Assembly: GCF_003346775.1 (NCBI RefSeq)
Contig: NZ_CP031219.1
Span: forward strand, 1,488,001-1,552,000
Length of the DNA: 64,000 bases
Source: Malaciobacter mytili LMG 24559
GTDB taxonomy: Bacteria; Campylobacterota; Campylobacteria; Campylobacterales; Arcobacteraceae
Direction of reading: 5' to 3'
Shown one piece after another: positions 1 to 64,000 of the stretch (position 1 is the first letter of the stretch; every line of letters begins with the position of its first letter). The notes below the pieces were generated by a model. It was not told where the DNA came from, ran no database searches, and was given only the letters and a program-made list of their open reading frames with translations. The translations under genes were made by a program, and so were the position numbers.

Positions 1-957
1 AGTCTCTATTCCTTGTGTTGCTTTCATAACTTCAGCAAACCCAGAAGCAGCAATCATAATAAATCCAATCATAGCCATCATATGAACACCTTTTGTAAAA
101 ACATCTTGTGTTTCATCTATTTTAATAACTCCACCTAGCATAAAAATAATAAATCCTACAAGAGAACCTATAATAATTGAGTCTGTATATAATTGTAAAG
201 ATAAAGCGGCAATTATAGCAACTATTGCTGTAAAAATATATGACATTTTAATCTCTTGATTTTCCGGTTCAATCTCTTTTATTTTTGAAATTGAATACTC
301 CCTTGGTTTTCTATAAGAGAAAAATATAGCTATAAGTAATCCTAAAAACATACCAAATACAGGAATAGCCATAACATATGGAAGTTGTTCAGCTCCTATT
401 GTTGCACCATTTTCAACTAGATTTTTATGTAAAATATTATTTAAAAATATTCCACCAAATCCCACGGGTAATAACATATATGTTGCTGTTAATCCAAAAG
501 TTAATACACAAGCGATTAATCTTCTATCAATTTTGTATTCTGCAAACACATGTAATAAAGGAGGGATTAAAATAGGAATAAAAGCGATATGAACAGGGAT
601 TAGGTTCTGAGATGAAACAGAAGCTAATAAAATAAGAGTTAATAAAATAGCTTTAAACCAAATAATCTCTTTTTTTGAAGCATCACCTTTCATTTTAGAT
701 ATTATTTTTTTAGCTAATAAATCTGTTATACCAGATTTTGAAATTGCAACAGCAAAAGCTCCAAGCATAGCATAATTTAGAGCAATACTTGCTCCACCAC
801 CTAAACCATCACTAAATGAGTTAATTGTATCAAGTAAAGATAATCCAGATACTAATCCTCCCACTATAGCACTAAAAATTAGAGCAATAACCACATTTAT
901 TCTAAATAAACTTAGAACAATCATAAGAATTACTGCAACTACTACAGGATTAAACAT
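1..957 (-). CDS. YuiF/NhaC-like Na+/H+ antiporter family membrane protein (3' end cut by window edge)
   Basis: Read on the minus strand from ATG at 957, the frame stays open for 319 codons and runs off the window, so the C-terminus is missing. The translation begins [20 protein letters not shown] and is almost entirely hydrophobic helices, with the loop [24 protein letters not shown] and a polar [16 protein letters not shown] segment. These are typical of the YuiF/NhaC-type Na+/H+ antiporter superfamily (Ion transporter superfamily). The substrate cannot be read from sequence; some relatives are thought to move amino acids or dicarboxylates. It has its own upstream region (958-1136), divergent from the next small gene. 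Family fairly sure, substrate unknown. Confidence 0.8.
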
Positions 958-1136
958 AGCGTTCCTTAAATCAAAAATCTTGTTATTACTTATAAATAAC
1001 ATATTTATTGTAAATTAATTACTTTTTATTATATTATTTTTTTATTTAATTAAGCCTCTATTAATCATATTTTTACTGAAATTTTAGGTTAAAACTATAT
1101 AATTTTATTTCAAATTAGTTAGAAAGTGAAACTATA

Positions 1137-1325
1137 ATGACAAAAGAAGAAGAACTACAATTTTTAGAAATAATTAAAGAGACTATTATCCCTTATGCTC
1201 AAAATATGTCAGATGAGCAAATTAAAAATTTAATTGAAACAGTACAAAAACAAAATCCTAATTTACCTTTTGGTTTTGGTAATATGTTACTTGAGCAAAT
1301 TCGATTATTAAAACAATCTCAATAA
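1137..1325 (+). CDS. Small hypothetical protein, 62 aa
   Basis: Not recognised. ATG is preceded by a weak purine-rich stretch (GAAAGTGAAAC). The product is acidic in its N-terminal half, predicted helical (MTKEEELQFLEIIKETIIP), and ends LLEQIRLLKQSQ; it has no signal peptide, membrane helix or cysteines. Codon use looks like the neighbouring genes and it sits alone between the divergent antiporter gene and the retropepsin operon, so it is probably a genuine small cytoplasmic protein. No function proposed. Confidence 0.5.
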   Translation: MTKEEELQFLEIIKETIIPYAQNMSDEQIKNLIETVQKQNPNLPFGFGNMLLEQIRLLKQSQ

Positions 1326-1413
1326 AAACTAATCATTTTTTTTAGATTTACTCCTCTTTTAGATAAAAATAATATAATTTCAAACTGAAAGAAATTTAAA
1401 AAAGGTATCTAAA

Positions 1414-2004
1414 ATGAGAAAATCTTTTAAAATAGTACTTATTTCATCTATATTTGTTATATTATCTGGATGTACTACACAAGCTACTTTACCACAAAAA
1501 CCACCTATTGAAGAAAAACCTATACAAGAAAAAACTATTATTAAAATAGTTAAAATTCCTGTTGAAGTTCCAAAAGAAAAAGATGCAAAAATTATAATAG
1601 GTGAAGCAGAATATGTATATATTCCCTCTTCTAAAATTAAATTAAAAGCTAGAATTGATACAGGAGCAACAACTACTTCTATTCATGCCCTAGATATAAA
1701 AGAGTTTGAAAGAGATGGACAAAAATGGGTAAAATTTAAATTAGTAGACGAAAATAAACAAGAAATACAAAGAGCTTTACCTATTCAAAGAGTTACAACA
1801 ATAAAAAGACATGCAGCTAAAAGCTTAAAAAGATATGTAGTTCAACTAAGACTAAATTTAGGAGAGTCTAGTCAATTAGTAGATGTGACTTTAGCAAATA
1901 GAAGTGATTTTACATACCCCCTTTTAATAGGAAGAAACTTTTTAAATGGTATTTTTGTTGTAGATGTTTCAAAAAAATATATAATTAAAACTAAAGAGAT
2001 TTAA
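1414..2004 (+). CDS. Lipoprotein with retropepsin-like (RimB/'ATP-dependent zinc protease') domain
   Basis: 196 aa. The N-terminus is a lipoprotein signal with lipobox LSGC (Cys20), then a proline/glutamate/lysine-rich linker to about residue 58, then one retropepsin-like domain with the catalytic-type motif DTGA at 82-85 (KARIDTGATTTSIHA) and LLIGRNFL near the C-terminus. The family was long annotated as 'ATP-dependent zinc protease' (DUF785) but is structurally an aspartic protease. It stands first in an operon, 1 nt before the transglutaminase/7TM gene, followed by the RimK-like ligase. Membrane anchoring implies a periplasmic or envelope role. SD is AAAAAAGG at 1399-1406. The peptide substrate is unknown. 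Confidence 0.88.
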   Translation: MRKSFKIVLISSIFVILSGCTTQATLPQKPPIEEKPIQEKTIIKIVKIPVEVPKEKDAKIIIGEAEYVYIPSSKIKLKARIDTGATTTSIHALDIKEFERDGQKWVKFKLVDENKQEIQRALPIQRVTTIKRHAAKSLKRYVVQLRLNLGESSQLVDVTLANRSDFTYPLLIGRNFLNGIFVVDVSKKYIIKTKEI

Positions 2005-2005
2005 G

Positions 2006-3538
2006 ATGAAATCAAAAAATCAAATCTTATTATTTTCTATAATATTAATTACTATTTCATTAAGTTTAATGGCTTATAAAGTCAAATATCTAAATTTTCC
2101 TTTATTTCAAGAAGAGACAACAAATATTTGGAATATTGAAGCTAAAATTACTTTTGATGCTAAAAAAAATCAAAGTGCTTTAATTTCTATGGCCCTTCCC
2201 TCATCTCAAGATGGCCTTATAATTATAAATGAAGAGTCAAGTTCTGCAAATTATGGTTATACAAATAGCACAATAAACAATGTAAAAAGAGCAATTTGGT
2301 CAAAAAGAGAAGTTGAGCAAGGAGAACAAGTTTTATACTACTCTATTGATCTTATTAAAGATAAATATTATAAAACAAAGCCTATAGAGTTTGAACAAAC
2401 AATTGAAACTCAAGATGCTTCAAAACCCATAATTCAAGCTGCTTTATCATTATTGGATAATATTTATAATAAAAGTGCAAATAGTTTATCATTTACTTCT
2501 TTATTAATACAAGAGTTTAATTCAAAAGAGCCTTCTCAAGCTGCTTTAATGATAAAAAACAATTATATGAAAACAGATATACAAAAAAGAGATGTATTAA
2601 TTAAACTTATTAATAAAATAGGATATAAAGTACGAACTATTGGGGCTTTATATTTAGAAGATAAACAAAGAAATATCTCTTTAACTCCTATGCTTGAAGT
2701 TTTACACAAAGATAAATGGTATCTTTTTGATATAAATAAAGGCTTACTTGAAAATAGCTCAGATATTTTAATTTGGCAAAGAGGGTCTCAATTTTTATTA
2801 GAAGCTGAGGGAGTAAAAAACTCAAATGTTAAATTCTCTGTTACTAAAAATATAGTACCAGCAAGAAGTGCAGCCTTATCAAAAGATGTAAAAAATCAAA
2901 ATACTCTACTTGATTTTTCACTATTTGTTTTACCAAATGAGACTCAAAATACTTTTAAATTGCTTCTTTTAGTTCCTCTTGGGGCTTTAGTTGTAGTTCT
3001 TATGAGAATTTTTATAGGTATTAAAACTTCAGGAACATTTATGCCTGTTTTATTAGCTATGGCATTTATTGAAACACAGTTATTACCTGGTATTTTAATG
3101 TTTATTGTTGTGGTAACAATGGGGCTTATTGTAAGGTCTTATTTATCACACTTAAATCTACTTTTAGTTGCTAGAATCTCTTCTGTATTAATTGTAGTTG
3201 TAGGAATTATGGCATTTGTAGCAATTCTTTCTCAAAAATTAGGCTTAGAGTATGCTACAAGTATTACATTTTTTCCTATTATTATTTTAGCTTGGACAAT
3301 TGAAAGAATGTCAATTATTTGGGAAGAAGATGGGGCAAAAGAAGTAATTCAGCAAGGAAGTGGTTCTTTACTTGTATCAATCCTTGCTTATTTTGCTATG
3401 ACAAATAACACTTTAAGTTTTATTACATTTAATTTCCCAGAAGTTCTTCTTGCTGTTTTAGGACTTATTATTTTAGTTGGAAGATATAGTGGATATAGGC
3501 TAAGTGAACTTTATAGATTTTATACAATGGTAAAATAA
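2006..3538 (+). CDS. Inactive transglutaminase fused to seven transmembrane helices
   Basis: 510 aa. One N-terminal signal-anchor helix (about 8-25), a soluble periplasmic stretch (about 30-310) resembling the transglutaminase-like fold, then a cluster of hydrophobic helices from about 316 to 505. This matches the family 'inactive transglutaminase fused to 7 transmembrane helices', which almost always neighbours a retropepsin-like protein and an ATP-grasp ligase, as here. No Cys-His-Asp triad is evident in the soluble part, consistent with a non-catalytic binding domain. It sits 1 nt after the lipoprotein stop and 1 nt before the ligase start, so the three genes are translationally linked. 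It may hold a peptide at the membrane for its partners; that is inference. Confidence 0.87.
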   Translation: MKSKNQILLFSIILITISLSLMAYKVKYLNFPLFQEETTNIWNIEAKITFDAKKNQSALISMALPSSQDGLIIINEESSSANYGYTNSTINNVKRAIWSKREVEQGEQVLYYSIDLIKDKYYKTKPIEFEQTIETQDASKPIIQAALSLLDNIYNKSANSLSFTSLLIQEFNSKEPSQAALMIKNNYMKTDIQKRDVLIKLINKIGYKVRTIGALYLEDKQRNISLTPMLEVLHKDKWYLFDINKGLLENSSDILIWQRGSQFLLEAEGVKNSNVKFSVTKNIVPARSAALSKDVKNQNTLLDFSLFVLPNETQNTFKLLLLVPLGALVVVLMRIFIGIKTSGTFMPVLLAMAFIETQLLPGILMFIVVVTMGLIVRSYLSHLNLLLVARISSVLIVVVGIMAFVAILSQKLGLEYATSITFFPIIILAWTIERMSIIWEEDGAKEVIQQGSGSLLVSILAYFAMTNNTLSFITFNFPEVLLAVLGLIILVGRYSGYRLSELYRFYTMVK

Positions 3539-3539
3539 A

Positions 3540-4475
3540 ATGTTTGCAAATCCTTTTAAATTAAAAAAACTTGGTATTTTAGGTATGAACAATAGAAATA
3601 TCAACTTTATAGGAAAATATAATAAAAGAAAAAACTTTCCTTTTGTTGATAATAAATTAAAAACAAAACAATTAGCCCATGAACATAATATTAAAGTACC
3701 TCAATTACTTGGATTTATTCAATTTCAAGTGGAAATAAAATGCTTTGAAAAATATATTGAAAATGAAAATGGTTTTGTTATAAAACCTGCACAAGGAAGT
3801 GGTGGTAAAGGTATTTTAGTAATTGTTGCAAAAAAAGATGGCAAATATATTAAACCAAGTGGGGAGAGCTTAAGTTATTCAGATATTAGAAGACATATTT
3901 CAAATATTTTAAGTGGATTATACTCTCTTGGAGGAAAAAACGATATTGCAGTATTTGAAAGATTAGTAAACTTTGATGAGGCTTTTGAAGGCTTTAGCTT
4001 TGAGGGAGTTCCAGATGTTAGAGTAATTGTATATAGAGGATACCCAGCAATGGCAATGATGAGATTATCTACTTCTCAAAGTGATGGTAAAGCCAATTTA
4101 CATCAAGGAGCTGTTGGTGTTGGAATTGATATAAAAACAGGAAAAGCTTTAAGTGCTGTGCAATTTAATAGACCAATAAAAGTTCATCCTGATACAAATA
4201 AAGATTTAAAGCTATTAAAAGTTCCTTATTGGCATGAAATTTTACATCTTTGTGCAAAATGTTATGAAATGACTCAAATGGGGTATTTAGGTGCTGATAT
4301 TGTAATAGATAAACTAAGAGGTCCCTTAGTGCTTGAATTAAATGCAAGACCAGGACTAGCAATACAAATAGCTAATGATTTAGGGGCTTTAAATAGATTT
4401 AAAAAGATAGACGAAGTTGCTCATCTTCATAAAAGTATAGAAGAAAAAGTAGCTTTTAGTATAGAAACTTTTTAA
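3540..4475 (+). CDS. RimK-like ATP-grasp 'alpha-L-glutamate ligase-like' protein
   Basis: 311 aa. ATP-grasp signatures are visible: the glycine-rich ATP loop VIKPAQGSGGKG (80-91), the central PDVRVIVYRG strand and the metal-binding LVLELNARPG near 263-272. Enzymes of this fold join a carboxylate (often glutamate) to an amine via an acyl phosphate. It is the cytoplasmic third member of the retropepsin/7TM/ligase operon. Related operons have been linked with osmotic-stress tolerance and RimK-type protein modification, but the acceptor here is not known. A bidirectional hairpin terminator overlaps the stop codon. Confidence 0.88.
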   Translation: MFANPFKLKKLGILGMNNRNINFIGKYNKRKNFPFVDNKLKTKQLAHEHNIKVPQLLGFIQFQVEIKCFEKYIENENGFVIKPAQGSGGKGILVIVAKKDGKYIKPSGESLSYSDIRRHISNILSGLYSLGGKNDIAVFERLVNFDEAFEGFSFEGVPDVRVIVYRGYPAMAMMRLSTSQSDGKANLHQGAVGVGIDIKTGKALSAVQFNRPIKVHPDTNKDLKLLKVPYWHEILHLCAKCYEMTQMGYLGADIVIDKLRGPLVLELNARPGLAIQIANDLGALNRFKKIDEVAHLHKSIEEKVAFSIETF

Positions 4476-4502
4476 AAGTAAGAAGAAATTCTTCTTACTT
4501 TT
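4474..4502. terminator. Bidirectional intrinsic terminator between the ATP-grasp gene and putA
   Basis: AAAAGTAAGAAGAA at 4474-4487 is the exact reverse complement of 4489-4502, giving a 14-bp stem around a single central base. A T-rich run follows on the plus strand and an A-rich/T-rich edge on the minus strand. It lies between two convergent stop codons, so it can serve both genes. Confidence 0.85.
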
Positions 4503-7500
4503 TATTTTCCCTTGCTCCAATATTTCCATATCTATGAAAAGAGTGAGAAACACTTTGCTCTTTAAAGTAATTAAGTAGCTCTATTCTTCCTTCCATCATA
4601 GGTTTCATTCTAATAATAAATGTTTCTAAATGATTAGTTGCAGCTTCAAATATCATTTCTGGAACTTTTTTAATATCTGAATAAATAATTCTTTCATAGC
4701 TTCCAAGAACTTCTACAAGCTCTTCATCAGTATGTTTTACAATTCTATCTTTTGAAGTAAATAAAACTGTTGCTTCTTTTAAAAATTCTTCTATTTTTGG
4801 GTTATTGTCAATAGATACAGAAAAGTTTACTTTTGAAACTCTTGCAGCTAAAATTCTGCTTACTACTTCAAATAAAGTATCATCATTACTAACTCTAATA
4901 AGTATTCTATGTAATGGTAAATATCTAAAATGATTATCCTCTCCTCTTACTTTACAATAATCTTTCTCAACACTAAATTCTGTATGATAGTTATGATAAT
5001 ATGATTGTAAAGCAGCTTCAAGTTTTTCAAATTCATTAATATCTGAACTAAATTTCTCTTTACAAGAAGTAATATATCTTGTAAGTTCAGTATGGAAACT
5101 TCTAACATTTTGTGGTTTATCAACCTCTTTAAAATCCATAAATTGTGTTATATAATTAAAAATTCCAACTTTTCTACCTGCACCAATAGCAGATTTACCC
5201 ATACCACCAAAAGGTTGTCTTAAAACAATAGCTCCTGTTGTTCCTCTATTTATATATAAGTTTCCTGCTTTTAAATTCGCTTTCCAATATTCAACTTCTC
5301 TTTCATCTAAAGACTCAATTCCAGAAGTTAATCCATATCCTGTTGAATTTACAATATCAACGGCATGTTTTAAATTCTTTGCTTTCATAACTGCAAGTAC
5401 AGGTCCAAAAAGTTCATTTAGATGCATAAAACTTTTTTCTTTTACTCCCCATTTAATTGCTGGTCTTAACATATATTCATTATTTTGGGCATATGTAGGC
5501 TCTAAAATCCACTCTTCACCCTCTTCAACTCTCTCTATTGCTTCTTTTAATTTTCCACTTACTTTATTTGCTAAAGTACCAATTCTATTTTTAAAATCCC
5601 AAACAGAACCAACACTCATAGATTTTGCAGTATCAATTAATGCCTTTTTAAAGTTTTCATCATTGTAAACTTCTTCTTCTAATACTAAAAGTGAAGTTGC
5701 ACTACATTTTTGTCCAGAGTTTCCAAAAGCACTTTGACATACATTCTTCACAGCTTGGTCTCTATCTGCCATATTTGTAACTATTGTTGCATCTTTTCCA
5801 CCTGTTTCAGCAGTTAAGAATAAATCAGGTCTAGTTTTTAACATAGTAGCAGCTGTATCTTCTCCACCTGTTAAAATAACAAAATCCACATCTTTATTTG
5901 CTATTAAATGCTCACCTGCTAAAGCACCTGCACAAGGAACAAATTGTAAAGTATTTTTGCTAATACCAGCTTCCCAAAAGCACTTACACATTTCATAAGC
6001 TGTAAGTGCAGCAACAGTAGCTGGTTTTATAATTACAGTATTTCCAGCTGCTAGTGTTGCAGCTATTCCACCTAAAGGTATAGCAACAGGGAAATTCCAT
6101 GGAGGTACAACAACCCCTACTCCTTTTCCTTTAAACTCTAAGTTTTTATACTCTTGAAAATATCTAGTAGCATAAGAATAAAACTCAATAAAATCAACTG
6201 CTTCACTAACTTCAACATCAGTTTCAGTAAATACCTTACCAACTTCAGAAGCAGCAATTCCAATTAAATCTGCTCTTTTTTCTCTAACTTTAATAGCAGC
6301 TTGTTTTAAAATAGCATGTCTTTGCTCATAAGATAAAGTTCTCCAACCATCAATATCAGCTTTTGCAATATCAACAGCCTCTTTTAAATCTTGTTCATTT
6401 GCCATAGCAAATTTTCCAGCTAATACACCTTCATGTAATTGAGATTTATCAATAGCTTCATAAATTTTTCTATCTTCAGTTATCTCTTTACCTGCAACTA
6501 CAACAGGCTTTACTTTATGTAAAGTATCTTTTGAATTTTTCCATTTAGTTATAATATTTTTTGCCCATTCTTGGTTTGCAGGAAGAACAAAGTCTGTATC
6601 AGCTTCTGCATGGTATTTATTTGTATCATAAGAAGAGTTATTATAATCTGCCCAGTTTTCTTCAAGTCTATTTTGTTTTCTTTTACTTCCAACAAAAGAA
6701 GTTTTTTCATAATCAAAAGATTTTAAAAATAACTCTTTTTGCATATTCCAATCTTTTGTACCAACTTTTAAACCAAAAGAGTATCTAATAAAGTTATTTG
6801 GACCTGTATTTTCATCAAGTCTTCTTACTAAATATGCAATAGCATTTGTAAATTGTTCTTTGGCAGCAGTTGGTGCATATAAAATTACACTTTTTGAGAT
6901 TTCTTTAATTGCAAGTCTAGCTGCTTCACTCATACCTTCTAGCATCTCTAAAGTATGAAATTCAGATGTATTGTTATTTTCTGCAAGTACTGTTGCGTAA
7001 GCTAATTCAAATAAGTTATGAGAAGCAGTTCCCACATTCATATATGGTGCATTTTCTTTATCTAAAGCATATTTTACCATTCTTTTATAGTTTGAGTCAG
7101 TATCACTTTTATCTGTATAAGTTACCATTTCCCAATGTTTTTGTGAAGCTTCTGTCTCTTCCATTTCCATATTAGCCCCTTTTACAAGTCTAAACTTAAT
7201 AGGACTTCCACCATTTTCTACTCTTTGTTTAGCCCAAGAACACAAATCTTGTTGCCAAAGATATGAATCAGGTAAATAAGCTTGTAAAACAATTCCTGCA
7301 TAAAAATCTTTAAATTGAGGTTGTTCTAATGTTCTTTTAAATACTTCAACAGTAATAGCTAAGTCTCTATACTCTTCCATATCTAAATTAATAAATTTAT
7401 TGCTTCTTGTTCCATCTGGTGCAATATATGGATATTTTTTTGCTTGTTCATAAATTTTTGTAAGTTTTTCAACTAATATATTAACTGTTCCTTCAAAATT

Positions 7501-8073
7501 TAAAGGATTTATTTGAGAAAAAATAGTTGAAATTTTAATAGAAATATAGTCAATATTTGGATTTTCTAAAGCTTTTAAATACTTTTGCATTCTTTCAGTT
7601 GCTTCTTCTTCACCAAGAACAACTTCACCAATTAAATTTATATTTACTCTAGTTCCTTCTTTTTTTCTCTTTTCTAAATGGGCATTAAAAACCTCTTTTT
7701 CACCTTTAATTACCACTGTTTTTGTATCTTCTCTAATTTGATTTATAAATAAAGGAACAGAGATATTTGGTAAAAATTTACCTATATTTTGAAATAGCCA
7801 TAAAAGAGTTCTATCTTTTGTAGTAAAAAAGTGTGCCATTCCATGTTTTTCTAATAAAAAGATAATTTGATTTGCTATTCTTTCATTAGATTTTGTTCTA
7901 AAACATTGATCCATAAGTTCAATTAGTAAAGCTTTATCTTGAGGATGCTCTAACATTTTATTCATTTTAACATAAAACTCTCTATCAAAATCACTAACTA
8001 ATTGAGTTGCTCTATTTTGCCATTTTTCAGCAAGTTCTATAGCAGAATCTATAAGTTCTTGTTCGTTTTTCAT
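4495..8073 (-). CDS. putA: Bifunctional proline dehydrogenase / L-glutamate gamma-semialdehyde dehydrogenase (PutA)
   Basis: 1192 aa. The N-terminal half is the FAD proline dehydrogenase barrel (RLVKGANMEMEE, YAPTAAKE, ENTGPNNFIRYSFG). The middle is an aldehyde dehydrogenase with the NAD-binding PPWNFPVAIP, the active-site segment TAETGGKDAT and catalytic Cys790 in GQKCSATS. About 200 C-terminal residues extend beyond the ALDH, as in long campylobacterotal PutA forms. It oxidises proline to glutamate through P5C. There is no N-terminal ribbon-helix-helix repressor domain of the gamma-proteobacterial type. It follows the liv operon on the same strand after a 130-nt gap holding a potential structured leader, SD AAGGA before ATG. 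Confident. Confidence 0.95.
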   Translation of the reverse strand: MKNEQELIDSAIELAEKWQNRATQLVSDFDREFYVKMNKMLEHPQDKALLIELMDQCFRTKSNERIANQIIFLLEKHGMAHFFTTKDRTLLWLFQNIGKFLPNISVPLFINQIREDTKTVVIKGEKEVFNAHLEKRKKEGTRVNINLIGEVVLGEEEATERMQKYLKALENPNIDYISIKISTIFSQINPLNFEGTVNILVEKLTKIYEQAKKYPYIAPDGTRSNKFINLDMEEYRDLAITVEVFKRTLEQPQFKDFYAGIVLQAYLPDSYLWQQDLCSWAKQRVENGGSPIKFRLVKGANMEMEETEASQKHWEMVTYTDKSDTDSNYKRMVKYALDKENAPYMNVGTASHNLFELAYATVLAENNNTSEFHTLEMLEGMSEAARLAIKEISKSVILYAPTAAKEQFTNAIAYLVRRLDENTGPNNFIRYSFGLKVGTKDWNMQKELFLKSFDYEKTSFVGSKRKQNRLEENWADYNNSSYDTNKYHAEADTDFVLPANQEWAKNIITKWKNSKDTLHKVKPVVVAGKEITEDRKIYEAIDKSQLHEGVLAGKFAMANEQDLKEAVDIAKADIDGWRTLSYEQRHAILKQAAIKVREKRADLIGIAASEVGKVFTETDVEVSEAVDFIEFYSYATRYFQEYKNLEFKGKGVGVVVPPWNFPVAIPLGGIAATLAAGNTVIIKPATVAALTAYEMCKCFWEAGISKNTLQFVPCAGALAGEHLIANKDVDFVILTGGEDTAATMLKTRPDLFLTAETGGKDATIVTNMADRDQAVKNVCQSAFGNSGQKCSATSLLVLEEEVYNDENFKKALIDTAKSMSVGSVWDFKNRIGTLANKVSGKLKEAIERVEEGEEWILEPTYAQNNEYMLRPAIKWGVKEKSFMHLNELFGPVLAVMKAKNLKHAVDIVNSTGYGLTSGIESLDEREVEYWKANLKAGNLYINRGTTGAIVLRQPFGGMGKSAIGAGRKVGIFNYITQFMDFKEVDKPQNVRSFHTELTRYITSCKEKFSSDINEFEKLEAALQSYYHNYHTEFSVEKDYCKVRGEDNHFRYLPLHRILIRVSNDDTLFEVVSRILAARVSKVNFSVSIDNNPKIEEFLKEATVLFTSKDRIVKHTDEELVEVLGSYERIIYSDIKKVPEMIFEAATNHLETFIIRMKPMMEGRIELLNYFKEQSVSHSFHRYGNIGARENKK

Positions 8074-8113
8074 TATATATCCTTAAAATTAATTGGGTTT
8101 TAAATAAATTTTA

Positions 8114-8181
8114 AGTAGCTTAACACAGACACTTTTTTGTGTTTTGAGGGGAGCAACGGCCAAGTATCCCCCTCTGCTACT
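8114..8181 (-). promoter_or_regulatory. Putative structured RNA leader (three-way junction) upstream of putA
   Basis: Unusually GC-rich for this genome. On the minus strand a closing stem GTAGC/GCTAC (8180-8176 with 8119-8115) encloses two hairpins: GAGGGG/CCCCTC (8174-8169 with 8151-8146, 17-nt loop containing CTTGGCCGTTGC) and AACACA/TGTGTT (8143-8138 with 8127-8122). No T-run follows, so it is not a normal terminator. It lies between the livF stop and the putA SD, about 42 nt before the start codon. No known riboswitch consensus was recognised. Confidence 0.5.
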
Positions 8182-8203
8182 ATATTTTTCTTAACAACTT
8201 TTT

Positions 8204-8920
8204 TTAATGCTTTTTTCCTAAATATGCTTCTTGAATTGCTTCTGAGTTTAGTAACTCTAAAGATGTACCTTCATGGGTAATTTTTCCTACTTCAAGAACA
8301 TAACCTCTATTTGCTAACTTTAATGCTGCTTTAGCATTTTGTTCAACAATTAAAACCGTAACCCCACTTTGAGCAATTTCTTTAACTGCTTTAAAAATTG
8401 ATTTAACTAAAATAGGAGCTAGTCCTAAACTTGGTTCATCTAAAATAAGTAATTTTGGTTTACTCATAATAGCTCTACCAATTGCTAACATTTGTTGTTC
8501 ACCACCACTTAAAGTTCCAGCTAATTGTTTTCTTCTTTCTTTTAGTCTTGGTAAAATATCATATATCCACGCCAAAGTCTCCTTATCATGGTGTTTTAAA
8601 GTATATGCACCCATCATTAAATTTTCTTCAACACTAAGTGTTCCAAAAACTCTTCTTCCTTCTGGTGAGTGAGACATTCCTAAACTAACAATATCATGTG
8701 CAGGAGTATTTGTAATATCATTTTTATCAAAAATAATATTTCCAGACTTAGCTTTTAATAATCCAGAAAGTGTTTGTAAAGTTGTAGTTTTTCCTGCTCC
8801 ATTTGCACCTAAAATAGTTACAACTTCACCTTTAAAAACTTTTAACGAGATGCCTTTTATAGCTGTAATTGCTCCATAATTTACATGTAAATCTCTAACC
8901 TCTAATAAAATCTCTTGCAT
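8204..8920 (-). CDS. livF: Branched-chain amino acid ABC transporter ATP-binding protein LivF
   Basis: About 238 aa. Walker A GANGAGKTT, Q-loop region, signature LSGGEQQMLAIGRA and Walker B LLILDEPSLGL are all present. The SPEGRRVFGTLSVEENL stretch is typical of LivF. ATG at 8920 overlaps the livG stop (TGATG); an in-frame GTG one codon earlier is possible. It is one of two cytoplasmic ATPases energising the LivHM permease. Last gene of the liv operon, followed by the putA leader. Confidence 0.93.
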   Translation of the reverse strand: MQEILLEVRDLHVNYGAITAIKGISLKVFKGEVVTILGANGAGKTTTLQTLSGLLKAKSGNIIFDKNDITNTPAHDIVSLGMSHSPEGRRVFGTLSVEENLMMGAYTLKHHDKETLAWIYDILPRLKERRKQLAGTLSGGEQQMLAIGRAIMSKPKLLILDEPSLGLAPILVKSIFKAVKEIAQSGVTVLIVEQNAKAALKLANRGYVLEVGKITHEGTSLELLNSEAIQEAYLGKKH

Positions 8921-9699
8921 CACACTTCATCCTCTTCATCATCACTTCCTATATAAGCTTCAACTACTCTTGGATCATCTTGAACAAAACTTGGAACACC
9001 TTGAGAAATCTCTTTTCCAAAGTTAATAACAGTGATATAATCAGTTAATTTCATAACCATATCCATATCATGTTCAATCATCATAATTCCAAGACCCATC
9101 TCTTTTATCTTTAAGATTATATTTGTAAGCTCTATAGTTTCATTTTCATTAAGACCTGCTGCTGGCTCATCTAAAATTAATAATTCAGGATCGGCTGCAA
9201 GTGCCCTTGCCATTTCAACTTTTCTTTGATTACCATATGATAAATCACCTGTTGGAGTCATAGCAAACTTTGTAAGATTAAAAAACTCCATAAGTTCTTC
9301 AACTCTTTTCCAATATTTATTTTCATCTTTTTTATAAAAAGGTGTATGTAAAATTGAGTGATACCATTTTTGTTGTGATTTAGTATGGCAACCAGCCATA
9401 ATATTCTCTGCAACACTCATCTCTTTAAATAATCTAATATTTTGAAATGTTCTTAAAACACCCTTTTGAGCTATTTTATGAGGAGACATTCCAGTAATAT
9501 CTTCACCTTTATATTTAATAGTTCCTTTTTCTGGTCTATAAATACCTGTAACACAGTTAAATAGTGTAGTTTTTCCCGCTCCATTTGGACCAATAATTCC
9601 ATAAATTTGTCCAGGTTTTACTTTTATTGTTAAATCATCAATTGCTACAAGTCCATAGAAAAACTTAGAAACATTTTCTATTTCTAATACATATTTCAT
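8920..9699 (-). CDS. livG: Branched-chain amino acid ABC transporter ATP-binding protein LivG
   Basis: 259 aa. Walker A GPNGAGKTT, the LivG-type signature LSYGNQRKVEMARALA, Walker B LLILDEPAAGLN and the switch IEHDMDMVM are in order. RTFQNIRLFKEMSVAENIMAG is characteristic of LivG. It ends in an acidic tail DDEEDEV. It overlaps livM by 4 nt (ATGA) and livF by one base. Cytoplasmic partner of LivF in the HAAT-family importer. Confidence 0.93.
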   Translation of the reverse strand: MKYVLEIENVSKFFYGLVAIDDLTIKVKPGQIYGIIGPNGAGKTTLFNCVTGIYRPEKGTIKYKGEDITGMSPHKIAQKGVLRTFQNIRLFKEMSVAENIMAGCHTKSQQKWYHSILHTPFYKKDENKYWKRVEELMEFFNLTKFAMTPTGDLSYGNQRKVEMARALAADPELLILDEPAAGLNENETIELTNIILKIKEMGLGIMMIEHDMDMVMKLTDYITVINFGKEISQGVPSFVQDDPRVVEAYIGSDDEEDEV

Positions 9700-10664
9700 T
9701 GTTCTTCTCCTTTACTTGTTGCTGCTTTTTTCTTTAAAAAAGTTGGTATATTTCCGAAAGTTGCAGGCCATACACCATTTGGTCTTAAAATCATAGTAAG
9801 TACCATTGCTGCACCAAAAATTAAATATCTTGATTCTTTAAACTCTGTAAATAATTCAGGTAAAACAAACATTACAAAAGTTCCAATAATAACTCCAGGT
9901 AAAGAGGCAGAACCACCAACTAATACAATAGCAAAGAACATAACTGATTGCATAAAGTTAAAAGATTCAGGAGACACAGCTGAATACTGAATAGCAAAAA
10001 CACTTCCAGCAACACCAGCAATTGCAGCACCTAAAGCAAATGCAAAAAGTTTATAATAAGAGATATTTATTCCCATCGATTTTGCAGCAATTTCATCTTT
10101 GTTTATATAATATAAAGCCCTACCATATTTTGAATTATCTAAGTTTCTAATCACAAGTAAAGTTACTAATAATAAACTAAAAGCTATATAATAAATTGCT
10201 GTTTCTGAAAATAACTCATAACCAAAAATTCTTACCACATCAATACCAAAAATTCCATTTGGACCACCTGTTAAACCAAATGGGTCATTTGATAAAACTT
10301 GCTCAAAAATAATATTAAATCCTATTGTTGCAACTAGTAAATAATCCCCTCTTAAGTGAATTATTGGAGCAGCCAATAATATAGAGATAATTACTGGAAT
10401 AATAATTGCAAAAGGAATTGTTTGAATTATTTCTAAACCAAAATGTACATTTAAAATAGCAGTTGTATAAGCCCCTATTCCAAAAAATATTGCATGTCCC
10501 ATATTAAAAATACCAGCACGCCCTAAAATAATATCTTGAGAAAAAGCCACAACTGAAAAAACTAAAAATGTAATACCAATACTTAACCAAGCTGAATCAA
10601 CTAAAAAAGGAAAAATTCCCATTACAGCGATAAAAAGTGTTGCAATAATTGTTGTTTTATTCAT
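9696..10664 (-). CDS. livM: Branched-chain amino acid ABC transporter permease LivM
   Basis: 322 aa with about nine hydrophobic helices. The AGIFNMGHAIFFGIGAYTTAIL and PFGLTGGPNGIFGI blocks and the KDEIAAKSMGIN EAA-like loop are typical of LivM. It is the second channel subunit with LivH; its start overlaps the livH stop by one base and it ends overlapping livG by 4 nt, so the subunits are translationally coupled. Confidence 0.93.
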   Translation of the reverse strand: MNKTTIIATLFIAVMGIFPFLVDSAWLSIGITFLVFSVVAFSQDIILGRAGIFNMGHAIFFGIGAYTTAILNVHFGLEIIQTIPFAIIIPVIISILLAAPIIHLRGDYLLVATIGFNIIFEQVLSNDPFGLTGGPNGIFGIDVVRIFGYELFSETAIYYIAFSLLLVTLLVIRNLDNSKYGRALYYINKDEIAAKSMGINISYYKLFAFALGAAIAGVAGSVFAIQYSAVSPESFNFMQSVMFFAIVLVGGSASLPGVIIGTFVMFVLPELFTEFKESRYLIFGAAMVLTMILRPNGVWPATFGNIPTFLKKKAATSKGEEQ

Positions 10665-11566
10665 TATACTTTCTCCGCTGTTTTTTCACCTAAGATTCCA
10701 GTTGGTCTTAAGATTAAGATTATTATTAATAAAATAAATGTAAATGTTTCTGCCCATTCAGTAGAAATATATCCAGAAATCATTGCATTAAATAATCCTA
10801 GTAATAAACCACCTAGCATTGCCCCTGGTATATTTCCTATACCACCAATAATTGCAGCAATAAAGGCATTTAAACCATATAGCCATCCCATATCAAAAGT
10901 AAGTCCTCTATAATAAATACCAATAAATAGACCACCAATTGCACCTAAAGATGAACCAACAATAAAGATTATCATAATAATTCTATTTACATTAATTCCC
11001 ATTAATTTTGCAGCATCTTGATCAATGGCAGTTGCTCTAATTGCAGTTCCAATTTTTGTTTTATTAATAAAAACATATAAAGCTGCCATTAAAATAGCTG
11101 AAAGAATTAAAATAAGTATTTGAGTAAAAGTTAAAACTACTCCACCTAATTGCCAAGTTGTATTTGGTAATAAATCAGATGGGAATATTTTCATATTTGG
11201 ACCCCAAATTAACATTATTGCATTTTGAATTACAAGTGAAGCTCCAAGTGCTGAAACAACTGCACTTAATCTTGGTGCAGTTCTTAAAGGTCTATATGCT
11301 AGACGCTCAAGAAGAACACCAACAAAAGCAACTACTAAAGCTGTTAATAAAAATATAATAATTACATTAAACAATGAGTTTGCACTAGCCCCAAAGAATT
11401 GAGAAAAAATTGTAAGTCCCACATATGCAGAAAAGGCTACAAGGTCACCGTGTGCGAAGTTAATTAACTTCATCACACCGTAAACCATTGTATATCCTAA
11501 AGCTACCAAGGCATATAGACTTCCAATAGTTAACCCATTAATTAACTGTTGAAGAAAAATATCCAT
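10664..11566 (-). CDS. livH: Branched-chain amino acid ABC transporter permease LivH
   Basis: 300 aa, all-helical membrane protein. The N-terminus LINGLTIGSLYALVALGYTMVYGVMKLINFAHGD is the LivH hallmark, and RATAIDQDAAKLMGIN is the cytoplasmic loop that contacts the ATPases. GGIGNIPGAMLGGLLLGLFNA completes the match. It lies 13 nt after the binding-protein gene and overlaps livM by one base. Confidence 0.94.
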   Translation of the reverse strand: MDIFLQQLINGLTIGSLYALVALGYTMVYGVMKLINFAHGDLVAFSAYVGLTIFSQFFGASANSLFNVIIIFLLTALVVAFVGVLLERLAYRPLRTAPRLSAVVSALGASLVIQNAIMLIWGPNMKIFPSDLLPNTTWQLGGVVLTFTQILILILSAILMAALYVFINKTKIGTAIRATAIDQDAAKLMGINVNRIIMIIFIVGSSLGAIGGLFIGIYYRGLTFDMGWLYGLNAFIAAIIGGIGNIPGAMLGGLLLGLFNAMISGYISTEWAETFTFILLIIILILRPTGILGEKTAEKV

Positions 11567-11579
11567 TCTTTGAAACCTT

Positions 11580-12707
11580 TTATTTTGTAGAAACTACTTT
11601 TTTTGTACCATCATTGTTCATTTCATATACAACAAATTCTGCACCAATTCTTTCACCATCTTCTCTAATTGTAAAAGGTCCTGTAATTCCTGGAAAATCT
11701 TTTAATGTTCTTACATAATCAGCAATTTTTTTAGTATCAAAAGATTTTGTTTGCTCTACTGCATGCATAATTGCTCTTAAACCATCTGCATTTGTAACAG
11801 GCCAAATTGATGGAGGATCAATTTTAAATGTATCTTTATAGGCTTTTAAATATTTTTTAGCCTCTTTATAAGGTAAAATTTCTGGTGTAGGAAAGTTAAT
11901 TAAAATAGTTCCCTTAGCTGAATCACCTGCTAATTTATAGAAATCTGGGTTATCATTTGAATCTCCACCAACAAAATCTGCATTAATTCCCAATTGAAGT
12001 TGTTGAGCTCTTAATAATCCACCATCTGTATAATATCCAGAATAATAAATAACATCTGGATTCATCGCTTTAATTTTTGTTAAAGTAGCTGTAAAGTTTT
12101 GAGTACCTGATTTAATTTTTCCTCTAAAAATTACATTTCCACCAAGTTTTTTAACTGAAGCTTCTGTTGCATCACCTAAACCTTCTGAATATGAAGAATA
12201 GTCAGATAAAACAACAATTCTTTGATATTTTTTTACATTAACAAAATATTCTGCTGTAAAGTCACTTTGAGCTGAGTTTGGAAAAGAGTTTCTAAAGAAA
12301 GTCCAATATTTTTTCTCAATTAAAGAATCACTTGTTCCATCACTTGTTTGTAATACTTTGCTTCTATAATAAGTAGTTTGAGCAGCTTCTGTTGCACCTG
12401 AAGTATAAGAACCAATTACAGCAAAAACACCCTCATTTACAAGTTTTTTTGCACAAACTGCTGCTTTTTGAGCTTTTGCTTCATCATCACAAGTAACAAC
12501 TTCGATTTTTTTACCTAGTAATCCACCTTGTGCATTTTTTTCATCAACTAATAATCTTACAAAGTTATCAATACTTTGTCCTTCGTTTGCATATTTACCT
12601 GTAATTGGTGCTTGAACCCCAACTTTAACTGTATCCGCTAAGATACTTGAACTAGCAATTATTGCACCTAAAGCAACACTACTTGCAAATTTTGTGATTT
12701 TTCTCAT
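11580..12707 (-). CDS. Periplasmic branched-chain amino acid-binding protein (LivJ/LivK type)
   Basis: 375 aa. A cleavable signal peptide (about 1-24, ending SSILA-DTVKVG) is followed by a type I periplasmic binding fold (QAPITGKYANEGQ, GAVIGSYTSGAT-like region, VVLSDYSSYSEGLG). It would deliver leucine/isoleucine/valine or a related amino acid to LivHMGF; exact specificity cannot be read. Its ATG directly abuts the TAA of the upstream 225-aa gene, whose last codons hold the SD AAAGGAGAA, so the transporter appears to be co-transcribed with the ribbon-helix-helix gene pair. Confidence 0.92.
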   Translation of the reverse strand: MRKITKFASSVALGAIIASSSILADTVKVGVQAPITGKYANEGQSIDNFVRLLVDEKNAQGGLLGKKIEVVTCDDEAKAQKAAVCAKKLVNEGVFAVIGSYTSGATEAAQTTYYRSKVLQTSDGTSDSLIEKKYWTFFRNSFPNSAQSDFTAEYFVNVKKYQRIVVLSDYSSYSEGLGDATEASVKKLGGNVIFRGKIKSGTQNFTATLTKIKAMNPDVIYYSGYYTDGGLLRAQQLQLGINADFVGGDSNDNPDFYKLAGDSAKGTILINFPTPEILPYKEAKKYLKAYKDTFKIDPPSIWPVTNADGLRAIMHAVEQTKSFDTKKIADYVRTLKDFPGITGPFTIREDGERIGAEFVVYEMNNDGTKKVVSTK

Positions 12708-13385
12708 TTATTCTCCTTTATTTAAATTAAAAGTTGGTTCTATAATATAACAACCAACTGCCCATTCACCTATATTTGGTATGATATTTATATCTCCTCC
12801 TTTAAATTTAGATTTCAAATTTTCAAATGAATTTACTATTTTATCAAAAGATTCAATAATCTCTTGAATTCTTTGTTCACTTTTTTTTCTAGCACTATTT
12901 GATATATCTAAATAAAAAGCAAAGATACCATAATCTAAAGTTGAATCAGATGGTTTTTCTCTCTCAATCATTTTACACATCTTTTCAATTTCAGATTTAT
13001 ACTCCTCTTTAACATTTCTAACACCATTTTTTATGCTCATAATTACTCTTGAAATAGAATCATTATCACTTTTATGTGGAAATCTCTCATCTAAAGTAAG
13101 ACACAAAGTATCTTGTGTTAAATATTTTTGTTTCATAAAATCTCTAAAGGCATCCCTTGAAGGCAATGAACATCTTAAAATATCTGCAACTGTTGCATCA
13201 ATAAAAAGTTCAGGTGCATTTTCAAGTTTTGCAATTTCTTGAGAAATATGTATTGTTAAAAACTTAGGTGGCGCATAAGATAAATATAGTTCATCCGCAG
13301 TCCAAAAAGTAAAGTTATTTTTTGCAGTTATAATACCTTTAATAACAGAGTTTACAATCTCTTCTTGAGTAGGAAAGTTAGTCAT
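12708..13385 (-). CDS. Unknown 225-aa protein between RHH regulator and livJ/K
   Basis: Not recognised. 225 aa, soluble, no signal or membrane helix; the middle and C-terminal parts are strongly helical (SEIEKMCKMIEREK, RIQEIIESFDKIVNSFENLKSKF), suggesting a coiled coil. ATG overlaps the stop of the RHH gene by 8 nt and has a strong SD (GGAGGAG). The C-terminal codons supply the SD for the binding-protein gene. Gene order RHH-unknown resembles a toxin-antitoxin pair, but no nuclease or kinase motif is visible, and the tight link to livJ suggests a role in controlling or sensing for the transporter. Function open. Confidence 0.75.
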   Translation of the reverse strand: MTNFPTQEEIVNSVIKGIITAKNNFTFWTADELYLSYAPPKFLTIHISQEIAKLENAPELFIDATVADILRCSLPSRDAFRDFMKQKYLTQDTLCLTLDERFPHKSDNDSISRVIMSIKNGVRNVKEEYKSEIEKMCKMIEREKPSDSTLDYGIFAFYLDISNSARKKSEQRIQEIIESFDKIVNSFENLKSKFKGGDINIIPNIGEWAVGCYIIEPTFNLNKGE

Positions 13386-13617
13386 CTTCTCCTCCTACAT
13401 AATTTTCATCAACTTCTTCTAGAATTCCACTTTCATACAAAATATCTTCAATAAGTCTATTTTTTGAAATATTTAATTCAGTACAAAGAGTTAATAAAGC
13501 GTTGTCTAATCTCTTATCTATTTTAATAGTAAGTTGTGAAATTTCTTTCTTACTATTATTAAGATGTTTTTCTATAACATTACTAATAATTTTTCTTTTA
13601 TTTCTGTGTTTTGCCAT
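13378..13617 (-). CDS. Small ribbon-helix-helix (CopG/Arc-like) DNA-binding protein
   Basis: 79 aa. The basic N-terminus (MAKHRNKRKIISNVIEKHL) precedes a beta strand plus two helices of the RHH type (ISQLTIKIDKRLDNALLTLCTELNISKNRLIEDILYES). The tail is acidic. Such proteins dimerise and bind tandem short palindromes; exactly such a pair (TAGTACTA twice, 12 bp apart) lies just upstream in the promoter. First gene of the apparent operon leading into livJHMGF. Probable autorepressor; antitoxin role is an alternative. Confidence 0.8.
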   Translation of the reverse strand: MAKHRNKRKIISNVIEKHLNNSKKEISQLTIKIDKRLDNALLTLCTELNISKNRLIEDILYESGILEEVDENYVGGEDD

Positions 13618-13641
13618 GATTTATCTCTAATTATAATTTAG

Positions 13642-13661
13642 TAGTACTAAAGGTAGTACTA
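13642..13661. promoter_or_regulatory. Tandem TAGTACTA palindromes: probable operator of the RHH protein
   Basis: Two identical perfect 8-bp palindromes, TAGTACTA at 13642-13649 and 13654-13661, have centres 12 bp apart. They lie 25-44 bp upstream of the RHH start codon, immediately upstream of a minus-strand TATAAT (about 13630-13636). This is the geometry expected for two RHH dimers bound side by side over a promoter. Confidence 0.7.
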
Positions 13662-13775
13662 AAAATCTAATAATCATTATTTCACAGCAAAACTTAACTC
13701 AAACTTAATTTTTTTGAAATTATTGTGTAATTTTTAATCAATTCTTAATAATTTTAATTAAATGCTACGCTATTG

Positions 13776-14666
13776 CTACGCTTTGGCATTTTTCTGGCTT
13801 TTTTGTTGAATTAAAAGTCCAAAAATTATCATCCCTAATCCAAATAAAGTTGAAATATAAATTTTTTCTCCTAATATAAAATATATAAAAAGTAAAGATA
13901 AAAATGGCGAAATAAATATTAAATTTGCAATTTTTGAAGTACTAGTTGTAACTTGCATAGCTTTTAACCAAAATAAAAATGTTATACCCATCTCAAACAA
14001 TCCCACATAACTTGCAGAAAGAAGTGCTTTTAAAGAAGGAATTTGTAAATCTTGAGTAATTAATATATAAATTGTAATCATTGGCATTGCTATTAAAAAG
14101 TTTGAAAAAAGACAAACTACTGCATCAGCTTTTGTTTTTGTATTAAATATCCAATATAAAGCCCATAAAAGTGTACTAAAAAGTGCAAATCCAACACCCA
14201 TCAAATTGGAAAAGTTTAAAGAAAAAGGCTCACCTTTTGTTGAGATAATCAATACTCCAAAATAACAAATTATTCCAGCAACAATATCAGCTAATGTTAA
14301 TTTTTGTTTTAAAAAAGGAACAGCTAAAAAAGCAAGCATTAAAGCCCAAGTATAATTTATAGCTTGTGCTTCTTGAGCTGGTAATAAATTATAAGCTTCA
14401 AAAAGTACCAAATAGTATAAAAAAGGATTTAGACTACCTAAAATAAAAACTAGCCTAAAACTCTTTTTTATATGATTTCTTACATCATTTAGTTTTTTTT
14501 GATATAGTACAACTATAAATAATGCAATACAAGATATAGCTGAAGAATAAAAAACCAATAAGGCAGGAGTTAAATACTGTAAAGATATTTTAAAGGCAGT
14601 TGCAACAGTGGACCATAAAAAAATTGCAATTAAAGCATATTTATAAGCTTCCTTATTTGTGTCTAT
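13776..14666 (-). CDS. EamA-family (DMT) exporter, apparent AUA start codon
   Basis: About 296 aa with ten hydrophobic helices in two EamA repeats. The first canonical start is TTG at 14558, but that would delete helix 1. The frame is open upstream and reads DTNKEAYKYALIAIFLWSTV and onward, a good first EamA helix. A clear SD (AAAGGA, 14673-14678) sits 6 nt before ATA at 14666; no ATG, GTG or TTG lies between. I therefore place the start at the ATA, with a point mutation or sequencing error as alternatives. The substrate of this drug/metabolite transporter is unknown. Stop TAG lies in a GC-richer repeat (GCTACGC twice) that may form a weak terminator. Confidence 0.8.
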   Translation of the reverse strand: MDTNKEAYKYALIAIFLWSTVATAFKISLQYLTPALLVFYSSAISCIALFIVVLYQKKLNDVRNHIKKSFRLVFILGSLNPFLYYLVLFEAYNLLPAQEAQAINYTWALMLAFLAVPFLKQKLTLADIVAGIICYFGVLIISTKGEPFSLNFSNLMGVGFALFSTLLWALYWIFNTKTKADAVVCLFSNFLIAMPMITIYILITQDLQIPSLKALLSASYVGLFEMGITFLFWLKAMQVTTSTSKIANLIFISPFLSLLFIYFILGEKIYISTLFGLGMIIFGLLIQQKSQKNAKA

Positions 14667-14782
14667 AATATGTCCTTTATGTAAGATTATTAGTTATTTT
14701 TAGTGAAAATTATTTTCATTAAGATTAGTTTAACTCTATTTATCTAATAATTTTATAAAGATTAATAGTATTAGGGAAATAT

Positions 14783-15526
14783 ATGAATAAATATAAACTA
14801 TTACAAAAAGAAGCAAATGGTTTAAATATCCTATTTACAGAAGATGATGATGATTTAAGACAACAAACGGAAAAGATTTTTAAAACTCTTTTCAATGAAG
14901 TTGTTATTGCTTCAAATGGAAAAGAAGGCTTAGAAGAGTATCTAAACTTTTACGAAAAAAATAATAAATATTTTGATATTGTAATTACTGATATTAAAAT
15001 GCCTATTAAAAATGGTATAGAATTAACTAAAGATATTCTAAAAATAAATAAAACTCAAAATGTAATCGTAATTTCTGCATATGAGGATTCTAAATATTTA
15101 ATTGAACTTATTAATCTTGGTATAAATAACTTTGTACAAAAGCCATTAATAATTGATCAATTAGTTGATCCTTTATTAGCTATATGTAGAAAAATTAATG
15201 ATTCAAAAGATATTGCAGAGATTATTTATCTTGCAGAAAATTTCTCATGGTGTAAAAAGCAAAAGATTTTAAGACATTTTGGTAAAGAAGTAAAACTTTC
15301 ATCTAGTGAAACAATTTTATTAAGTCTTCTTATTTCAAATCCATATATCACATTTTCAAATGAAGATATTTATAATACAATATATAGTGATAAATTTGAT
15401 AAAGAATTAAGTATTGATTCTATTAAATCTTTAATAAAAAGAATTAGAAAAAAAATACCTGATGATTTAATTAAAAATATTTATGGCGAAGGATATAGAG
15501 TTAATAAAGAACTCTTTATAGACTAA
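14783..15526 (+). CDS. OmpR-like response regulator
   Basis: 247 aa. N-terminal receiver domain with acidic pocket (FTEDDDD, 19-24), phosphoacceptor Asp70 in VITDIKMP, switch Ser in VISAY and the conserved Lys in FVQKPL. The C-terminal part (about 165-245) resembles a winged helix (LSSSETILLSLLISNP, IKSLIKRIRKKI, IKNIYGEGYRVN). It would bind DNA upon phosphorylation. No histidine kinase adjoins it, so its partner is elsewhere. The downstream gap holds a 30-bp perfect palindrome. Confidence 0.88.
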   Translation: MNKYKLLQKEANGLNILFTEDDDDLRQQTEKIFKTLFNEVVIASNGKEGLEEYLNFYEKNNKYFDIVITDIKMPIKNGIELTKDILKINKTQNVIVISAYEDSKYLIELINLGINNFVQKPLIIDQLVDPLLAICRKINDSKDIAEIIYLAENFSWCKKQKILRHFGKEVKLSSSETILLSLLISNPYITFSNEDIYNTIYSDKFDKELSIDSIKSLIKRIRKKIPDDLIKNIYGEGYRVNKELFID

Positions 15527-15534
15527 TAATAGAC

Positions 15535-15564
15535 CTTTAAGTGTTATACGTATAACACTTAAAG
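15535..15564. repeat. 30-bp perfect palindrome
   Basis: The half-site CTTTAAGTGTTATAC (15535-15549) is followed with no spacer by its exact reverse complement (15550-15564). As RNA it would be a 13-bp stem with a 4-nt loop; as DNA it is a perfect dyad. It lies 9 nt after the response-regulator stop and lacks a clear T-tract, so either a terminator or a protein-binding site is possible. Confidence 0.8.
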
Positions 15565-15662
15565 AACATTAAAATATTGACATTTTTATTTTTATATACT
15601 TCATTTCGTTTTAATGAAATTACATTAAACTTCTCATTTTATCCTAGATTAAAAAACAACTG

Positions 15663-15668
15663 TTATAA
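15663..15668 (+). promoter_or_regulatory. -10 element TATAAT of the 105-aa HTH-like gene
   Basis: TGTTATAATTCCG contains a perfect TATAAT. It lies about 35 bp before GTG at 15703, which argues that the longer reading frame beginning at 15577 starts upstream of the transcript and is not used. Confidence 0.5.
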
Positions 15669-15702
15669 TTCCGTCCCCCAAATAAAAGATAAAGGTTTTA
15701 AA

Positions 15703-16020
15703 GTGAGAATAACACTCTCTCACAAAGAGTTACATGAATTACAGAAGCTTTGTTTGGAAAATGGAAAACAAGAACTTTTTAATAGATTGTCCCATGAAGA
15801 ACATAAATCTATAAAAAGTAGAACTATTAAAAAAACAAAAGCTACACAAAAAGCTACAAAAGTAAGACAAGATATTGCTAGAAAAAAGATTGAAAGTACT
15901 GTTAATATGATGAGACTTTTTAATCAAAAAATTACAGTTTATAGTGTAGCAAAAGAAGCACAAGTTAGTTATAATACTGCTAATAAATATAAAGAATACA
16001 TCTTACAAAATGCTCATTAA
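15703..16020 (+). CDS. Small basic protein with HTH-like C-terminus, 105 aa
   Basis: The open frame begins at 15577, but the first 42 codons precede a TATAAT promoter element; GTG at 15703 has SD AAAGG (15691-15695) and is preferred. The product is very lysine-rich in the middle (KSRTIKKTKATQKATKVRQDIARKK). It ends with a segment like a helix-turn-helix (NQKITVYSVAKEAQVSYNTA), as in transposase-like or KorB-like DNA-binding modules. Probably a small DNA-binding protein; target unknown. It converges on sorB with a shared palindromic terminator. Confidence 0.65.
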   Translation: MRITLSHKELHELQKLCLENGKQELFNRLSHEEHKSIKSRTIKKTKATQKATKVRQDIARKKIESTVNMMRLFNQKITVYSVAKEAQVSYNTANKYKEYILQNAH

Positions 16021-16044
16021 ACAAAAGTAGAATTCTACTTTTGT
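16021..16044. terminator. Bidirectional palindromic terminator
   Basis: ACAAAAGTAGAA followed directly by its exact reverse complement TTCTACTTTTGT gives a perfect 24-bp dyad between two convergent stop codons, with CTAATTTTTAATTT after it on the plus strand. Confidence 0.8.
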
Positions 16045-16051
16045 CTAATTT

Positions 16052-16393
16052 TTAATTTGGTAAATCTTTAGCTTTTAAATTTGGTCTTCTAGAAGCTTTT
16101 CCAGCAGGATAATTTGCCTCTAAATAATCCAAAATTGTTTTTTCAGTTGCAGCATCAAATTCCCAAAGTCCTTGAGTTTTTTGCATCCATCTAATCATTG
16201 CAAGCCAAGTATCTCTATTTCCTTTTTGAAATGTAATAAACTTTGCACTATGGCATACAGTACAATTTGCTTTTACAATTTCAACTCCTTTATCTATAAT
16301 AAGCCCTGATTGTTTATCTATCTCTTTTGCACTTAAAAAATTTATAGATAATGCAATAGTTCCTATTAAAGCGATTTTTTTTAAAGTTTTCAT
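16052..16393 (-). CDS. sorB: Sulfite:cytochrome c oxidoreductase haem subunit (SorB-like)
   Basis: 113 aa. Signal peptide (about 1-22, cleaved near LSA-KE) and a single c-type haem site C44-T-V-C47-H48, with candidate distal ligand methionine in AMIRWMQ. Size and position 9 nt downstream of the molybdopterin subunit match SorB of periplasmic sulfite dehydrogenases, which takes electrons from the Mo centre and passes them to the cytochrome c pool. Ends LKAKDLPN. Confidence 0.85.
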   Translation of the reverse strand: MKTLKKIALIGTIALSINFLSAKEIDKQSGLIIDKGVEIVKANCTVCHSAKFITFQKGNRDTWLAMIRWMQKTQGLWEFDAATEKTILDYLEANYPAGKASRRPNLKAKDLPN

Positions 16394-16402
16394 AGGATTT
16401 CC

Positions 16403-17725
16403 TTATACAACTTGTACAGCAATTCTATGACAAGCATTATTTAAATATCCTCTTGGATTCCATCCTGGTAAAATTACAGGCTGACTTTTACCACTACTAT
16501 CTGTTGCTTTAGCCCAAACTTCATAATAACCTTTTTTAGGAAATTTTACACTTGCTTCCCAAGTTTGCCAAGCAAGTCTATTTAAAGGTTTATCAAGTTT
16601 TTTTGCTTTTTGCCATGTTGCTCCAAAATCAATTGATACTTCCATATCTACAACTTCTAAATCTCCTGCCCAAGCTTTACCATTAAATTTAAATTTTTTA
16701 TCTAAATTATGTGTAATACCTGATTTTGGAAAAGTAATTAGTGATTTTACAGGCATAGATTCAATTATACACATATTTTCATTTGCTACTTTTGTACCAG
16801 GAGCAACAGGTTCACAAGGAACTCTATATGACTGACCTGTCATTTTTGCTCCATCATGCTCTTTATCTCTAATAACTATCTTTTTAAGCCATTTACCTGA
16901 AACTGAAGCTGGCCATCCACCCATAACCAATCTTAAAGGGTATCCATTATATAAAGGTATATCTTCACCTTCATATGCCCAAGCAATAAGACTTTGTTCT
17001 TCCAAAGCCTTACTCATAGGTACACCTCTACTTATAGTTACTTTATCTGGATTTCCACTTAAATGAGTATCTGCACCATAATATCCAATATAAACTGCAT
17101 CTTTTTTAATACCACAATACTCTAGTACATCTTTTAATCTAACACCTGTCCATCTTCCACAAGCTACTGCTCCTGTACTCCATTGATTTCCTTTTGCAGG
17201 TGGATTATACTCACTTCTTCCATTACCTCCACACTCTAATTGAAGTGCATATGTATAATGCTTAAACTTCTTTTTTAGTTCACCAATAGTAAATTTTGTA
17301 GGATTTTTACAAGATTCACCACTAATTTCTAAAGTCCAAGTATTAACATCAATATCTTCCATTTTAGGAGGTATTCCATTATTTCTTACAAACATATATT
17401 TAGCAGGAGTAAACTCATCATTTAATAAATGAGGAGGAGTCTCTGCATTTACTGGTCTATCATTTAAATATATAAGTCCACTTTTACCTGGAAGTTTAAA
17501 AGGTTGGTCACTATTTGCAAGTGCTGCTGGGATTAAACCTGAGGGCATCTTATCTGCAAATGGTATATTTGAACCAATTACTGCTGCCATAGCCATTAAT
17601 GAACTTTTCTTTAAAAAACCTCTTCTTGAACTATCTGTCTCTCTACCAAATAACTCTAAATCAGCTTTTTCAGGATCATTAAAATAAGCTTCATGAATTC
17701 CAATCTCGTTATCTTGTTTAGCCAT
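16403..17725 (-). CDS. sorA: Molybdopterin sulfite oxidase/dehydrogenase catalytic subunit (SorA-like)
   Basis: 440 aa. A twin-arginine signal (SSRRGFLKKSSLMAMAAVIG, about 32-51) precedes an oxidoreductase molybdopterin domain with the Mo-ligating Cys in LQLECGGNGR. The C-terminal Mo-co dimerisation domain contains DMEVSIDFGATWQKAK and WEVWAKA-like segments. It would oxidise sulfite to sulfate in the periplasm after folded export by Tat. It forms an operon with sorB and faces moeA, whose product makes its cofactor. SoxC-type enzymes are relatives, but the single-haem partner favours SorAB. Confidence 0.9.
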   Translation of the reverse strand: MAKQDNEIGIHEAYFNDPEKADLELFGRETDSSRRGFLKKSSLMAMAAVIGSNIPFADKMPSGLIPAALANSDQPFKLPGKSGLIYLNDRPVNAETPPHLLNDEFTPAKYMFVRNNGIPPKMEDIDVNTWTLEISGESCKNPTKFTIGELKKKFKHYTYALQLECGGNGRSEYNPPAKGNQWSTGAVACGRWTGVRLKDVLEYCGIKKDAVYIGYYGADTHLSGNPDKVTISRGVPMSKALEEQSLIAWAYEGEDIPLYNGYPLRLVMGGWPASVSGKWLKKIVIRDKEHDGAKMTGQSYRVPCEPVAPGTKVANENMCIIESMPVKSLITFPKSGITHNLDKKFKFNGKAWAGDLEVVDMEVSIDFGATWQKAKKLDKPLNRLAWQTWEASVKFPKKGYYEVWAKATDSSGKSQPVILPGWNPRGYLNNACHRIAVQVV

Positions 17726-17785
17726 CTTTTCATCCTTAATTTAGGTTTCTTTATATAAATAAAGTGAAACAATTATTACACTTTT

Positions 17786-17801
17786 CTTGATTTATGTCAA
17801 G
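17786..17801. promoter_or_regulatory. FNR/CRP-type palindrome between sorA and moeA
   Basis: CTTGA-N6-TCAAG (17786-17790 and 17797-17801) is a perfect dyad resembling the TTGA-N6-TCAA sites of the CRP/FNR superfamily. It lies in the 217-bp divergent region, about 60 bp from the sorA start and 140 bp from moeA. The rest of that region is AT-rich with a second, weaker dyad (AAGTG...CACTT at 17762-17782). Confidence 0.5.
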
Positions 17802-17942
17802 ATTATGTTATTAGTTTAAAAGAAAAAATCTTTTTTATTTACTTATTACTCATATTCATTAAATTAGTAAAAAAAACTCTATTTAAAGTATATATTTGTT
17901 AAGTTTTTGCTAAGATTTTGCATTAATATTGGAGTATTTATT

Positions 17943-19163
17943 ATGAGAAATTTTATAAGTTATAAGCAATCATTGGAAATTTTAGAAAAAATTGTTATTA
18001 AAACCCCACCTATTAAAAAAATGTTTCTAACTAACGCTTTAGGTTATGTTATTGCACAAGATATTATTGCAGATCACAATAGTCCAGAGTTTCCCACATC
18101 AGCAATGGATGGATATGCAATAAAAGCTGAAGATATAAAAAAAGAAGCTTTAAAAATAATTGATAAAAATCCTGCAGGAAGTGTAGTTGAATCAGTAGTT
18201 GAGCATGGAGTATGTATTAAAACTTTTACAGGTTCATTAATGCCTAAAGGTTCTAATACTTTAATCCCTATTGAAAATGTTGAAGTTCATGAAGATAAAA
18301 TTAAAATTATAAAAGAAGTTTCAGCAGGTTTTGCAGTTAGAGAAATAGGAGAAAACTATAAAAAGGGCGAAGTTTTAATTAAAAAAGGAACTATCGTAGG
18401 TTTTGCTGAAATTGGTGTTTTAGCTTCTTTAAATATTGTTCAAGTACCTGTATTTGAAAATCCAACTATTGCCATTGCAAGTACAGGTAGTGAAATTTTA
18501 GATTTAGGAGAAGAGCAAACAAATGAAGCTCAAATTAGAAGTTCAAATCATCTAACAATAGAAGCCTTATGTAAAAAAGCTGGTGCAAATACTTTACAAA
18601 TGGGAATAGTAAAAGATGATATTGACTCAATTACTAATCTTTTAGAAAGTTCACTTTTAAAAGCTGATATAGTTGTAACTACAGGTGGAGTTAGTGTTGG
18701 AGATTATGATTTTGTACAAGATGTAATAAAAGATAAATTAAAAGCAGAAGTATTATTTCACGGTGTTACTATAAAACCTGGTATGCACATATTAGCTGCT
18801 TTAAAAGATGGAAAATTAATTATTGCCCTACCTGGCTTTGCATATTCTTCAACAGTTTGTGCAATTTTATATATTCTTCCTATGATTTATAAATTAAAGC
18901 AAGCAAATGAAAAACTACCAATAGTAAAAGCAAAAATCTTACAAGATTTTCCAAGAAGAATGCCAAAAACAATCTTTACAGCTTGTAATGTTGAATATAA
19001 AGAGGGAATTTATCAAATAAATTTTGAGGGAAAGAAAAAAGGAACAAGTGCTATTTTAACAAATATGTTAGAAAATCCTGCCTTACTTATTCAAGATGAA
19101 GATAGTGAAGATATAAAAGCTGGAGATATGGTAGATATACTACTATTAAATCAACTTAAATGA
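17943..19163 (+). CDS. moeA: Molybdopterin molybdenumtransferase MoeA
   Basis: About 406 aa. ATG at 17943 with SD TTGGAG is preferred; an upstream in-frame start at 17907 would add an implausible tail. MoeA signatures: SAMDGYAIKAEDI, FTGSLMPKGSNTLIPIENVE, IASTGSEILDLGE, IVVTTGGVSVGDYDFVQDV and HGVTIKPGMHILAA. It inserts molybdate into MPT-AMP to make Mo-cofactor. It diverges from the Mo enzyme sorAB. Its stop overlaps the start of the next exporter gene (ATGA). Confidence 0.95.
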   Translation: MRNFISYKQSLEILEKIVIKTPPIKKMFLTNALGYVIAQDIIADHNSPEFPTSAMDGYAIKAEDIKKEALKIIDKNPAGSVVESVVEHGVCIKTFTGSLMPKGSNTLIPIENVEVHEDKIKIIKEVSAGFAVREIGENYKKGEVLIKKGTIVGFAEIGVLASLNIVQVPVFENPTIAIASTGSEILDLGEEQTNEAQIRSSNHLTIEALCKKAGANTLQMGIVKDDIDSITNLLESSLLKADIVVTTGGVSVGDYDFVQDVIKDKLKAEVLFHGVTIKPGMHILAALKDGKLIIALPGFAYSSTVCAILYILPMIYKLKQANEKLPIVKAKILQDFPRRMPKTIFTACNVEYKEGIYQINFEGKKKGTSAILTNMLENPALLIQDEDSEDIKAGDMVDILLLNQLK

Positions 19164-20062
19164 AAAAACTTCAAGCATATAAAGTCTATATATTATTAGC
19201 ACTTTGTGTGCTTTTTTGGTCAGGTAATTTTGTACTTGGTCGTTTTATTAAAGATGATATTCAACCTTTAGAATTAGCTTTTTTTAGATGGTGTTTTACT
19301 TTTATTTTATTATTACCTCTAACTATTAAATATATAAATATAAAAAAGTGTTTTTTTAGTATAAAAAACAACTTTAAAATATTATCAATTTTGGCAATAT
19401 TGGGAATTACTTTATTTAATACTATTGTTTATTTAGCTTTAAAAACTACACAAGCTACAAATGCTTTATTGATAAACTCTATTATTCCTTTACTAATTCT
19501 TATTTTAGCTCACTTTATACTAAAAAGCTATATTTCAAAAATGCAAATATTAGGAATTTTCGTTTCTACTTTTGGTGTTATTTTTTTAGTTTTAAAGGGA
19601 GATTTTTCAACACATATACAGTTTCATCAAGGAGATTTTTGGATAATATTTAGTTCTATTACTTGGGCTTCATACTCTATTTTTGTAAAGTTTAAACCAA
19701 AAGATTTAAATCATGTTGAATTATTTATTTCATTGGTATTTTTGGGACTACTTTACCTTACACCTTTATATTTTTTTCAAGGATATGAAATACAAAGGGA
19801 AATATATATTTTAAAACAATATTGGCCTTTTTTTCTATATGTATCTTTTTTTGCTTCTATATTATCTTTTTATTTTTGGAATTTTGCAATTGAGCAAATA
19901 GGTGCAGAAAGAACAGGACAATTTACCCATCTTATGCCTGTATTTGGTGCAATTTTAGCTTATATATTTTTAGGAGAGACTTTAGAGTTTTATCATATTT
20001 TTGGAGCTATTTTTATAGCAATAGGTATTTACCTATCGCTATTTTTATCAAAAAAAATTTAA
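19160..20062 (+). CDS. EamA-family (DMT) exporter
   Basis: 300 aa, about ten hydrophobic helices in two repeats. The N-terminal VLFWSGNFVLGRFIKDDIQPLELAFFRW and the C-terminal GAERTGQFTHLMPVFGAILAYIFLGE are classic EamA/RhaT-type motifs. Start ATG overlaps the moeA stop by 4 nt, so the two are co-translated; a link with molybdenum or sulfur metabolism is possible but unproven. Convergent with rmuC, the two stop codons overlapping. Confidence 0.9.
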   Translation: MKKLQAYKVYILLALCVLFWSGNFVLGRFIKDDIQPLELAFFRWCFTFILLLPLTIKYINIKKCFFSIKNNFKILSILAILGITLFNTIVYLALKTTQATNALLINSIIPLLILILAHFILKSYISKMQILGIFVSTFGVIFLVLKGDFSTHIQFHQGDFWIIFSSITWASYSIFVKFKPKDLNHVELFISLVFLGLLYLTPLYFFQGYEIQREIYILKQYWPFFLYVSFFASILSFYFWNFAIEQIGAERTGQFTHLMPVFGAILAYIFLGETLEFYHIFGAIFIAIGIYLSLFLSKKI

Positions 20063-21321
20063 ATTTCAAGTAAATTAGTAGTATTTATTTGTTTATTTGG
20101 CTTTACTCCTAAGTCAAGAAATTCTTGACTTCGGTTTAAAAGATTTCCTTTTCCTGTTGAAAGCTTATTTAAAGCACTTTCATAAGCTTTTGAAGTTCTA
20201 TTTATATGAACTCCTATTTCTTCAATATCTTTTACAAACAATGCAAACTTATCATATAAAGCAGCAGCTTTTTTAGAAATAAGTTCTGCATTTTGGTTTT
20301 GATACTCCAATTTCCAAATATTTTCAATTGTTCGTAAACTAACATATAAAGTAGAAGGAGAAACAAGCATAATATTATTTTCAAAAGCTAATTTAAATAA
20401 AGAATTATCTTTTGAAATAGCTAACAAAAAAGCAGCTTCAATAGGAATAAACATTAAAACAAAATCTAAAGTTCTTACTTCTTTAATCTCTTCATATTTT
20501 TTAGAACTTAAACCTTTAATATGCGTTTTTAAAGATAAAATAAGCTCTTTTATAGCTTTTTCTTTATCTTCAGTAGTTTGACTATTTGTATAGTTTAAAT
20601 ATGCGTTTAAAGAGACTTTTGAGTCAATTACAATATCTTTATTTAAAGGTAAATGTACAATTACATCAGGTCTTAATCTTTTTCCATCATTGTTATTAAA
20701 AGAACTTTGAGTTGTATATTCTACTCCTTGCCTTAAACCACTTTGTTCTAAAACTTTTGCTAAGATTAACTCTCCCCAATCTCCTTGTATTTTATTATCA
20801 CCTTTTAAAGCTTTTGTTAAATTTATAGCATCATTTGAGATTTGTTGATTTAATTCTTTTAGATTTTTTATCTCATTTAAAAGATAACTTCTTTGTTTTG
20901 TCTCTTCTGAATGAATATCATTTACTCTTTTTCCAAAACTATTTATTTGTTCTTTTAAAGGTGTAAGAATTTGATTTATATTTATAGTTGATTTTTTACT
21001 ATTTTCATCAAAAAGCTTATTTGCTAAATTTTCAAATTCAACTTTCATTTTTTCTTTTGAATCTTCCAATAAAGCTATTTTTTCATCTAAACTTTGTTTT
21101 TTTATAAAAAAAGCCTCTTCTTTATTTAAAAGTTTTTGTTCATATAACTCTTTTTGATAAGAGATTTTTTCATGCAATGCTTGTAGTTTTTGATTAGCTT
21201 CCATACTTAAAGCTTGAAGTTTACCTTCATACTTAGTTTTTAAAAAAAGATATAAAATAGTAGAAAAAATAAAAGCTCCTAAAAAAAAGGAGCTTATTAA
21301 TAAAAGATTTGCTTCACTCAT
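20059..21321 (-). CDS. rmuC: DNA recombination protein RmuC
   Basis: 420 aa. An N-terminal membrane anchor (LLLISSFFLGAFIFSTILYLFL) is followed by a long coiled coil (about 30-170) and the RmuC nuclease-like core (GDWGELILAKVLEQSGLRQGVEY, RPDVIVHLPLNKDIVIDSKVSLNAY). RmuC limits inversion between short inverted repeats and is predicted to be a restriction-endonuclease-fold protein. The start overlaps the M48 protease stop by 8 nt, indicating co-expression. Confidence 0.93.
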   Translation of the reverse strand: MSEANLLLISSFFLGAFIFSTILYLFLKTKYEGKLQALSMEANQKLQALHEKISYQKELYEQKLLNKEEAFFIKKQSLDEKIALLEDSKEKMKVEFENLANKLFDENSKKSTININQILTPLKEQINSFGKRVNDIHSEETKQRSYLLNEIKNLKELNQQISNDAINLTKALKGDNKIQGDWGELILAKVLEQSGLRQGVEYTTQSSFNNNDGKRLRPDVIVHLPLNKDIVIDSKVSLNAYLNYTNSQTTEDKEKAIKELILSLKTHIKGLSSKKYEEIKEVRTLDFVLMFIPIEAAFLLAISKDNSLFKLAFENNIMLVSPSTLYVSLRTIENIWKLEYQNQNAELISKKAAALYDKFALFVKDIEEIGVHINRTSKAYESALNKLSTGKGNLLNRSQEFLDLGVKPNKQINTTNLLEI

Positions 21322-22567
21322 CTATATTAAAATCATCTTTCATAGCTTCATTTAGATTATATGAAGAATAAACATCATAATCTAACTCTTTAAATCTCTC
21401 CACTAGTGGCGGATGCGAATAATAAAAGAAAATATATAAAGGATGAGATAAAGGAAATGATTTATTTTCATTTGCTAATTTTAAAAGAGCATTTACTAAA
21501 TCATTTTTTGATTGCAAATTAGAACCAAACTCATCAGCAGCATATTCATTATGTCTTGAAATTAAAGAAATAAGAGGCATTAAGAAAAATGATAAGATAG
21601 GAGAAAATAGTAAAAATACTGCAATAATTGCATATGGTTCATTATTTAAAGAAAGACCTAAAAACAACTCATCATTTAAATTACCAAAAATAGCAAAAAA
21701 TATAAACATTACTACACCCATAATTCCTATATTTTTAAGAATATCTCCATTTTTAAAATGTCCTAATTCATGTCCTAATACAACTAATAATTCATTGTGA
21801 GTTAATTTTTCAACTAAAGTATCAAATAAAACTACTCTTTTTGTACTTCCTAAACCACCAAAATAAGCATTTAATCTATTATCTCTTTTACTTGCATCAA
21901 CTGAAAATACTCCACTACTTTTAAACCCTACTTCATCTAATAATTTTTCAATTTTTGCTTCTAATTCTTTATCTTTTAAAGGTTCAAATTTATCAAACAT
22001 TTTATCTCTAATAATTGGATATAGCATATTAATTAAAATTATTACTGAAAAAATAAAAACAAATCCCCAAATCCACCATAAAGGTAAGTTTTCAATAATT
22101 AAAGCAATTCCAGCTATTACCAAACTTCCAAAAACTAAAAATAAAATTCCACTTTTTATTGTATCTTTAATAAAAAGTTGAGCTGTCATATTTGAAAAAC
22201 CATATTTTTTATCTAAAGTAAATATCTTATAAAGTTCAAAAGGTAAAGCTAAAACCCAATTAATAATAATAAAAGCATCAATAAATAAAATAGCTTTTAA
22301 CCATGCTTGTTCCACAACTATAATTGAATCTAAGGCTTTAAGAGCAAAACCTATCCAAACTATAAATAAAACAAAATCATAAAAAGTTGTTAATATAGAT
22401 AACTTTTCTTTTTCTATACTATAATTTGCAGCTTCCACATATCTTGAATTATCCAAAATAATTGCTGGCATTTTTCTAGCTTTTGTTACAAAGCCTATTT
22501 GCATAAATGAAGTATATACATTTACTAAAAAATAAATACAATATGCAATTACAAAAACTTCTAACAC
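21314..22567 (-). CDS. M48-family (Ste24/CAAX-prenyl-protease-like) membrane metallopeptidase
   Basis: 417 aa. Several N-terminal membrane helices with the Ste24-type segment (LPFELYKIFTLDKKYGFSNMTAQLF), then the zinc motif HELGH and the third ligand in NEYAADEFG. RDNRLNAYFGGLGSTKRVVLFDTL is the usual substrate-cleft strand. A membrane-embedded peptidase probably involved in protein quality control. Upstream of rmuC in the same transcript. Confidence 0.92.
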   Translation of the reverse strand: MLEVFVIAYCIYFLVNVYTSFMQIGFVTKARKMPAIILDNSRYVEAANYSIEKEKLSILTTFYDFVLFIVWIGFALKALDSIIVVEQAWLKAILFIDAFIIINWVLALPFELYKIFTLDKKYGFSNMTAQLFIKDTIKSGILFLVFGSLVIAGIALIIENLPLWWIWGFVFIFSVIILINMLYPIIRDKMFDKFEPLKDKELEAKIEKLLDEVGFKSSGVFSVDASKRDNRLNAYFGGLGSTKRVVLFDTLVEKLTHNELLVVLGHELGHFKNGDILKNIGIMGVVMFIFFAIFGNLNDELFLGLSLNNEPYAIIAVFLLFSPILSFFLMPLISLISRHNEYAADEFGSNLQSKNDLVNALLKLANENKSFPLSHPLYIFFYYSHPPLVERFKELDYDVYSSYNLNEAMKDDFNIDE

Positions 22568-22638
22568 ATCTATCCTTTTAATATAATATTTTTAAATCAT
22601 ACACTCTTTGAACTTGTATTTGAGTAAAGATTTTTTTC

Positions 22639-23115
22639 TTAATTTTCTTTTTCTAATTCTTTAAATATTGAGTTTAATTTATCTAAAGTTTTATTTTCAT
22701 CCGTAAAATACAAAATCTCATAATCTTTTGTAAAAGAGTCTTTTTTCCAATTTGCACTACCAAATAGTGCTGTTTTTTTATCAAAAATAGCCATTTTAAT
22801 ATGAAGTTTATTTGAAGTTAAAACTATATTAATACCCTCTCTCTTTAGGTACTTATACTGGGTTTTTTCTTCTTCATTTACTTTTTGTTTGTCTAAAATT
22901 ACAGTAACTTTAACACCCTTTTTTGCTCTATCTTTTAAAGCTTTAGCAAGTTTTTTATAAGTAAAGTTATATACTGCTATATCAATACTTGAACTACTCT
23001 TTTCAATAAGTGTAATTAACTTATTTGTGGCTTCTTTTGACTCTTTAGGTAAAAAATAAAGCTGTGAGGAAAAAGATAAATTAAAAAATATAAAAAATAA
23101 AACTATAACTCTCAA
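22639..23115 (-). CDS. Secreted phospholipase D-like nuclease (Nuc family)
   Basis: 158 aa. Signal peptide (about 1-16) then one PLD domain with a single HKD motif LHIKMAIFDKKTALFGSANW, the arrangement of the short Nuc/EndA-type endonucleases that dimerise to make one active site. It would degrade DNA in the periplasm or outside; in Campylobacter a homologue limits natural transformation. It lies 1 nt after the histidine-kinase gene stop. Confidence 0.88.
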   Translation of the reverse strand: MRVIVLFFIFFNLSFSSQLYFLPKESKEATNKLITLIEKSSSSIDIAVYNFTYKKLAKALKDRAKKGVKVTVILDKQKVNEEEKTQYKYLKREGINIVLTSNKLHIKMAIFDKKTALFGSANWKKDSFTKDYEILYFTDENKTLDKLNSIFKELEKEN

Positions 23116-23116
23116 A

Positions 23117-25273
23117 CTAATCCTTTTTTATTGTTTTTGGTAGAGTAATTAGCATATTTACCCCCATATACTCTTTGTTATTATAAATAAAAGTTCTATT
23201 TTGTGCAAAAATAGTTCCACCTAGACTTTCTGTAATTAAGCTATAACTCATATAAAGACCTAAACCTGTACCTTGTGATTTGTTTTTAGTAGTAAAATAT
23301 GGCTCGAAAATTTTATCTATAATATTATTTGAAATTCCTCCACCATTATCAGTTATATCTATAATTACTCTATCTTGTTCTTCTTTTATGGCAATTAATA
23401 TTAATTTATCTTCTTTACAATTTTGATTTATTGCATCTTTTGAATTATTTAAAATATTAATTAAAACTTGAATAATTTCATTTTGACAACTAGAAATTTC
23501 AACATCTTCAAAGTTTTTTACCACATTTATTCTATGATTTTTTAAAGTTGCACCTAATAAATCTAAAGTATTTTCAATTGCAACTGAAATTTTAAAACTC
23601 TGTATATCCTTATCACCTTTTATATAGTTTTTAAAATCATCAATTGTATTTGAAAGATAAGTTGTACTTTTTAAAATAGCCTTTAAAGAATTATGCAGTA
23701 ACTCATCATCTAATATATTTAATTCCCTTTGCAAAAGAAGCCCTGAAGAGGCTGTTGAAATAGCAGATAAAGGCTGTCTCCATTGGTGAGCAATATTTCC
23801 TATCATTTCTCCCATTGAAGCTAATTTACTTTGTTGAAAAAGAACTTTTTCTCTTTTTTTAGACTCTGATAAATCTACAAAAGATAAAACCTTTACAATC
23901 CCCTCTTCTAAAGTAATATCTTTAGTCATTGCTAAAACTTCTATTTCTGATTTATCCTCTTTTATAAATAAACTCTCTTCAGGTTTATTTTTAGTAAAAA
24001 AATCATGATGTGAAGCAGGAATAAACTCTTTTAATTTTTTACCTATTAATTCTTTTTTTGTTTTATATCCCAAAAGTTTAATAGCTTCTTTATTTACATC
24101 AACACAAAAACCATTTTTAGAGATAATCACCCCTTCTAAAATAGAATCTATAAATAATTGGATATTTTTATTTGATTTTTCAAGTCTCTTATTTACTTTT
24201 TTTAATCTAAAATTATAAATTATTGAAATAATAAAAATAATCAAAAAAGAAAGAACAATAATAAATAAAATTATCAAGGTTTGTTTATAATATTCATAAA
24301 AACTTAAAGGTTTATTTGCAATTTCAACTTTACTATCAAATTTATATTTAGAAATATCAATACCAAAATAGTTTAAAGCATCATAATCAAATACATATGA
24401 GTTTGTACCACTTAAGATTGTAAAAGGTTGTTTGCCCTCTAAAACTTCCAAAGCTAATTTAGCGGCTAAAGTTCCTTGTTTTTGACCATCTACCACATAC
24501 CCACCAATTATTTTTCCACCTTTATTAAATACTTTTGCAGTGGAAATTATAGGGTTTTTATAAGCATTACTAATTCTTTGAATTGCCTCTTCCATAACGA
24601 TTATATTATTAGAACTATCAACATATCTTGCTGTCATAATTAACATAGCCATAGAGTTATCATTTTTTGCACTTAGCTTTTTTGTAACGACATCAATATT
24701 TTTATCACTAATAAATTCATAAGGAATATCTAAAGTTTTAAATTCACTAATAACTAAATTTTTAAGAACTTCAAATGTAACAGAATCATCTCCTATTAAA
24801 TAAAGTTTTTCTAAATTTGGATTAATTTTTTTTGCAACTTTATAGTTTATTAAAGGAGTCATTCTTTCATAAACACCTGTAATATCACTTTTTTTATAAT
24901 CACTTAATACTTTTAAGTTATTTACACCTGAAAAAACAATTTTACTATCTGTAAAAATCTCATTTCTAAAATCTTTTAAAAAATTAATAGCATTATCATC
25001 TGTTGAGATAACTAAATCAATCTTTTTATTTGCATATTTATATTTTAATAGGGTTAAAAACTTATATTTATAAGTAATATCTGGATTATTTCTTTTAGTA
25101 TCCATATATTCAATATAAATATCTATGTTTTTATTTAAACTTAAAGTATTAATTATTGCATCTACTTGTCTTTTTGTCCAAGAAAAAGAAGGATGATATG
25201 AATTTAATATCAATATATTTTTAGCAAACAAAACACTACTAAAAAACAAAAAAACTATTAAAATTTTTTTCAT
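23117..25273 (-). CDS. Histidine kinase with ABC-type periplasmic sensor, PAS and HisKA/HATPase domains
   Basis: 718 aa. Signal peptide; periplasmic ABC-substrate-binding-like sensor (about 20-325, with SYHPSFSWTKRQVD and GGYVVDGQKQGTLAAKLALEVL); one transmembrane helix (about 333-355); a PAS domain (QLFIDSILEGVIISKNGFCV); the phosphoacceptor box GNIAHQWRQPLSAI; and an ATPase domain (DITDNGGGISNNI, GTGLGLYMSYSLI). No response regulator is adjacent. Its start overlaps the YbgC stop (ATGA), so it may now be co-transcribed with ybgC from the inserted element. Confidence 0.9.
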   Translation of the reverse strand: MKKILIVFLFFSSVLFAKNILILNSYHPSFSWTKRQVDAIINTLSLNKNIDIYIEYMDTKRNNPDITYKYKFLTLLKYKYANKKIDLVISTDDNAINFLKDFRNEIFTDSKIVFSGVNNLKVLSDYKKSDITGVYERMTPLINYKVAKKINPNLEKLYLIGDDSVTFEVLKNLVISEFKTLDIPYEFISDKNIDVVTKKLSAKNDNSMAMLIMTARYVDSSNNIIVMEEAIQRISNAYKNPIISTAKVFNKGGKIIGGYVVDGQKQGTLAAKLALEVLEGKQPFTILSGTNSYVFDYDALNYFGIDISKYKFDSKVEIANKPLSFYEYYKQTLIILFIIVLSFLIIFIISIIYNFRLKKVNKRLEKSNKNIQLFIDSILEGVIISKNGFCVDVNKEAIKLLGYKTKKELIGKKLKEFIPASHHDFFTKNKPEESLFIKEDKSEIEVLAMTKDITLEEGIVKVLSFVDLSESKKREKVLFQQSKLASMGEMIGNIAHQWRQPLSAISTASSGLLLQRELNILDDELLHNSLKAILKSTTYLSNTIDDFKNYIKGDKDIQSFKISVAIENTLDLLGATLKNHRINVVKNFEDVEISSCQNEIIQVLINILNNSKDAINQNCKEDKLILIAIKEEQDRVIIDITDNGGGISNNIIDKIFEPYFTTKNKSQGTGLGLYMSYSLITESLGGTIFAQNRTFIYNNKEYMGVNMLITLPKTIKKD

Positions 25274-25635
25274 TCAAATACTTTAAATAACTCTTGTGGA
25301 ATTTTTGAAGGTTTAAAATCTTTTAAAAAAGCTAATTTAAAATTTGCAGTAAATAATAAAGTATCTTCTTTATATATCTCTTGTAGCATCTCTATTGAAG
25401 CACTTTTCTTTTTGATTAAAGTAGTTTTTACTTCTAATAAATCAGCAAATTTTGCTGGCTTTATATATTTTGCTTCAACTTCTTTTACTACAAAAAACTC
25501 ATTATCACTTATATGAGGAGATAACTCTTTTTGAAAAAACAACTCACTTCTTGCTCTTTCACAAAATTTTAAATAGTTGGCATAATAAACCACACCACCA
25601 ACATCTGTATCCTCATAATAAACTCGTATTTTCAC
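25270..25635 (-). CDS. ybgC: YbgC/YbaW-family acyl-CoA thioesterase (hotdog fold)
   Basis: 121 aa. MKIRVYYEDTDVGGVVYYANYLKFCERARSE is the YbgC signature with the catalytic-type Asp (YYEDTD). It hydrolyses acyl-CoAs and in many bacteria sits near tol-pal. Start is GTG at 25635. The first 8 codons coincide with the 24-bp direct repeat bounding the integrated element; the native SD is now at 29228 and beyond, and the element supplies a substitute (AAGGGG, 8 nt before GTG). Confidence 0.9.
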   Translation of the reverse strand: MKIRVYYEDTDVGGVVYYANYLKFCERARSELFFQKELSPHISDNEFFVVKEVEAKYIKPAKFADLLEVKTTLIKKKSASIEMLQEIYKEDTLLFTANFKLAFLKDFKPSKIPQELFKVFE

Positions 25636-25636
25636 T
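25613..25636. repeat. Left attachment-site copy (24-bp direct repeat)
   Basis: TCATAATAAACTCGTATTTT plus CACT at 25613-25636 recurs exactly at 29201-29224. It spans the first codons of ybgC. With an integrase remnant starting 32 nt away, this is best read as an att core duplicated by site-specific integration. Confidence 0.8.
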
Positions 25637-25667
25637 TAATAAACCCCTTAAAATCGAAACTTATAAT

Positions 25668-25982
25668 TTATTTATTAAAAAAAGGGACAAAAAAGGGAAC
25701 GATTTTAGATAATTTATTAATTCTTTCTTCATCACTTTCTTTGATATATTTGGTATAAACTTTTAATGTTATAGAAACATCTTTATCACCTAACATTCTT
25801 GAAACCCAAAGTATATTTTGTCCGTCAGTTATCATACTACTTCCAAAAGTATGTCCTAAATTATATAGTTTTCTTTCTTTAACACCTATATTATTTAAAA
25901 CTCTTAGCCATAATATCATGAGAATAAAAAGGTTTATGAGGACTTGATTTGTGTCTATATTTTTGGGGTCATTCCACTTCAA
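25668..25982 (-). pseudogene. Tyrosine integrase, C-terminal remnant
   Basis: About 104 codons. Only the catalytic C-terminus is left: ERKLYNLGHTFGSSMITDG corresponds to the usual LRHTFAS box but has Gly where the catalytic Arg should be, followed by the LGDKDVSITLKVYTKYI box with the nucleophile-type Tyr. No N-terminal arm- or core-binding domain is found upstream; the frame is closed. It lies next to the left att copy, in the expected orientation. Probably dead, so the element would be fixed unless mobilised in trans. Confidence 0.8.
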
Positions 25983-26109
25983 ATTAAAAGAATTACCTAA
26001 AAAATTTCAAGAAAAAAGAAAAAAAATATATATGATTATTGGAAAAATACACGTTAGAAAATAATTTATTTCATGCTTTTGAATAATCAGTTATCATATA
26101 AATACTTTA

Positions 26110-27243
26110 TTAAGATGAATATTTTAATATTAAGTAAATCATTAAAATTATAATTAATGACCATGAAAGTAATAGTGTGTGGAACATTCCACTTTCAACT
26201 TTTTTAATTATATCCTGAATATGAGATATTTTCATTTTTATTTCATTTTTATATAATGTTTTTAAATTTGTTTTATAAAATTTTTCCCAATAATTTATAT
26301 TATTTTTAACGGACTCAACTAATTTTTTTTGAGTATTACTATACATTGTTAATAAGCAAGTAAATACAAAAAGACCTAAAAAAATCATAAATACTAGTGA
26401 ACCAGGCGTATTATCTTTTATTTGAGCTGTACCAATTACAAAAGCTATAGGTAAAATAATTTGTTTTGTATGAATATCTCCAATCATAGAAGATAATTTT
26501 TCATTAATTTCTTGAATTCTTTTTTCGTAATCGTATTTTACTTTTTCTGTATTCAATTCTTCAATATATGCTCTTGTTATTATTTCATATTGTTGTATTA
26601 ATCTTTCAAACTTCTTTATCACATCAATAAATGTAATTTCTTCTTCATTAAATGTATCTTCTATTGCTTTTTTCAAAAAAGTTGTTCTAATTTCTTTATC
26701 TAATTCATTTTTTGAATTAAATCTGTTATATGACATTTTAATAAGTGATAAAAGCTTTTTATCTAAATTATAAAGTATTTCAAAATCTAAAAAATTTTGT
26801 ATTAATATTTTTTTCTTCTGTACTATTTCATAAGTTATTGTATGATTTATAGTATCTTTTTTATCAAGTGAAATTCTATTTAATAGAAGATCTAAATATT
26901 TGATAGTTTTATATGATTTTGTAAAATTATCTTTTTGTCCATCTAAAAATATTTTTAAATCTAGGAGAAATACTTCTTTCTTTTCTAATTCTAATTTATA
27001 ATAACTTGGATATATTTTTATAAGCTCTTCATAATTAGCAAAAAAAATGATATTTTCATTTGAAAAAAAAATTTCAGGTATCAATACTTTATCATCACTA
27101 ATCTCAATATCATTTATATTAAAATTAGAAAATAACGAAGTATCATTAATATTTGATATTTCTAATTTTAAACCTAAAATATCATCTATTAGCTTATAAT
27201 TATAGCTTTTATTATTTAGAATCTTCTTGCATATCGATTTCAG
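26110..27243 (-). CDS. Unknown protein with coiled coil and C-terminal membrane helices (element cargo)
   Basis: Not recognised. The first canonical start is TTG at 27084 (324 aa), but the frame stays open upstream into the end of the NdpA gene. CTG at 27243 has a good SD (AAAAGGA, 7 nt away), giving about 377 aa; the true start is unsettled. The product is Lys/Glu/Ile/Asn-rich and helical, with a coiled region near VKYDYEKRIQEINEKLSSMI. A membrane hairpin follows (IILPIAFVIGTAQ, LVFMIFLGLFVFTCLLTMY) and a final helix (LLLSWSLIIILMIYLIL). Membrane-anchored partner of the upstream NdpA-like protein; effector role is a guess. Confidence 0.65.
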   Translation of the reverse strand: MKSICKKILNNKSYNYKLIDDILGLKLEISNINDTSLFSNFNINDIEISDDKVLIPEIFFSNENIIFFANYEELIKIYPSYYKLELEKKEVFLLDLKIFLDGQKDNFTKSYKTIKYLDLLLNRISLDKKDTINHTITYEIVQKKKILIQNFLDFEILYNLDKKLLSLIKMSYNRFNSKNELDKEIRTTFLKKAIEDTFNEEEITFIDVIKKFERLIQQYEIITRAYIEELNTEKVKYDYEKRIQEINEKLSSMIGDIHTKQIILPIAFVIGTAQIKDNTPGSLVFMIFLGLFVFTCLLTMYSNTQKKLVESVKNNINYWEKFYKTNLKTLYKNEIKMKISHIQDIIKKVESGMFHTLLLSWSLIIILMIYLILKYSS

Positions 27244-28261
27244 CTTTAATTCCTTTTACTATATCTTTATCATTAATAGTAACTATATCTTTTTTATTAT
27301 CAAAAGATATAATATCTCCAATAGATTTTTTTGAGAATTTAAGTAAAAAATCTTTTTGTTTATTCTCATACCTAATAATACCGTAATTACTCAATATTCT
27401 AGTATCCATTGTCTCTAGTTCTGGATTTACTTGAAAATTATTTTTTTCATCATAAATATATGAAATAAATTTTTCTGGATTTGATGGTTCAATAATATTT
27501 GCAATTGTTTCAGCTGTCATAAATTTTTCTTCTTTTTTTAGCTGCTTAACTTTTTGAATGAGTTCTTGAATTATTAATTGAATATCTTTATTTTGGATTT
27601 CATCTTCTTTAAGATAAGCACCAATTGCTTCTATCCATTTTTTTGTTTGTTCTCGTAAATCTCTTTTTGCATCTTTATCTGCACCCATAAATTTAATAAA
27701 ATAATCAGGAATCTCTCTTATCCCTTTTAAAAATGTAATGTAATTGTCTTCTTTTTTTACGTATTTTGTAATATTTATTACACTTGCCATTGCCATTTTA
27801 TCAATATTTAATGATAAAAATTGACTTAATTCAAGTGTTTTACTAATTGAATACTCTATTTTATTATTAAGTAAAGCAACAAATAAATATCTATAATTAT
27901 TAGATGATTCATAGTCCATTACAATTAAATAACCTCCTGAAGACATTCTTTCTCCATCCATTTCTTCTTTTAAATCTTCTGTAATAACTTTACTAAATTT
28001 AAGAAAATCATATGTTGACTCTAATAATTTATTAATATTCTCTTGAAATCTAGGGGCTGATTCAGTTTTCTTAAAATTTGTATAAAACCTTGATTTACCA
28101 TCAAAATAAGTCATTGCAAGTTTTTCAGAAAACCCTTCAACAGTTTGATTATTTATATCAAATAATTTATTTGAAAAATCAATAGTAGCTCTAGGAGAAG
28201 AATTTTGTTTACTTGCTTGTTCTTTATGAAGTATATGCACTACTACACTTTTAACTTTCAT
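27212..28261 (-). CDS. NdpA/YejK-like 37-kDa nucleoid-associated protein
   Basis: 349 aa. VKSVVVHILHKEQ at the start and SSGGYLIVMDYESSNNYRYLFVALLNNK in the middle match the NdpA/YejK nucleoid-associated family. Chromosomal copies are housekeeping; copies on mobile elements are seen beside defence genes. ATG at 28261 with SD AAGGAA. The stop overlaps the open frame of the following membrane protein. Carried within the element bounded by 24-bp repeats, suggesting acquisition. Confidence 0.8.
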   Translation of the reverse strand: MKVKSVVVHILHKEQASKQNSSPRATIDFSNKLFDINNQTVEGFSEKLAMTYFDGKSRFYTNFKKTESAPRFQENINKLLESTYDFLKFSKVITEDLKEEMDGERMSSGGYLIVMDYESSNNYRYLFVALLNNKIEYSISKTLELSQFLSLNIDKMAMASVINITKYVKKEDNYITFLKGIREIPDYFIKFMGADKDAKRDLREQTKKWIEAIGAYLKEDEIQNKDIQLIIQELIQKVKQLKKEEKFMTAETIANIIEPSNPEKFISYIYDEKNNFQVNPELETMDTRILSNYGIIRYENKQKDFLLKFSKKSIGDIISFDNKKDIVTINDKDIVKGIKAEIDMQEDSK

Positions 28262-28326
28262 TAATATTCCTTTTCATTATTATATAAAATAATAACATTT
28301 TAAATATTTTTTATATATAAAATAGT

Positions 28327-28857
28327 TTAATTAAGCTCTTTAATATCTAGATACATCCAAGTAGTATCTTTTTCAGGTATAAAATCAAAACCAAAATCTT
28401 TATAAAATTTTACTAATTTTTCTTCTTTTTTTAATGGTTCTAAAATAATATATCTAATAGCAATATGATTAGACAATTCGTTTATTATAGATAGCATCTC
28501 TCTAAAGAGTTCTATTCCTAAAGTATAATTATCAGGTTCACAAGCAAATTTTCTATATTTATTATTTAAAATAAAATAATCTAGAACAGCTGATGGAATT
28601 TTTTTACCATTAACACTAATATTTCCAACACTTATAGCAAAGAAAGCTAAATTCTCTGATATTTCATTTGATTTATCTTTTACTCTATAAAGTTTAGTGT
28701 TTCTCTTTAATGCTTGTTTTACTGTTAATTCTAAAAGTATCTTTTCAATTTCTGCTCTTTTTGAATCTTTATCATAAAATTCTATTGGTTTGCCAAGAAG
28801 AAATTTTTCATTAGCTTTTAATGTAGCAAGAGAATAAGCAGATAATTCTAATTCCAA
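28327..28857 (-). CDS. GNAT-family acetyltransferase (possible toxin)
   Basis: 176 aa. The GNAT core is visible: NLAFFAISVGNI (beta 4), KIPSAVLDYFILNNKYRK (acetyl-CoA-binding region, though the usual Q/R-x-x-G-x-G/A loop is not perfect), LGIELFREMLSIINELS and the final YKDFGFDFI. TTG at 28857 directly abuts the stop of a 51-aa gene, so translation is coupled. Small partner plus GNAT enzyme on a mobile element resembles the TacT-type toxin-antitoxin layout. The substrate is unproven. Confidence 0.72.
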   Translation of the reverse strand: MELELSAYSLATLKANEKFLLGKPIEFYDKDSKRAEIEKILLELTVKQALKRNTKLYRVKDKSNEISENLAFFAISVGNISVNGKKIPSAVLDYFILNNKYRKFACEPDNYTLGIELFREMLSIINELSNHIAIRYIILEPLKKEEKLVKFYKDFGFDFIPEKDTTWMYLDIKELN

Positions 28858-29013
28858 TTATATAGCTTTAATTGAAACTTTTTTATCTTTTATTCCTTTA
28901 AGAAGAGGATTTTTAACTATTACTTTAGCTTCCATTCTTTTTAAAGTTTCTTTTTTAATAGTAGGAAGTGGAGATTCTATAATTTTACCTTTGGCACTTA
29001 TTCTAAATGACAT
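28858..29013 (-). CDS. 51-aa basic protein, possible antitoxin partner of the GNAT protein
   Basis: ATG at 29013-29011 has a strong SD (AAAGGAG, 6 nt away) and a TATAAT-type -10 upstream (near 29045). The product is lysine-rich (MSFRISAKGKIIESPLPTIK then KETLKRMEAKVIVKNPLLKG...) and ends exactly where the GNAT start begins. It is not a recognisable RHH or HTH. Two-gene order and zero spacing suggest a cognate small partner. Too short for usual ORF lists. Confidence 0.65.
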   Translation of the reverse strand: MSFRISAKGKIIESPLPTIKKETLKRMEAKVIVKNPLLKGIKDKKVSIKAI

Positions 29014-29200
29014 TGAAAACTCCTTTCTCTTAAATTTGTAATATTATATCATAAATATAAAATATATCAAAAATAATTTGATAAAAAGGAACATATAAGG
29101 GGACAATTCTTTTAATATTTTATATAAATTAATTAAATATATAAATTGTTATTTCTAAATATTTAATGATTTTACGGGAATATAAAGAAATAATTTGTAT

Positions 29201-29224
29201 TCATAATAAACTCGTATTTTCACT
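29201..29224. repeat. Right attachment-site copy; remnant of the original ybgC 5' end
   Basis: Exact copy of 25613-25636. On the minus strand it contains GTG (29223-29221) and the first ybgC codons, preceded at the expected distance by a good SD (ACAAGGA, 9 nt away). This is therefore the displaced native start of ybgC. From 29225 to about 29400 no gene is seen, only AT-rich sequence; 29014-29200 holds the 51-aa gene promoter and nothing else recognised. Confidence 0.8.
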
Positions 29225-29450
29225 CTTAAAATTCCTTGTTTTATTTAAATTTCTGCATATTAAGTTTTAATTATATCTAAGAGTTAAATACAAACTAATA
29301 AAATTCTTCTTATTAAAATAGATTTTGAATAACTTTAAAATTTATAAATATTAAATTAATAATAAGTTCACATTAGTAGTCTATTTTTATTAAAATTAAA
29401 ATATGCTATAATTAACTTTTAAAATTATATATATTTCCAAGGTGCTTTTT

Positions 29451-29840
29451 GTGTCAATTTTTGCTTTGCAATCTTTAGCTGGTGGATTTCTAGATGAAGA
29501 TTTACAACATTTTAATAAAAATTTTGATGACTGGTGTATTCAATTTGAGAGTTATGAAGATGCTAAAGATATAGTTCAAACTCTTGAAAATGAAGAATCA
29601 ATAGATATTGTTGAAATAACGCCATTAAGTTACCCAAAATATTTTTTTAATTCTCTTAAAGGCACTATTTATGCAACACGACAAATTGAAGATAAAATAA
29701 TTTGTGTTGTAGAACCAGTTATGGGTTCTAGTTTTAGAATTGCAATATGTAATCTTAAAACAAAAGATGTAAGACTAACAAAGACTCACTATAAAAATAT
29801 TCCAAGTATTGAAGGTGCTTTTGCTAACTTTATGGAGTAG
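29451..29840 (+). CDS. Hypothetical protein, about 129 aa
   Basis: Not recognised. GTG at 29451 has SD AAGG 8 nt away and TATAAT at 29407-29412; an in-frame GTG at 29442 overlaps the SD and is less likely. The product is mixed alpha/beta (DIVQTLENEESIDIVEITPL, DKIICVVEPVMGSSFRIAIC) with no signal peptide. It reads like a small cytoplasmic regulatory or structural protein. It ends 12 nt before the convergent histidine kinase gene. Confidence 0.6.
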   Translation: MSIFALQSLAGGFLDEDLQHFNKNFDDWCIQFESYEDAKDIVQTLENEESIDIVEITPLSYPKYFFNSLKGTIYATRQIEDKIICVVEPVMGSSFRIAICNLKTKDVRLTKTHYKNIPSIEGAFANFME

Positions 29841-29852
29841 AGTTATTATTAG

Positions 29853-31763
29853 CTATTTAATAGGAATTTTAATAGTAAATACAACACCTATATTTTGAGC
29901 TTTTTCTTTGATATTCTCTACTTTTATATCTCCATTGAACTGCTTAATTATAATTTGTTGTGACATATAAAGCCCAATGCCTGTTCCATTATATTTATGC
30001 TTAGTTGTAAAATAAGGCTCAAAAATTCTACTTATAACACTATCCTCAATCCCACCTGCATTGTCTCTATACTCTATAATTGCAAAATCATCTTCTTTGT
30101 AGATACTAAAACTTATAACTTTTTCTTGTATATTTTTTATTTTAAAAGCATCTAAACTATTATTAAGTAAGTTCATAAAAACTTGTATCAGTTCATTTTC
30201 ATAAGATTCAATTTTTATTTCTTCAATATCATTTATTATTTCAACTTCATTTGCTTTTAGTTTTGAATTAATAAGTTTTAAAGTCTTATAATAAGCATCT
30301 GATAAATCAAACTCTTTTTTAGTCTTTTTATTACTTAAAAAATCTCTAAAATCATCTATTGTTTGAGAAAGATGTTTTGCATTTGATAAGATTACTTCTA
30401 TTGATTCATTTTGGCTTTCATCTGTTAAAAAGCCTAATTCTTTATTTAATTGCATTCCACTTGCACTAGTAGTAATAATTGATAAAGGCTGTCTCCATTG
30501 GTGAGCAATATTTTCAAGCATTTCTCCCATTGCTACCATTTTTGTTTGATGTGCTAATAAAATATCTTTTTGTTTATTTTTTTCCATCTCTTGATAAATT
30601 TTTCTTTTATATTTTAAAAAATATTTTTCTAAATATGTTGAAACATATAAAGAACTAATAAATAATATAATAGTAATCAAAAGCGAAATACTTATAAGTT
30701 TAAAAATATACTCTTTATTTTTTTTATCTAAATTTATCTCTTTTTCTTTAATTACTTCTTGTATTTTTTCATTATAAAATCCTGAAGCAATAGCCAATTG
30801 CCAATCTTTATATCCTCTAATATATGTAGTTTTTAAAGCTGGCATATTTGTTTCTGGCATAACAGTAGAAATATATTTTACAAAACCATCACCTTTTTTT
30901 GCCGTATTTATTATCTCTTTTGTTATATATATCCCATTTTTATCTTTTAGATTAATTCTATTTTTCCCCACATACTCTTTTTTACTATGAGAAAGATATA
31001 CTCCATTATAATCAACTAAAAAAACAAAGCCATTTAATCCATATTTTAAATTTTGTAGTTCTAATATAACTTCTTTTTTTACTTTTTCTTTAAAATCCTC
31101 TAAATACTCCCCTGTTCCTATATATAAATTTAAAGGTTCAAAAAGCTTAATATATGAGATTTTTTTATAAAAATTTTTATTGTCTTCTGGTTTTTTCCAA
31201 CTATATTCTATAAAACCTTCTTTTTGTTCTTTTACTAACTTTATTGATTCTCTTACTGTATAAAAACCATTTAAATCTTGGATATTATAAAAGTTTTTAC
31301 CTTCTATTTTTTTATTTGGAGGGTATAAAACTGAATATCCATTTAAATCATTTATAAAATAATATCCTCTATTTTCATTGAAATTAACTTTTCTTAGGGA
31401 GTCTTTTATTAGTTTGATTATCTCTTCATTTGTATGAGTATTTTTATGCTCATTGTAAATATTTAAAGAGATATTATAAGCTTCATTTACTCTTCTTTTT
31501 ATGTTATTTTTTAAAGTTAAAGTGATTTTTTTATTTTCCAAATCTATTTGTTCAAAAACCCTATCAACTTCACTTTTTACTAAAGCTTTTTGAGTTTTAA
31601 TAAATACTTCTTTTAAATTTTGTGATTCTTTTTTAAACTCTTTTATATTATTAAAAACTATAAATAGTGTAAAAATTATCGAAACAATAATAGTTGCAAG
31701 TGGCATTGCATATTTTATTATTAATAACAGTCTTTTTTCTACTTTACTCTCTGACATCACCAT
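29853..31763 (-). CDS. Histidine kinase with double Cache (dCache/4HB) periplasmic sensor
   Basis: 636 aa. TM1 (about 17-40), a large periplasmic region with two Cache-like modules (KVNFNENRGYYFINDLNGYS and GLNGFVFLVDYNGVYLSHS), TM2 (about 352-372), the phosphoacceptor box ENIAHQWRQPLSII and the ATPase motifs (YRDNAGGIEDSV, GTGIGLYMSQQII). Closely similar in its kinase core to the 23117-25273 protein but with another sensor. Start may be the first or third codon (both ATG/GTG-type). No partner regulator nearby. Confidence 0.9.
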   Translation of the reverse strand: MVMSESKVEKRLLLIIKYAMPLATIIVSIIFTLFIVFNNIKEFKKESQNLKEVFIKTQKALVKSEVDRVFEQIDLENKKITLTLKNNIKRRVNEAYNISLNIYNEHKNTHTNEEIIKLIKDSLRKVNFNENRGYYFINDLNGYSVLYPPNKKIEGKNFYNIQDLNGFYTVRESIKLVKEQKEGFIEYSWKKPEDNKNFYKKISYIKLFEPLNLYIGTGEYLEDFKEKVKKEVILELQNLKYGLNGFVFLVDYNGVYLSHSKKEYVGKNRINLKDKNGIYITKEIINTAKKGDGFVKYISTVMPETNMPALKTTYIRGYKDWQLAIASGFYNEKIQEVIKEKEINLDKKNKEYIFKLISISLLITIILFISSLYVSTYLEKYFLKYKRKIYQEMEKNKQKDILLAHQTKMVAMGEMLENIAHQWRQPLSIITTSASGMQLNKELGFLTDESQNESIEVILSNAKHLSQTIDDFRDFLSNKKTKKEFDLSDAYYKTLKLINSKLKANEVEIINDIEEIKIESYENELIQVFMNLLNNSLDAFKIKNIQEKVISFSIYKEDDFAIIEYRDNAGGIEDSVISRIFEPYFTTKHKYNGTGIGLYMSQQIIIKQFNGDIKVENIKEKAQNIGVVFTIKIPIK

Positions 31764-31900
31764 TCCAAATGTTACAAAATGTAAAAAATTATATATAGTT
31801 TTTTTATTATTATTTAAATATATTTGATACTTTTAGTTACTTATTTAAGTTGAAAATTATAGTTTATGTATATTAATATAAGTTTAAATGTGATATTAAT

Positions 31901-32908
31901 TTAGTTAAAATCTAATTGCTGAACTTCAAAAGTTGTTTCTTTTAAATTAAATATTATTTTTTTAATTTTTGAATCTTCTAAGGGAACATAACACTCTAAA
32001 AGTAAGCTTTCATCTTCTTTTGATAAAAAAGTTTCAATATTAAAAGCTCTATCATTAAATAAAGTCACTTGAAACTTATCTTTTATTAGTTCTTCTAAGC
32101 CTCTTCCCACCTCTAAATAAATCTTTTCATTATTTAGAAAATAGTTTTTTTCAAAGCTTTCATTATAAATTATTCTTCTTAGATTTTGATAATAGCTTAG
32201 CTCTTTACTTTTATCAAAAATCTTATTAAAATAATAATACTTATTGTTTTTTATTTTATATAAATAATCATAATTCCATATTGATTCATTATGTAAAATA
32301 AGCCCTCCAATTTTTTCACTAATTCCAAAATATCCCTTTTTTATTTGCTTTTTATAAGAGTTATTTTTATTTTTTGCGTAGATTTTAAAAACCACATCTT
32401 CATTTGATTTTACAAACTCTTTTATAAACTCATAGTTTTTACAAATCTGACCATTTTTAAGTTCATTTTCTTCATTTATATAAACTATTACTTCATATTT
32501 AATTTCATAATTCTTACCCACAATATCTGGAAGATAAAACCTAATAAAAAATTCATCTTCAATTTTATCTTTTAGCTTTTTATATAATTGTTTTGAATTT
32601 TTAATAAAAAGATTTTTATCTTCTCTTTTTTGAGCTATTTTTTTTACAACAATTTCCCAAGTATCATCTTTATGTATATATAGTGAAAAATATTCATTAT
32701 CCTCAATATCAAGTAAAACAACTGTTTTACTTCCAGTTGGAATTAAAAAAAGAGGAAAGGGACTATATTTTAACTCAAAAGAATCAATTTTTAATCTTTT
32801 ATCAAATACATTATTTAAAATCTTGCTTAATTTCATTCTTGTATAAATACAAAAATATGTATTAGCTATATATAATATAAAAGCAATAGTTATAAACAAA
32901 AATTCCAT
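31901..32908 (-). CDS. Unknown membrane-anchored protein, 335 aa
   Basis: Not recognised. One N-terminal membrane helix (FLFITIAFILYIANTYFCIY), then a predicted cytoplasmic or periplasmic mixed domain with many Lys, Asn and Tyr, including DEFFIRFYLPDIVGKNYEIKY and LLLECYVPLEDSKI. No catalytic motif seen. It lies 20 nt downstream of the aldo/keto reductase gene on the same strand and so may share its transcript. Confidence 0.65.
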   Translation of the reverse strand: MEFLFITIAFILYIANTYFCIYTRMKLSKILNNVFDKRLKIDSFELKYSPFPLFLIPTGSKTVVLLDIEDNEYFSLYIHKDDTWEIVVKKIAQKREDKNLFIKNSKQLYKKLKDKIEDEFFIRFYLPDIVGKNYEIKYEVIVYINEENELKNGQICKNYEFIKEFVKSNEDVVFKIYAKNKNNSYKKQIKKGYFGISEKIGGLILHNESIWNYDYLYKIKNNKYYYFNKIFDKSKELSYYQNLRRIIYNESFEKNYFLNNEKIYLEVGRGLEELIKDKFQVTLFNDRAFNIETFLSKEDESLLLECYVPLEDSKIKKIIFNLKETTFEVQQLDFN

Positions 32909-32928
32909 AAAATTTCACCTATTGTTTT

Positions 32929-33948
32929 TTATCCCATAGGATAAAGAATCTCTTTTTGAATTTTTTCTATTTTTTTAAATAATTCTTCATTAATTTTAAA
33001 ATTAAAAGCTTTTAAAGAATCATCCAATTGCTCTACCTTTCTAGCACCAATTATTGTAGAAGCAACAAAATCAAAGTGTTTAGAATAAGCTACAGCTAAT
33101 GTTACAGGAGAAATACCATACTCTTTTGCTAATTGCACATATTTTTTTGAAGCTTCAATTGTTTTTTCATTTACAAATCTTTTTGCCATAGCTTGAACTC
33201 TTACACTAGGATTTTGTGCATAGGCAGTAAATCTTGCTTCTTCTGGATATAAACCACTATTATATTTTCCTGATAAAACTCCTCCTGCTATGGGAGAATA
33301 CGGCAATAAAGAGATATTTTCTTTTCTACAAACTGTACTTAATTCATCTAAAAATCTTGGGTTTAATAATGAAAAATTATTTTGAATAGATTGAAATCTA
33401 ACTAAATTTTTATGCTTTGAAGTTTCATTTGCTTTTGTTAGACCATATGCACTATCATTTGAAGTACCAGTATATCTTACCTTACCTTCTTTAACTAACT
33501 CATCAAAAGCCTTTAAAGATTCTTCAATTGGTACAATTGTATCTGGCCAATGCATTTGGTAAAGATCAATATAATCTGTATCTAATCTTTTTAAACTACC
33601 CTCAACTGCTCTTTTTATATGAAAAGAATCAATTGCAGTAAGTCCATGTCTTGTAGGAGGCACAAACCAACCAGAAGCTGCACCTGCAATTTTTGTTGCT
33701 AAAATTACAGAGTCTCTAGGTTTTGTTTTTAACCACTCTCCTACAATTTTTTCAGTTGTACCTTCATAAGAAGATTTTGGAGGTACAGGATAAAGCTCAG
33801 CAGTATCTAAAAAATTAATCCCATTTTCATAAGCTTTATTCATTATTTTAAAAGCTTCTTCTTTTGAAGTTGAGCTTCCAAATGTCATAGTTCCTAAACA
33901 AATAGGAGTAACTCTTAATCCACTATTACCTATATATTTATATTCCAT
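32929..33948 (-). CDS. Aldo/keto reductase
   Basis: 339 aa. MEYKYIGNSGLRVTPICLGTMTFG is a typical AKR start; the catalytic tetrad residues lie in FLDTAELYP (Asp, Tyr), the Lys in VILATKIAG and the His in LYQMHWPDTIVPIEE. The C-terminal IIGARKVEQLDDSLKAFNF is the NADPH-binding tail. Probably a general carbonyl reductase of the voltage-gated K+ channel beta/YajO-like type; the physiological substrate is unknown. Confidence 0.92.
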   Translation of the reverse strand: MEYKYIGNSGLRVTPICLGTMTFGSSTSKEEAFKIMNKAYENGINFLDTAELYPVPPKSSYEGTTEKIVGEWLKTKPRDSVILATKIAGAASGWFVPPTRHGLTAIDSFHIKRAVEGSLKRLDTDYIDLYQMHWPDTIVPIEESLKAFDELVKEGKVRYTGTSNDSAYGLTKANETSKHKNLVRFQSIQNNFSLLNPRFLDELSTVCRKENISLLPYSPIAGGVLSGKYNSGLYPEEARFTAYAQNPSVRVQAMAKRFVNEKTIEASKKYVQLAKEYGISPVTLAVAYSKHFDFVASTIIGARKVEQLDDSLKAFNFKINEELFKKIEKIQKEILYPMG

Positions 33949-34024
33949 AATATTTATTCACCTTTTATATAAGTTTAAAGGAGTATATCAAAAGGTTACA
34001 TAAATCTTGATAATATAAATTATT

Positions 34025-34996
34025 TTATTCCATAATACAAATTTCTTTTTTAAACATATGCACAATAGTATTATAAGCTACTATAAATACTACAATTGTA
34101 AGAACAAAAGTAAAAAAGAATGAAAAGAATTCATAAATATTTTTATTTGTTAATTCATACATTAATATCGAAGCTAAAGCAATAGTAGCAAGGGGAAAAG
34201 TAAAAGCCCACCAAGAAATAAAAAACTTGATTTTTACAAAGTTTTTATACATAAAAAATAGTAAAAATGTAAAAAACAATCCTAAATTAAATAAAATCAT
34301 TGCAAAAAAATCTAAACTATGAGTAAGTTTATAATATGCCAATAATCCAACTGAAGGAGGAGCTATTAGGATAAATAGTGTTGGCATAAATTTAGGTGCA
34401 AATTGAGAATGAAAAATTATTCTATTTAAAATAATTGCTAACATAATAATCCAAAAGAAAATACCAATAGAAAAGAAAAACATTAAATACATACTATCTA
34501 AATGTGTAGTCCCAACCACAGGAACAATAAGATTTCCAACAATAGGTATAAACCAAGCTGGGTTTGAATGTTGCATTTCTAAATTATTATTTATCCAAAA
34601 CTTTAAAGTATTAAAAGTAAAAAACAGATGTAAAAAAGCACCAATAAAAAATAATACTTCAGAGATTATAAAAATATCTTTATAAATTAAAGAAACCAAT
34701 AAAAAAGAAATAGAAATTGCAGCAAAAAAGTTTATTCTAACTGGATGATTAAACTCTTTTTTAACTTCTATTGTATATGTTAAAAACTTAAATAGATAAG
34801 TTAAAAGTACAGCTACAAAGATAAAAGTAGTAATTGTTTTTAAAATAAGATATAAATATTCATTTATACCTAAAATCTCACTTGCTCTTTTATAAACCAA
34901 TGTAAGCCCAGATAATCCCATAATAACAGCAAACATCATAACAGGGAAGAACTGTAATCTATTTGATGGAATAGATTTTATTTTCTCTTCACTCAT
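34025..34996 (-). CDS. SLAC1/TDT-family anion channel or transporter
   Basis: 323 aa with about ten membrane helices. NRLQFFPVMMFAVIMGLSGLTL and NPAWFIPIVGNLIVPVVGTTH match the tellurite-resistance/dicarboxylate transporter (TDT) and SLAC1 family; FFSWW-like C-terminal helices follow. Likely passes small anions; specificity cannot be told. Divergent from the small gene at 35051, with a 54-bp shared region. Confidence 0.88.
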   Translation of the reverse strand: MSEEKIKSIPSNRLQFFPVMMFAVIMGLSGLTLVYKRASEILGINEYLYLILKTITTFIFVAVLLTYLFKFLTYTIEVKKEFNHPVRINFFAAISISFLLVSLIYKDIFIISEVLFFIGAFLHLFFTFNTLKFWINNNLEMQHSNPAWFIPIVGNLIVPVVGTTHLDSMYLMFFFSIGIFFWIIMLAIILNRIIFHSQFAPKFMPTLFILIAPPSVGLLAYYKLTHSLDFFAMILFNLGLFFTFLLFFMYKNFVKIKFFISWWAFTFPLATIALASILMYELTNKNIYEFFSFFFTFVLTIVVFIVAYNTIVHMFKKEICIME

Positions 34997-35050
34997 TTGT
35001 CAAATCCTCTTTAAGATAAGTTTATTTATAATTAGCAAAAAAGGATTTTA

Positions 35051-35254
35051 ATGGCCAAAGGCATTGTTGATTTAACTAAGCAAAATTTATCCTTTGAAGA
35101 TAGAGGACAAATAATAAAACTTTTAAATATCAAACCTTCTACTATGAACATTGAAGTTGCTATTTGGGAAAAGGAAACTTTTATAAAAAATAGCACTATT
35201 GCATTTGCTCATATACCAAAGAAATTAAAGGCTAAAATAAACCCTTTATGCTAA
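35051..35254 (+). CDS. Small hypothetical protein, 67 aa
   Basis: Not recognised. ATG with SD AAAAAAGGA about 5 nt away. The product is compact (KGIVDLTKQNLSFEDRGQII) and ends HIPKKLKAKINPLC, with one terminal cysteine. No membrane helix or signal. Codon use fits the genome and it stands alone, so I take it as real. Confidence 0.55.
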   Translation: MAKGIVDLTKQNLSFEDRGQIIKLLNIKPSTMNIEVAIWEKETFIKNSTIAFAHIPKKLKAKINPLC

Positions 35255-35335
35255 TTTCAAATATAATTATAACTTATTTTATTTAAGATTTGTTTTATCT
35301 ATTATAAGCAAAACTTATAATAGATAATTTGATAC

Positions 35336-36292
35336 TTATTTATCTTTTCTTTTTATTAATAAATATACAAAAAATGGAGCTCCAATAAAAGCAGTTACAA
35401 CTCCAATTGGAAGGGCTGAATCCGTATTTAAATTTCTTGCTATTAAATCACATAAAACTAAAAAAATACCTCCATAAAAAAATACAGGAAAAAATAGTTT
35501 ATCAGCACTTTTTTTATAAATAATTTTAATAATATGAGGAACCACTAACCCAATAAAACCAATAGGTCCAACTATACTTATACTTATCCCTACACATAAA
35601 GAAATAATTACCAAAAGTAAAAGGTTTGTTTTTTGTACATTTAAACCTTTTAAAAAAGCAGTATCATTTGAAACTAAAAGAAGTTTTATAGCTGTTTTAT
35701 TTTTATTTAAAGTATAATATAAAAGTAAAGAAGCAATAAAAACCACAAAACAATCAATAAATCCAACCGTATCTAAGCTTCCTAAAGTAAACCTTACAAT
35801 TGAGTAATTCTCTTGCAAATTACTAATATAAAAAGCTAACATTAAAGCTGAAGAGTAAAAATAAGATAAAGAAATACCAATTAATAAAATAGTATTTGTA
35901 GAAACAGATATTTGATTTTTATTTATCTGCCTTGATATAAAATATAAGACAAAAATAGTAACAAATGAGCCTAAAACTCCAGAAATAGAAAGTAGTACAG
36001 TAGGAAAAAAGATAATAGAAATTGCAGTAAATAAAGTAGTCCCACTAGCAATTCCTAATGTATAAGGAGTAATTAACTGATTTTTAAAAATAATTTGAAA
36101 AATCAGTCCACTTAAAGATAAAATTGCTCCTACAAAAAAAGCTAAAAGAGTTCTAGGCACTCTTAAATCCCAAAAGACTTTATAATCAATGCTATTTGAA
36201 TTTAATATATTTGAAATATTTAAATTTATCTCTCCTAAAAAAGGAGTTATTAGTAGTAAAATTATTGAAGCAATATAAATACTTATTTTCAT
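35336..36292 (-). CDS. btuC: Cobalamin/iron-siderophore ABC transporter permease (BtuC/FecCD family)
   Basis: 318 aa, about nine to ten helices. FWDLRVPRTLLAFFVGAILSLSGLIFQIIFKNQL is the FecCD start motif and GPIGFIGLVVPHIIK the ATPase-contact loop. Start overlaps the ATPase stop (ATGA). Its position at the end of a btuB-btuF-ATPase-permease run in a corrinoid gene cluster argues for B12 as substrate over haem or siderophore; the assignment rests on context. Confidence 0.85.
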   Translation of the reverse strand: MKISIYIASIILLLITPFLGEINLNISNILNSNSIDYKVFWDLRVPRTLLAFFVGAILSLSGLIFQIIFKNQLITPYTLGIASGTTLFTAISIIFFPTVLLSISGVLGSFVTIFVLYFISRQINKNQISVSTNTILLIGISLSYFYSSALMLAFYISNLQENYSIVRFTLGSLDTVGFIDCFVVFIASLLLYYTLNKNKTAIKLLLVSNDTAFLKGLNVQKTNLLLLVIISLCVGISISIVGPIGFIGLVVPHIIKIIYKKSADKLFFPVFFYGGIFLVLCDLIARNLNTDSALPIGVVTAFIGAPFFVYLLIKRKDK

Positions 36293-36987
36293 AAATTTAC
36301 CACCAAATGATTATTAACTTTTAAAATTGAGTTATTATAAAATTTTTTTAAAACTTCATTTGAAAAAAACTCTTCATGAAAACCAAAAAATTCTATTTTT
36401 CCCTCTTTTAAAAATAAAACCTTAAATTTTAAAGCATATGCTAAATCAAGATTATGAGTTATTACAATTTTTTGTTTTAATAAGTCTGAATTTAATATTT
36501 CAAAAACCTCTTTTAATCTACTTATATCTAAATTTGCAGTTAATTCATCAAAAATTGTAATATTTGCATTGTGTAAAATACTAGAAGCTAAAAGCAAAAG
36601 TTGTTTTTCTCCTGAACTTAAATCCATACAAGACCTATTTTGTAGTTTTTTTAAATTTAAAAGCTTTATTAATTCTTCAATTTTCTTATTATTTACACTT
36701 TGAATACAAGAGAGTTCTAAAAACTCTTTTAAAGTGATATACTCATCAAAAATAGAAAACTTAGGAGGTATATAATTTATATATTTAGCTCTTTTTAATT
36801 CACTTAAATTATTTAAATCTTCATTAAAAAGTTTTACTTTTGAACTACTAATTAAACCACATAATACTTTAGCCAAAGTACTTTTTCCTGCTCCATTTTC
36901 TCCTAAAATTACTAGATTTTCATCACTTTTCAAAGAAAATGAAACCTCTTTTAATATAAAGTTATTAAAATTATTTATTTCTAACAT
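36289..36987 (-). CDS. btuD: Cobalamin ABC transporter ATPase (BtuD-like)
   Basis: 232 aa. Walker A GENGAGKST, signature LSSGEKQLLLLASS, Walker B ITIFDELTANLD and switch VITHNLDLA. It is short at the C-terminus compared with FecE/FhuC. Start overlaps the btuF end by 17 nt; a somewhat later start is possible but the MLEINNFNNFILKEVSFSL opening is a normal first strand. Energises the permease that follows. Confidence 0.85.
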   Translation of the reverse strand: MLEINNFNNFILKEVSFSLKSDENLVILGENGAGKSTLAKVLCGLISSSKVKLFNEDLNNLSELKRAKYINYIPPKFSIFDEYITLKEFLELSCIQSVNNKKIEELIKLLNLKKLQNRSCMDLSSGEKQLLLLASSILHNANITIFDELTANLDISRLKEVFEILNSDLLKQKIVITHNLDLAYALKFKVLFLKEGKIEFFGFHEEFFSNEVLKKFYNNSILKVNNHLVVNL

Positions 36988-37792
36988 CTTCTAAAATCTT
37001 TTTGAAATCATCTATAAAGTATATAACTCTATGGCTTGGTATACCAGCATACTCTTTATCAATAGCATAGATATTATTTTTAATTGCTGCATTTATAGGA
37101 AGGTTTTTCCATTGTTTTTTTATCTCTTCTAAGCCTTCTTTATCTTCTTGAAAAAAAGCAGCCAAAAGAATAATAATATCTGGATTCATAGCTATTATTT
37201 TTTCTATATTTACAACTGGCTGTGCACTATTTTTTGATATATAAGCATTTTGATTATTTGAAGCTTTTATAATATCATTAAAATATAGGTTATTCCCCAC
37301 AATAAAGATATTTTTGCTTAGATTTTTACTTGGATGTATTATGATGACTATTTTTTTATCTGAAACAATATTTTCTAAGTTTTTCAAACTTTGATTTATT
37401 TTCATAACTAATGAAGAAGCCAATTTTTCTTTATTAAACTCTTTTCCTAAAGTTAAAATAGTATTTTTTATTGAATCTAAGGTATCTGTTTTAAAAACTA
37501 AAGTTTTTATATTTAAAGCTTTTAAATTCTCTAAAAGTTTTTGATCATAATTTTGAGCTATTACTAAAGTTGGTTTAACTTCTAATATTTTTTCTAAAGA
37601 GATATTTGCATATCCTCCAACTTTTTTAATTTCTTTTGATTGACTAGGATAATTGCAATAAGTAGTATTTGCTACAATATTTTTACCCTCACCCAAAGCA
37701 AATACTATTTCATTAATAGATGGGGAAAGAGTTACAATTCTCTCTGCCCATATAAAACTAATAAAACTTACTAAGATTAGTAATATTTTCAT
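36971..37792 (-). CDS. btuF: Periplasmic cobalamin-binding protein (BtuF-like)
   Basis: 273 aa. Signal peptide (about 1-16), then the class III binding fold typical of BtuF/FecB: ERIVTLSPSINEIVFALGEG, KKVGGYANISLEKILEVKPTLVIA, MNPDIIILLAAF and GIPSHRVIYFIDD. Overlaps the btuB stop by one base. Passes corrinoid from the outer-membrane receptor to the inner-membrane importer. Confidence 0.87.
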   Translation of the reverse strand: MKILLILVSFISFIWAERIVTLSPSINEIVFALGEGKNIVANTTYCNYPSQSKEIKKVGGYANISLEKILEVKPTLVIAQNYDQKLLENLKALNIKTLVFKTDTLDSIKNTILTLGKEFNKEKLASSLVMKINQSLKNLENIVSDKKIVIIIHPSKNLSKNIFIVGNNLYFNDIIKASNNQNAYISKNSAQPVVNIEKIIAMNPDIIILLAAFFQEDKEGLEEIKKQWKNLPINAAIKNNIYAIDKEYAGIPSHRVIYFIDDFKKILEDVRNK

Positions 37793-39606
37793 TAAAAATC
37801 AACCTTTAAACCTGCATATATACTTCTTCCAGCTGTTGCATATCCATCAATAGTTTGATAAAATTTATCTGTTAAATTTTCAAGTTTTAAATAAATTTTT
37901 GTTTTTTTATCCAATTCATAATTTATAACTGAGTTAAATAAAGTATATCTTCCTGTTTGCTCACCTGAATTATTTACTTTATCATACCTAGTTCCTACAT
38001 AAGAACCATTTAGATTTAAATGTAATTTTGTAAAACCATAATAATCTAAAGAGAATCCTAGCTGTCTTTTTGGTCTTCTTGCTAAAGGTTCTTTATTTTC
38101 ATTTTTAGCACTTAAATGTGTATAATTTAAAGAAAGCAAAGTATCTTGAAAAATTTCATTTGTATATTTTGCTTCTATACCTTTAAATCTTGATACCCCT
38201 GAAGTATTCACATATTGATTAGATTCCCAAGAAATTAAATCTTCAACCTTATTATTAAAATAAGTTAAACTAAGATTTTTATAGTTTAAAGTTACATCAT
38301 ATCCCTTTGACTTTTCAGGTTTTAAATTAGGATTTGAAATTCCCCAAGGATTTAATATCTTAATAATATTAGGAGCATTATAAGCTGTTCCATAATTAGA
38401 GCTTAAAGAAAGTTTTTCCATAAAATCATATCTAAATCCTACTTTCCCTGTAACTTCATCATCAAAGTTAGAATAACTATCTCTTCTTAATGTTTGATTT
38501 AAAAGTAACTTATCAAAGCTATTTGTATTTGAAAAAAATATTGCTTTATTAGTGTTTTTATCTTGATTTGAACTTCCACTTACTTGAGAATAATCTACTT
38601 TATACTCTTCTTTTGAAAGACCAGCAATTATAAAATCTTTTTTATTATAAAAAATAGTATCAGTAAGCTCTAATATTTTAGTTTTTCCAGTATATCCATT
38701 AACCCCAAAAGTTGCATCTAAATTTGATTTTTTAAATTTTGACAGGTCATATTTAACTTTAATATCATGATTTTTATATTTTTTTGTATAAAAAACTGAA
38801 TATAAATTTGTTCTACTTTTTGCTCTTTGTATTGCATTTGGAGCATTAAAATCATCATACTCCACATTTGAATTTATATAATTATAAATAAATCCTACTC
38901 TATCATCTGAAGTTAAATAGTAGTTTGTTTTTAAATTTACAGTTGTATTTTGATAACCATCTCTTTCAAAATCTTTTTCACTTTTTTTTTCTTCTATTTG
39001 AGATGAAAAACCTTTAGTTAAAAATCTATTTGCACTGATTTTAAAATCATATTTTTCTTCTTTATTAGATAAAGTCATACCATATTTTTTAGTTAAATAA
39101 CTTCCTGCTTCAGCATTAATTGAAGCATTTAAACCTTCTTTAGCATTTTTTGTAATAATATTTATAACCCCTGCACTTGCATCAGAACCATATATTCCAC
39201 TATATGCTCCTTTAATAACCTCTATTCTTTCAATATCTGAAGCCATTAAATTTTCAAAAGATGCTCCACTTGTATTTGAGGGGTCTTGGTATCTTATACC
39301 ATCTACTAAAACAAGGATTCTATTACTAGACATTCCTCTTAAAAAAATACTTGTTGTATTTCCAACTGAACCATTTGAAGTAAATGAGATACCAGAAACT
39401 GAAGTCAAAGCTTCACTTACTGTTGTAAAATTTCTCTCTTCTATCTCTTCTTTAGTAATTACTTCTACATTTGAAGTTACATTATTTATTGTTTGTTCTG
39501 TTTTTGAAGCACCTGTGATAGTTATTGGAGAAATTTGATAATTTGCATAGGTTGTTGTAGCTAAAAAAAAGCTTGCTACTAAGCTTAAAGGTAATTTTTG
39601 TTTCAT
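37792..39606 (-). CDS. btuB: TonB-dependent outer-membrane cobalamin receptor (BtuB-like)
   Basis: 604 aa. Signal peptide (about 1-21), a TonB-box-like ISPITITGAS, the plug domain (VEVITKEEIEERNFTTVSEA, IFLRGMSSNRILVLVDGIRY, IERIEVIKGAYSGIYGSDAS) and a 22-strand barrel ending in aromatic Phe (YAGLKVDF). GVINIITK closes the plug. B12 specificity is inferred from the corrin gene cluster around it. Its ATG overlaps the stop of a possible 65-aa upstream ORF (ATGA). Confidence 0.9.
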   Translation of the reverse strand: MKQKLPLSLVASFFLATTTYANYQISPITITGASKTEQTINNVTSNVEVITKEEIEERNFTTVSEALTSVSGISFTSNGSVGNTTSIFLRGMSSNRILVLVDGIRYQDPSNTSGASFENLMASDIERIEVIKGAYSGIYGSDASAGVINIITKNAKEGLNASINAEAGSYLTKKYGMTLSNKEEKYDFKISANRFLTKGFSSQIEEKKSEKDFERDGYQNTTVNLKTNYYLTSDDRVGFIYNYINSNVEYDDFNAPNAIQRAKSRTNLYSVFYTKKYKNHDIKVKYDLSKFKKSNLDATFGVNGYTGKTKILELTDTIFYNKKDFIIAGLSKEEYKVDYSQVSGSSNQDKNTNKAIFFSNTNSFDKLLLNQTLRRDSYSNFDDEVTGKVGFRYDFMEKLSLSSNYGTAYNAPNIIKILNPWGISNPNLKPEKSKGYDVTLNYKNLSLTYFNNKVEDLISWESNQYVNTSGVSRFKGIEAKYTNEIFQDTLLSLNYTHLSAKNENKEPLARRPKRQLGFSLDYYGFTKLHLNLNGSYVGTRYDKVNNSGEQTGRYTLFNSVINYELDKKTKIYLKLENLTDKFYQTIDGYATAGRSIYAGLKVDF

Positions 39607-39800
39607 TGTCTGTTTTTTCCTAGATTCTTTGTTAAATGTGATTTTATGGGTTTTAACTCATTTTTTAGTAATATTATATATACCTTTACAGTTATGTTTT
39701 TATCTAAATTAGTAATTAAACTATTTAAATTTCTAAGCTTTATTAGTATTGTAGATAAAAGTATCCCAAATAAAGTAAAATATTTCTTTATCTTTTTCAA
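39603..39800 (-). CDS. Possible small ORF translationally coupled to btuB, 65 aa
   Basis: TTG at 39800 has SD GAGG 5 nt away and follows a TATAAT promoter element; the frame ends in ATGA overlapping the btuB start. The product is basic with an N-terminal hydrophobic stretch (MKKIKKYFTLFGILLSTILI) like a signal or small membrane peptide. It could be a real small protein, or an incidental leader that sets btuB translation. No homolog recognised. Confidence 0.4.
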   Translation of the reverse strand: MKKIKKYFTLFGILLSTILIKLRNLNSLITNLDKNITVKVYIILLKNELKPIKSHLTKNLGKNRQ

Positions 39801-39809
39801 GTTTCCCTC

Positions 39810-39842
39810 TGTTTAAAAATTGTGAAATTATATTGTTTAAAA
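39810..39842. promoter_or_regulatory. btuB promoter with repeated TGTTTAAAA motif
   Basis: Minus-strand TATAAT at 39832-39827 is flanked by direct repeats of TGTTTAAAA (39810-39818 and 39834-39842), 24 bp apart. The same motif, as TTGTTTAAAA, is doubled before cbiM. Probable binding sites for a shared regulator; no cobalamin riboswitch box is visible. Confidence 0.45.
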
Positions 39843-39843
39843 A

Positions 39844-40695
39844 TTAAGTACAATTTAATGAAAAAATTTTATCAAATTTTAAAAGAAACTCTTTATAACA
39901 AACCTCTTTATACTTTTTTTCTTTTATAAAAATATATCTTTTTAGTGCATAATATAAGCATACATATAAAAGATAATTTTTTAACTCTTTTAAAGTTATT
40001 TTTTCACAATAAGTTTTTAAAAAAGCTTTTGCTTTTTCTATATTAAAGTTACTATCTTTATCAAAACACCAAGAGATTAAAATAATTGCAAGATCTATAT
40101 TTTTATCTCCTAAACAACTATTAGAAAAATCATAAACTCCACTTAATTTATTTTCTAAAAACTTTACATTATCTGGAAATAAATCTGCATGAATTAAACA
40201 ATTATTTTTAAGTTTTAACTCTTCAATTAATTTAAATCGTTTCGTAAACTCCTCTACTCTTTCATTTTGTTTAAATGAAGTAATAAGTAAAGATAAATCA
40301 AAAGTTTTTTTTGTTGTAAACTCTAGCTTTTTTAAATGTAGTTGCTTTAAAAATAAAGCAATTTCTTTTAAACTATTAAAAGTAATGTTTTCTAAAGAAA
40401 AACCTTTTATAAAGCTAAAAATCACCATAGGTTTTTTATAGTTTTTATAAAGGTATAAAGGTTTTGAAATTGGTAAGTCTTTAATACTTTTTAATAAATT
40501 TATCTCTTCTTCAACCTCTATAAAAGTTGAATTTTCATAAATTTTTAAAATATATTTTTTATTAGTATTATCTGTAAGAATATAAACTGTATCAGAAATA
40601 CCACTTACAGTTTCTTCTAAATTTATAAATAAAAAATCATGGGTGTTTTTTAATAAATTTAATTCCTTTAATGTAAGTTTAGTTTTTACACCCAT
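39844..40695 (-). CDS. ThrB/APH-like small-molecule kinase in the cobalamin cluster
   Basis: About 283 aa. ATG at 40695, just after the cbiL stop, is preferred to the TTG at 40719. The catalytic loop HADLFPDNVKF and the metal site GVYDFSNSCLGDKNIDLAI are those of type-II homoserine kinases and aminoglycoside phosphotransferases (APH fold). In this position, inside a corrinoid operon, it might phosphorylate threonine or aminopropanol for the nucleotide loop, the job of PduX or BluE elsewhere; homoserine is the alternative. That role is inference. Confidence 0.78.
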   Translation of the reverse strand: MGVKTKLTLKELNLLKNTHDFLFINLEETVSGISDTVYILTDNTNKKYILKIYENSTFIEVEEEINLLKSIKDLPISKPLYLYKNYKKPMVIFSFIKGFSLENITFNSLKEIALFLKQLHLKKLEFTTKKTFDLSLLITSFKQNERVEEFTKRFKLIEELKLKNNCLIHADLFPDNVKFLENKLSGVYDFSNSCLGDKNIDLAIILISWCFDKDSNFNIEKAKAFLKTYCEKITLKELKNYLLYVCLYYALKRYIFIKEKKYKEVCYKEFLLKFDKIFSLNCT

Positions 40696-40702
40696 TTTTT
40701 CT

Positions 40703-41365
40703 CTATTGGAGAAAATCAATAAATAAAGTCATATATTTATCAACTTTTTGTTTTTTATAATCTAAAATTTGTTCTTCTTTATAATTTAAATTCTCAAAAG
40801 TATAAATCAAATTTTTATTTTTGATATTTTCTGTACTCATACCTATTTTTGGTCTCATATATACAGTGGTAAAAGGTACTTTCTTCTTATGTAATGGTCT
40901 AATTAAAAAACTACTATCTCCAACACAAAGAGGTTTTTTAACCTTTGCAGAAGCATGGGAAAAAGAAGTAACTCCTGGGATTACTTCACACTGTTTATAA
41001 ATAGTAATGTTTTGCTCTTTTATTAAATCTAAAAGATAATAAACCGTACTATAAACTGCACTATCTCCTAAAGTTACAAAAGATAGAGTTTTATACTCAT
41101 TAAATGAGTTATAAATAATATCAACTTGTCTTTGCCAATCTTCCTTTTGAAATTTCATTGGAGAATACATAGGAATAATAGGTTTATCAAAACCAAATTC
41201 ATCCATTAATTTTTTTACTATTTTATAAGTCATTGACCTTACAAAGCTATTATCAGCACTTTTTGTAGGGATACAAATAGCATCACTTTGTTTTAATGCT
41301 TTTAAAGCTTTTACTGTTATTAATTCATAATCCCCTGGACCTAAAGAAACCATATATAATTTCAT
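40703..41365 (-). CDS. cbiL: Precorrin-2/cobalt-factor II C20-methyltransferase
   Basis: 220 aa, tetrapyrrole methylase fold. MKLYMVSLGPGDYELITVKALKAL holds the SAM-binding GPGD loop; LGDSAVYSTVYYLLDLIK and VIPGVTSFSHASA are CbiL/CobI features. It adds the C20 methyl early in corrin-ring building. Follows cbiK by 8 nt. Confidence 0.9.
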   Translation of the reverse strand: MKLYMVSLGPGDYELITVKALKALKQSDAICIPTKSADNSFVRSMTYKIVKKLMDEFGFDKPIIPMYSPMKFQKEDWQRQVDIIYNSFNEYKTLSFVTLGDSAVYSTVYYLLDLIKEQNITIYKQCEVIPGVTSFSHASAKVKKPLCVGDSSFLIRPLHKKKVPFTTVYMRPKIGMSTENIKNKNLIYTFENLNYKEEQILDYKKQKVDKYMTLFIDFLQ

Positions 41366-41373
41366 ATTTTACC

Positions 41374-42216
41374 TTAGTAAGTCATCTGTTTATGACTAAT
41401 ACCTAATATTTTAAAAGAGTCTTTTATATTATTAAGTATTATTTCTTGTGTTTTTTCTAATTCCAATAAATTAAAACTTTCACTATTAGTTAAAGAAGGA
41501 GCAATAAATGCTTCAAAACATTCACTTAAATCCTCTTTTATCTCAAACATATCTTTTATATAATGATTTCCACTAACCAAAAGTAAAGGAACTACTTGAA
41601 CTTTTTTAAAGCCTTTTTCTTTTATTTTTGTTTTTATAGCTTCATTTATGTGAAAATAAGGAAAAGAACCTTCTAGTGAACATGTAAAATTTCTTTTATC
41701 TATTAATTCTAAAAAAGAACTTGTATAATTAATAGAATCAATTCCTATTGTATTTAATTTTGGTGTACCATGAATAACATATAAATTTGCAGTATCTTCT
41801 TTTGATACTTGTTCATTTAATTGTTTTAAATATACTGTGGTATCTTTTGTAGTAGTTAAAATAGCATTTGTTATACCAATATTTGCCATAGAAAAATATT
41901 TAAAACCATCTACAATTTTCTTTAAAAATTCATGTTCATCTGTTGGATAAATATTAACAGAAACCACAACCACATGTTTATACCCTTGCATATCCACATC
42001 TGCAAGAGTTTGTGGAAGATTTTTATAAATCTCTTTTTTTTGTTTTTTTAATAGTTTAATAACCATTCTTGAAGAAAAAGAGGTAAAAACTTCACAATCA
42101 GGGTATGCCTCTTTTACTTTTTCTTCTAAATCTAAATATTTTTGTTGTTCAATTACTGAACCAAAACAAGCAAGAACAATTGCTCTTTTTCTATTATAAT
42201 GCCTAAATCTTTTCAT
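41374..42216 (-). CDS. cbiK: Sirohydrochlorin cobaltochelatase CbiK
   Basis: 280 aa. KRAIVLACFGSVIEQQKYLDLEEKV and FTSFSSRMVIKLLKKQ match CbiK-type anaerobic chelatases; candidate metal-ligand histidines lie in YVIHGTPKL and LLLVSGNHYIKDMF. Inserts Co2+ into sirohydrochlorin, the entry to the anaerobic (cobalt-early) branch. Start overlaps the cbiM stop by one base. Confidence 0.9.
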   Translation of the reverse strand: MKRFRHYNRKRAIVLACFGSVIEQQKYLDLEEKVKEAYPDCEVFTSFSSRMVIKLLKKQKKEIYKNLPQTLADVDMQGYKHVVVVSVNIYPTDEHEFLKKIVDGFKYFSMANIGITNAILTTTKDTTVYLKQLNEQVSKEDTANLYVIHGTPKLNTIGIDSINYTSSFLELIDKRNFTCSLEGSFPYFHINEAIKTKIKEKGFKKVQVVPLLLVSGNHYIKDMFEIKEDLSECFEAFIAPSLTNSESFNLLELEKTQEIILNNIKDSFKILGISHKQMTY

Positions 42217-42896
42217 TATTTTGCACTATTATAAAGTCTTGCTTCAACATAAGAACTTGATTTTAAACTATTTAATGTTTTTGCCCCAGCAAGTACTGCT
42301 AAATCAATAAATGGCTCTAAAATTACAACACTCATATATGCAATACCAAAATTAACTACTGAAGTTAAGTTCTCAACTGCAAAACCTTGCCCATAAAGTG
42401 CCCAAAAAGCAACCCATGATACAATTCCCCCTTGATACATTAAAGATAATTTTAAAGCATCAGTATATTTTATATCTTTATATGCAATATTTTTTGGAAT
42501 AATTTTTAAAGCCACATAACTCATAGCAAATAAAGGCATAAGTAGTGTAGTAACATTTATACTATATTGTGGTAAATCAAAAGGAGCAAAAAATAACCCT
42601 TGAATTAATAAACCAAAAGCTAAACCAAAAGCTGTAGGGGCAACACCAAAAATTAAAAATAGAGTTGAACCTAAGATTAGGTGAACTTCAGATACACCAA
42701 CAGGATGATGAGGAAAAACTTCAAAAAACATAAATACTAAAATAGTTGCAATAAATGTTTTTACAAACATAGCAATAGCACCACTTTGTTTTATATTTTC
42801 AACTGCTAATTTTGCTGCAATACCAAATGAAACTGCTGCTGTTCCATAACTTAAAACCATTTTTGCGCCATGCACAATACCTGCTTCAATATGCAT
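42216..42896 (-). CDS. cbiM: CbiM-like cobalt transport membrane protein
   Basis: 226 aa with about six to seven helices. The N-terminus MHIEAGIVHGAKMVLSYG keeps the Met-His metal-coordinating start of CbiM/NikM; SEVHLILGSTLFLIFGVAPTAFGLAFGLLIQGLFF is the CbiM core. No cbiN, cbiQ or cbiO follows, so it is a stand-alone CbiM or borrows ECF ATPases from elsewhere. First gene of the minus-strand cobalamin run, delivering cobalt for CbiK. Confidence 0.87.
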   Translation of the reverse strand: MHIEAGIVHGAKMVLSYGTAAVSFGIAAKLAVENIKQSGAIAMFVKTFIATILVFMFFEVFPHHPVGVSEVHLILGSTLFLIFGVAPTAFGLAFGLLIQGLFFAPFDLPQYSINVTTLLMPLFAMSYVALKIIPKNIAYKDIKYTDALKLSLMYQGGIVSWVAFWALYGQGFAVENLTSVVNFGIAYMSVVILEPFIDLAVLAGAKTLNSLKSSSYVEARLYNSAK

Positions 42897-42934
42897 AGGT
42901 AATCCTTTATTATTTAATGTAAGACTAAATTTAA

Positions 42935-42956
42935 TTGTTTAAAAAATTGTTTAAAA
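42935..42956. promoter_or_regulatory. Tandem TTGTTTAAAA repeat upstream of cbiM
   Basis: TTGTTTAAAA at 42935-42944 and again at 42947-42956, period 12 bp. Equivalent copies flank the btuB promoter at 24-bp spacing. Lies 39-60 bp upstream of the cbiM start. Confidence 0.45.
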
Positions 42957-42987
42957 TTGTAATAAAATAGAAGTTTGTGGGGGATCT

Positions 42988-43114
42988 AAAGAGTTTATTT
43001 TGTTTTCATAAGCTCTTTTGTGGTATAAAGTATTATTAGTTTCATTAGTAGATAACTTATTAATTGTCGAATACATCGCAATTATTGACAATTTAAAGTA
43101 ACGCTTTTTATACC
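42988..43114. promoter_or_regulatory. Nested inverted repeats in the cbiM-cbiA divergent region
   Basis: Three dyads: AAAGAG/CTCTTT (42988-42993 and 43013-43018), GGTATAAA/TTTATACC (43022-43029 and 43107-43114) and, enclosed by the latter, AATTGTC/GACAATT (43062-43068 and 43087-43093). They could fold as a branched leader for cbiA, or hold operator sites. No canonical cobalamin riboswitch sequence (AGCC...GGGAGAC...) is present. Confidence 0.4.
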
Positions 43115-43169
43115 CTCTAAGATTTTTCATAGCTAAATTATAGCTAAAAAAAATTATAAAGAGGTAAAA

Positions 43170-44438
43170 TTGAATTCTATTTTAATATCTGCAATAGCTT
43201 CCAATCAAGGGAAGACTTTATTAACTACTGCATTATTATATCACTACAAAAATAGTGTAAGACCTTTTAAAATTGGTCCAGATTATATTGACCCTCAATT
43301 TCATAAAAAAATCTGTAATATAGACTCTATAAATCTTGATACTTTTATAATGAATGAACAACAAGTCTTATGGCTATTTAATCACTATTCAAATAAAAAA
43401 TTCTCTATACTTGAAGGTGTGATGGGCTTTTATGATGGTATGAATATGGGTTGCTCTGCTTATAATATTGGAAAACTATTAAATATTCCTACTATTTTAA
43501 TCTTAGATGGTAGTGGCTCATATATAACAATTAGTGCCGTTTTAAAAGGTCTTAAAACTTATAAAGAAGATAACACTATAAAAGCTGTTGTCTTAAATAA
43601 ACTCTCTTCTTCTATGCATTTTGAACTAATTAAAACTCAAATAGAAAGTGATTTTAATGATATTGAGGTTTTAGGTTGGATAAAAAAAGATTTAACTACT
43701 TTAAAAACAACTCATTTGGGTTTAGATTTAAACTCAATAAATAAACAAGTTTTAGAAGAACTTTCAAAAGAGGTTTTAGAAAATATAAATTTAAAAAAAC
43801 TAGAAGAGCTTTCTTCTTATAAAAAAAAGACAGTTTTAGAATATCCTTTTAATAGTTTTTCTAAAATAGATAAAAAAGTAGCAATTATAAATGATGAAAA
43901 TTTTTCTTTTTTATATTATGATAATTTTAAGTTTTTAGAAGAGCTATTTTTAGAAGTTGAAATTATTAATCCCTCAAAAGATGAAGAGATTTCAAAAGAT
44001 ACCCATTTAGTTTTTATTCCAGGAGGATATGTAGAAACACAAATAAACTATAATAGAATAAAAGATAAAAATAGATTTAAAAACTCTTTATTAACTCATA
44101 TTAAAAATAAAAAATATGTTTATGCTGAGTGTGCGGGACTTTTATATTTAAGTAAAAGTGTAGATGATAAAAAGATGAGTGAAGTATTAGATGTGGAATT
44201 TACTTTAACAAATAAAAGAGTTAGACTTGGGTATTACTATAGTGAAAATGGACTAAAAGGTCATGCTTTTCATTATACAAAACCAAAAAGTCTAGATAAT
44301 GCAATTGATATTTTAAGTAAAAAACCAAATATAAAAGGCCAAGAAGCAGCTTGGAGAAAACAGAATGTTTATGGAACTTATTTACATACAATGTTTAGAA
44401 ATAATTTAACTATATTAAAGGATTACTTTGGAATTTAA
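43170..44438 (+). CDS. cbiA: Cobyrinate a,c-diamide synthase
   Basis: 422 aa. TTG start with SD AAAGAGG. N-terminal P-loop-like ASNQGKTLLTTALL, KIGPDYIDPQFH and EGVMGFYDG; the C-terminal class-I glutamine amidotransferase domain has nucleophile Cys in YAECAGLLYL and the His in YGTYLHTMF. It amidates the a and c carboxylates of cob(II)yrinate using glutamine and ATP. First gene of the plus-strand cobalamin operon, diverging from cbiM. Confidence 0.92.
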   Translation: MNSILISAIASNQGKTLLTTALLYHYKNSVRPFKIGPDYIDPQFHKKICNIDSINLDTFIMNEQQVLWLFNHYSNKKFSILEGVMGFYDGMNMGCSAYNIGKLLNIPTILILDGSGSYITISAVLKGLKTYKEDNTIKAVVLNKLSSSMHFELIKTQIESDFNDIEVLGWIKKDLTTLKTTHLGLDLNSINKQVLEELSKEVLENINLKKLEELSSYKKKTVLEYPFNSFSKIDKKVAIINDENFSFLYYDNFKFLEELFLEVEIINPSKDEEISKDTHLVFIPGGYVETQINYNRIKDKNRFKNSLLTHIKNKKYVYAECAGLLYLSKSVDDKKMSEVLDVEFTLTNKRVRLGYYYSENGLKGHAFHYTKPKSLDNAIDILSKKPNIKGQEAAWRKQNVYGTYLHTMFRNNLTILKDYFGI

Positions 44439-45138
44439 AATTGAAGAACCACCAATTAATATTGGAGCAGATATTTCAGTAAAATCATTTGAAATGATTG
44501 AAGAAGAGTTAAAAGAGTATGAAAAAATAAAAGAGTTTGATAATGAACAAAAAGAGGTAATTAGCAGACTTATTCATACAACTACTTGTTTTGAAGAAGT
44601 ATTAAATAATATTTACTTTTCAAAAGATGCTATAAAAAGAGTACAAGAACTACTTTTAAATAAAGCAAAAATTATTGTTGATGTAAATATGATAAAAGTT
44701 GGACTTAGTGATTTTTATTTAAAAAAGTATGAAAATGAAGTTGTTTGTTATATAAATGAACCTTTTACTTTTGAAATGGCAGAAAAAAATAAAACAACAA
44801 GAAGTTATGCAGCAGTAGTTGAAGCTATAAAAAGACATAAAAATGAACCAATGGTTTTAGCTTGTGGAAATGCACCTACTTTTATCTATGCTGCTATAAA
44901 TACTTTATTAGAAGAAAAAGTTGATTTATCAAAAGTTGCTTTATTACTATTTCCTGTTGGCTTTGTAAATGTGGTAGAATCAAAAGCATATGGTAGAAAA
45001 TTTTGTGATTTTTTTGATGTTGCAGGTATTATTATGCAAGGAAGATTTGGAAGTTCAACTATGAGTGTAGCAACTTTACATGCTATTTACAAACTAATAA
45101 AAGATTATGATAAAGATGAGAAATATAATGGAAAATAA
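44428..45138 (+). CDS. cbiC: Precorrin-8X / cobalt-precorrin-8 methylmutase
   Basis: 236 aa. TTG start with SD AAAGG inside the cbiA 3' end (11-nt overlap). RLIHTTTCFEEVLNNIYFSKDA contains the active-site His; IIVDVNMIKVGLS, ACGNAPTFIYAAI and PVGFVNVVESK are typical CbiC/CobH blocks. Moves a methyl from C11 to C12 to give cobyrinate. Confidence 0.92.
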   Translation: MEFKIEEPPINIGADISVKSFEMIEEELKEYEKIKEFDNEQKEVISRLIHTTTCFEEVLNNIYFSKDAIKRVQELLLNKAKIIVDVNMIKVGLSDFYLKKYENEVVCYINEPFTFEMAEKNKTTRSYAAVVEAIKRHKNEPMVLACGNAPTFIYAAINTLLEEKVDLSKVALLLFPVGFVNVVESKAYGRKFCDFFDVAGIIMQGRFGSSTMSVATLHAIYKLIKDYDKDEKYNGK

Positions 45139-45589
45139 AAAGCTTTACAATACTATGGGAAGTGAAGTAGCAGAAGGTTTTACTTGCAAACCTAAAAAAT
45201 TTGATGCAAATAAACCTATTATGCATTTTAAAACTCAACTTTTTATTTGTGATGATGAAAGATGTGGGAAAGCACATAAAGATGAAAATATAGCTGCCAC
45301 ATTAAGAGAAGTAATAAAACAGTTAAATCTAGCAAAAGGTGAAGATAGGATTAAAATAGTTAGAACAGGCTGTTTTGGTGCATGCAGATTTAGAAGTGTT
45401 GCAAATATTTATGAAAATACAAGAATCAATGGAAATAGTAAAAACAATGGAATTTGGCTTAAAAATATTCATAGATATGATATTGAAAAATGGAAGAGAC
45501 TTTTTAAAGCATTAAAAGAGAATATCTCTTTAGATGAAATAGAAGAGTTTGAACAAGTACCTATGAGTGATCCAAGTTTTTATAAATAA
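45128..45589 (+). CDS. [2Fe-2S] thioredoxin-like ferredoxin within the cobalamin operon
   Basis: About 153 aa from ATG at 45128 (in-frame ATGs at 45107 and 45116 would lengthen it). Cysteine pattern FICDDERCG followed by RTGCFGACRF fits the thioredoxin-like 2Fe-2S ferredoxins (C-x4-C...C-x3-C). It overlaps cbiC by 11 nt and its stop shares a base with the cbiD start. Probably an electron carrier or donor for the pathway. With no recognised CbiJ in the window, a link to ring reduction is a speculative possibility. Confidence 0.75.
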   Translation: MENKKLYNTMGSEVAEGFTCKPKKFDANKPIMHFKTQLFICDDERCGKAHKDENIAATLREVIKQLNLAKGEDRIKIVRTGCFGACRFRSVANIYENTRINGNSKNNGIWLKNIHRYDIEKWKRLFKALKENISLDEIEEFEQVPMSDPSFYK

Positions 45590-46605
45590 TGAAAGAGTTA
45601 AGAAAAGGTTATACAACAGGTACACATACTGTTGCTGCATTTAGAAGTTGCTTAGATACTTTTTTAGCAATAAATGAGTCTTGTACAACAAAAACTAATA
45701 AAATAGATAATGATGATTTAGATGTAACAAAAGGGTGTGAGATAGTTGTATCTTTAGATTTTAATAAAGATAATTTTTTATTAAATCCTACTTTTCAAAA
45801 ACCACAAACTTTTCAAAGTGGTTCTAATTATTTAGAAATTTATGCAGGATTAGGAGTTGGTGTAGTCACAAAAAAAGGACTTAAAATTCCCCCTTCATAT
45901 CCTGCAATAAATCCAGCACCCCTTGAAGCAATAAAAGAATATTTTAAAATAAAGACAAAAAAAGTACAAAACTTGCATTTAAAATGTTGTATTAGTGTAA
46001 CAAATGGTCAAGAAATAGCAAAACAGACAGCAAATAGCAAAGTTGGGGTGTTAGAAGGGATTTCCATACTGGGAACAACAGGAATTGTAAAGCCTGTTTC
46101 AAGTTCAGCTTATATTGATTCAGTGAAAACAGAAATTGAGTTTGCAATACAAAATGGATATAAAACTCTATATTTTACTTTAGGAAACTCAGCTTTTAAT
46201 ACAGCTTGCAAAAAAAGCGATAAAGAAGCTATTATTGAAATAGGAAATTTTGTATATGACTCTATAGAACTTGCTGTAAAATTAAAAGCAAAAGAAGTGA
46301 TATTTTTATGTGGTATAGGAAAAATGACAAAGGTTTATCAAGGTTTTAAAAATACCCATAATAGATTTGGAGTAATAGATTTTTCTAAACTACAAGAAGA
46401 TATAAAAAAGAATTTAAAATATGAAGTTGATATTGAAGCAACACTAACTGTAAAAGGTATCTCACAAGAGTTACAAAAAGTTGGTTTATTAGATGAGTTT
46501 TATAAAATGATTACAGAAGAATCAAATAAAAAAATAAAACAATGGTTTAATACTTCAAATGTAAAAGCCATAATATTAGAAGAAAAAGAGGTTTTAGGAT
46601 GGTAA
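45589..46605 (+). CDS. cbiD: Cobalt-precorrin-5B C1-methyltransferase
   Basis: 338 aa. MKELRKGYTTGTHTVAAFRS is the CbiD opening; GLGVGVVTKKGLKIPPSYPAINPAP and GVLEGISILGTTGIVKPVSSSAYIDS are family blocks. Methylates C1 during loss of the two-carbon fragment in the anaerobic route. TAATG overlap with the preceding gene. Confidence 0.93.
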   Translation: MKELRKGYTTGTHTVAAFRSCLDTFLAINESCTTKTNKIDNDDLDVTKGCEIVVSLDFNKDNFLLNPTFQKPQTFQSGSNYLEIYAGLGVGVVTKKGLKIPPSYPAINPAPLEAIKEYFKIKTKKVQNLHLKCCISVTNGQEIAKQTANSKVGVLEGISILGTTGIVKPVSSSAYIDSVKTEIEFAIQNGYKTLYFTLGNSAFNTACKKSDKEAIIEIGNFVYDSIELAVKLKAKEVIFLCGIGKMTKVYQGFKNTHNRFGVIDFSKLQEDIKKNLKYEVDIEATLTVKGISQELQKVGLLDEFYKMITEESNKKIKQWFNTSNVKAIILEEKEVLGW

Positions 46606-47768
46606 CAATAGCTGGAAATGGAATGGGAGATTATGATTTTTCAAATTTGGAAATAGACTTTTGTAAATTTGATAAGATTATTTGTGATGTAAATTTTAAA
46701 GAAAACGCAAAAAATATCCTAAAACTAAAGTATAAAGAAGCAAAAGAGTATATTTTAAAAAACTATAAAAATGAAAATATTTTATATGTAGTTACAGGCT
46801 CACCTTTATTTTTTAGTGCAGGAACTATTTTAGCAAAAGCTTTACCTAAAGAGTATGTAAAACTTATAAATAATATCTCTTGTAAAACTTATTTACTTGA
46901 AAAATTATTTATTAGTGAAAATGATGTAGAAATAGTATCTTTACATGGAAAAAAAGATTTTGATTTATCAAAGTTTTTACAAAATACTTATACTTTTGTA
47001 GTTTGTGATAGTTTTTCTATACAAAGATTAAAAGAAGCACTTAAATACTTTAAAAGTGAGTTTATTAGTACAACTTTGGGTTATAAATTAGGCTTTAAAG
47101 ATGAAATTATAAAAAATATAGAACTTTTATCTTTTGATGAAAACTCTTTAGATTTAACTGCACCTTTTGTGCTTTTAATAAAAAAAGAGTTTAACCCCAC
47201 ACCTTTAATAAGTGAAGATTGCGAATTTGAAACTCAAAGGGGAATGATTACCAAAAAATATAAAAGACAATTAACTTTGCAAAATCTTGATTTAAAACCA
47301 AATGATTTATTATGGGATATAGGAGCAGGAAGTGGAAGTTGCTCTATTGAAGCTTATAAAAGATATAAAGTAAAAACTACACTTTTTGAAAAAAATGAAC
47401 AAAGAGTCGAGTTTATAAAACAAAATCTAACAAATCATTATGTGGTTGATACAAAATTATTTATTGGTGAAGCCCAAGAGTTTTTTGAAAAACTTGAAGA
47501 AAAACCAAATAAAATTTTCTTAGGTGGTGGTGGAGTTGAAGTTATAAAAAAACTTCCATTTTTATATGAGAAACTAGATGAAAATGGCATTATACTTATA
47601 AATGCAATTACACTTAAACACTTAAACTTAATGCTTACAACTTTAAATAATGCAAATATACAGTATGAAATACATTCTCTTTCATTAACAACATATAAAG
47701 GAAATTTAGATTTAGTAGAACCAGAAAGACAACTATTTCAAATAAAAATTAAAAAAGAAACTAAGTAA
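46599..47768 (+). CDS. cbiET: Cobalt-precorrin-7 C5 / precorrin-6B C15-methyltransferase (CbiE-CbiT fusion)
   Basis: 389 aa. N-terminal tetrapyrrole methylase (TIAGNGMGDYDFSN, VVTGSPLFFSAGTIL) corresponds to CbiE. C-terminal Rossmann methyltransferase (PNDLLWDIGAGSGSCSIEAY, IFLGGGGVEVIKKL) corresponds to CbiT, which also decarboxylates. The fusion equals CobL. Overlaps cbiD by 7 nt. The CbiE half is somewhat diverged. Confidence 0.9.
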   Translation: MVTIAGNGMGDYDFSNLEIDFCKFDKIICDVNFKENAKNILKLKYKEAKEYILKNYKNENILYVVTGSPLFFSAGTILAKALPKEYVKLINNISCKTYLLEKLFISENDVEIVSLHGKKDFDLSKFLQNTYTFVVCDSFSIQRLKEALKYFKSEFISTTLGYKLGFKDEIIKNIELLSFDENSLDLTAPFVLLIKKEFNPTPLISEDCEFETQRGMITKKYKRQLTLQNLDLKPNDLLWDIGAGSGSCSIEAYKRYKVKTTLFEKNEQRVEFIKQNLTNHYVVDTKLFIGEAQEFFEKLEEKPNKIFLGGGGVEVIKKLPFLYEKLDENGIILINAITLKHLNLMLTTLNNANIQYEIHSLSLTTYKGNLDLVEPERQLFQIKIKKETK

Positions 47769-47781
47769 AGGATTTTAAAAG

Positions 47782-48528
47782 ATGGTATATTTTGTAGGTG
47801 CTGGGTGTGGAGACCCCCAATTAGTAACAGTAAAAGCTCAAAAAATTTTACAAAATGCAGATGCAGTGCTTTATACAGGCTCTCTTGTACCCAAAGAAGT
47901 TTTATCTTGGTGTAAAGAAGAAGCAATTATACAAGATTCACAAAGTATGAAATATAAAGAAATTTTTGAATTTTTAAAAAAATATAAAGATAAAATAGTA
48001 GCAAGGGTACATACAGGTGACCCTTCAATTTACTCAACAATAGCAAAACAAATAGAGTTTTTGCAACAAGAAAATATAAAATATGAAGTAATTCCAGGAA
48101 TTACCGCAGCTTTTGGAGCAGCTGCTAGTTTAGGAATAGAATATACAATTCCAGGAGTTTCACAAACTATTATTTTATCAAGAGTTGAAGGGAAAACTCC
48201 AAATCCAGAAAATTTAGAAAATATTTTAGCTTGTAAAAACTCTTCTTTGGTTTTTTATCTTTCAATTTTACTTTTAAAAAAATTAAAGAAAAAAGCTTTA
48301 CAGATGGGATATAGTCCTGATACTCCTTGTTGGGTAGTAGAAAAAGCAACTTGGAATGATGAAGCGATTTATAAAGGAACTATTAGTGATATTGAACAAA
48401 AAGTTTCTCATATAAAAGGAGTAGCATTAATATTATTTGGAGATTTTTTAAAACAAGAAGAGACGCAAGAATCACATTTATATGTAAAACCTTTGCAAAA
48501 AGAGTTAAAAGGAAATGATATTGAGTAA
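47782..48528 (+). CDS. cbiF: Precorrin-4 / cobalt-precorrin-4 C11-methyltransferase
   Basis: 248 aa. MVYFVGAGCGDPQLVTVKAQKIL, ADAVLYTGSLVPKEVL, RVHTGDPSIYSTIAKQIEFL and EVIPGITAAFGAAASLGIEYT are highly typical CbiF/CobM motifs. It methylates C11, the substrate for CbiG ring opening. Overlaps cbiG by 14 nt. Confidence 0.94.
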   Translation: MVYFVGAGCGDPQLVTVKAQKILQNADAVLYTGSLVPKEVLSWCKEEAIIQDSQSMKYKEIFEFLKKYKDKIVARVHTGDPSIYSTIAKQIEFLQQENIKYEVIPGITAAFGAAASLGIEYTIPGVSQTIILSRVEGKTPNPENLENILACKNSSLVFYLSILLLKKLKKKALQMGYSPDTPCWVVEKATWNDEAIYKGTISDIEQKVSHIKGVALILFGDFLKQEETQESHLYVKPLQKELKGNDIE

Positions 48529-49537
48529 ATTAAAAATAGCAATTGTTTCTATAAATCAACCAAGTTTAGACTCAGCTTGTAAACTTTTAAACTATTTAGA
48601 AGAGTTTGAAGTGGATATTTATGCAAAAGAAGGGTTAAATCATAATTTAGACAAGCTAATAACTTATGAAAAAATAGATACAGTTTTAGAAGATGGATGG
48701 AAAAAATATGATGCATTTATTTGTATTTTAGCTATGGGGATAGTTGTAAGAAAAATTGCCCCACTATTACAAAGTAAAGCAAGCGATCCAGCAATTATAG
48801 TTATGAGTATGGATTTACTAAAAATAATTCCTTTATTAAGCGGTCATATTGGTGGAGCAAATGAGTTAAGTGAAATAATTGCTTCAAGAATAGAAGGTTG
48901 TATAAACTTTGTATCAACAGCAACAGACCAAACAAATACTTTTGCTTTTGATATTTTTGCTAAAAAAAACAATCTACAAATAGAAAATCTTCACTGTTTA
49001 GCAAAAATTTCAAACTCTTTATTAAATAAAAAAGAGGTTGAAGTAAAGACTTATGAAGGAATATTTAATCAAATTCCAAATAAAAGCAATTTAAAATTAG
49101 TAGAAACTCAAAGTAGTGAATTATGCGTAAATATCACTCCTTTTAGTGATGAGAATCTAACTTTAAAACCAAAGGTTTACTTAGGAATTGGTTGTAATAA
49201 AGCAACAATACTAGAAGAAATAGAAGAGGCTTTTTTACAATTTTTAGAAAAATATAATTTAAAACTAGAACAAATAGCAAATATAGCCTCTTTTAAAGCC
49301 AAAGAGAATGAACAAGGGCTTTTAAACTTTGCTTTAAAATATAACTTTGAAATAAAGTTTTTTAATGAAGAAGAGATAAACTCTTTGCAAAAAGAGTTTT
49401 CAACTTCACAAGCAACAAAGTTTTTTAATATAAAAGGTGTAGCAGAACCTTCATCTATTTTAGTTTCAAAATATAAAGAATTAATTATAAAAAAAGAAGT
49501 TTTCAATAAAAAAATTACAATAGCAGGAGCAGTATAA
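48515..49537 (+). CDS. cbiG: Cobalt-precorrin-5A hydrolase CbiG
   Basis: 340 aa. CbiG N- and central domains (FICILAMGIVVRKIAPLLQSKASDPAIIVMS-type block; LLSGHIGGANELSEIIAS) and a C-terminal domain starting at VYLGIGCNKATILEEIEEAF. It opens the delta-lactone and releases acetaldehyde; its presence marks the anaerobic pathway. Ends 0 nt before cbiH. Confidence 0.93.
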   Translation: MILSKLKIAIVSINQPSLDSACKLLNYLEEFEVDIYAKEGLNHNLDKLITYEKIDTVLEDGWKKYDAFICILAMGIVVRKIAPLLQSKASDPAIIVMSMDLLKIIPLLSGHIGGANELSEIIASRIEGCINFVSTATDQTNTFAFDIFAKKNNLQIENLHCLAKISNSLLNKKEVEVKTYEGIFNQIPNKSNLKLVETQSSELCVNITPFSDENLTLKPKVYLGIGCNKATILEEIEEAFLQFLEKYNLKLEQIANIASFKAKENEQGLLNFALKYNFEIKFFNEEEINSLQKEFSTSQATKFFNIKGVAEPSSILVSKYKELIIKKEVFNKKITIAGAV

Positions 49538-50326
49538 ATGGCAAAAAGATTATATATCGTAAGTTCAGGTGCAGGTGGAACAAGTTATATTACACCAGAA
49601 GCAAAAAAAGCAATAGAGAATAGTGAAGTAATAGTAGCATATAGTAAATATGCAAGGGAATTAAAAGAGTTAATAGAAGGAAAAGAGATTTTTACTTCAG
49701 GGATGACACATGAAATAGAAAGATGTAACCAAGCAATACAGTATGCAAAAGAAGGTAAAACAACTTCAATTATCTCAAATGGAGATACAAATGTATATGG
49801 AATGGCAACACTTATAGTTGAAATTATGGATGAAAAAAACTTATGGGATGAAATAGAACTTATCTCTCTTCCAGGGGTTACTTCATTTTTAGCAGCAGCA
49901 AGTAAAGTAGGAGCACCTGTATCTCAAGATTTTGCTATTATCTCTTTATCTGATAGATTAACAGATATAAATTTAATTGATAAAAGAGTAAAAGCAGCTT
50001 TAGATTGTGATTTTATTATGGGAATATATAATCCAAAATCTAAAAAAAGAATTAAACCATATGAAAATTTCTTAAAAGCTTTAGAAAATGGTTATGAAAA
50101 TAGAATTGCAATAATAGCTACTCATGTGGGAAGAGAAGAAAAAGAGAAAATTACAATAACAACTGCACAAGATTTAATTACACAAGGTATTGAGCACGAA
50201 GCAGTATGTATGTCAACATTGATTATTATTTGTAACTCAAATACAAAACTTACTAAAAATGGTTTGGTTTTAACACCAAGGGGTTATTTAAATAAATATG
50301 ATTTACAAGGAGAGATAAAAGCTTAA
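49538..50326 (+). CDS. cbiH: Precorrin-3B / cobalt-factor III C17-methyltransferase
   Basis: 262 aa. LYIVSSGAGGTSYITPEAKKAIE, TSGMTHEIERCNQAIQYAKEG, TSIISNGDTNVYGMA and LPGVTSFLAAASKVGAPVSQDF match CbiH/CobJ, the ring-contraction enzyme. Last gene of the plus-strand run, followed by a strong terminator. Confidence 0.93.
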   Translation: MAKRLYIVSSGAGGTSYITPEAKKAIENSEVIVAYSKYARELKELIEGKEIFTSGMTHEIERCNQAIQYAKEGKTTSIISNGDTNVYGMATLIVEIMDEKNLWDEIELISLPGVTSFLAAASKVGAPVSQDFAIISLSDRLTDINLIDKRVKAALDCDFIMGIYNPKSKKRIKPYENFLKALENGYENRIAIIATHVGREEKEKITITTAQDLITQGIEHEAVCMSTLIIICNSNTKLTKNGLVLTPRGYLNKYDLQGEIKA

Positions 50327-50337
50327 AGCTTTTATCT
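50313..50337. terminator. Bidirectional terminator after cbiH
   Basis: AGATAAAAGCTT (50313-50324), one A, then the reverse complement AAGCTTTTATCT (50326-50337) followed by TTT. It overlaps the cbiH stop and lies 2 nt from the convergent gene's stop. Confidence 0.8.
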
Positions 50338-50338
50338 T

Positions 50339-51049
50339 TTAAATATGACAACTTAAGATAGTTTTATTTGGATCTACTATATATTCATACCCTAAATAAG
50401 CTATATAAACTCCAAATCCTATTACTACTAATGAAGCGATTTTTATAATAGTGCTTCTTAAAGCAGTTTGTTTAAAAATAGAGACAAAAAAACCTAAAGA
50501 AAAAAGTGCAGGTAAAGTACTTAATCCAAAAATTAACATTACAAAAGCACCCCATAAAGGACTTCCTGTACTAGCAGCAGTTATCGCAAAAACATATACA
50601 AAACCACAAGGTAAAAGTCCATTTAACATTCCAAGTAAATAAAAACTTAATAAAGAATCAGAACCTATTAAAGCTTTAAAACTTTTTTGATACCAAGGCG
50701 ATTTTGAAACCGAGTGTTCTAAGTTTGTTAGAAATTTAATTTTACCACTTAAAGAAAGTCCTACTAAAACCATAAGAGTTCCTGTAGTTAAAAGCAAAAT
50801 ACCACTTGTAAAATTATCAAAAGTAACTACTCCACCCACATATCCAAAAATAAATCCTAATATTACATAAGTAGTGATTCTTCCAAAAGAGTAAAGAATA
50901 TGAGAAAGAGCTTGAAGTTGCTTACTCCAACCACTTTTAACTTTTGTACTTGAATAAGCAACCACAATTCCACCACACATTCCAACACAGTGTCCAAAGG
51001 AACCTAAAAAAGCTATTGTAATAATTGTTATAATACTAACTGTTTCCAT
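50339..51049 (-). CDS. UreH/TauE-SafE-like six-helix membrane protein
   Basis: 236 aa, about six helices. GSFGHCVGMCGGIVVAYS (Cys/Met-rich first helix), LGMLNGLLPCGFVYVF and FGLSTLPALFSLGFF are features of the UreH_2 domain branch of the sulfite exporter TauE/SafE superfamily, whose members near cytochrome oxidase genes handle copper or haem maturation. Start overlaps the NosL-like stop by one base, so it belongs with that operon. Confidence 0.83.
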   Translation of the reverse strand: METVSIITIITIAFLGSFGHCVGMCGGIVVAYSSTKVKSGWSKQLQALSHILYSFGRITTYVILGFIFGYVGGVVTFDNFTSGILLLTTGTLMVLVGLSLSGKIKFLTNLEHSVSKSPWYQKSFKALIGSDSLLSFYLLGMLNGLLPCGFVYVFAITAASTGSPLWGAFVMLIFGLSTLPALFSLGFFVSIFKQTALRSTIIKIASLVVIGFGVYIAYLGYEYIVDPNKTILSCHI

Positions 51050-51552
51050 TATTTACCTAATAGTTTTTGTTTTACATAAGGATCTGTTAAATTTTCACCT
51101 CTTTGCATATATAAAATCACTTGATTAAAGTCTATAAACCCCTCTTGTTTAGCTTCATATGCTCCAAAACCATAAGACATAGGAGTTTTTGCAATTCTAC
51201 TATACCAAGCAGTTTTTCCATCTATATACTTATTTGTATCATGTGAATATACCCAAATAACAGCTTGTTCTTTAAAATCAATTTTTTCTAACCATAAAAC
51301 CATACAACCAACATCATCAAAAAACCAAGTTTTACCCTCAGGAGAGATAACCTGAGCTGAATTTTCCTTTGAAGTAATTGTCATACCACATTGTGTATCT
51401 TGAAAATGGTTTAAAGTAATATCCACAGGAACTTTTGCATTATTTCCCGTATGAATAACAACCATCTTTTTTTGATTTGACATTGATAAAAAGATTGTTA
51501 TAACTATTGCAATTACGATAAATATCATAACTATTGGTATAAGTTTTTTCAT
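51049..51552 (-). CDS. NosL-family copper-binding protein
   Basis: 167 aa. One N-terminal membrane helix (about 5-23), then a NosL domain: DTQCGMTITSK (copper-binding Cys-Gly-Met), WFFDDVGCMVLWLEK and KTPMSYGFGAYEA. NosL delivers Cu(I) to nitrous oxide reductase in denitrifiers; no nosZ is in the window, so the client may be another copper enzyme. Third to last in the operon running from 54598. Confidence 0.86.
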   Translation of the reverse strand: MKKLIPIVMIFIVIAIVITIFLSMSNQKKMVVIHTGNNAKVPVDITLNHFQDTQCGMTITSKENSAQVISPEGKTWFFDDVGCMVLWLEKIDFKEQAVIWVYSHDTNKYIDGKTAWYSRIAKTPMSYGFGAYEAKQEGFIDFNQVILYMQRGENLTDPYVKQKLLGK

Positions 51553-52520
51553 TATAAAAATACTCCATTTTTTAAATAATATATTACTACATATAAAGTG
51601 CAGATAAAAACAAAGATTGTATTAAATATTGTAGAATATTTAAAAGTATAAGCCAACTGTTTTTTAAGTAGAAATTTTAGCACAAAGGAACTTATTGCAT
51701 AAAATACTCCTAAAAATAACATTGACCATAATAAATATCCTATATAGTAATACTCTTTTTGAAGCATACAAAAAGGACACTTATGTGTAGGTAATTGATA
51801 AATATATGTTCCAAAAAACTCCACAACAGATATATAAGCAAGATATAAAAAGATAATATTTACAATAAAAGTAATAAAGGCTTGTTTTGAAATATTTGCC
51901 ATAATTATTAAAAGATAAAATAAATAAAAAAGTATTATAAGTTTTGTTGTATCTAAACCAAAAGGTAAAGAGTTACTTCCTTGTACTCCAAAGATAACAG
52001 AACAACATAAAACTATCTGCTCTAAAGAGATATTTGTAAAATATAAAATATCTAAAATATACTCAATTGCCACAAGAATAAAAATAAATATAAAAAAATA
52101 TAACTTTGTTTTTATATAAGGATAATCTTTTTGTTTTAAATCTTCATTATTTATAATAATCCATATTGAGTTAAAAAATACAATAAATATCTTTAAGGCT
52201 AAAAGTTTTACTCCATATTCATTTGCACTAATTACTCCAGCAGCACACATAGCCCCTGGAACTATATTTGATAGATTATCTATAACATAAGCAAAATAGG
52301 GAATAAGCGCTATTTTTACCACTAAAGCAAAAAAGATTATAAGCATTACTAAATAGGATTTTTTTTCTAATTTATACTGTTTTGGTAAAGTTGAGTTAAA
52401 ATTCCAGTTTTTTAAAATATCAAATACCCAAAAAATAGCAAAAAACTGAAGAACTACTAGGATAGTTTGAGAAACTAAATAGATTATAACTTCATTTGAA
52501 AGTAAAACTTCATTAAACAT
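51552..52520 (-). CDS. Unknown polytopic membrane protein with conserved-looking cysteines
   Basis: 322 aa, about eight helices. Not recognised. Cysteines stand out: PGAMCAAGV near 95, VLCCSVIF near 170 and HKCPFCMLQKEYYYIGYLLW near 250, a CPxC-like pair at a membrane edge. A thiol-redox or metal-handling role fits the NosL neighbour. Overlaps the ATPase gene and NosL by one base each. Confidence 0.7.
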   Translation of the reverse strand: MFNEVLLSNEVIIYLVSQTILVVLQFFAIFWVFDILKNWNFNSTLPKQYKLEKKSYLVMLIIFFALVVKIALIPYFAYVIDNLSNIVPGAMCAAGVISANEYGVKLLALKIFIVFFNSIWIIINNEDLKQKDYPYIKTKLYFFIFIFILVAIEYILDILYFTNISLEQIVLCCSVIFGVQGSNSLPFGLDTTKLIILFYLFYLLIIMANISKQAFITFIVNIIFLYLAYISVVEFFGTYIYQLPTHKCPFCMLQKEYYYIGYLLWSMLFLGVFYAISSFVLKFLLKKQLAYTFKYSTIFNTIFVFICTLYVVIYYLKNGVFL

Positions 52521-53188
52521 TAGATAAGTTTTCCATTTTGCATATTTATTACTTTTGAAATCACCCTACTTTGCTCAAAAATAGAGTCATGTGTAGCAAT
52601 AACTACAGTTTTTCCTAAAGCTTTAAAACTCTCTAAAGCTTCTAAAAATTTCAAAGAATTATCTTTATCCAAATTGGCAGTTGGTTCATCAAAAAGTAAA
52701 ATATTTGCATCACAAACTAAAGCTCTTGCTATTGCTACTCTTTGTTTTTCTCCACCACTTAAATTTGAAACTAATTCCTCTTTTTTATGTACTATATTTG
52801 CAATTTCCAAAGCTTTTAAAACTTTTTGCTCTATTTGTTTTGTATTTAGATTTTGTACAATTAAAGGAGTCATCACATTTTGATAAACATTTAGTGAAGA
52901 TATAAGATTAAAGTCTTGAAAAACATACCCTATTTTTTTATTTCTAAAAAAAGAAGCATGCAAATCAGGAAGTTTTGCTATATGTTCATTATCTACTATT
53001 ATATCCCCACTTGTAGGTTTTTGTAAGCTTGATATTATTGATAATAAAGTTGATTTTCCACTTCCACTTATACCTTTTAAAAGTACAATTTCCTCTTTTT
53101 TTATCTCTAAATTTATATCTTGTAAAGCTATAAACTCATTTTTTTTATTTTGATTAAAAATTTTATAAAGGTTTTTAATTTTTATCAT
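52520..53188 (-). CDS. LolD/MacB-type ABC transporter ATPase
   Basis: 222 aa. Walker A GISGSGKST, signature NLSGGEKQRVAIARAL, Walker B ILLFDEPTANLDK and H-switch VIATHD. VFQDFNLISSLNVYQNVMTPLI is typical of the LolD/MacB/FtsE branch that pairs with FtsX-like permeases, as with the next gene. Start overlaps the permease stop by 4 nt. Confidence 0.9.
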   Translation of the reverse strand: MIKIKNLYKIFNQNKKNEFIALQDINLEIKKEEIVLLKGISGSGKSTLLSIISSLQKPTSGDIIVDNEHIAKLPDLHASFFRNKKIGYVFQDFNLISSLNVYQNVMTPLIVQNLNTKQIEQKVLKALEIANIVHKKEELVSNLSGGEKQRVAIARALVCDANILLFDEPTANLDKDNSLKFLEALESFKALGKTVVIATHDSIFEQSRVISKVINMQNGKLI

Positions 53189-54363
53189 TTTATACTCTTT
53201 ATTACATCAATTGTTGCTATTTTCCAAACAGGAAATAAAACCACACATAAAAAAGGCACTATATAAAAAATAAATAGTGTAATTATAGAACCAATTGAAA
53301 TATAAGGTGTAAGTTCATAAGAGATTTCTAAATTTGAATAGCCTAAAAAAATATTTATTAAAAATGGTGCTTTTGCTATAAAAATATATAAAAAAGCTAA
53401 AATTACTCCAAAACTAAAAGAGAAAAAAGCAACTAAAAAGTTTTCAAATACTTTTAATTTTAAAATATCTTTTATACTCCATCCCACTGCTTTTAGTATG
53501 GCTATTTCTTTTTTATCACTTGAATTTATCATTGAATATCTTTGATAAAGTACAAGTAAAAAAGTTATAATTGATACAATATATAAAATTAGAAAAATAC
53601 CTGTTTTATAACTAAAAAGATTTAAATAGTAAGATTTTATCTCATCTTTTGAAATAACTCTTAAATTATCCTCTTTTAAAATCAATTCAACTTTAGCATT
53701 TGGTCTTTCTAAGTCATTTGGAACATTTAAAGCAATATCTGTAGCTTTATATTCACCAACACCTAAAATAATCTTAGCCAACTCTTTTGGCATAATAATC
53801 ATATCATTTGAAAGTAAAGAAGTAGTATCATCTAAACTATCATAAATTTCAATTTCAAGTGATTCATTTAAAGGTGTAGTAAAAATATAACTTTTAAAAT
53901 ATTTATATTTATCAAAAAGTTTTTTAACTCCACTCCCAATAATCATATACTCTTTTTCTAAAAACTTTTCCATATTAAGTTTTTTTGTTAAAGAGAGTAG
54001 AGTTTTACTATTTTGCTCTTCAAAAAAATCCACACCAACAATAGTAAAACTCTGCTTTAAAGGTTTAAAATAGTATTTCCCATAAACTCTAGTTGTTACA
54101 TTACTAACACCTAAAACTGACTCTATTTTTTCAACCATTGAAATATCAATATCCACAACCTGCCCTGCTTTCATCTTTTGCACAATAAAATCAGGTTGTG
54201 AATTAATAGTAGCTAAAATATCTTTTGAAATAGAATTGGAAATAAACATCACTGAAGTTAAAATAAAAACTAAAAGCGTTGAAATTATAAAAATAGCAAT
54301 ATGCTTGCTTCTGTGGGTAAAAAGTAATAAAAATAAAAAATTATAAAAAGATTTATTTAGCAT
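53185..54363 (-). CDS. FtsX/MacB-like ABC transporter permease
   Basis: About 392 aa. ATG at 54363 with SD GGAT is preferred to the frame-start at 54444, because the latter lies inside the upstream small gene. One N-terminal helix (IAIFIISTLLVFILTSVMF), a large periplasmic loop (about 55-260) and three C-terminal helices with the KKEIAILKAVGWSIKDILKLKVFE FtsX signature. Works with the LolD-like ATPase, likely mechanotransmission rather than classical import. Confidence 0.88.
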   Translation of the reverse strand: MLNKSFYNFLFLLLFTHRSKHIAIFIISTLLVFILTSVMFISNSISKDILATINSQPDFIVQKMKAGQVVDIDISMVEKIESVLGVSNVTTRVYGKYYFKPLKQSFTIVGVDFFEEQNSKTLLSLTKKLNMEKFLEKEYMIIGSGVKKLFDKYKYFKSYIFTTPLNESLEIEIYDSLDDTTSLLSNDMIIMPKELAKIILGVGEYKATDIALNVPNDLERPNAKVELILKEDNLRVISKDEIKSYYLNLFSYKTGIFLILYIVSIITFLLVLYQRYSMINSSDKKEIAILKAVGWSIKDILKLKVFENFLVAFFSFSFGVILAFLYIFIAKAPFLINIFLGYSNLEISYELTPYISIGSIITLFIFYIVPFLCVVLFPVWKIATIDVIKSIK

Positions 54364-54598
54364 AGATAAAATCCATATGGTTAGTATTTTTATGAAATAA
54401 AAAAGCTCTATTTTGAAGTTGTGTATTATTTTCGTTATAACCATTTGAAAAAGAGATATTTAAACTCTTTGTAGAAATAACTAAATTATTTAATTTTATA
54501 TATTTTTCTTGTTTATTATAGCTATATGAATAATAAAAAATAAAAAGAAAGCTTATAAAAATTGTAAAAAATATCGTAAAAAAAGTTTTTAAAATCAT
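54353..54598 (-). CDS. Small membrane-anchored protein, 81 aa, heading the NosL/ABC operon
   Basis: Not recognised. N-terminal helix (MILKTFFTIFFTIFISFLFIFYY) and a polar asparagine-rich tail (NGYNENNTQLQNRAFLFHKN). No obvious SD, but its stop overlaps the permease ATG by 11 nt, so it is likely expressed with that gene. It may be a small subunit or periplasmic-facing partner. Confidence 0.6.
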   Translation of the reverse strand: MILKTFFTIFFTIFISFLFIFYYSYSYNKQEKYIKLNNLVISTKSLNISFSNGYNENNTQLQNRAFLFHKNTNHMDFIYAK

Positions 54599-54623
54599 TG
54601 TAATATATTATTTAAAGTTTAGT

Positions 54624-54653
54624 AAAAAAAAGCTTCACTTTCTAAGTGAAGCT
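54624..54653 (-). terminator. Intrinsic terminator on the minus strand upstream of the NosL operon
   Basis: AGCTTCACTT pairs with AAGTGAAGCT (10-bp stem, 3-nt loop) and on the minus strand is followed by seven T. No minus-strand gene ends here; it would end a short upstream transcript (candidate sRNA or attenuated leader). Confidence 0.8.
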
Positions 54654-54717
54654 AACCTGATATATAAAAAATTCGCAAGATTTAAAATTAGTTAGGAGAC
54701 TTTGAACCTTGACTTAT
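54624..54717 (-). ncRNA. Candidate small RNA or attenuated leader, about 94 nt
   Basis: Minus-strand TATAAT at 54729-54724 could start transcription near 54717; a perfect intrinsic terminator ends it near 54624. The body contains CTCCT (54698-54694), complementary to the SD. No coding frame seen. Unproven; it may instead be a leader for the 81-aa gene at 54598. Confidence 0.4.
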
Positions 54718-54826
54718 AGCAAAATTATAATTTCTATTTGTTAAGTATGTGTTAATTTTATTTTTTAACCTAGATTTTGTACAGAAAATCTTATAATAAG
54801 TTAAATTTTTTTAAAGAGACTATAAA

Positions 54827-55450
54827 ATGAGATTAATTATGTTTGATATGGATGGAACTTTAGTAAATAGTTCTAAAGCCATTACAAATACTATAAACTA
54901 TGTAAGAGAAAATATAGGATTAACAAGACTTGAAGATAAATTTATCTTAGAAAAAGTAAATGATCCAAGTATTAACTCAGCAGAATTTTTTTATGGAACA
55001 CCTGATTTTACAGATGAACAAGTATTTTTATTTGAAGAGTATTATAATGAACATTGTTTAACAGATTTAGAACTATATGATGGTATAGCAAAACTAATTG
55101 ATGATTTAAAAAGTGATTTTGTTTTAGCTGTTGCAACAAATGCAAACTCACAATATGCAAAAAAGATGTTAGACCATGTGGGAATAGGAAGTTATTTCCC
55201 TACTATTTTAGGCTATGATAGTGTAGTAAATCCAAAACCACATCCTGAAATGGTAAATAAAATTTTAGATAAACATAATATATTAAATATAAATGCTCAA
55301 CTTATTGGAGATAGTCATAAAGATATTATGGCTGCAACTAAAGCTGGTGTTGATTCTGTTTTAGTAAATTGGGGTTTTACTGACCATAAAGAAGATGCAA
55401 TAGAGACTATACAAGAGCTAGAATATCGTATTCAACAAAAGTTTAGATAA
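54827..55450 (+). CDS. HAD-family phosphatase (phosphoglycolate phosphatase-like)
   Basis: 207 aa. Motif I FDMDGTLVNSS (nucleophile Asp7, acid Asp9), motif II VATNANS, motif III KPHP and motif IV IGDSHKDIMAATKAG are all in place, with an alpha-helical cap after motif I. TATAAT at 54792-54797. Likely a phosphoglycolate phosphatase or similar; substrate not certain. Confidence 0.9.
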   Translation: MRLIMFDMDGTLVNSSKAITNTINYVRENIGLTRLEDKFILEKVNDPSINSAEFFYGTPDFTDEQVFLFEEYYNEHCLTDLELYDGIAKLIDDLKSDFVLAVATNANSQYAKKMLDHVGIGSYFPTILGYDSVVNPKPHPEMVNKILDKHNILNINAQLIGDSHKDIMAATKAGVDSVLVNWGFTDHKEDAIETIQELEYRIQQKFR

Positions 55451-55467
55451 AAATTTTTTATCTAAAC
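55441..55467 (+). terminator. Terminator overlapping the HAD gene stop
   Basis: GTTTAGATAAAAA is followed directly by TTTTTTATCTAAAC: a 13-bp dyad. A further hairpin (55585-55609, ACTTTTAGAT/ATCTAAAAGT, 5-nt loop) sits in the leader of the following chemoreceptor gene. Confidence 0.6.
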
Positions 55468-55634
55468 TTCTACTTTAACTTAAAAATAAAAACTAATCAA
55501 AAATAATTATTATTTTTTCTTTTGAAACACAAAATGATACTTTTCTGATACCTTCTTTATATATAATCCAAAAAAAATTTTAACACTTTTAGATTATTTA
55601 TCTAAAAGTCATCTTTTGGGAGGGATTAAGATAT

Positions 55635-58007
55635 ATGAATTATCTGAAAAAATCAGTAATTAGGAAAATAGTTTTTGTATCTATTATTTCAATAATAATA
55701 TCAATGAGTATATTAACTTATTTAATAGTAGATAATACATTTAAAGCAATGAAAGAGAGCAATGAAAATACAATTTATAAAGAGATTTCTTTATTAATAG
55801 AAAATATTAATACTTTTAATAAAGTAGCTAAAACAGATGCAACAAAAATGGGTGATATATTTGTTGATATGTTAGGTGAAATAGAAGTTGATAAAAATGA
55901 AAAAGTTATAGTTGGAAATATAAACACACCAATTATTACTATTAATAAAGAAATTCTAAATCTTAACTTTAAACTTGTTGATAAATTTACTGAAATTACA
56001 AAAGGTTCAGTTGCAACAATATTTGTTAGAGATGGTGATGAATTTATAAGAATTAGCACTAGTTTAAAAAAAGAAGATGGAACTAGAGCTATAGGTACTA
56101 AATTAAATAAAAATCATCCTGGATATAAAAATGTAATAGAAGGAAAAGAGTATTTAGGAAAAGCTACTTTATTTGGAAAAAATTATATGACTAAATATAT
56201 TCCAATTAAAAAAGATGGCGAAGTTATTGCCATAGCTTTTATAGGTTCTGATATTACAAATGATTTAAAAGAATTAACAGATACTATTAGTAGTAAACAA
56301 ATTGGTCAAACAGGATATTACTATATTATAAATTCTAAAGAAGGTAATAAATATGCAGAATTTTTAGTACATCCAACATTAAAAGGAAAATCTGGATTAA
56401 CTCTTACAGATGAAAAAGGATTTTCCTTTGTAAAAGAGATGTTAAAAAATAAAGATGGAATATTAAATTACTATTGGAAAGGCTTTGAAAAATTTGTAGT
56501 ATATAAAAGTTTTGAAGAGTGGCATTGGTTAGTAGTTGGAGGAGTTGATTCTCACGAAATATTAGATAAAGCCAATAAAATTATGTATATGACAATTTTA
56601 TTAGCAATTTTAACTTTAGTTTTTATTTCTTTTGCAATTTTTATTACTCTAAAAATTTCATTAGGCTCTTTAAATAAAATTAAAGATGGTTTACTTTCAT
56701 TTTTTGATTATTTAAATAGAAAATCAGATACAGTTGAAAAAATAGCTGTAAATAGCGAAGATGAGTTTGGTATTATGGCAGCTGTTATAAATGAAAATAT
56801 AGAAAAAACTCAAAAAAGTATTGAAGAAGATAGAAAACTTATTGATGAAACAATCACTGTTTTAGGAGAATTTGAGCAAGGAGATTTATGTCAAAGATTA
56901 AATCTTAGTGTTAATAATCCTGCTTTAATGGAATTAAAATCAGTATTAAATAAAATGGCAGATAATTTAGAAAATAATATTGACAATGTTTTAAATATCT
57001 TAGAACAATATAGTAACTATAACTACTTAAATAAAATACCTACTAAAGATTTAAAAGAGCATTTATTAAAACTTGCAAGTGGAGTAAATGAATTAGGAAC
57101 TTCTATTACTTCAATGTTAATTGAAAATAAAGCAAATGGATTAACACTTGATGAAAGTTCTAATATATTATTAGAAAATGTTGATAAATTAAATGATAGT
57201 TCAACAGAAGCTGCTTCAAGTTTAGAAGAAACAGCAGCAGCCTTAGAAGAAATAACAAGTAATATTAGACATAATACAGAAAATATAGCAAAAATGGCTC
57301 AGTTTTCAAGTGAAGTTAATAAATCAGCAACACAAGGTGAAGCTTTAGCAAATCAAACAACAAATGCAATGGAAGATATAAATACTCAAGTAACAGCTAT
57401 AAATGATGCAATTATAGTAATTGATCAAATTGCCTTTCAAACAAATATTTTATCACTTAATGCTGCTGTTGAAGCAGCAACTGCAGGAGAAGCTGGTAAA
57501 GGATTTGCAGTAGTTGCACAAGAAGTAAGAAATCTAGCTTCAAGAAGTGCAGAAGCAGCAAAAGAGATAAAAGCTTTAGTTGAAAATGCTACATTAAAAG
57601 CAAATGAAGGTAAAAATATTGCTTCAAATATGATAAATGGTTATAAACTATTAAATGAAAATATCTCTCATACTACAGGTCTTATTTCAGATATTGAAAA
57701 TGCTTCAAAAGAACAACTATTAGGAATTGAGCAAATTAATGACGCTGTAAATCAACTAGACCAGCAAACTCAAAAAAATGCAATGGTTGCTTCTGAAGCA
57801 CATGATATTGCTGTATTAACAGATGAAATTGCAAAATTAGTTGTAAGTAATGCAAATGCAAAAGAATTTGATGGGAAAAATAGTGTAAGAGCAAAAGAGA
57901 TAAAAAGAAAAAACAACCATACATCTCAAATAAAAAATGAACCAGATAAAAAAATCAATTATCAAACATTTAAAGATAAAAATGAAGGAGAATGGGAGAG
58001 TTTTTAA
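55635..58007 (+). CDS. Methyl-accepting chemotaxis protein, Cache sensor, WESF tail
   Basis: 790 aa. SD GGGAGGG. TM1 (about 12-32), a periplasmic Cache-type region (Cache3/Cache2 fusion-like; [43 protein letters not shown]), TM2 (about 317-340), HAMP-like linker and the signalling hairpin with [47 protein letters not shown]-type core. The C-terminus is EWESF, like the NWETF pentapeptide that tethers CheR. Ligand unknown; Cache domains usually bind small organic acids or amino acids. Confidence 0.93.
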
Positions 58008-58030
58008 CTTAACTCTCCTTAAATATATAA

Positions 58031-59860
58031 ATGATAGAAAAAATTCATAAGCTTAAAGTTGGTACAAAAATTATACTACCCATAATAATAATTCTTCTTT
58101 TTGGAAATATTTTTATGAATTATAGTTCTAGTTCAAAAATGGAAGAAGTAATAAAAACAAACTCTTTAGACTCAATGAATATGCTAACTGGTTCGATTTT
58201 TTTAACCCTTAGAAATGCTATGAATAGTGGTGATCCAGAGATAATTAAAAAAGCTGAAGAGGATAGTAGAGAGTTTATAAAAGGTTTAAAAACTTTAAAT
58301 GTACATAAAAGTAAAAATACTATAGAGATGTACTCTCCCCAAGAAAAATTTACTACAGATGAAAAAGTTTTAGAAGTTTTCAATTCTAAAGAAGAGTTAG
58401 TTTTAAATAGATATGATGAAAATGCTTCTCATCTTATGAGAGTATTAAAACCAATGATTGCTTCAAATGAATGTCTTCTCTGCCATAATAATCAAAAAGT
58501 TGGTGATGTAATTGGGGTAATAGAACTAGAATTTAATTTAGACAATGCAGATAAAATGATAGAAGATTCTACTTTTTTTCTTTTTACTATTTCTATAATA
58601 ATCATTGTAATTACTCTTATTTCTGTTTTAATTGTTGTAAAAAAAGTAACTTCTCCTTTAAAAATCTTACAAAAAGAGTTAAATATCTTCTTTGATTTTA
58701 TTTTACAAAAAACTAATAATATAAAACCTTTTCAAGTTGATTCAAAAGATGAAATCGGTCAAATGGTAACTTCAATAAATAATAGTATTGAAGAGATTGT
58801 TATTGGCATAAAAAAAGACCAAGAAGCAATAGAAGAAATTTCTGATATTTGTAAAAAAGCTTCATTGGGAGAAATAAATGTACAAATTATGAAAAAAGCA
58901 AATAACCAATCAATCAATAATCTAATAACTATTATAAATAGTCTGCTTTCTGCTTTACAGTACAATGTTAGTAGAGTATTAATCACTTTAGAAAATTATA
59001 GTAAAGATGATTTTAAAGCAAGAATTACTTCAAAAGGTAAAACACAAGGTGAAATAAAAGTACTTTTTGAACAAGTAAATCATTTAGGTGAAACTTTAGT
59101 TAAATTAAGTAGTCAAAATTTAAAAAATGGTCTTGCTTTACAAAATAAAGCAGAAGAGTTTGCTTTAAATGTTAATACTTTAACACAATCATCAAATAAT
59201 CAAAAAATCTCCCTAGAAGAAGCTTCAAAAAATTTAAATTTTGTTTTAAATAAAACAGATGAAACTACTTACAATGCTAAAAAGATGGAAGAATATGCAA
59301 AATCTATGATTAAAGTTTCTAAAGCAGGAGAAGAGCTTACAAATAAAACAACATATTCTATTGATGAAATAAGTGGAAAAGTTAATAATATAAGTGAAGC
59401 TGTAGAAATAATAGATCATATTGCATTTCAAACAAATATTCTAAGCTTAAATGCAGCAGTTGAAGCTGCAACTGCAGGTGAAGCAGGACGAGGATTTGCA
59501 GTAGTTGCACAAGAAGTAAGAAATCTAGCTTCAAGAAGTGCAGAAGCTGCAAAAGAGATAAAAAACTTAGTAGAAGATGCAATAAATCAGGCAAATATTG
59601 GGAAAAATATTGCTAATCAAATGAAAGATGAATATATTGTATTAAGTGAAAATATTCAACATACAACAGAACTTATAAATCAAGTAACAGAAGATTCAAA
59701 AGAACAAAATATAAATATAGCAAATATAAATTCTATGATTGAAGAGATTAATGAAGAAACAAAAAATAATGCCTTAATAGCTAATAAAACAAATCAAATA
59801 GCAATTGAAGCTAAAAATATTGCTGAAAGAATAGTTTTTGATGCTAGTGATAAAAAATAA
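58031..59860 (+). CDS. Chemoreceptor with c-type haem-binding periplasmic domain
   Basis: 609 aa. TM1 (about 12-30), a periplasmic Tll0287-like/DUF3365-type domain with a haem-c site C148-L-L-C151-H152, TM2 (about 187-210), then an MCP signalling domain. The covalent haem would let it sense redox or a gas; a redox-taxis receptor is a reasonable guess. No WESF tail is present (ends DASDKK). Lies 23 nt after the previous chemoreceptor. Confidence 0.9.
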
Positions 59861-59872
59861 GTTGGAGAAAAT

Positions 59873-60511
59873 ATGACTATTAAAGAATCTTGTAAAAATA
59901 GAATAAAACCCAAACTTTTAAGGGAAATGAAAACAGAAGCTTTACTGGTTTTTATAAGAACAACACTTGAAGAATTTTTTCTTCAAGTTGAACAAGGAAA
60001 GATAAAATTTACCCTTGGAACAAAACAAAACAATGAGATAATTGCATCAAATCTTAGAATTTTATTATCACACTTGCAAGAATGTGTGGTAAGTTCAGCA
60101 TACTTAAGAAGTTTAATTGCCTCAGCTCCTAAAAATGCCATGCTAAAAGCAATTGCTAAAAAAGAAGAACCCTTAATGGTTTATTATGATAGTTTGGTAA
60201 AAGCTATTGAAGCAAATCTTGAAAATGGTCAAGAGTGGATGCCAGAACTTGTGGTAATTTGCCTACTTAGTGAGTGGATTATTGAAGAAGAAAAATCAAC
60301 TTTTTTATATCCTTTTTTAATAGATATAAACTACTTAGAACTAATAGATATTTATGATAAATCAAAAGTAGATTTAGAAGAAAACAAAAGAAAAATTATA
60401 ATGAATATGTATAAAGTATCTTCAAATCTAATAGAAAAACTAAAAAACTCAACTTATAAAATAAATACAAAAAGAATAAAAAAGAAAAGGAGAAAAAATG
60501 CAAGAAATTAA
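59873..60511 (+). CDS. Unknown 212-aa cytoplasmic protein between chemoreceptor and HD-GYP genes
   Basis: Not recognised. SD GGAG. Mostly helical (EALLVFIRTTLEEFFLQVEQG, NLRILLSHLQECVVSSAYLRSLI), with a strongly basic C-terminus (NTKRIKKKRRKNARN). No membrane helix. Its end overlaps the HD-GYP gene start by 14 nt and carries the next SD, so it is likely a signalling partner of one of its neighbours. Confidence 0.7.
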   Translation: MTIKESCKNRIKPKLLREMKTEALLVFIRTTLEEFFLQVEQGKIKFTLGTKQNNEIIASNLRILLSHLQECVVSSAYLRSLIASAPKNAMLKAIAKKEEPLMVYYDSLVKAIEANLENGQEWMPELVVICLLSEWIIEEEKSTFLYPFLIDINYLELIDIYDKSKVDLEENKRKIIMNMYKVSSNLIEKLKNSTYKINTKRIKKKRRKNARN

Positions 60512-61466
60512 AACTTCAAAATTTTTCCCTATTGCAAAAGAGACTTTGAAATATGGCGAAAAATATCCATACAGTATTTATAGAAGAGTTGATGAAAGAA
60601 TTTTTTCTTTACTTTTACAAAAAAATGAAATTTTTAAAAAAAGTACACAATGCTTTATGGTTGATGAAAACAATACTAAACTTTATGTAAAAGATGATGA
60701 TAAACAATATTATCAATTATATATTCAAAATCATATAAGAGAGTTACTTGAAGATGAGAAGATTAATATAGATGTAAAAGCAACTTTTATAAAAGAAATC
60801 GCTTCTGAGACAATGAACGACCTATTTGAAAGTGATGTCAATTGTGAAAACCTATCAAAAATCAATAATATTATTGATACTACTGTAAAACTAATTTTAA
60901 CAGAAAAAAATGCAATGTATTCTATGTTAAAAGTTACTTCATATGATTATTATACATATACACACTGTATTGATGTGGCAACATATGCTATTGGATTTGG
61001 AACTTATTTAAATTTATCAAAAGAGCAATTAGAACTCTTAGGGAGAGCAGCTATGCTTCATGATATAGGAAAGAAAAAAATTCCTCATAGTATTATTACA
61101 AAAAATGGAAAATTAACAAAAGAGGAGTTTGAAATAGTAAAAAGCCACCCTACTTTTAGTGTGGAAGTTCTAAAAGAAAGTGGTGAGTCAAATGAACTAC
61201 TTTTAAAACTAATTGAACAACACCATGAAAAATGTGATGGAACAGGTTATCCTAAAGGCTTAAAAGAGCAAGAGATAGAAGTTTTAGCAAAAATTATCTC
61301 TGTTTGTGATGTTTTTAATGCTTTAACAACTAGACGAACATATAAAGATAGAATGAGTTCTTATGAAGCCTTTAAAATTATGAATAATGAGATGAAAAAC
61401 CATTTATGCGCATTAACACTAAGAAACTTTATCTGTTTTATGGGTTGTAATAAGGATTTAACATAA
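60498..61466 (+). CDS. HD-GYP domain cyclic-di-GMP phosphodiesterase
   Basis: 322 aa. N-terminal region of unknown fold (about 1-130) then an HD-GYP domain: HCIDVATYAIG, the metal dyad LHDIGKKKIP, KSHPTFSVEVL, EQHHEKCDGTGYPKGL (GYP) and VCDVFNALTTRRTYKDRMS. It would hydrolyse c-di-GMP. No receiver domain. Co-transcribed with the chemoreceptor and 212-aa gene. Confidence 0.92.
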   Translation: MQEIKTSKFFPIAKETLKYGEKYPYSIYRRVDERIFSLLLQKNEIFKKSTQCFMVDENNTKLYVKDDDKQYYQLYIQNHIRELLEDEKINIDVKATFIKEIASETMNDLFESDVNCENLSKINNIIDTTVKLILTEKNAMYSMLKVTSYDYYTYTHCIDVATYAIGFGTYLNLSKEQLELLGRAAMLHDIGKKKIPHSIITKNGKLTKEEFEIVKSHPTFSVEVLKESGESNELLLKLIEQHHEKCDGTGYPKGLKEQEIEVLAKIISVCDVFNALTTRRTYKDRMSSYEAFKIMNNEMKNHLCALTLRNFICFMGCNKDLT

Positions 61467-61597
61467 TATTAGATATTTTAATAATTATTATAATTTTAAG
61501 TTTAATATTTTCATTTCGTAAAAAAGCTTTTTTCAAGAAAAATAATAAAATTGAATTTTCAGATAGGCTTGAAAAAATAAGAAAACAGAAAGGTTGA
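61463..61597 (+). CDS. 44-aa single-helix membrane ORF with apparent AUA start
   Basis: Overlaps the HD-GYP stop. The frame opens at 61454 and reads ILDILIIIIILSLIFSFRKK then AFFKKNNKIEFSDRLEKIRKQKG, a membrane helix with a basic tail and ending TGA at 61597. No ATG/GTG/TTG is present, but AAGGA (61452-61456) lies 6 nt before ATA at 61463. May be a genuine small membrane protein with a non-canonical start. Confidence 0.45.
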   Translation: MILDILIIIIILSLIFSFRKKAFFKKNNKIEFSDRLEKIRKQKG

Positions 61598-61741
61598 AAT
61601 AAATTATTGCTTTTTTATATTAGTAAAAATAATTTTTATTAATATATTTTAAAAATAAGTAAAAAGTGAGTTATAAATTAAACTTATTTTAATTGATAAA
61701 AGTTATCATTATTGAAATTTTTAAAAGGAGAATTTCAATTA

Positions 61742-63997
61742 ATGAGAGATATATCAATAAAATTTAAACTTTTAATCTCTTTTCTTTTAATTAGTATACT
61801 TGTACTTACAATTATAAGTTACAGTATCTATGGTATTTCAAAAGCTGCAAAAGGTTTTAAACAGTTTCAAAGCATATCATTTACAAGTGATATTGCTGAT
61901 AATATTCAAACAAGTATGTTACTTACTAGAATGAGTGTAAAAGAGTATTTATACAATAGTAAAGAATATAATATGAGTGAGTTTAATAAATACTATAAAA
62001 CTAGCGAAGATTTAGCAAAACAATTAGCTTCAAATCTTTCAAATGAAAAAGAAAAAGCCTTAGTAAAATCGCTTTTAGAAAATATTGAAGTATATAAAAT
62101 AAACTTTTTTGAACTAGTTGATTATGAAGATGAAAAAAATAGAATTATTGAAAATAATCTAGTAATTAATGGTGCAAAAATAGAAAAACTTTTAGATGAA
62201 ATTACAACTATTACAGAAAATGAAAATCAATTAAAACAATCATTACAAACTACAAAAGCTACAAAAAATCTTTTAATGGGTAGATTTTTTGCTTTAAAAT
62301 ATGTCTCATCAAATAATAAAAATGACAATTTTAAAGTAATTAAAGAGTTTGAAAAACTAGAAAAAGAACTTAAGTTGTTAAATTTACAAAATGAAGATTT
62401 AAAAACTAAACAAAAACAAACTCTTTATTTAATTAATGAGTATAAAAAAGGTTTAAATAAACTAATTTTTATAATTGATAATAAAAATAGTTTTGTAAAA
62501 GAGTTACATAGAGTTGGACCTCAAATTGCCAATTTAGCAGTAGAAATAAAAAATGAATTATCAACTTCACACAATATATTAAAAGAACAAATAGAAAATA
62601 CAAATAACTCTTTAACTTATACTATTGAAATTATTTCAGCAATTATTTTAAGTATTATTATTTTACTTGCTATATATATTCCTAAAAATATAAATCATCA
62701 AATTTTAGAGTTTCAAGAAGGATTATTAAACTTTTTTAAATATCTAAATAGACAAACAAATACCGCTGAACTTTTAAAAAACAGTTCTAAAACAGAAATA
62801 GGACTTATGTCAAAAGTTGTAAATGAGAATATCTTAAAAACTAAAGCTTCAATAGAAGAAGATAGAAAAATCATAAATGAGACAGTTCAAGTTTTAAGTG
62901 AGTTCCAGCAAGGTGATTTATGCCAAAGAATAACTACAAAAGTTTCAAATCCTGCACTTAATCAGTTAAAAGAAGTATTAAATAATATGGGAGAGACTTT
63001 AGAAAATAATATTGAAAATATATTAGAAGTATTAGAACAGTTTTCAAAGTATAACTACTTAAATAAAGTAAATACAACTGGAATAAAAAAACATTTGGAA
63101 AAACTTGCAAATGGAGTAAATGAATTAGGTACTTCTATTACTTCAATGTTAATTGAAAATAAAGCAAATGGTTTAACTTTAGAAAATAGCTCTTCTATAT
63201 TACTTCAAAATGTAGATACTTTAAATACAAGTGCAAATGAAGCTGCCACTTCACTAGAACAAACAGCAGCAGCCTTAGAAGAGATTACAGGAAATATTAC
63301 ACTTACAACTAATAAAATTTTACAAATAGATAGTTTAACAAAAGAGCTTACAAACTCTACAAATATTGGAGAAAATTTAGCTATAAAAACTACTTCATCA
63401 ATGGAAGATATAAATGCTCAAGTAACGGCTATAAATGAAGCAATTACAGTTATTGATCAAATTGCCTTTCAAACAAATATTTTATCACTAAATGCAGCTG
63501 TTGAAGCTGCAACTGCAGGTGAAGCTGGGCGTGGATTTTCTGTTGTAGCACAAGAGGTTAGAAACCTTGCTTCAAGAAGTGCACAAGCTGCAAAAGAGAT
63601 TAAAGAGTTAGTGGAAAATGCAACAATTAAAGCAAATGAAGGTAAAAATATAGCTTCTGATATGATAAATGGATATAACTCTTTAAAACAAAATATCAAT
63701 CAAGCAACAGAACTTATTTATGATGTTTCAAATGCAAGTAAAGAACAAAAAATTGGAATCCTTCAAATAAATGATGCAATAAATAATCTTGATACTCAAA
63801 CACAAAAAAATGCAACTACTGCTACACAAACACAAGAAGTTGCTATAAATACCTTAACTATTGCAAAAAAGATAGTTGAAAATGCAAATTCTAAAGAGTT
63901 TAAAGATAAAGATATTGTAAAAGCAAAAGAGTTTAAAAATATACAAAAAAATATTGAAACTAAAATATTAGATGATAAAACTTGGGAAAGCTTTTAA
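61742..63997 (+). CDS. Methyl-accepting chemotaxis protein, helical-bundle sensor, WESF tail
   Basis: About 751 aa. ATG at 61742 (SD AAAGGAG about 13 nt away) is preferred to TTG at 61712. TM1 (about 10-30), a long helical periplasmic domain (about 35-290, HBM/4HB-like coiled coil with many Leu/Glu/Lys), TM2 (about 300-322), then the same signalling core as the first chemoreceptor, with near-identical DNA blocks. C-terminus TWESF, a probable CheR docking tail. Complete in this window. Confidence 0.92.
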
Positions 63998-64000
63998 AAT

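Follow-up and report, generated by a model that had tools for sequence, protein, structure and literature searches.

The livF-putA intergenic gap and its junction RNA

The intergenic gap between livF, upstream, and putA, downstream, holds a three-way-junction RNA built from three exact 6-bp stems, P1, P2 and P3 (Table 1). Positions refer to the window, the whole 64,000-nt stretch of Malaciobacter mytili LMG 24559 DNA that was analysed. The RNA sense is the minus strand, shared with livF and putA, so that the element is read from 8181 to 8114. Pro_dh and Aldedh are the only Pfam domains in PutA.

The 68-mer folds with a minimum free energy (MFE) of -23.2 kcal/mol (z = -3.4), and none of 200 dinucleotide shuffles is equally stable. 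Its GC content is 47%, against 25.5% in the window, and only 0.08% of the window's 68-nt stretches are as GC-rich. The opposite strand folds with a similar z, making folding energy alone insufficient to pick the strand; in the homologue alignment, the sense strand contains 16 G.U cells versus 8 A.C cells, as expected if the minus strand is the RNA. The original prediction, made from the letters of the sequence, described the locus accurately: three exact stems arranged as a junction within 68 nt, GC-rich in AT-rich DNA, on the coding strand between livF and putA, with no T-run behind them.

The lack of a U-run after the junction hairpins at this locus argues against an intrinsic terminator or attenuator. 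None of 4227 Rfam families matches the window at its gathering cutoff, and an Rfam scan of three members yields only sub-threshold chance matches. The element shows neither a tRNA-like fold nor a T-box covariance match, which speaks against a tRNA or T-box leader.

Table 1. Features of the putA leader and its flanks, in window coordinates
Feature	Position	Strand	Remarks
Three-way-junction leader RNA, P1-P2-P3	8114..8181	-	z -3.4; kept before putA in Arcobacteraceae, with compensatory changes
P1 5' strand, AGUAGC	8176..8181	-	P1 paired in 94% of cells, 28 homologues
P1 3' strand, GCUACU	8114..8119	-	Last two bases (8115-8114) common to the SD-sequestering arm
P2 5' strand, GAGGGG	8169..8174	-	Changes on both sides in 4/6 P2 pairs (homologues)
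P2 3' strand, CCCCUC	8146..8151	-	Fold and homologue alignment
P2 apex ACUUGGCCGU, consensus ACYUGSCNGU	8156..8165	-	Presumed recognition element
P3 5' strand, AACACA	8138..8143	-	Covariation in all five modelled P3 pairs
P3 3' strand, UGUGUU	8122..8127	-	Fold and homologue alignment
Anti-SD arm, CUUAAAAUU	8107..8115	-	Overlaps foot of P1
SD arm, AAUUUUAAGG	8081..8090	-	Complementary to anti-SD arm CUUAAAAUU
putA Shine-Dalgarno (SD), AAGGA	8080..8084	-	6 nt before ATG; spacing to P1 conserved
putA, bifunctional proline dehydrogenase / glutamate-semialdehyde dehydrogenase, 1192 aa	4495..8073	-	Pfam
livF, upstream neighbour, end of liv-type ABC transporter operon	8204..8923	-	

Conservation, covariation and distribution

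A DNA search of 41 genomes recovers clear homologues in G002, G003, G007 and G014, and a pattern search adds G052. A first covariance model (R1), built from six sequences, matches at E<=1 in 36 of 104 Arcobacteraceae genomes, and the 30 match loci that were inspected all sit immediately before putA. Rebuilding the model with a hexaloop P2 apex (R2) leaves the match set nearly the same. putA itself is present in 50 of the 104 genomes, and the leaders of these comprise 28 with an intact apex and about five decayed elements. No match below E 0.01 occurs in those of the 104 genomes that are without putA. Beyond the family, R2 yields only chance-level matches (E 0.04-0.1) across 399 genomes of the order. 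Pattern matches in 83 stretches of genome contigs and four viral contigs are mostly chance, the true members (L067, L070, L086, L105) all being Arcobacteraceae-like. The covariance search of Campylobacterota putA leaders proposed with the original prediction is thus positive within Arcobacteraceae and at chance level outside; the junction RNA was found only in this family and is not general to Campylobacterota.

In an alignment of 28 related sequences that was fitted to the structure model, 91.5% of cells are paired and 11 of 20 pairs change on both sides. Cells with such double changes number 56, compared with 17.6 in shuffles, and none of 500 shuffles reaches the observed count; when the alignment is slid as a control, pairing collapses from 91.5% to at most 49%. 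An independent MAFFT alignment (A8, 11 sequences) agrees, with six pairs, 16 cells and 0/500 shuffles for cells. The junction structure is under selection, and the existence of homologues with compensatory changes confirms that the RNA before putA is real and more than a chance fold. Absence from other putA leaders and a lack of compensatory changes, the two outcomes on which the original prediction was to be abandoned, are both contradicted by these 28 intact leaders and 11 doubly changed pairs.

Conservation concentrates in the P2 apex, ACUUGGCNGU, which is nearly invariant across homologues and bears out the conserved-looking loop of the original prediction. Positions 1, 2, 4, 5, 7 and 9 (A, C, U, G, C, G) are invariant in 30 homologues and three further positions nearly so, giving the consensus A-C-Y-U-G-S-C-N-G-U, a hexaloop YUGSCN closed by AC/GU pairs. 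The loop of the source genome, CTTGGCCGTTGC, spans the conserved apex ACTTGGC[C]GTT; at the eighth apex position this genome is the exception, having C in place of the G found in most relatives. The letters of the P2 stem, P3 and inner P2 loop drift among homologues: P3 sequence is exchanged freely, with all five pairs covarying, and in one clade (G001, G004, G005) P3 is a plain longer helix. Because the apex is conserved while these other letters drift, the P2 apex, held in the junction, is likely the recognition element.

Two other models of the loops were set aside. In R1 the P2 apex was a GGC/GCU pairing around a 4-nt loop, which the wider alignment replaces with the AC/GU-closed hexaloop, and an L2-L3 kissing pseudoknot was dropped because the P3 loop and L2 do not covary. 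The loop contains UGG, the proline anticodon, and two homologues carry UGC instead. The 3' side of P3 often has two overlapping copies that can pair to a single 5' strand (for example CAG...CUG.A.CUG; window 8122-8143 and homologues), which suggests a possible register shift.

In the decayed elements (G018, G023, G050, G089, G108) the apex is gone and P1, P3 or the SD hairpin remains. P3 in several of the decayed loci (L061, L065, L062, L156, L157) is a perfect hairpin without a bulge, as if sensor loss had relaxed it. Seven putA leaders without the RNA (L228-L232, L235 and L236, in G101, G107, G106, G105, G100, G019 and G115) share a dyad near the start codon, for example GGTAGTACTTTTTGTATTACT, perhaps an operator replacing RNA control.

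A probable regulon of proline-forming and proline-degrading genes

The element stays with putA in G124, where the neighbour is not livF, so the RNA tracks putA and not livF. A second full copy precedes a ctlX-ornithine cyclodeaminase (ocd)-arginase operon in G010 and G117 (R1 E 7e-6 and 2e-5). Both CtlX and OCD score above the cutoff of an NCBIfam equivalog; arginase is assigned by Pfam and seen after ctlX-ocd where the retrieved sequence reaches far enough. Two further arrangements, each known from one genome, have a hairpin with the same apex but without the junction. In G109 it lies before a cis-3-hydroxy-L-proline dehydratase gene (NCBIfam equivalog at 601.9 bits against a cutoff of 500), and in G118 before an operon for an EamA transporter and a proline-racemase-family protein. 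The association of the element is with proline metabolism and not with liv.

In six genomes picked after the matches were known, 30 loci of the apex-type 10-mer were inspected from 47 listed sites; seven are non-coding, all in proline-pathway leaders, and 23 lie in reading frames. Given how the genomes were picked, a p-value for the non-coding loci carries no weight. A wider family scan finds nine non-coding loci among 63 distinct apex sites inspected: three before putA, two before hydroxyproline operons, three in phage-like hairpins and one in an rplK-rplA spacer. The phage-like and rplK-rplA sites mean that the apex alone is not perfectly specific.

The three phage-like or mobile-element-like loci form stable hairpins with ACTTGGCGG in the loop (L302 879 in G064; L303, minus strand, 1187 in G080; L305, minus strand, 1439 in G022) and are possibly rolling-circle nick-site hairpins or a coincidence. 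The liv operon upstream of putA begins with a gene for a 225-aa protein that matches nothing in Pfam or NCBIfam (window 12708-13385, minus strand). G010 encodes a similar protein (L153 7634-8275) immediately before its second RNA copy and ctlX-ocd operon.

Arginine, citrulline, ornithine and the hydroxyprolines all feed into L-proline, and PutA oxidises L-proline. L-proline is the compound common to all members of the regulon. A cis-regulatory RNA for proline catabolism, with a regulon that reaches other proline-forming pathways, is well supported, and the RNA shows one general trait of riboswitches, that of a structured leader conserved in cis with genes of related metabolism. Where the original prediction offered a riboswitch for proline catabolism, the cis-regulatory part is upheld by conservation, covariation and the regulon, and direct ligand binding is a step that we infer.

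Proposed translational control and its likely signal

The distance from P1 to the SD is almost constant at about 40 nt (39-41 nt in nearly all homologues). Immediately 3' of P1, the putA SD is covered by an AU-rich hairpin whose 5' arm has bases in common with the P1 foot. In most homologues the sequence after P1 pairs back onto the SD, many of them individually beating 98-99% of shuffles. Where the two helices compete, as they do in several homologues but not in all, forcing full P1 in ViennaRNA ensembles raises SD accessibility (L054, 0.18 to 0.87; L056, 0.18 to 0.86; L057, 0.46 to 0.75). For many homologues the MFE structure already contains full P1 and leaves the SD mostly open, which means that a switch is not apparent in every case.

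The RNA before putA is probably a switch for the use of proline that has not been described before. With about even confidence, it would act in cis on translation, in the leaders of putA and of a small proline regulon in Arcobacteraceae, most likely as an L-proline riboswitch that exposes the SD. L-proline is named as the most likely signal because it is shared by all the controlled pathways. The signal would bind at the P2 apex or the junction and stabilise full-length P1; the SD hairpin would then lose its foot, exposing the ribosome site and allowing putA to be translated. Without signal, the SD hairpin would win and translation would be low, which would make the RNA a translational ON switch. 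The ON direction is the one we infer, and the opposite sign is also compatible. More tentatively, the RNA may represent a natural riboswitch class with about 10 conserved nucleotides that senses L-proline, or a hydroxyproline or P5C relative, and coordinates arginine/ornithine, hydroxyproline and proline catabolism in Arcobacteraceae. Two features of the regulon count against the riboswitch reading: the hairpin-only members in G109 and G118, and the same sign of control that would apply to proline-making genes (ocd, hydroxyproline dehydratases) and to the proline-consuming gene. If the RNA binds proline, it would bring one more amino acid to the natural RNA sensors, and a compact hairpin aptamer.

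Alternatively, though with lower probability, the P2 hairpin might be the site for a proline-status-responsive RNA-binding protein controlling the translation or stability of the regulon mRNAs, the junction merely presenting the hairpin. Strict sequence conservation covers only about 10 nt, at the P2 apex, which is little for a pocket that binds a small molecule and usual for a hairpin read by a protein; the centring of this conservation on the hexaloop and AC/GU closing pairs, with stem letters free, suits a protein, as do the hairpin-only versions before the cis-3-hydroxyproline dehydratase and the EamA operon. A three-way junction whose P1 and P3 covary is retained by almost all putA leaders and by both ocd leaders. 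This exceeds what a bare hairpin needs, and for this reason direct sensing of proline or a close relative is rated somewhat likelier than the protein. The loop also differs from ANTAR (A1, G4 hexaloop) and CsrA (GGA) motifs. ANTAR targets consist of two tandem hexaloop hairpins with A1 and G4. P2 resembles them in using a hexaloop hairpin as recognition element, a works-like analogy only, and departs from them in having U or C at position 1 of YUGSCN, a single hairpin plus junction, and a P3 loop that varies in length and sequence. If a protein reads the P2 hairpin, Campylobacterota would have a regulator that acts on amino-acid catabolism post-transcriptionally, a kind of control about which little is known in this phylum.

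The original prediction also raised an RNA thermometer or a processed element between operons; a thermometer, or a plain intercistronic stability or processing element between the liv operon and putA, is improbable. An AU-rich SD hairpin and a position between two same-strand genes are what such elements might show, but no specific support emerged for a thermometer, which needs neither a conserved P2 loop nor P3 covariation. The element stays with putA and not with livF, and it is found again ahead of other genes of the proline pathways; both facts count against either reading, and against processing in particular.

Hfq-independent sRNA control is known in Campylobacterota, and the P2 loop is exposed, conserved and GC-rich, as a target of a trans-acting sRNA might be. 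However, the loop variant of the source genome, ACTTGGCCGT, is present a single time when both strands are counted, and that site is the element itself; the same holds for the variant ACCTGGCAGT in G014. Because the variants appear nowhere else in their own genomes, a trans RNA with full loop complementarity is unlikely, and sRNA pairing is very improbable overall. Just as improbable is that the inverted repeats are DNA operators for a transcription factor, a role open to the GGTAGTACTTTTTGTATTACT dyad of RNA-less leaders, since P2 and P3 change letters yet keep pairing and the loop alone is conserved, the opposite of an operator, and the spacing to the SD is fixed.

As a candidate L-proline switch, the putA-leader RNA resembles SAM-II and preQ1-II, translational SD-sequestering riboswitches, in being a structured leader just before the start codon, in its metabolically coherent regulon, and in an aptamer-side helix that shares bases with the anti-SD arm. 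It differs in having no Rfam match and a conserved core consisting of one hairpin apex rather than a multi-strand pocket. The proX motif (SRC-29-1) is a candidate riboswitch leader with RBS occlusion, tied to proline betaine/glycine betaine transport (PMC8632094). It comes from Spiribacter and saltwater samples, precedes an osmolyte transporter, and is not reported in Arcobacteraceae or with putA (PMC8632094), which sets it apart by description from the putA-leader RNA.

In the literature searched, which stops short of a 2019 supplement with unnamed Arcobacter candidates, neither an earlier description of the element nor a "proline riboswitch" was found. Motifs for proline or ornithine are absent from those named in the main text of Stav et al. 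2019, and later surveys by that group name no putA motif. In the 2019 study, GC-rich intergenic regions of Arcobacter sp. L were analysed and most Arcobacter-confined motifs were left unnamed (PMC6429828); the putA-leader RNA could be among these unnamed candidates.
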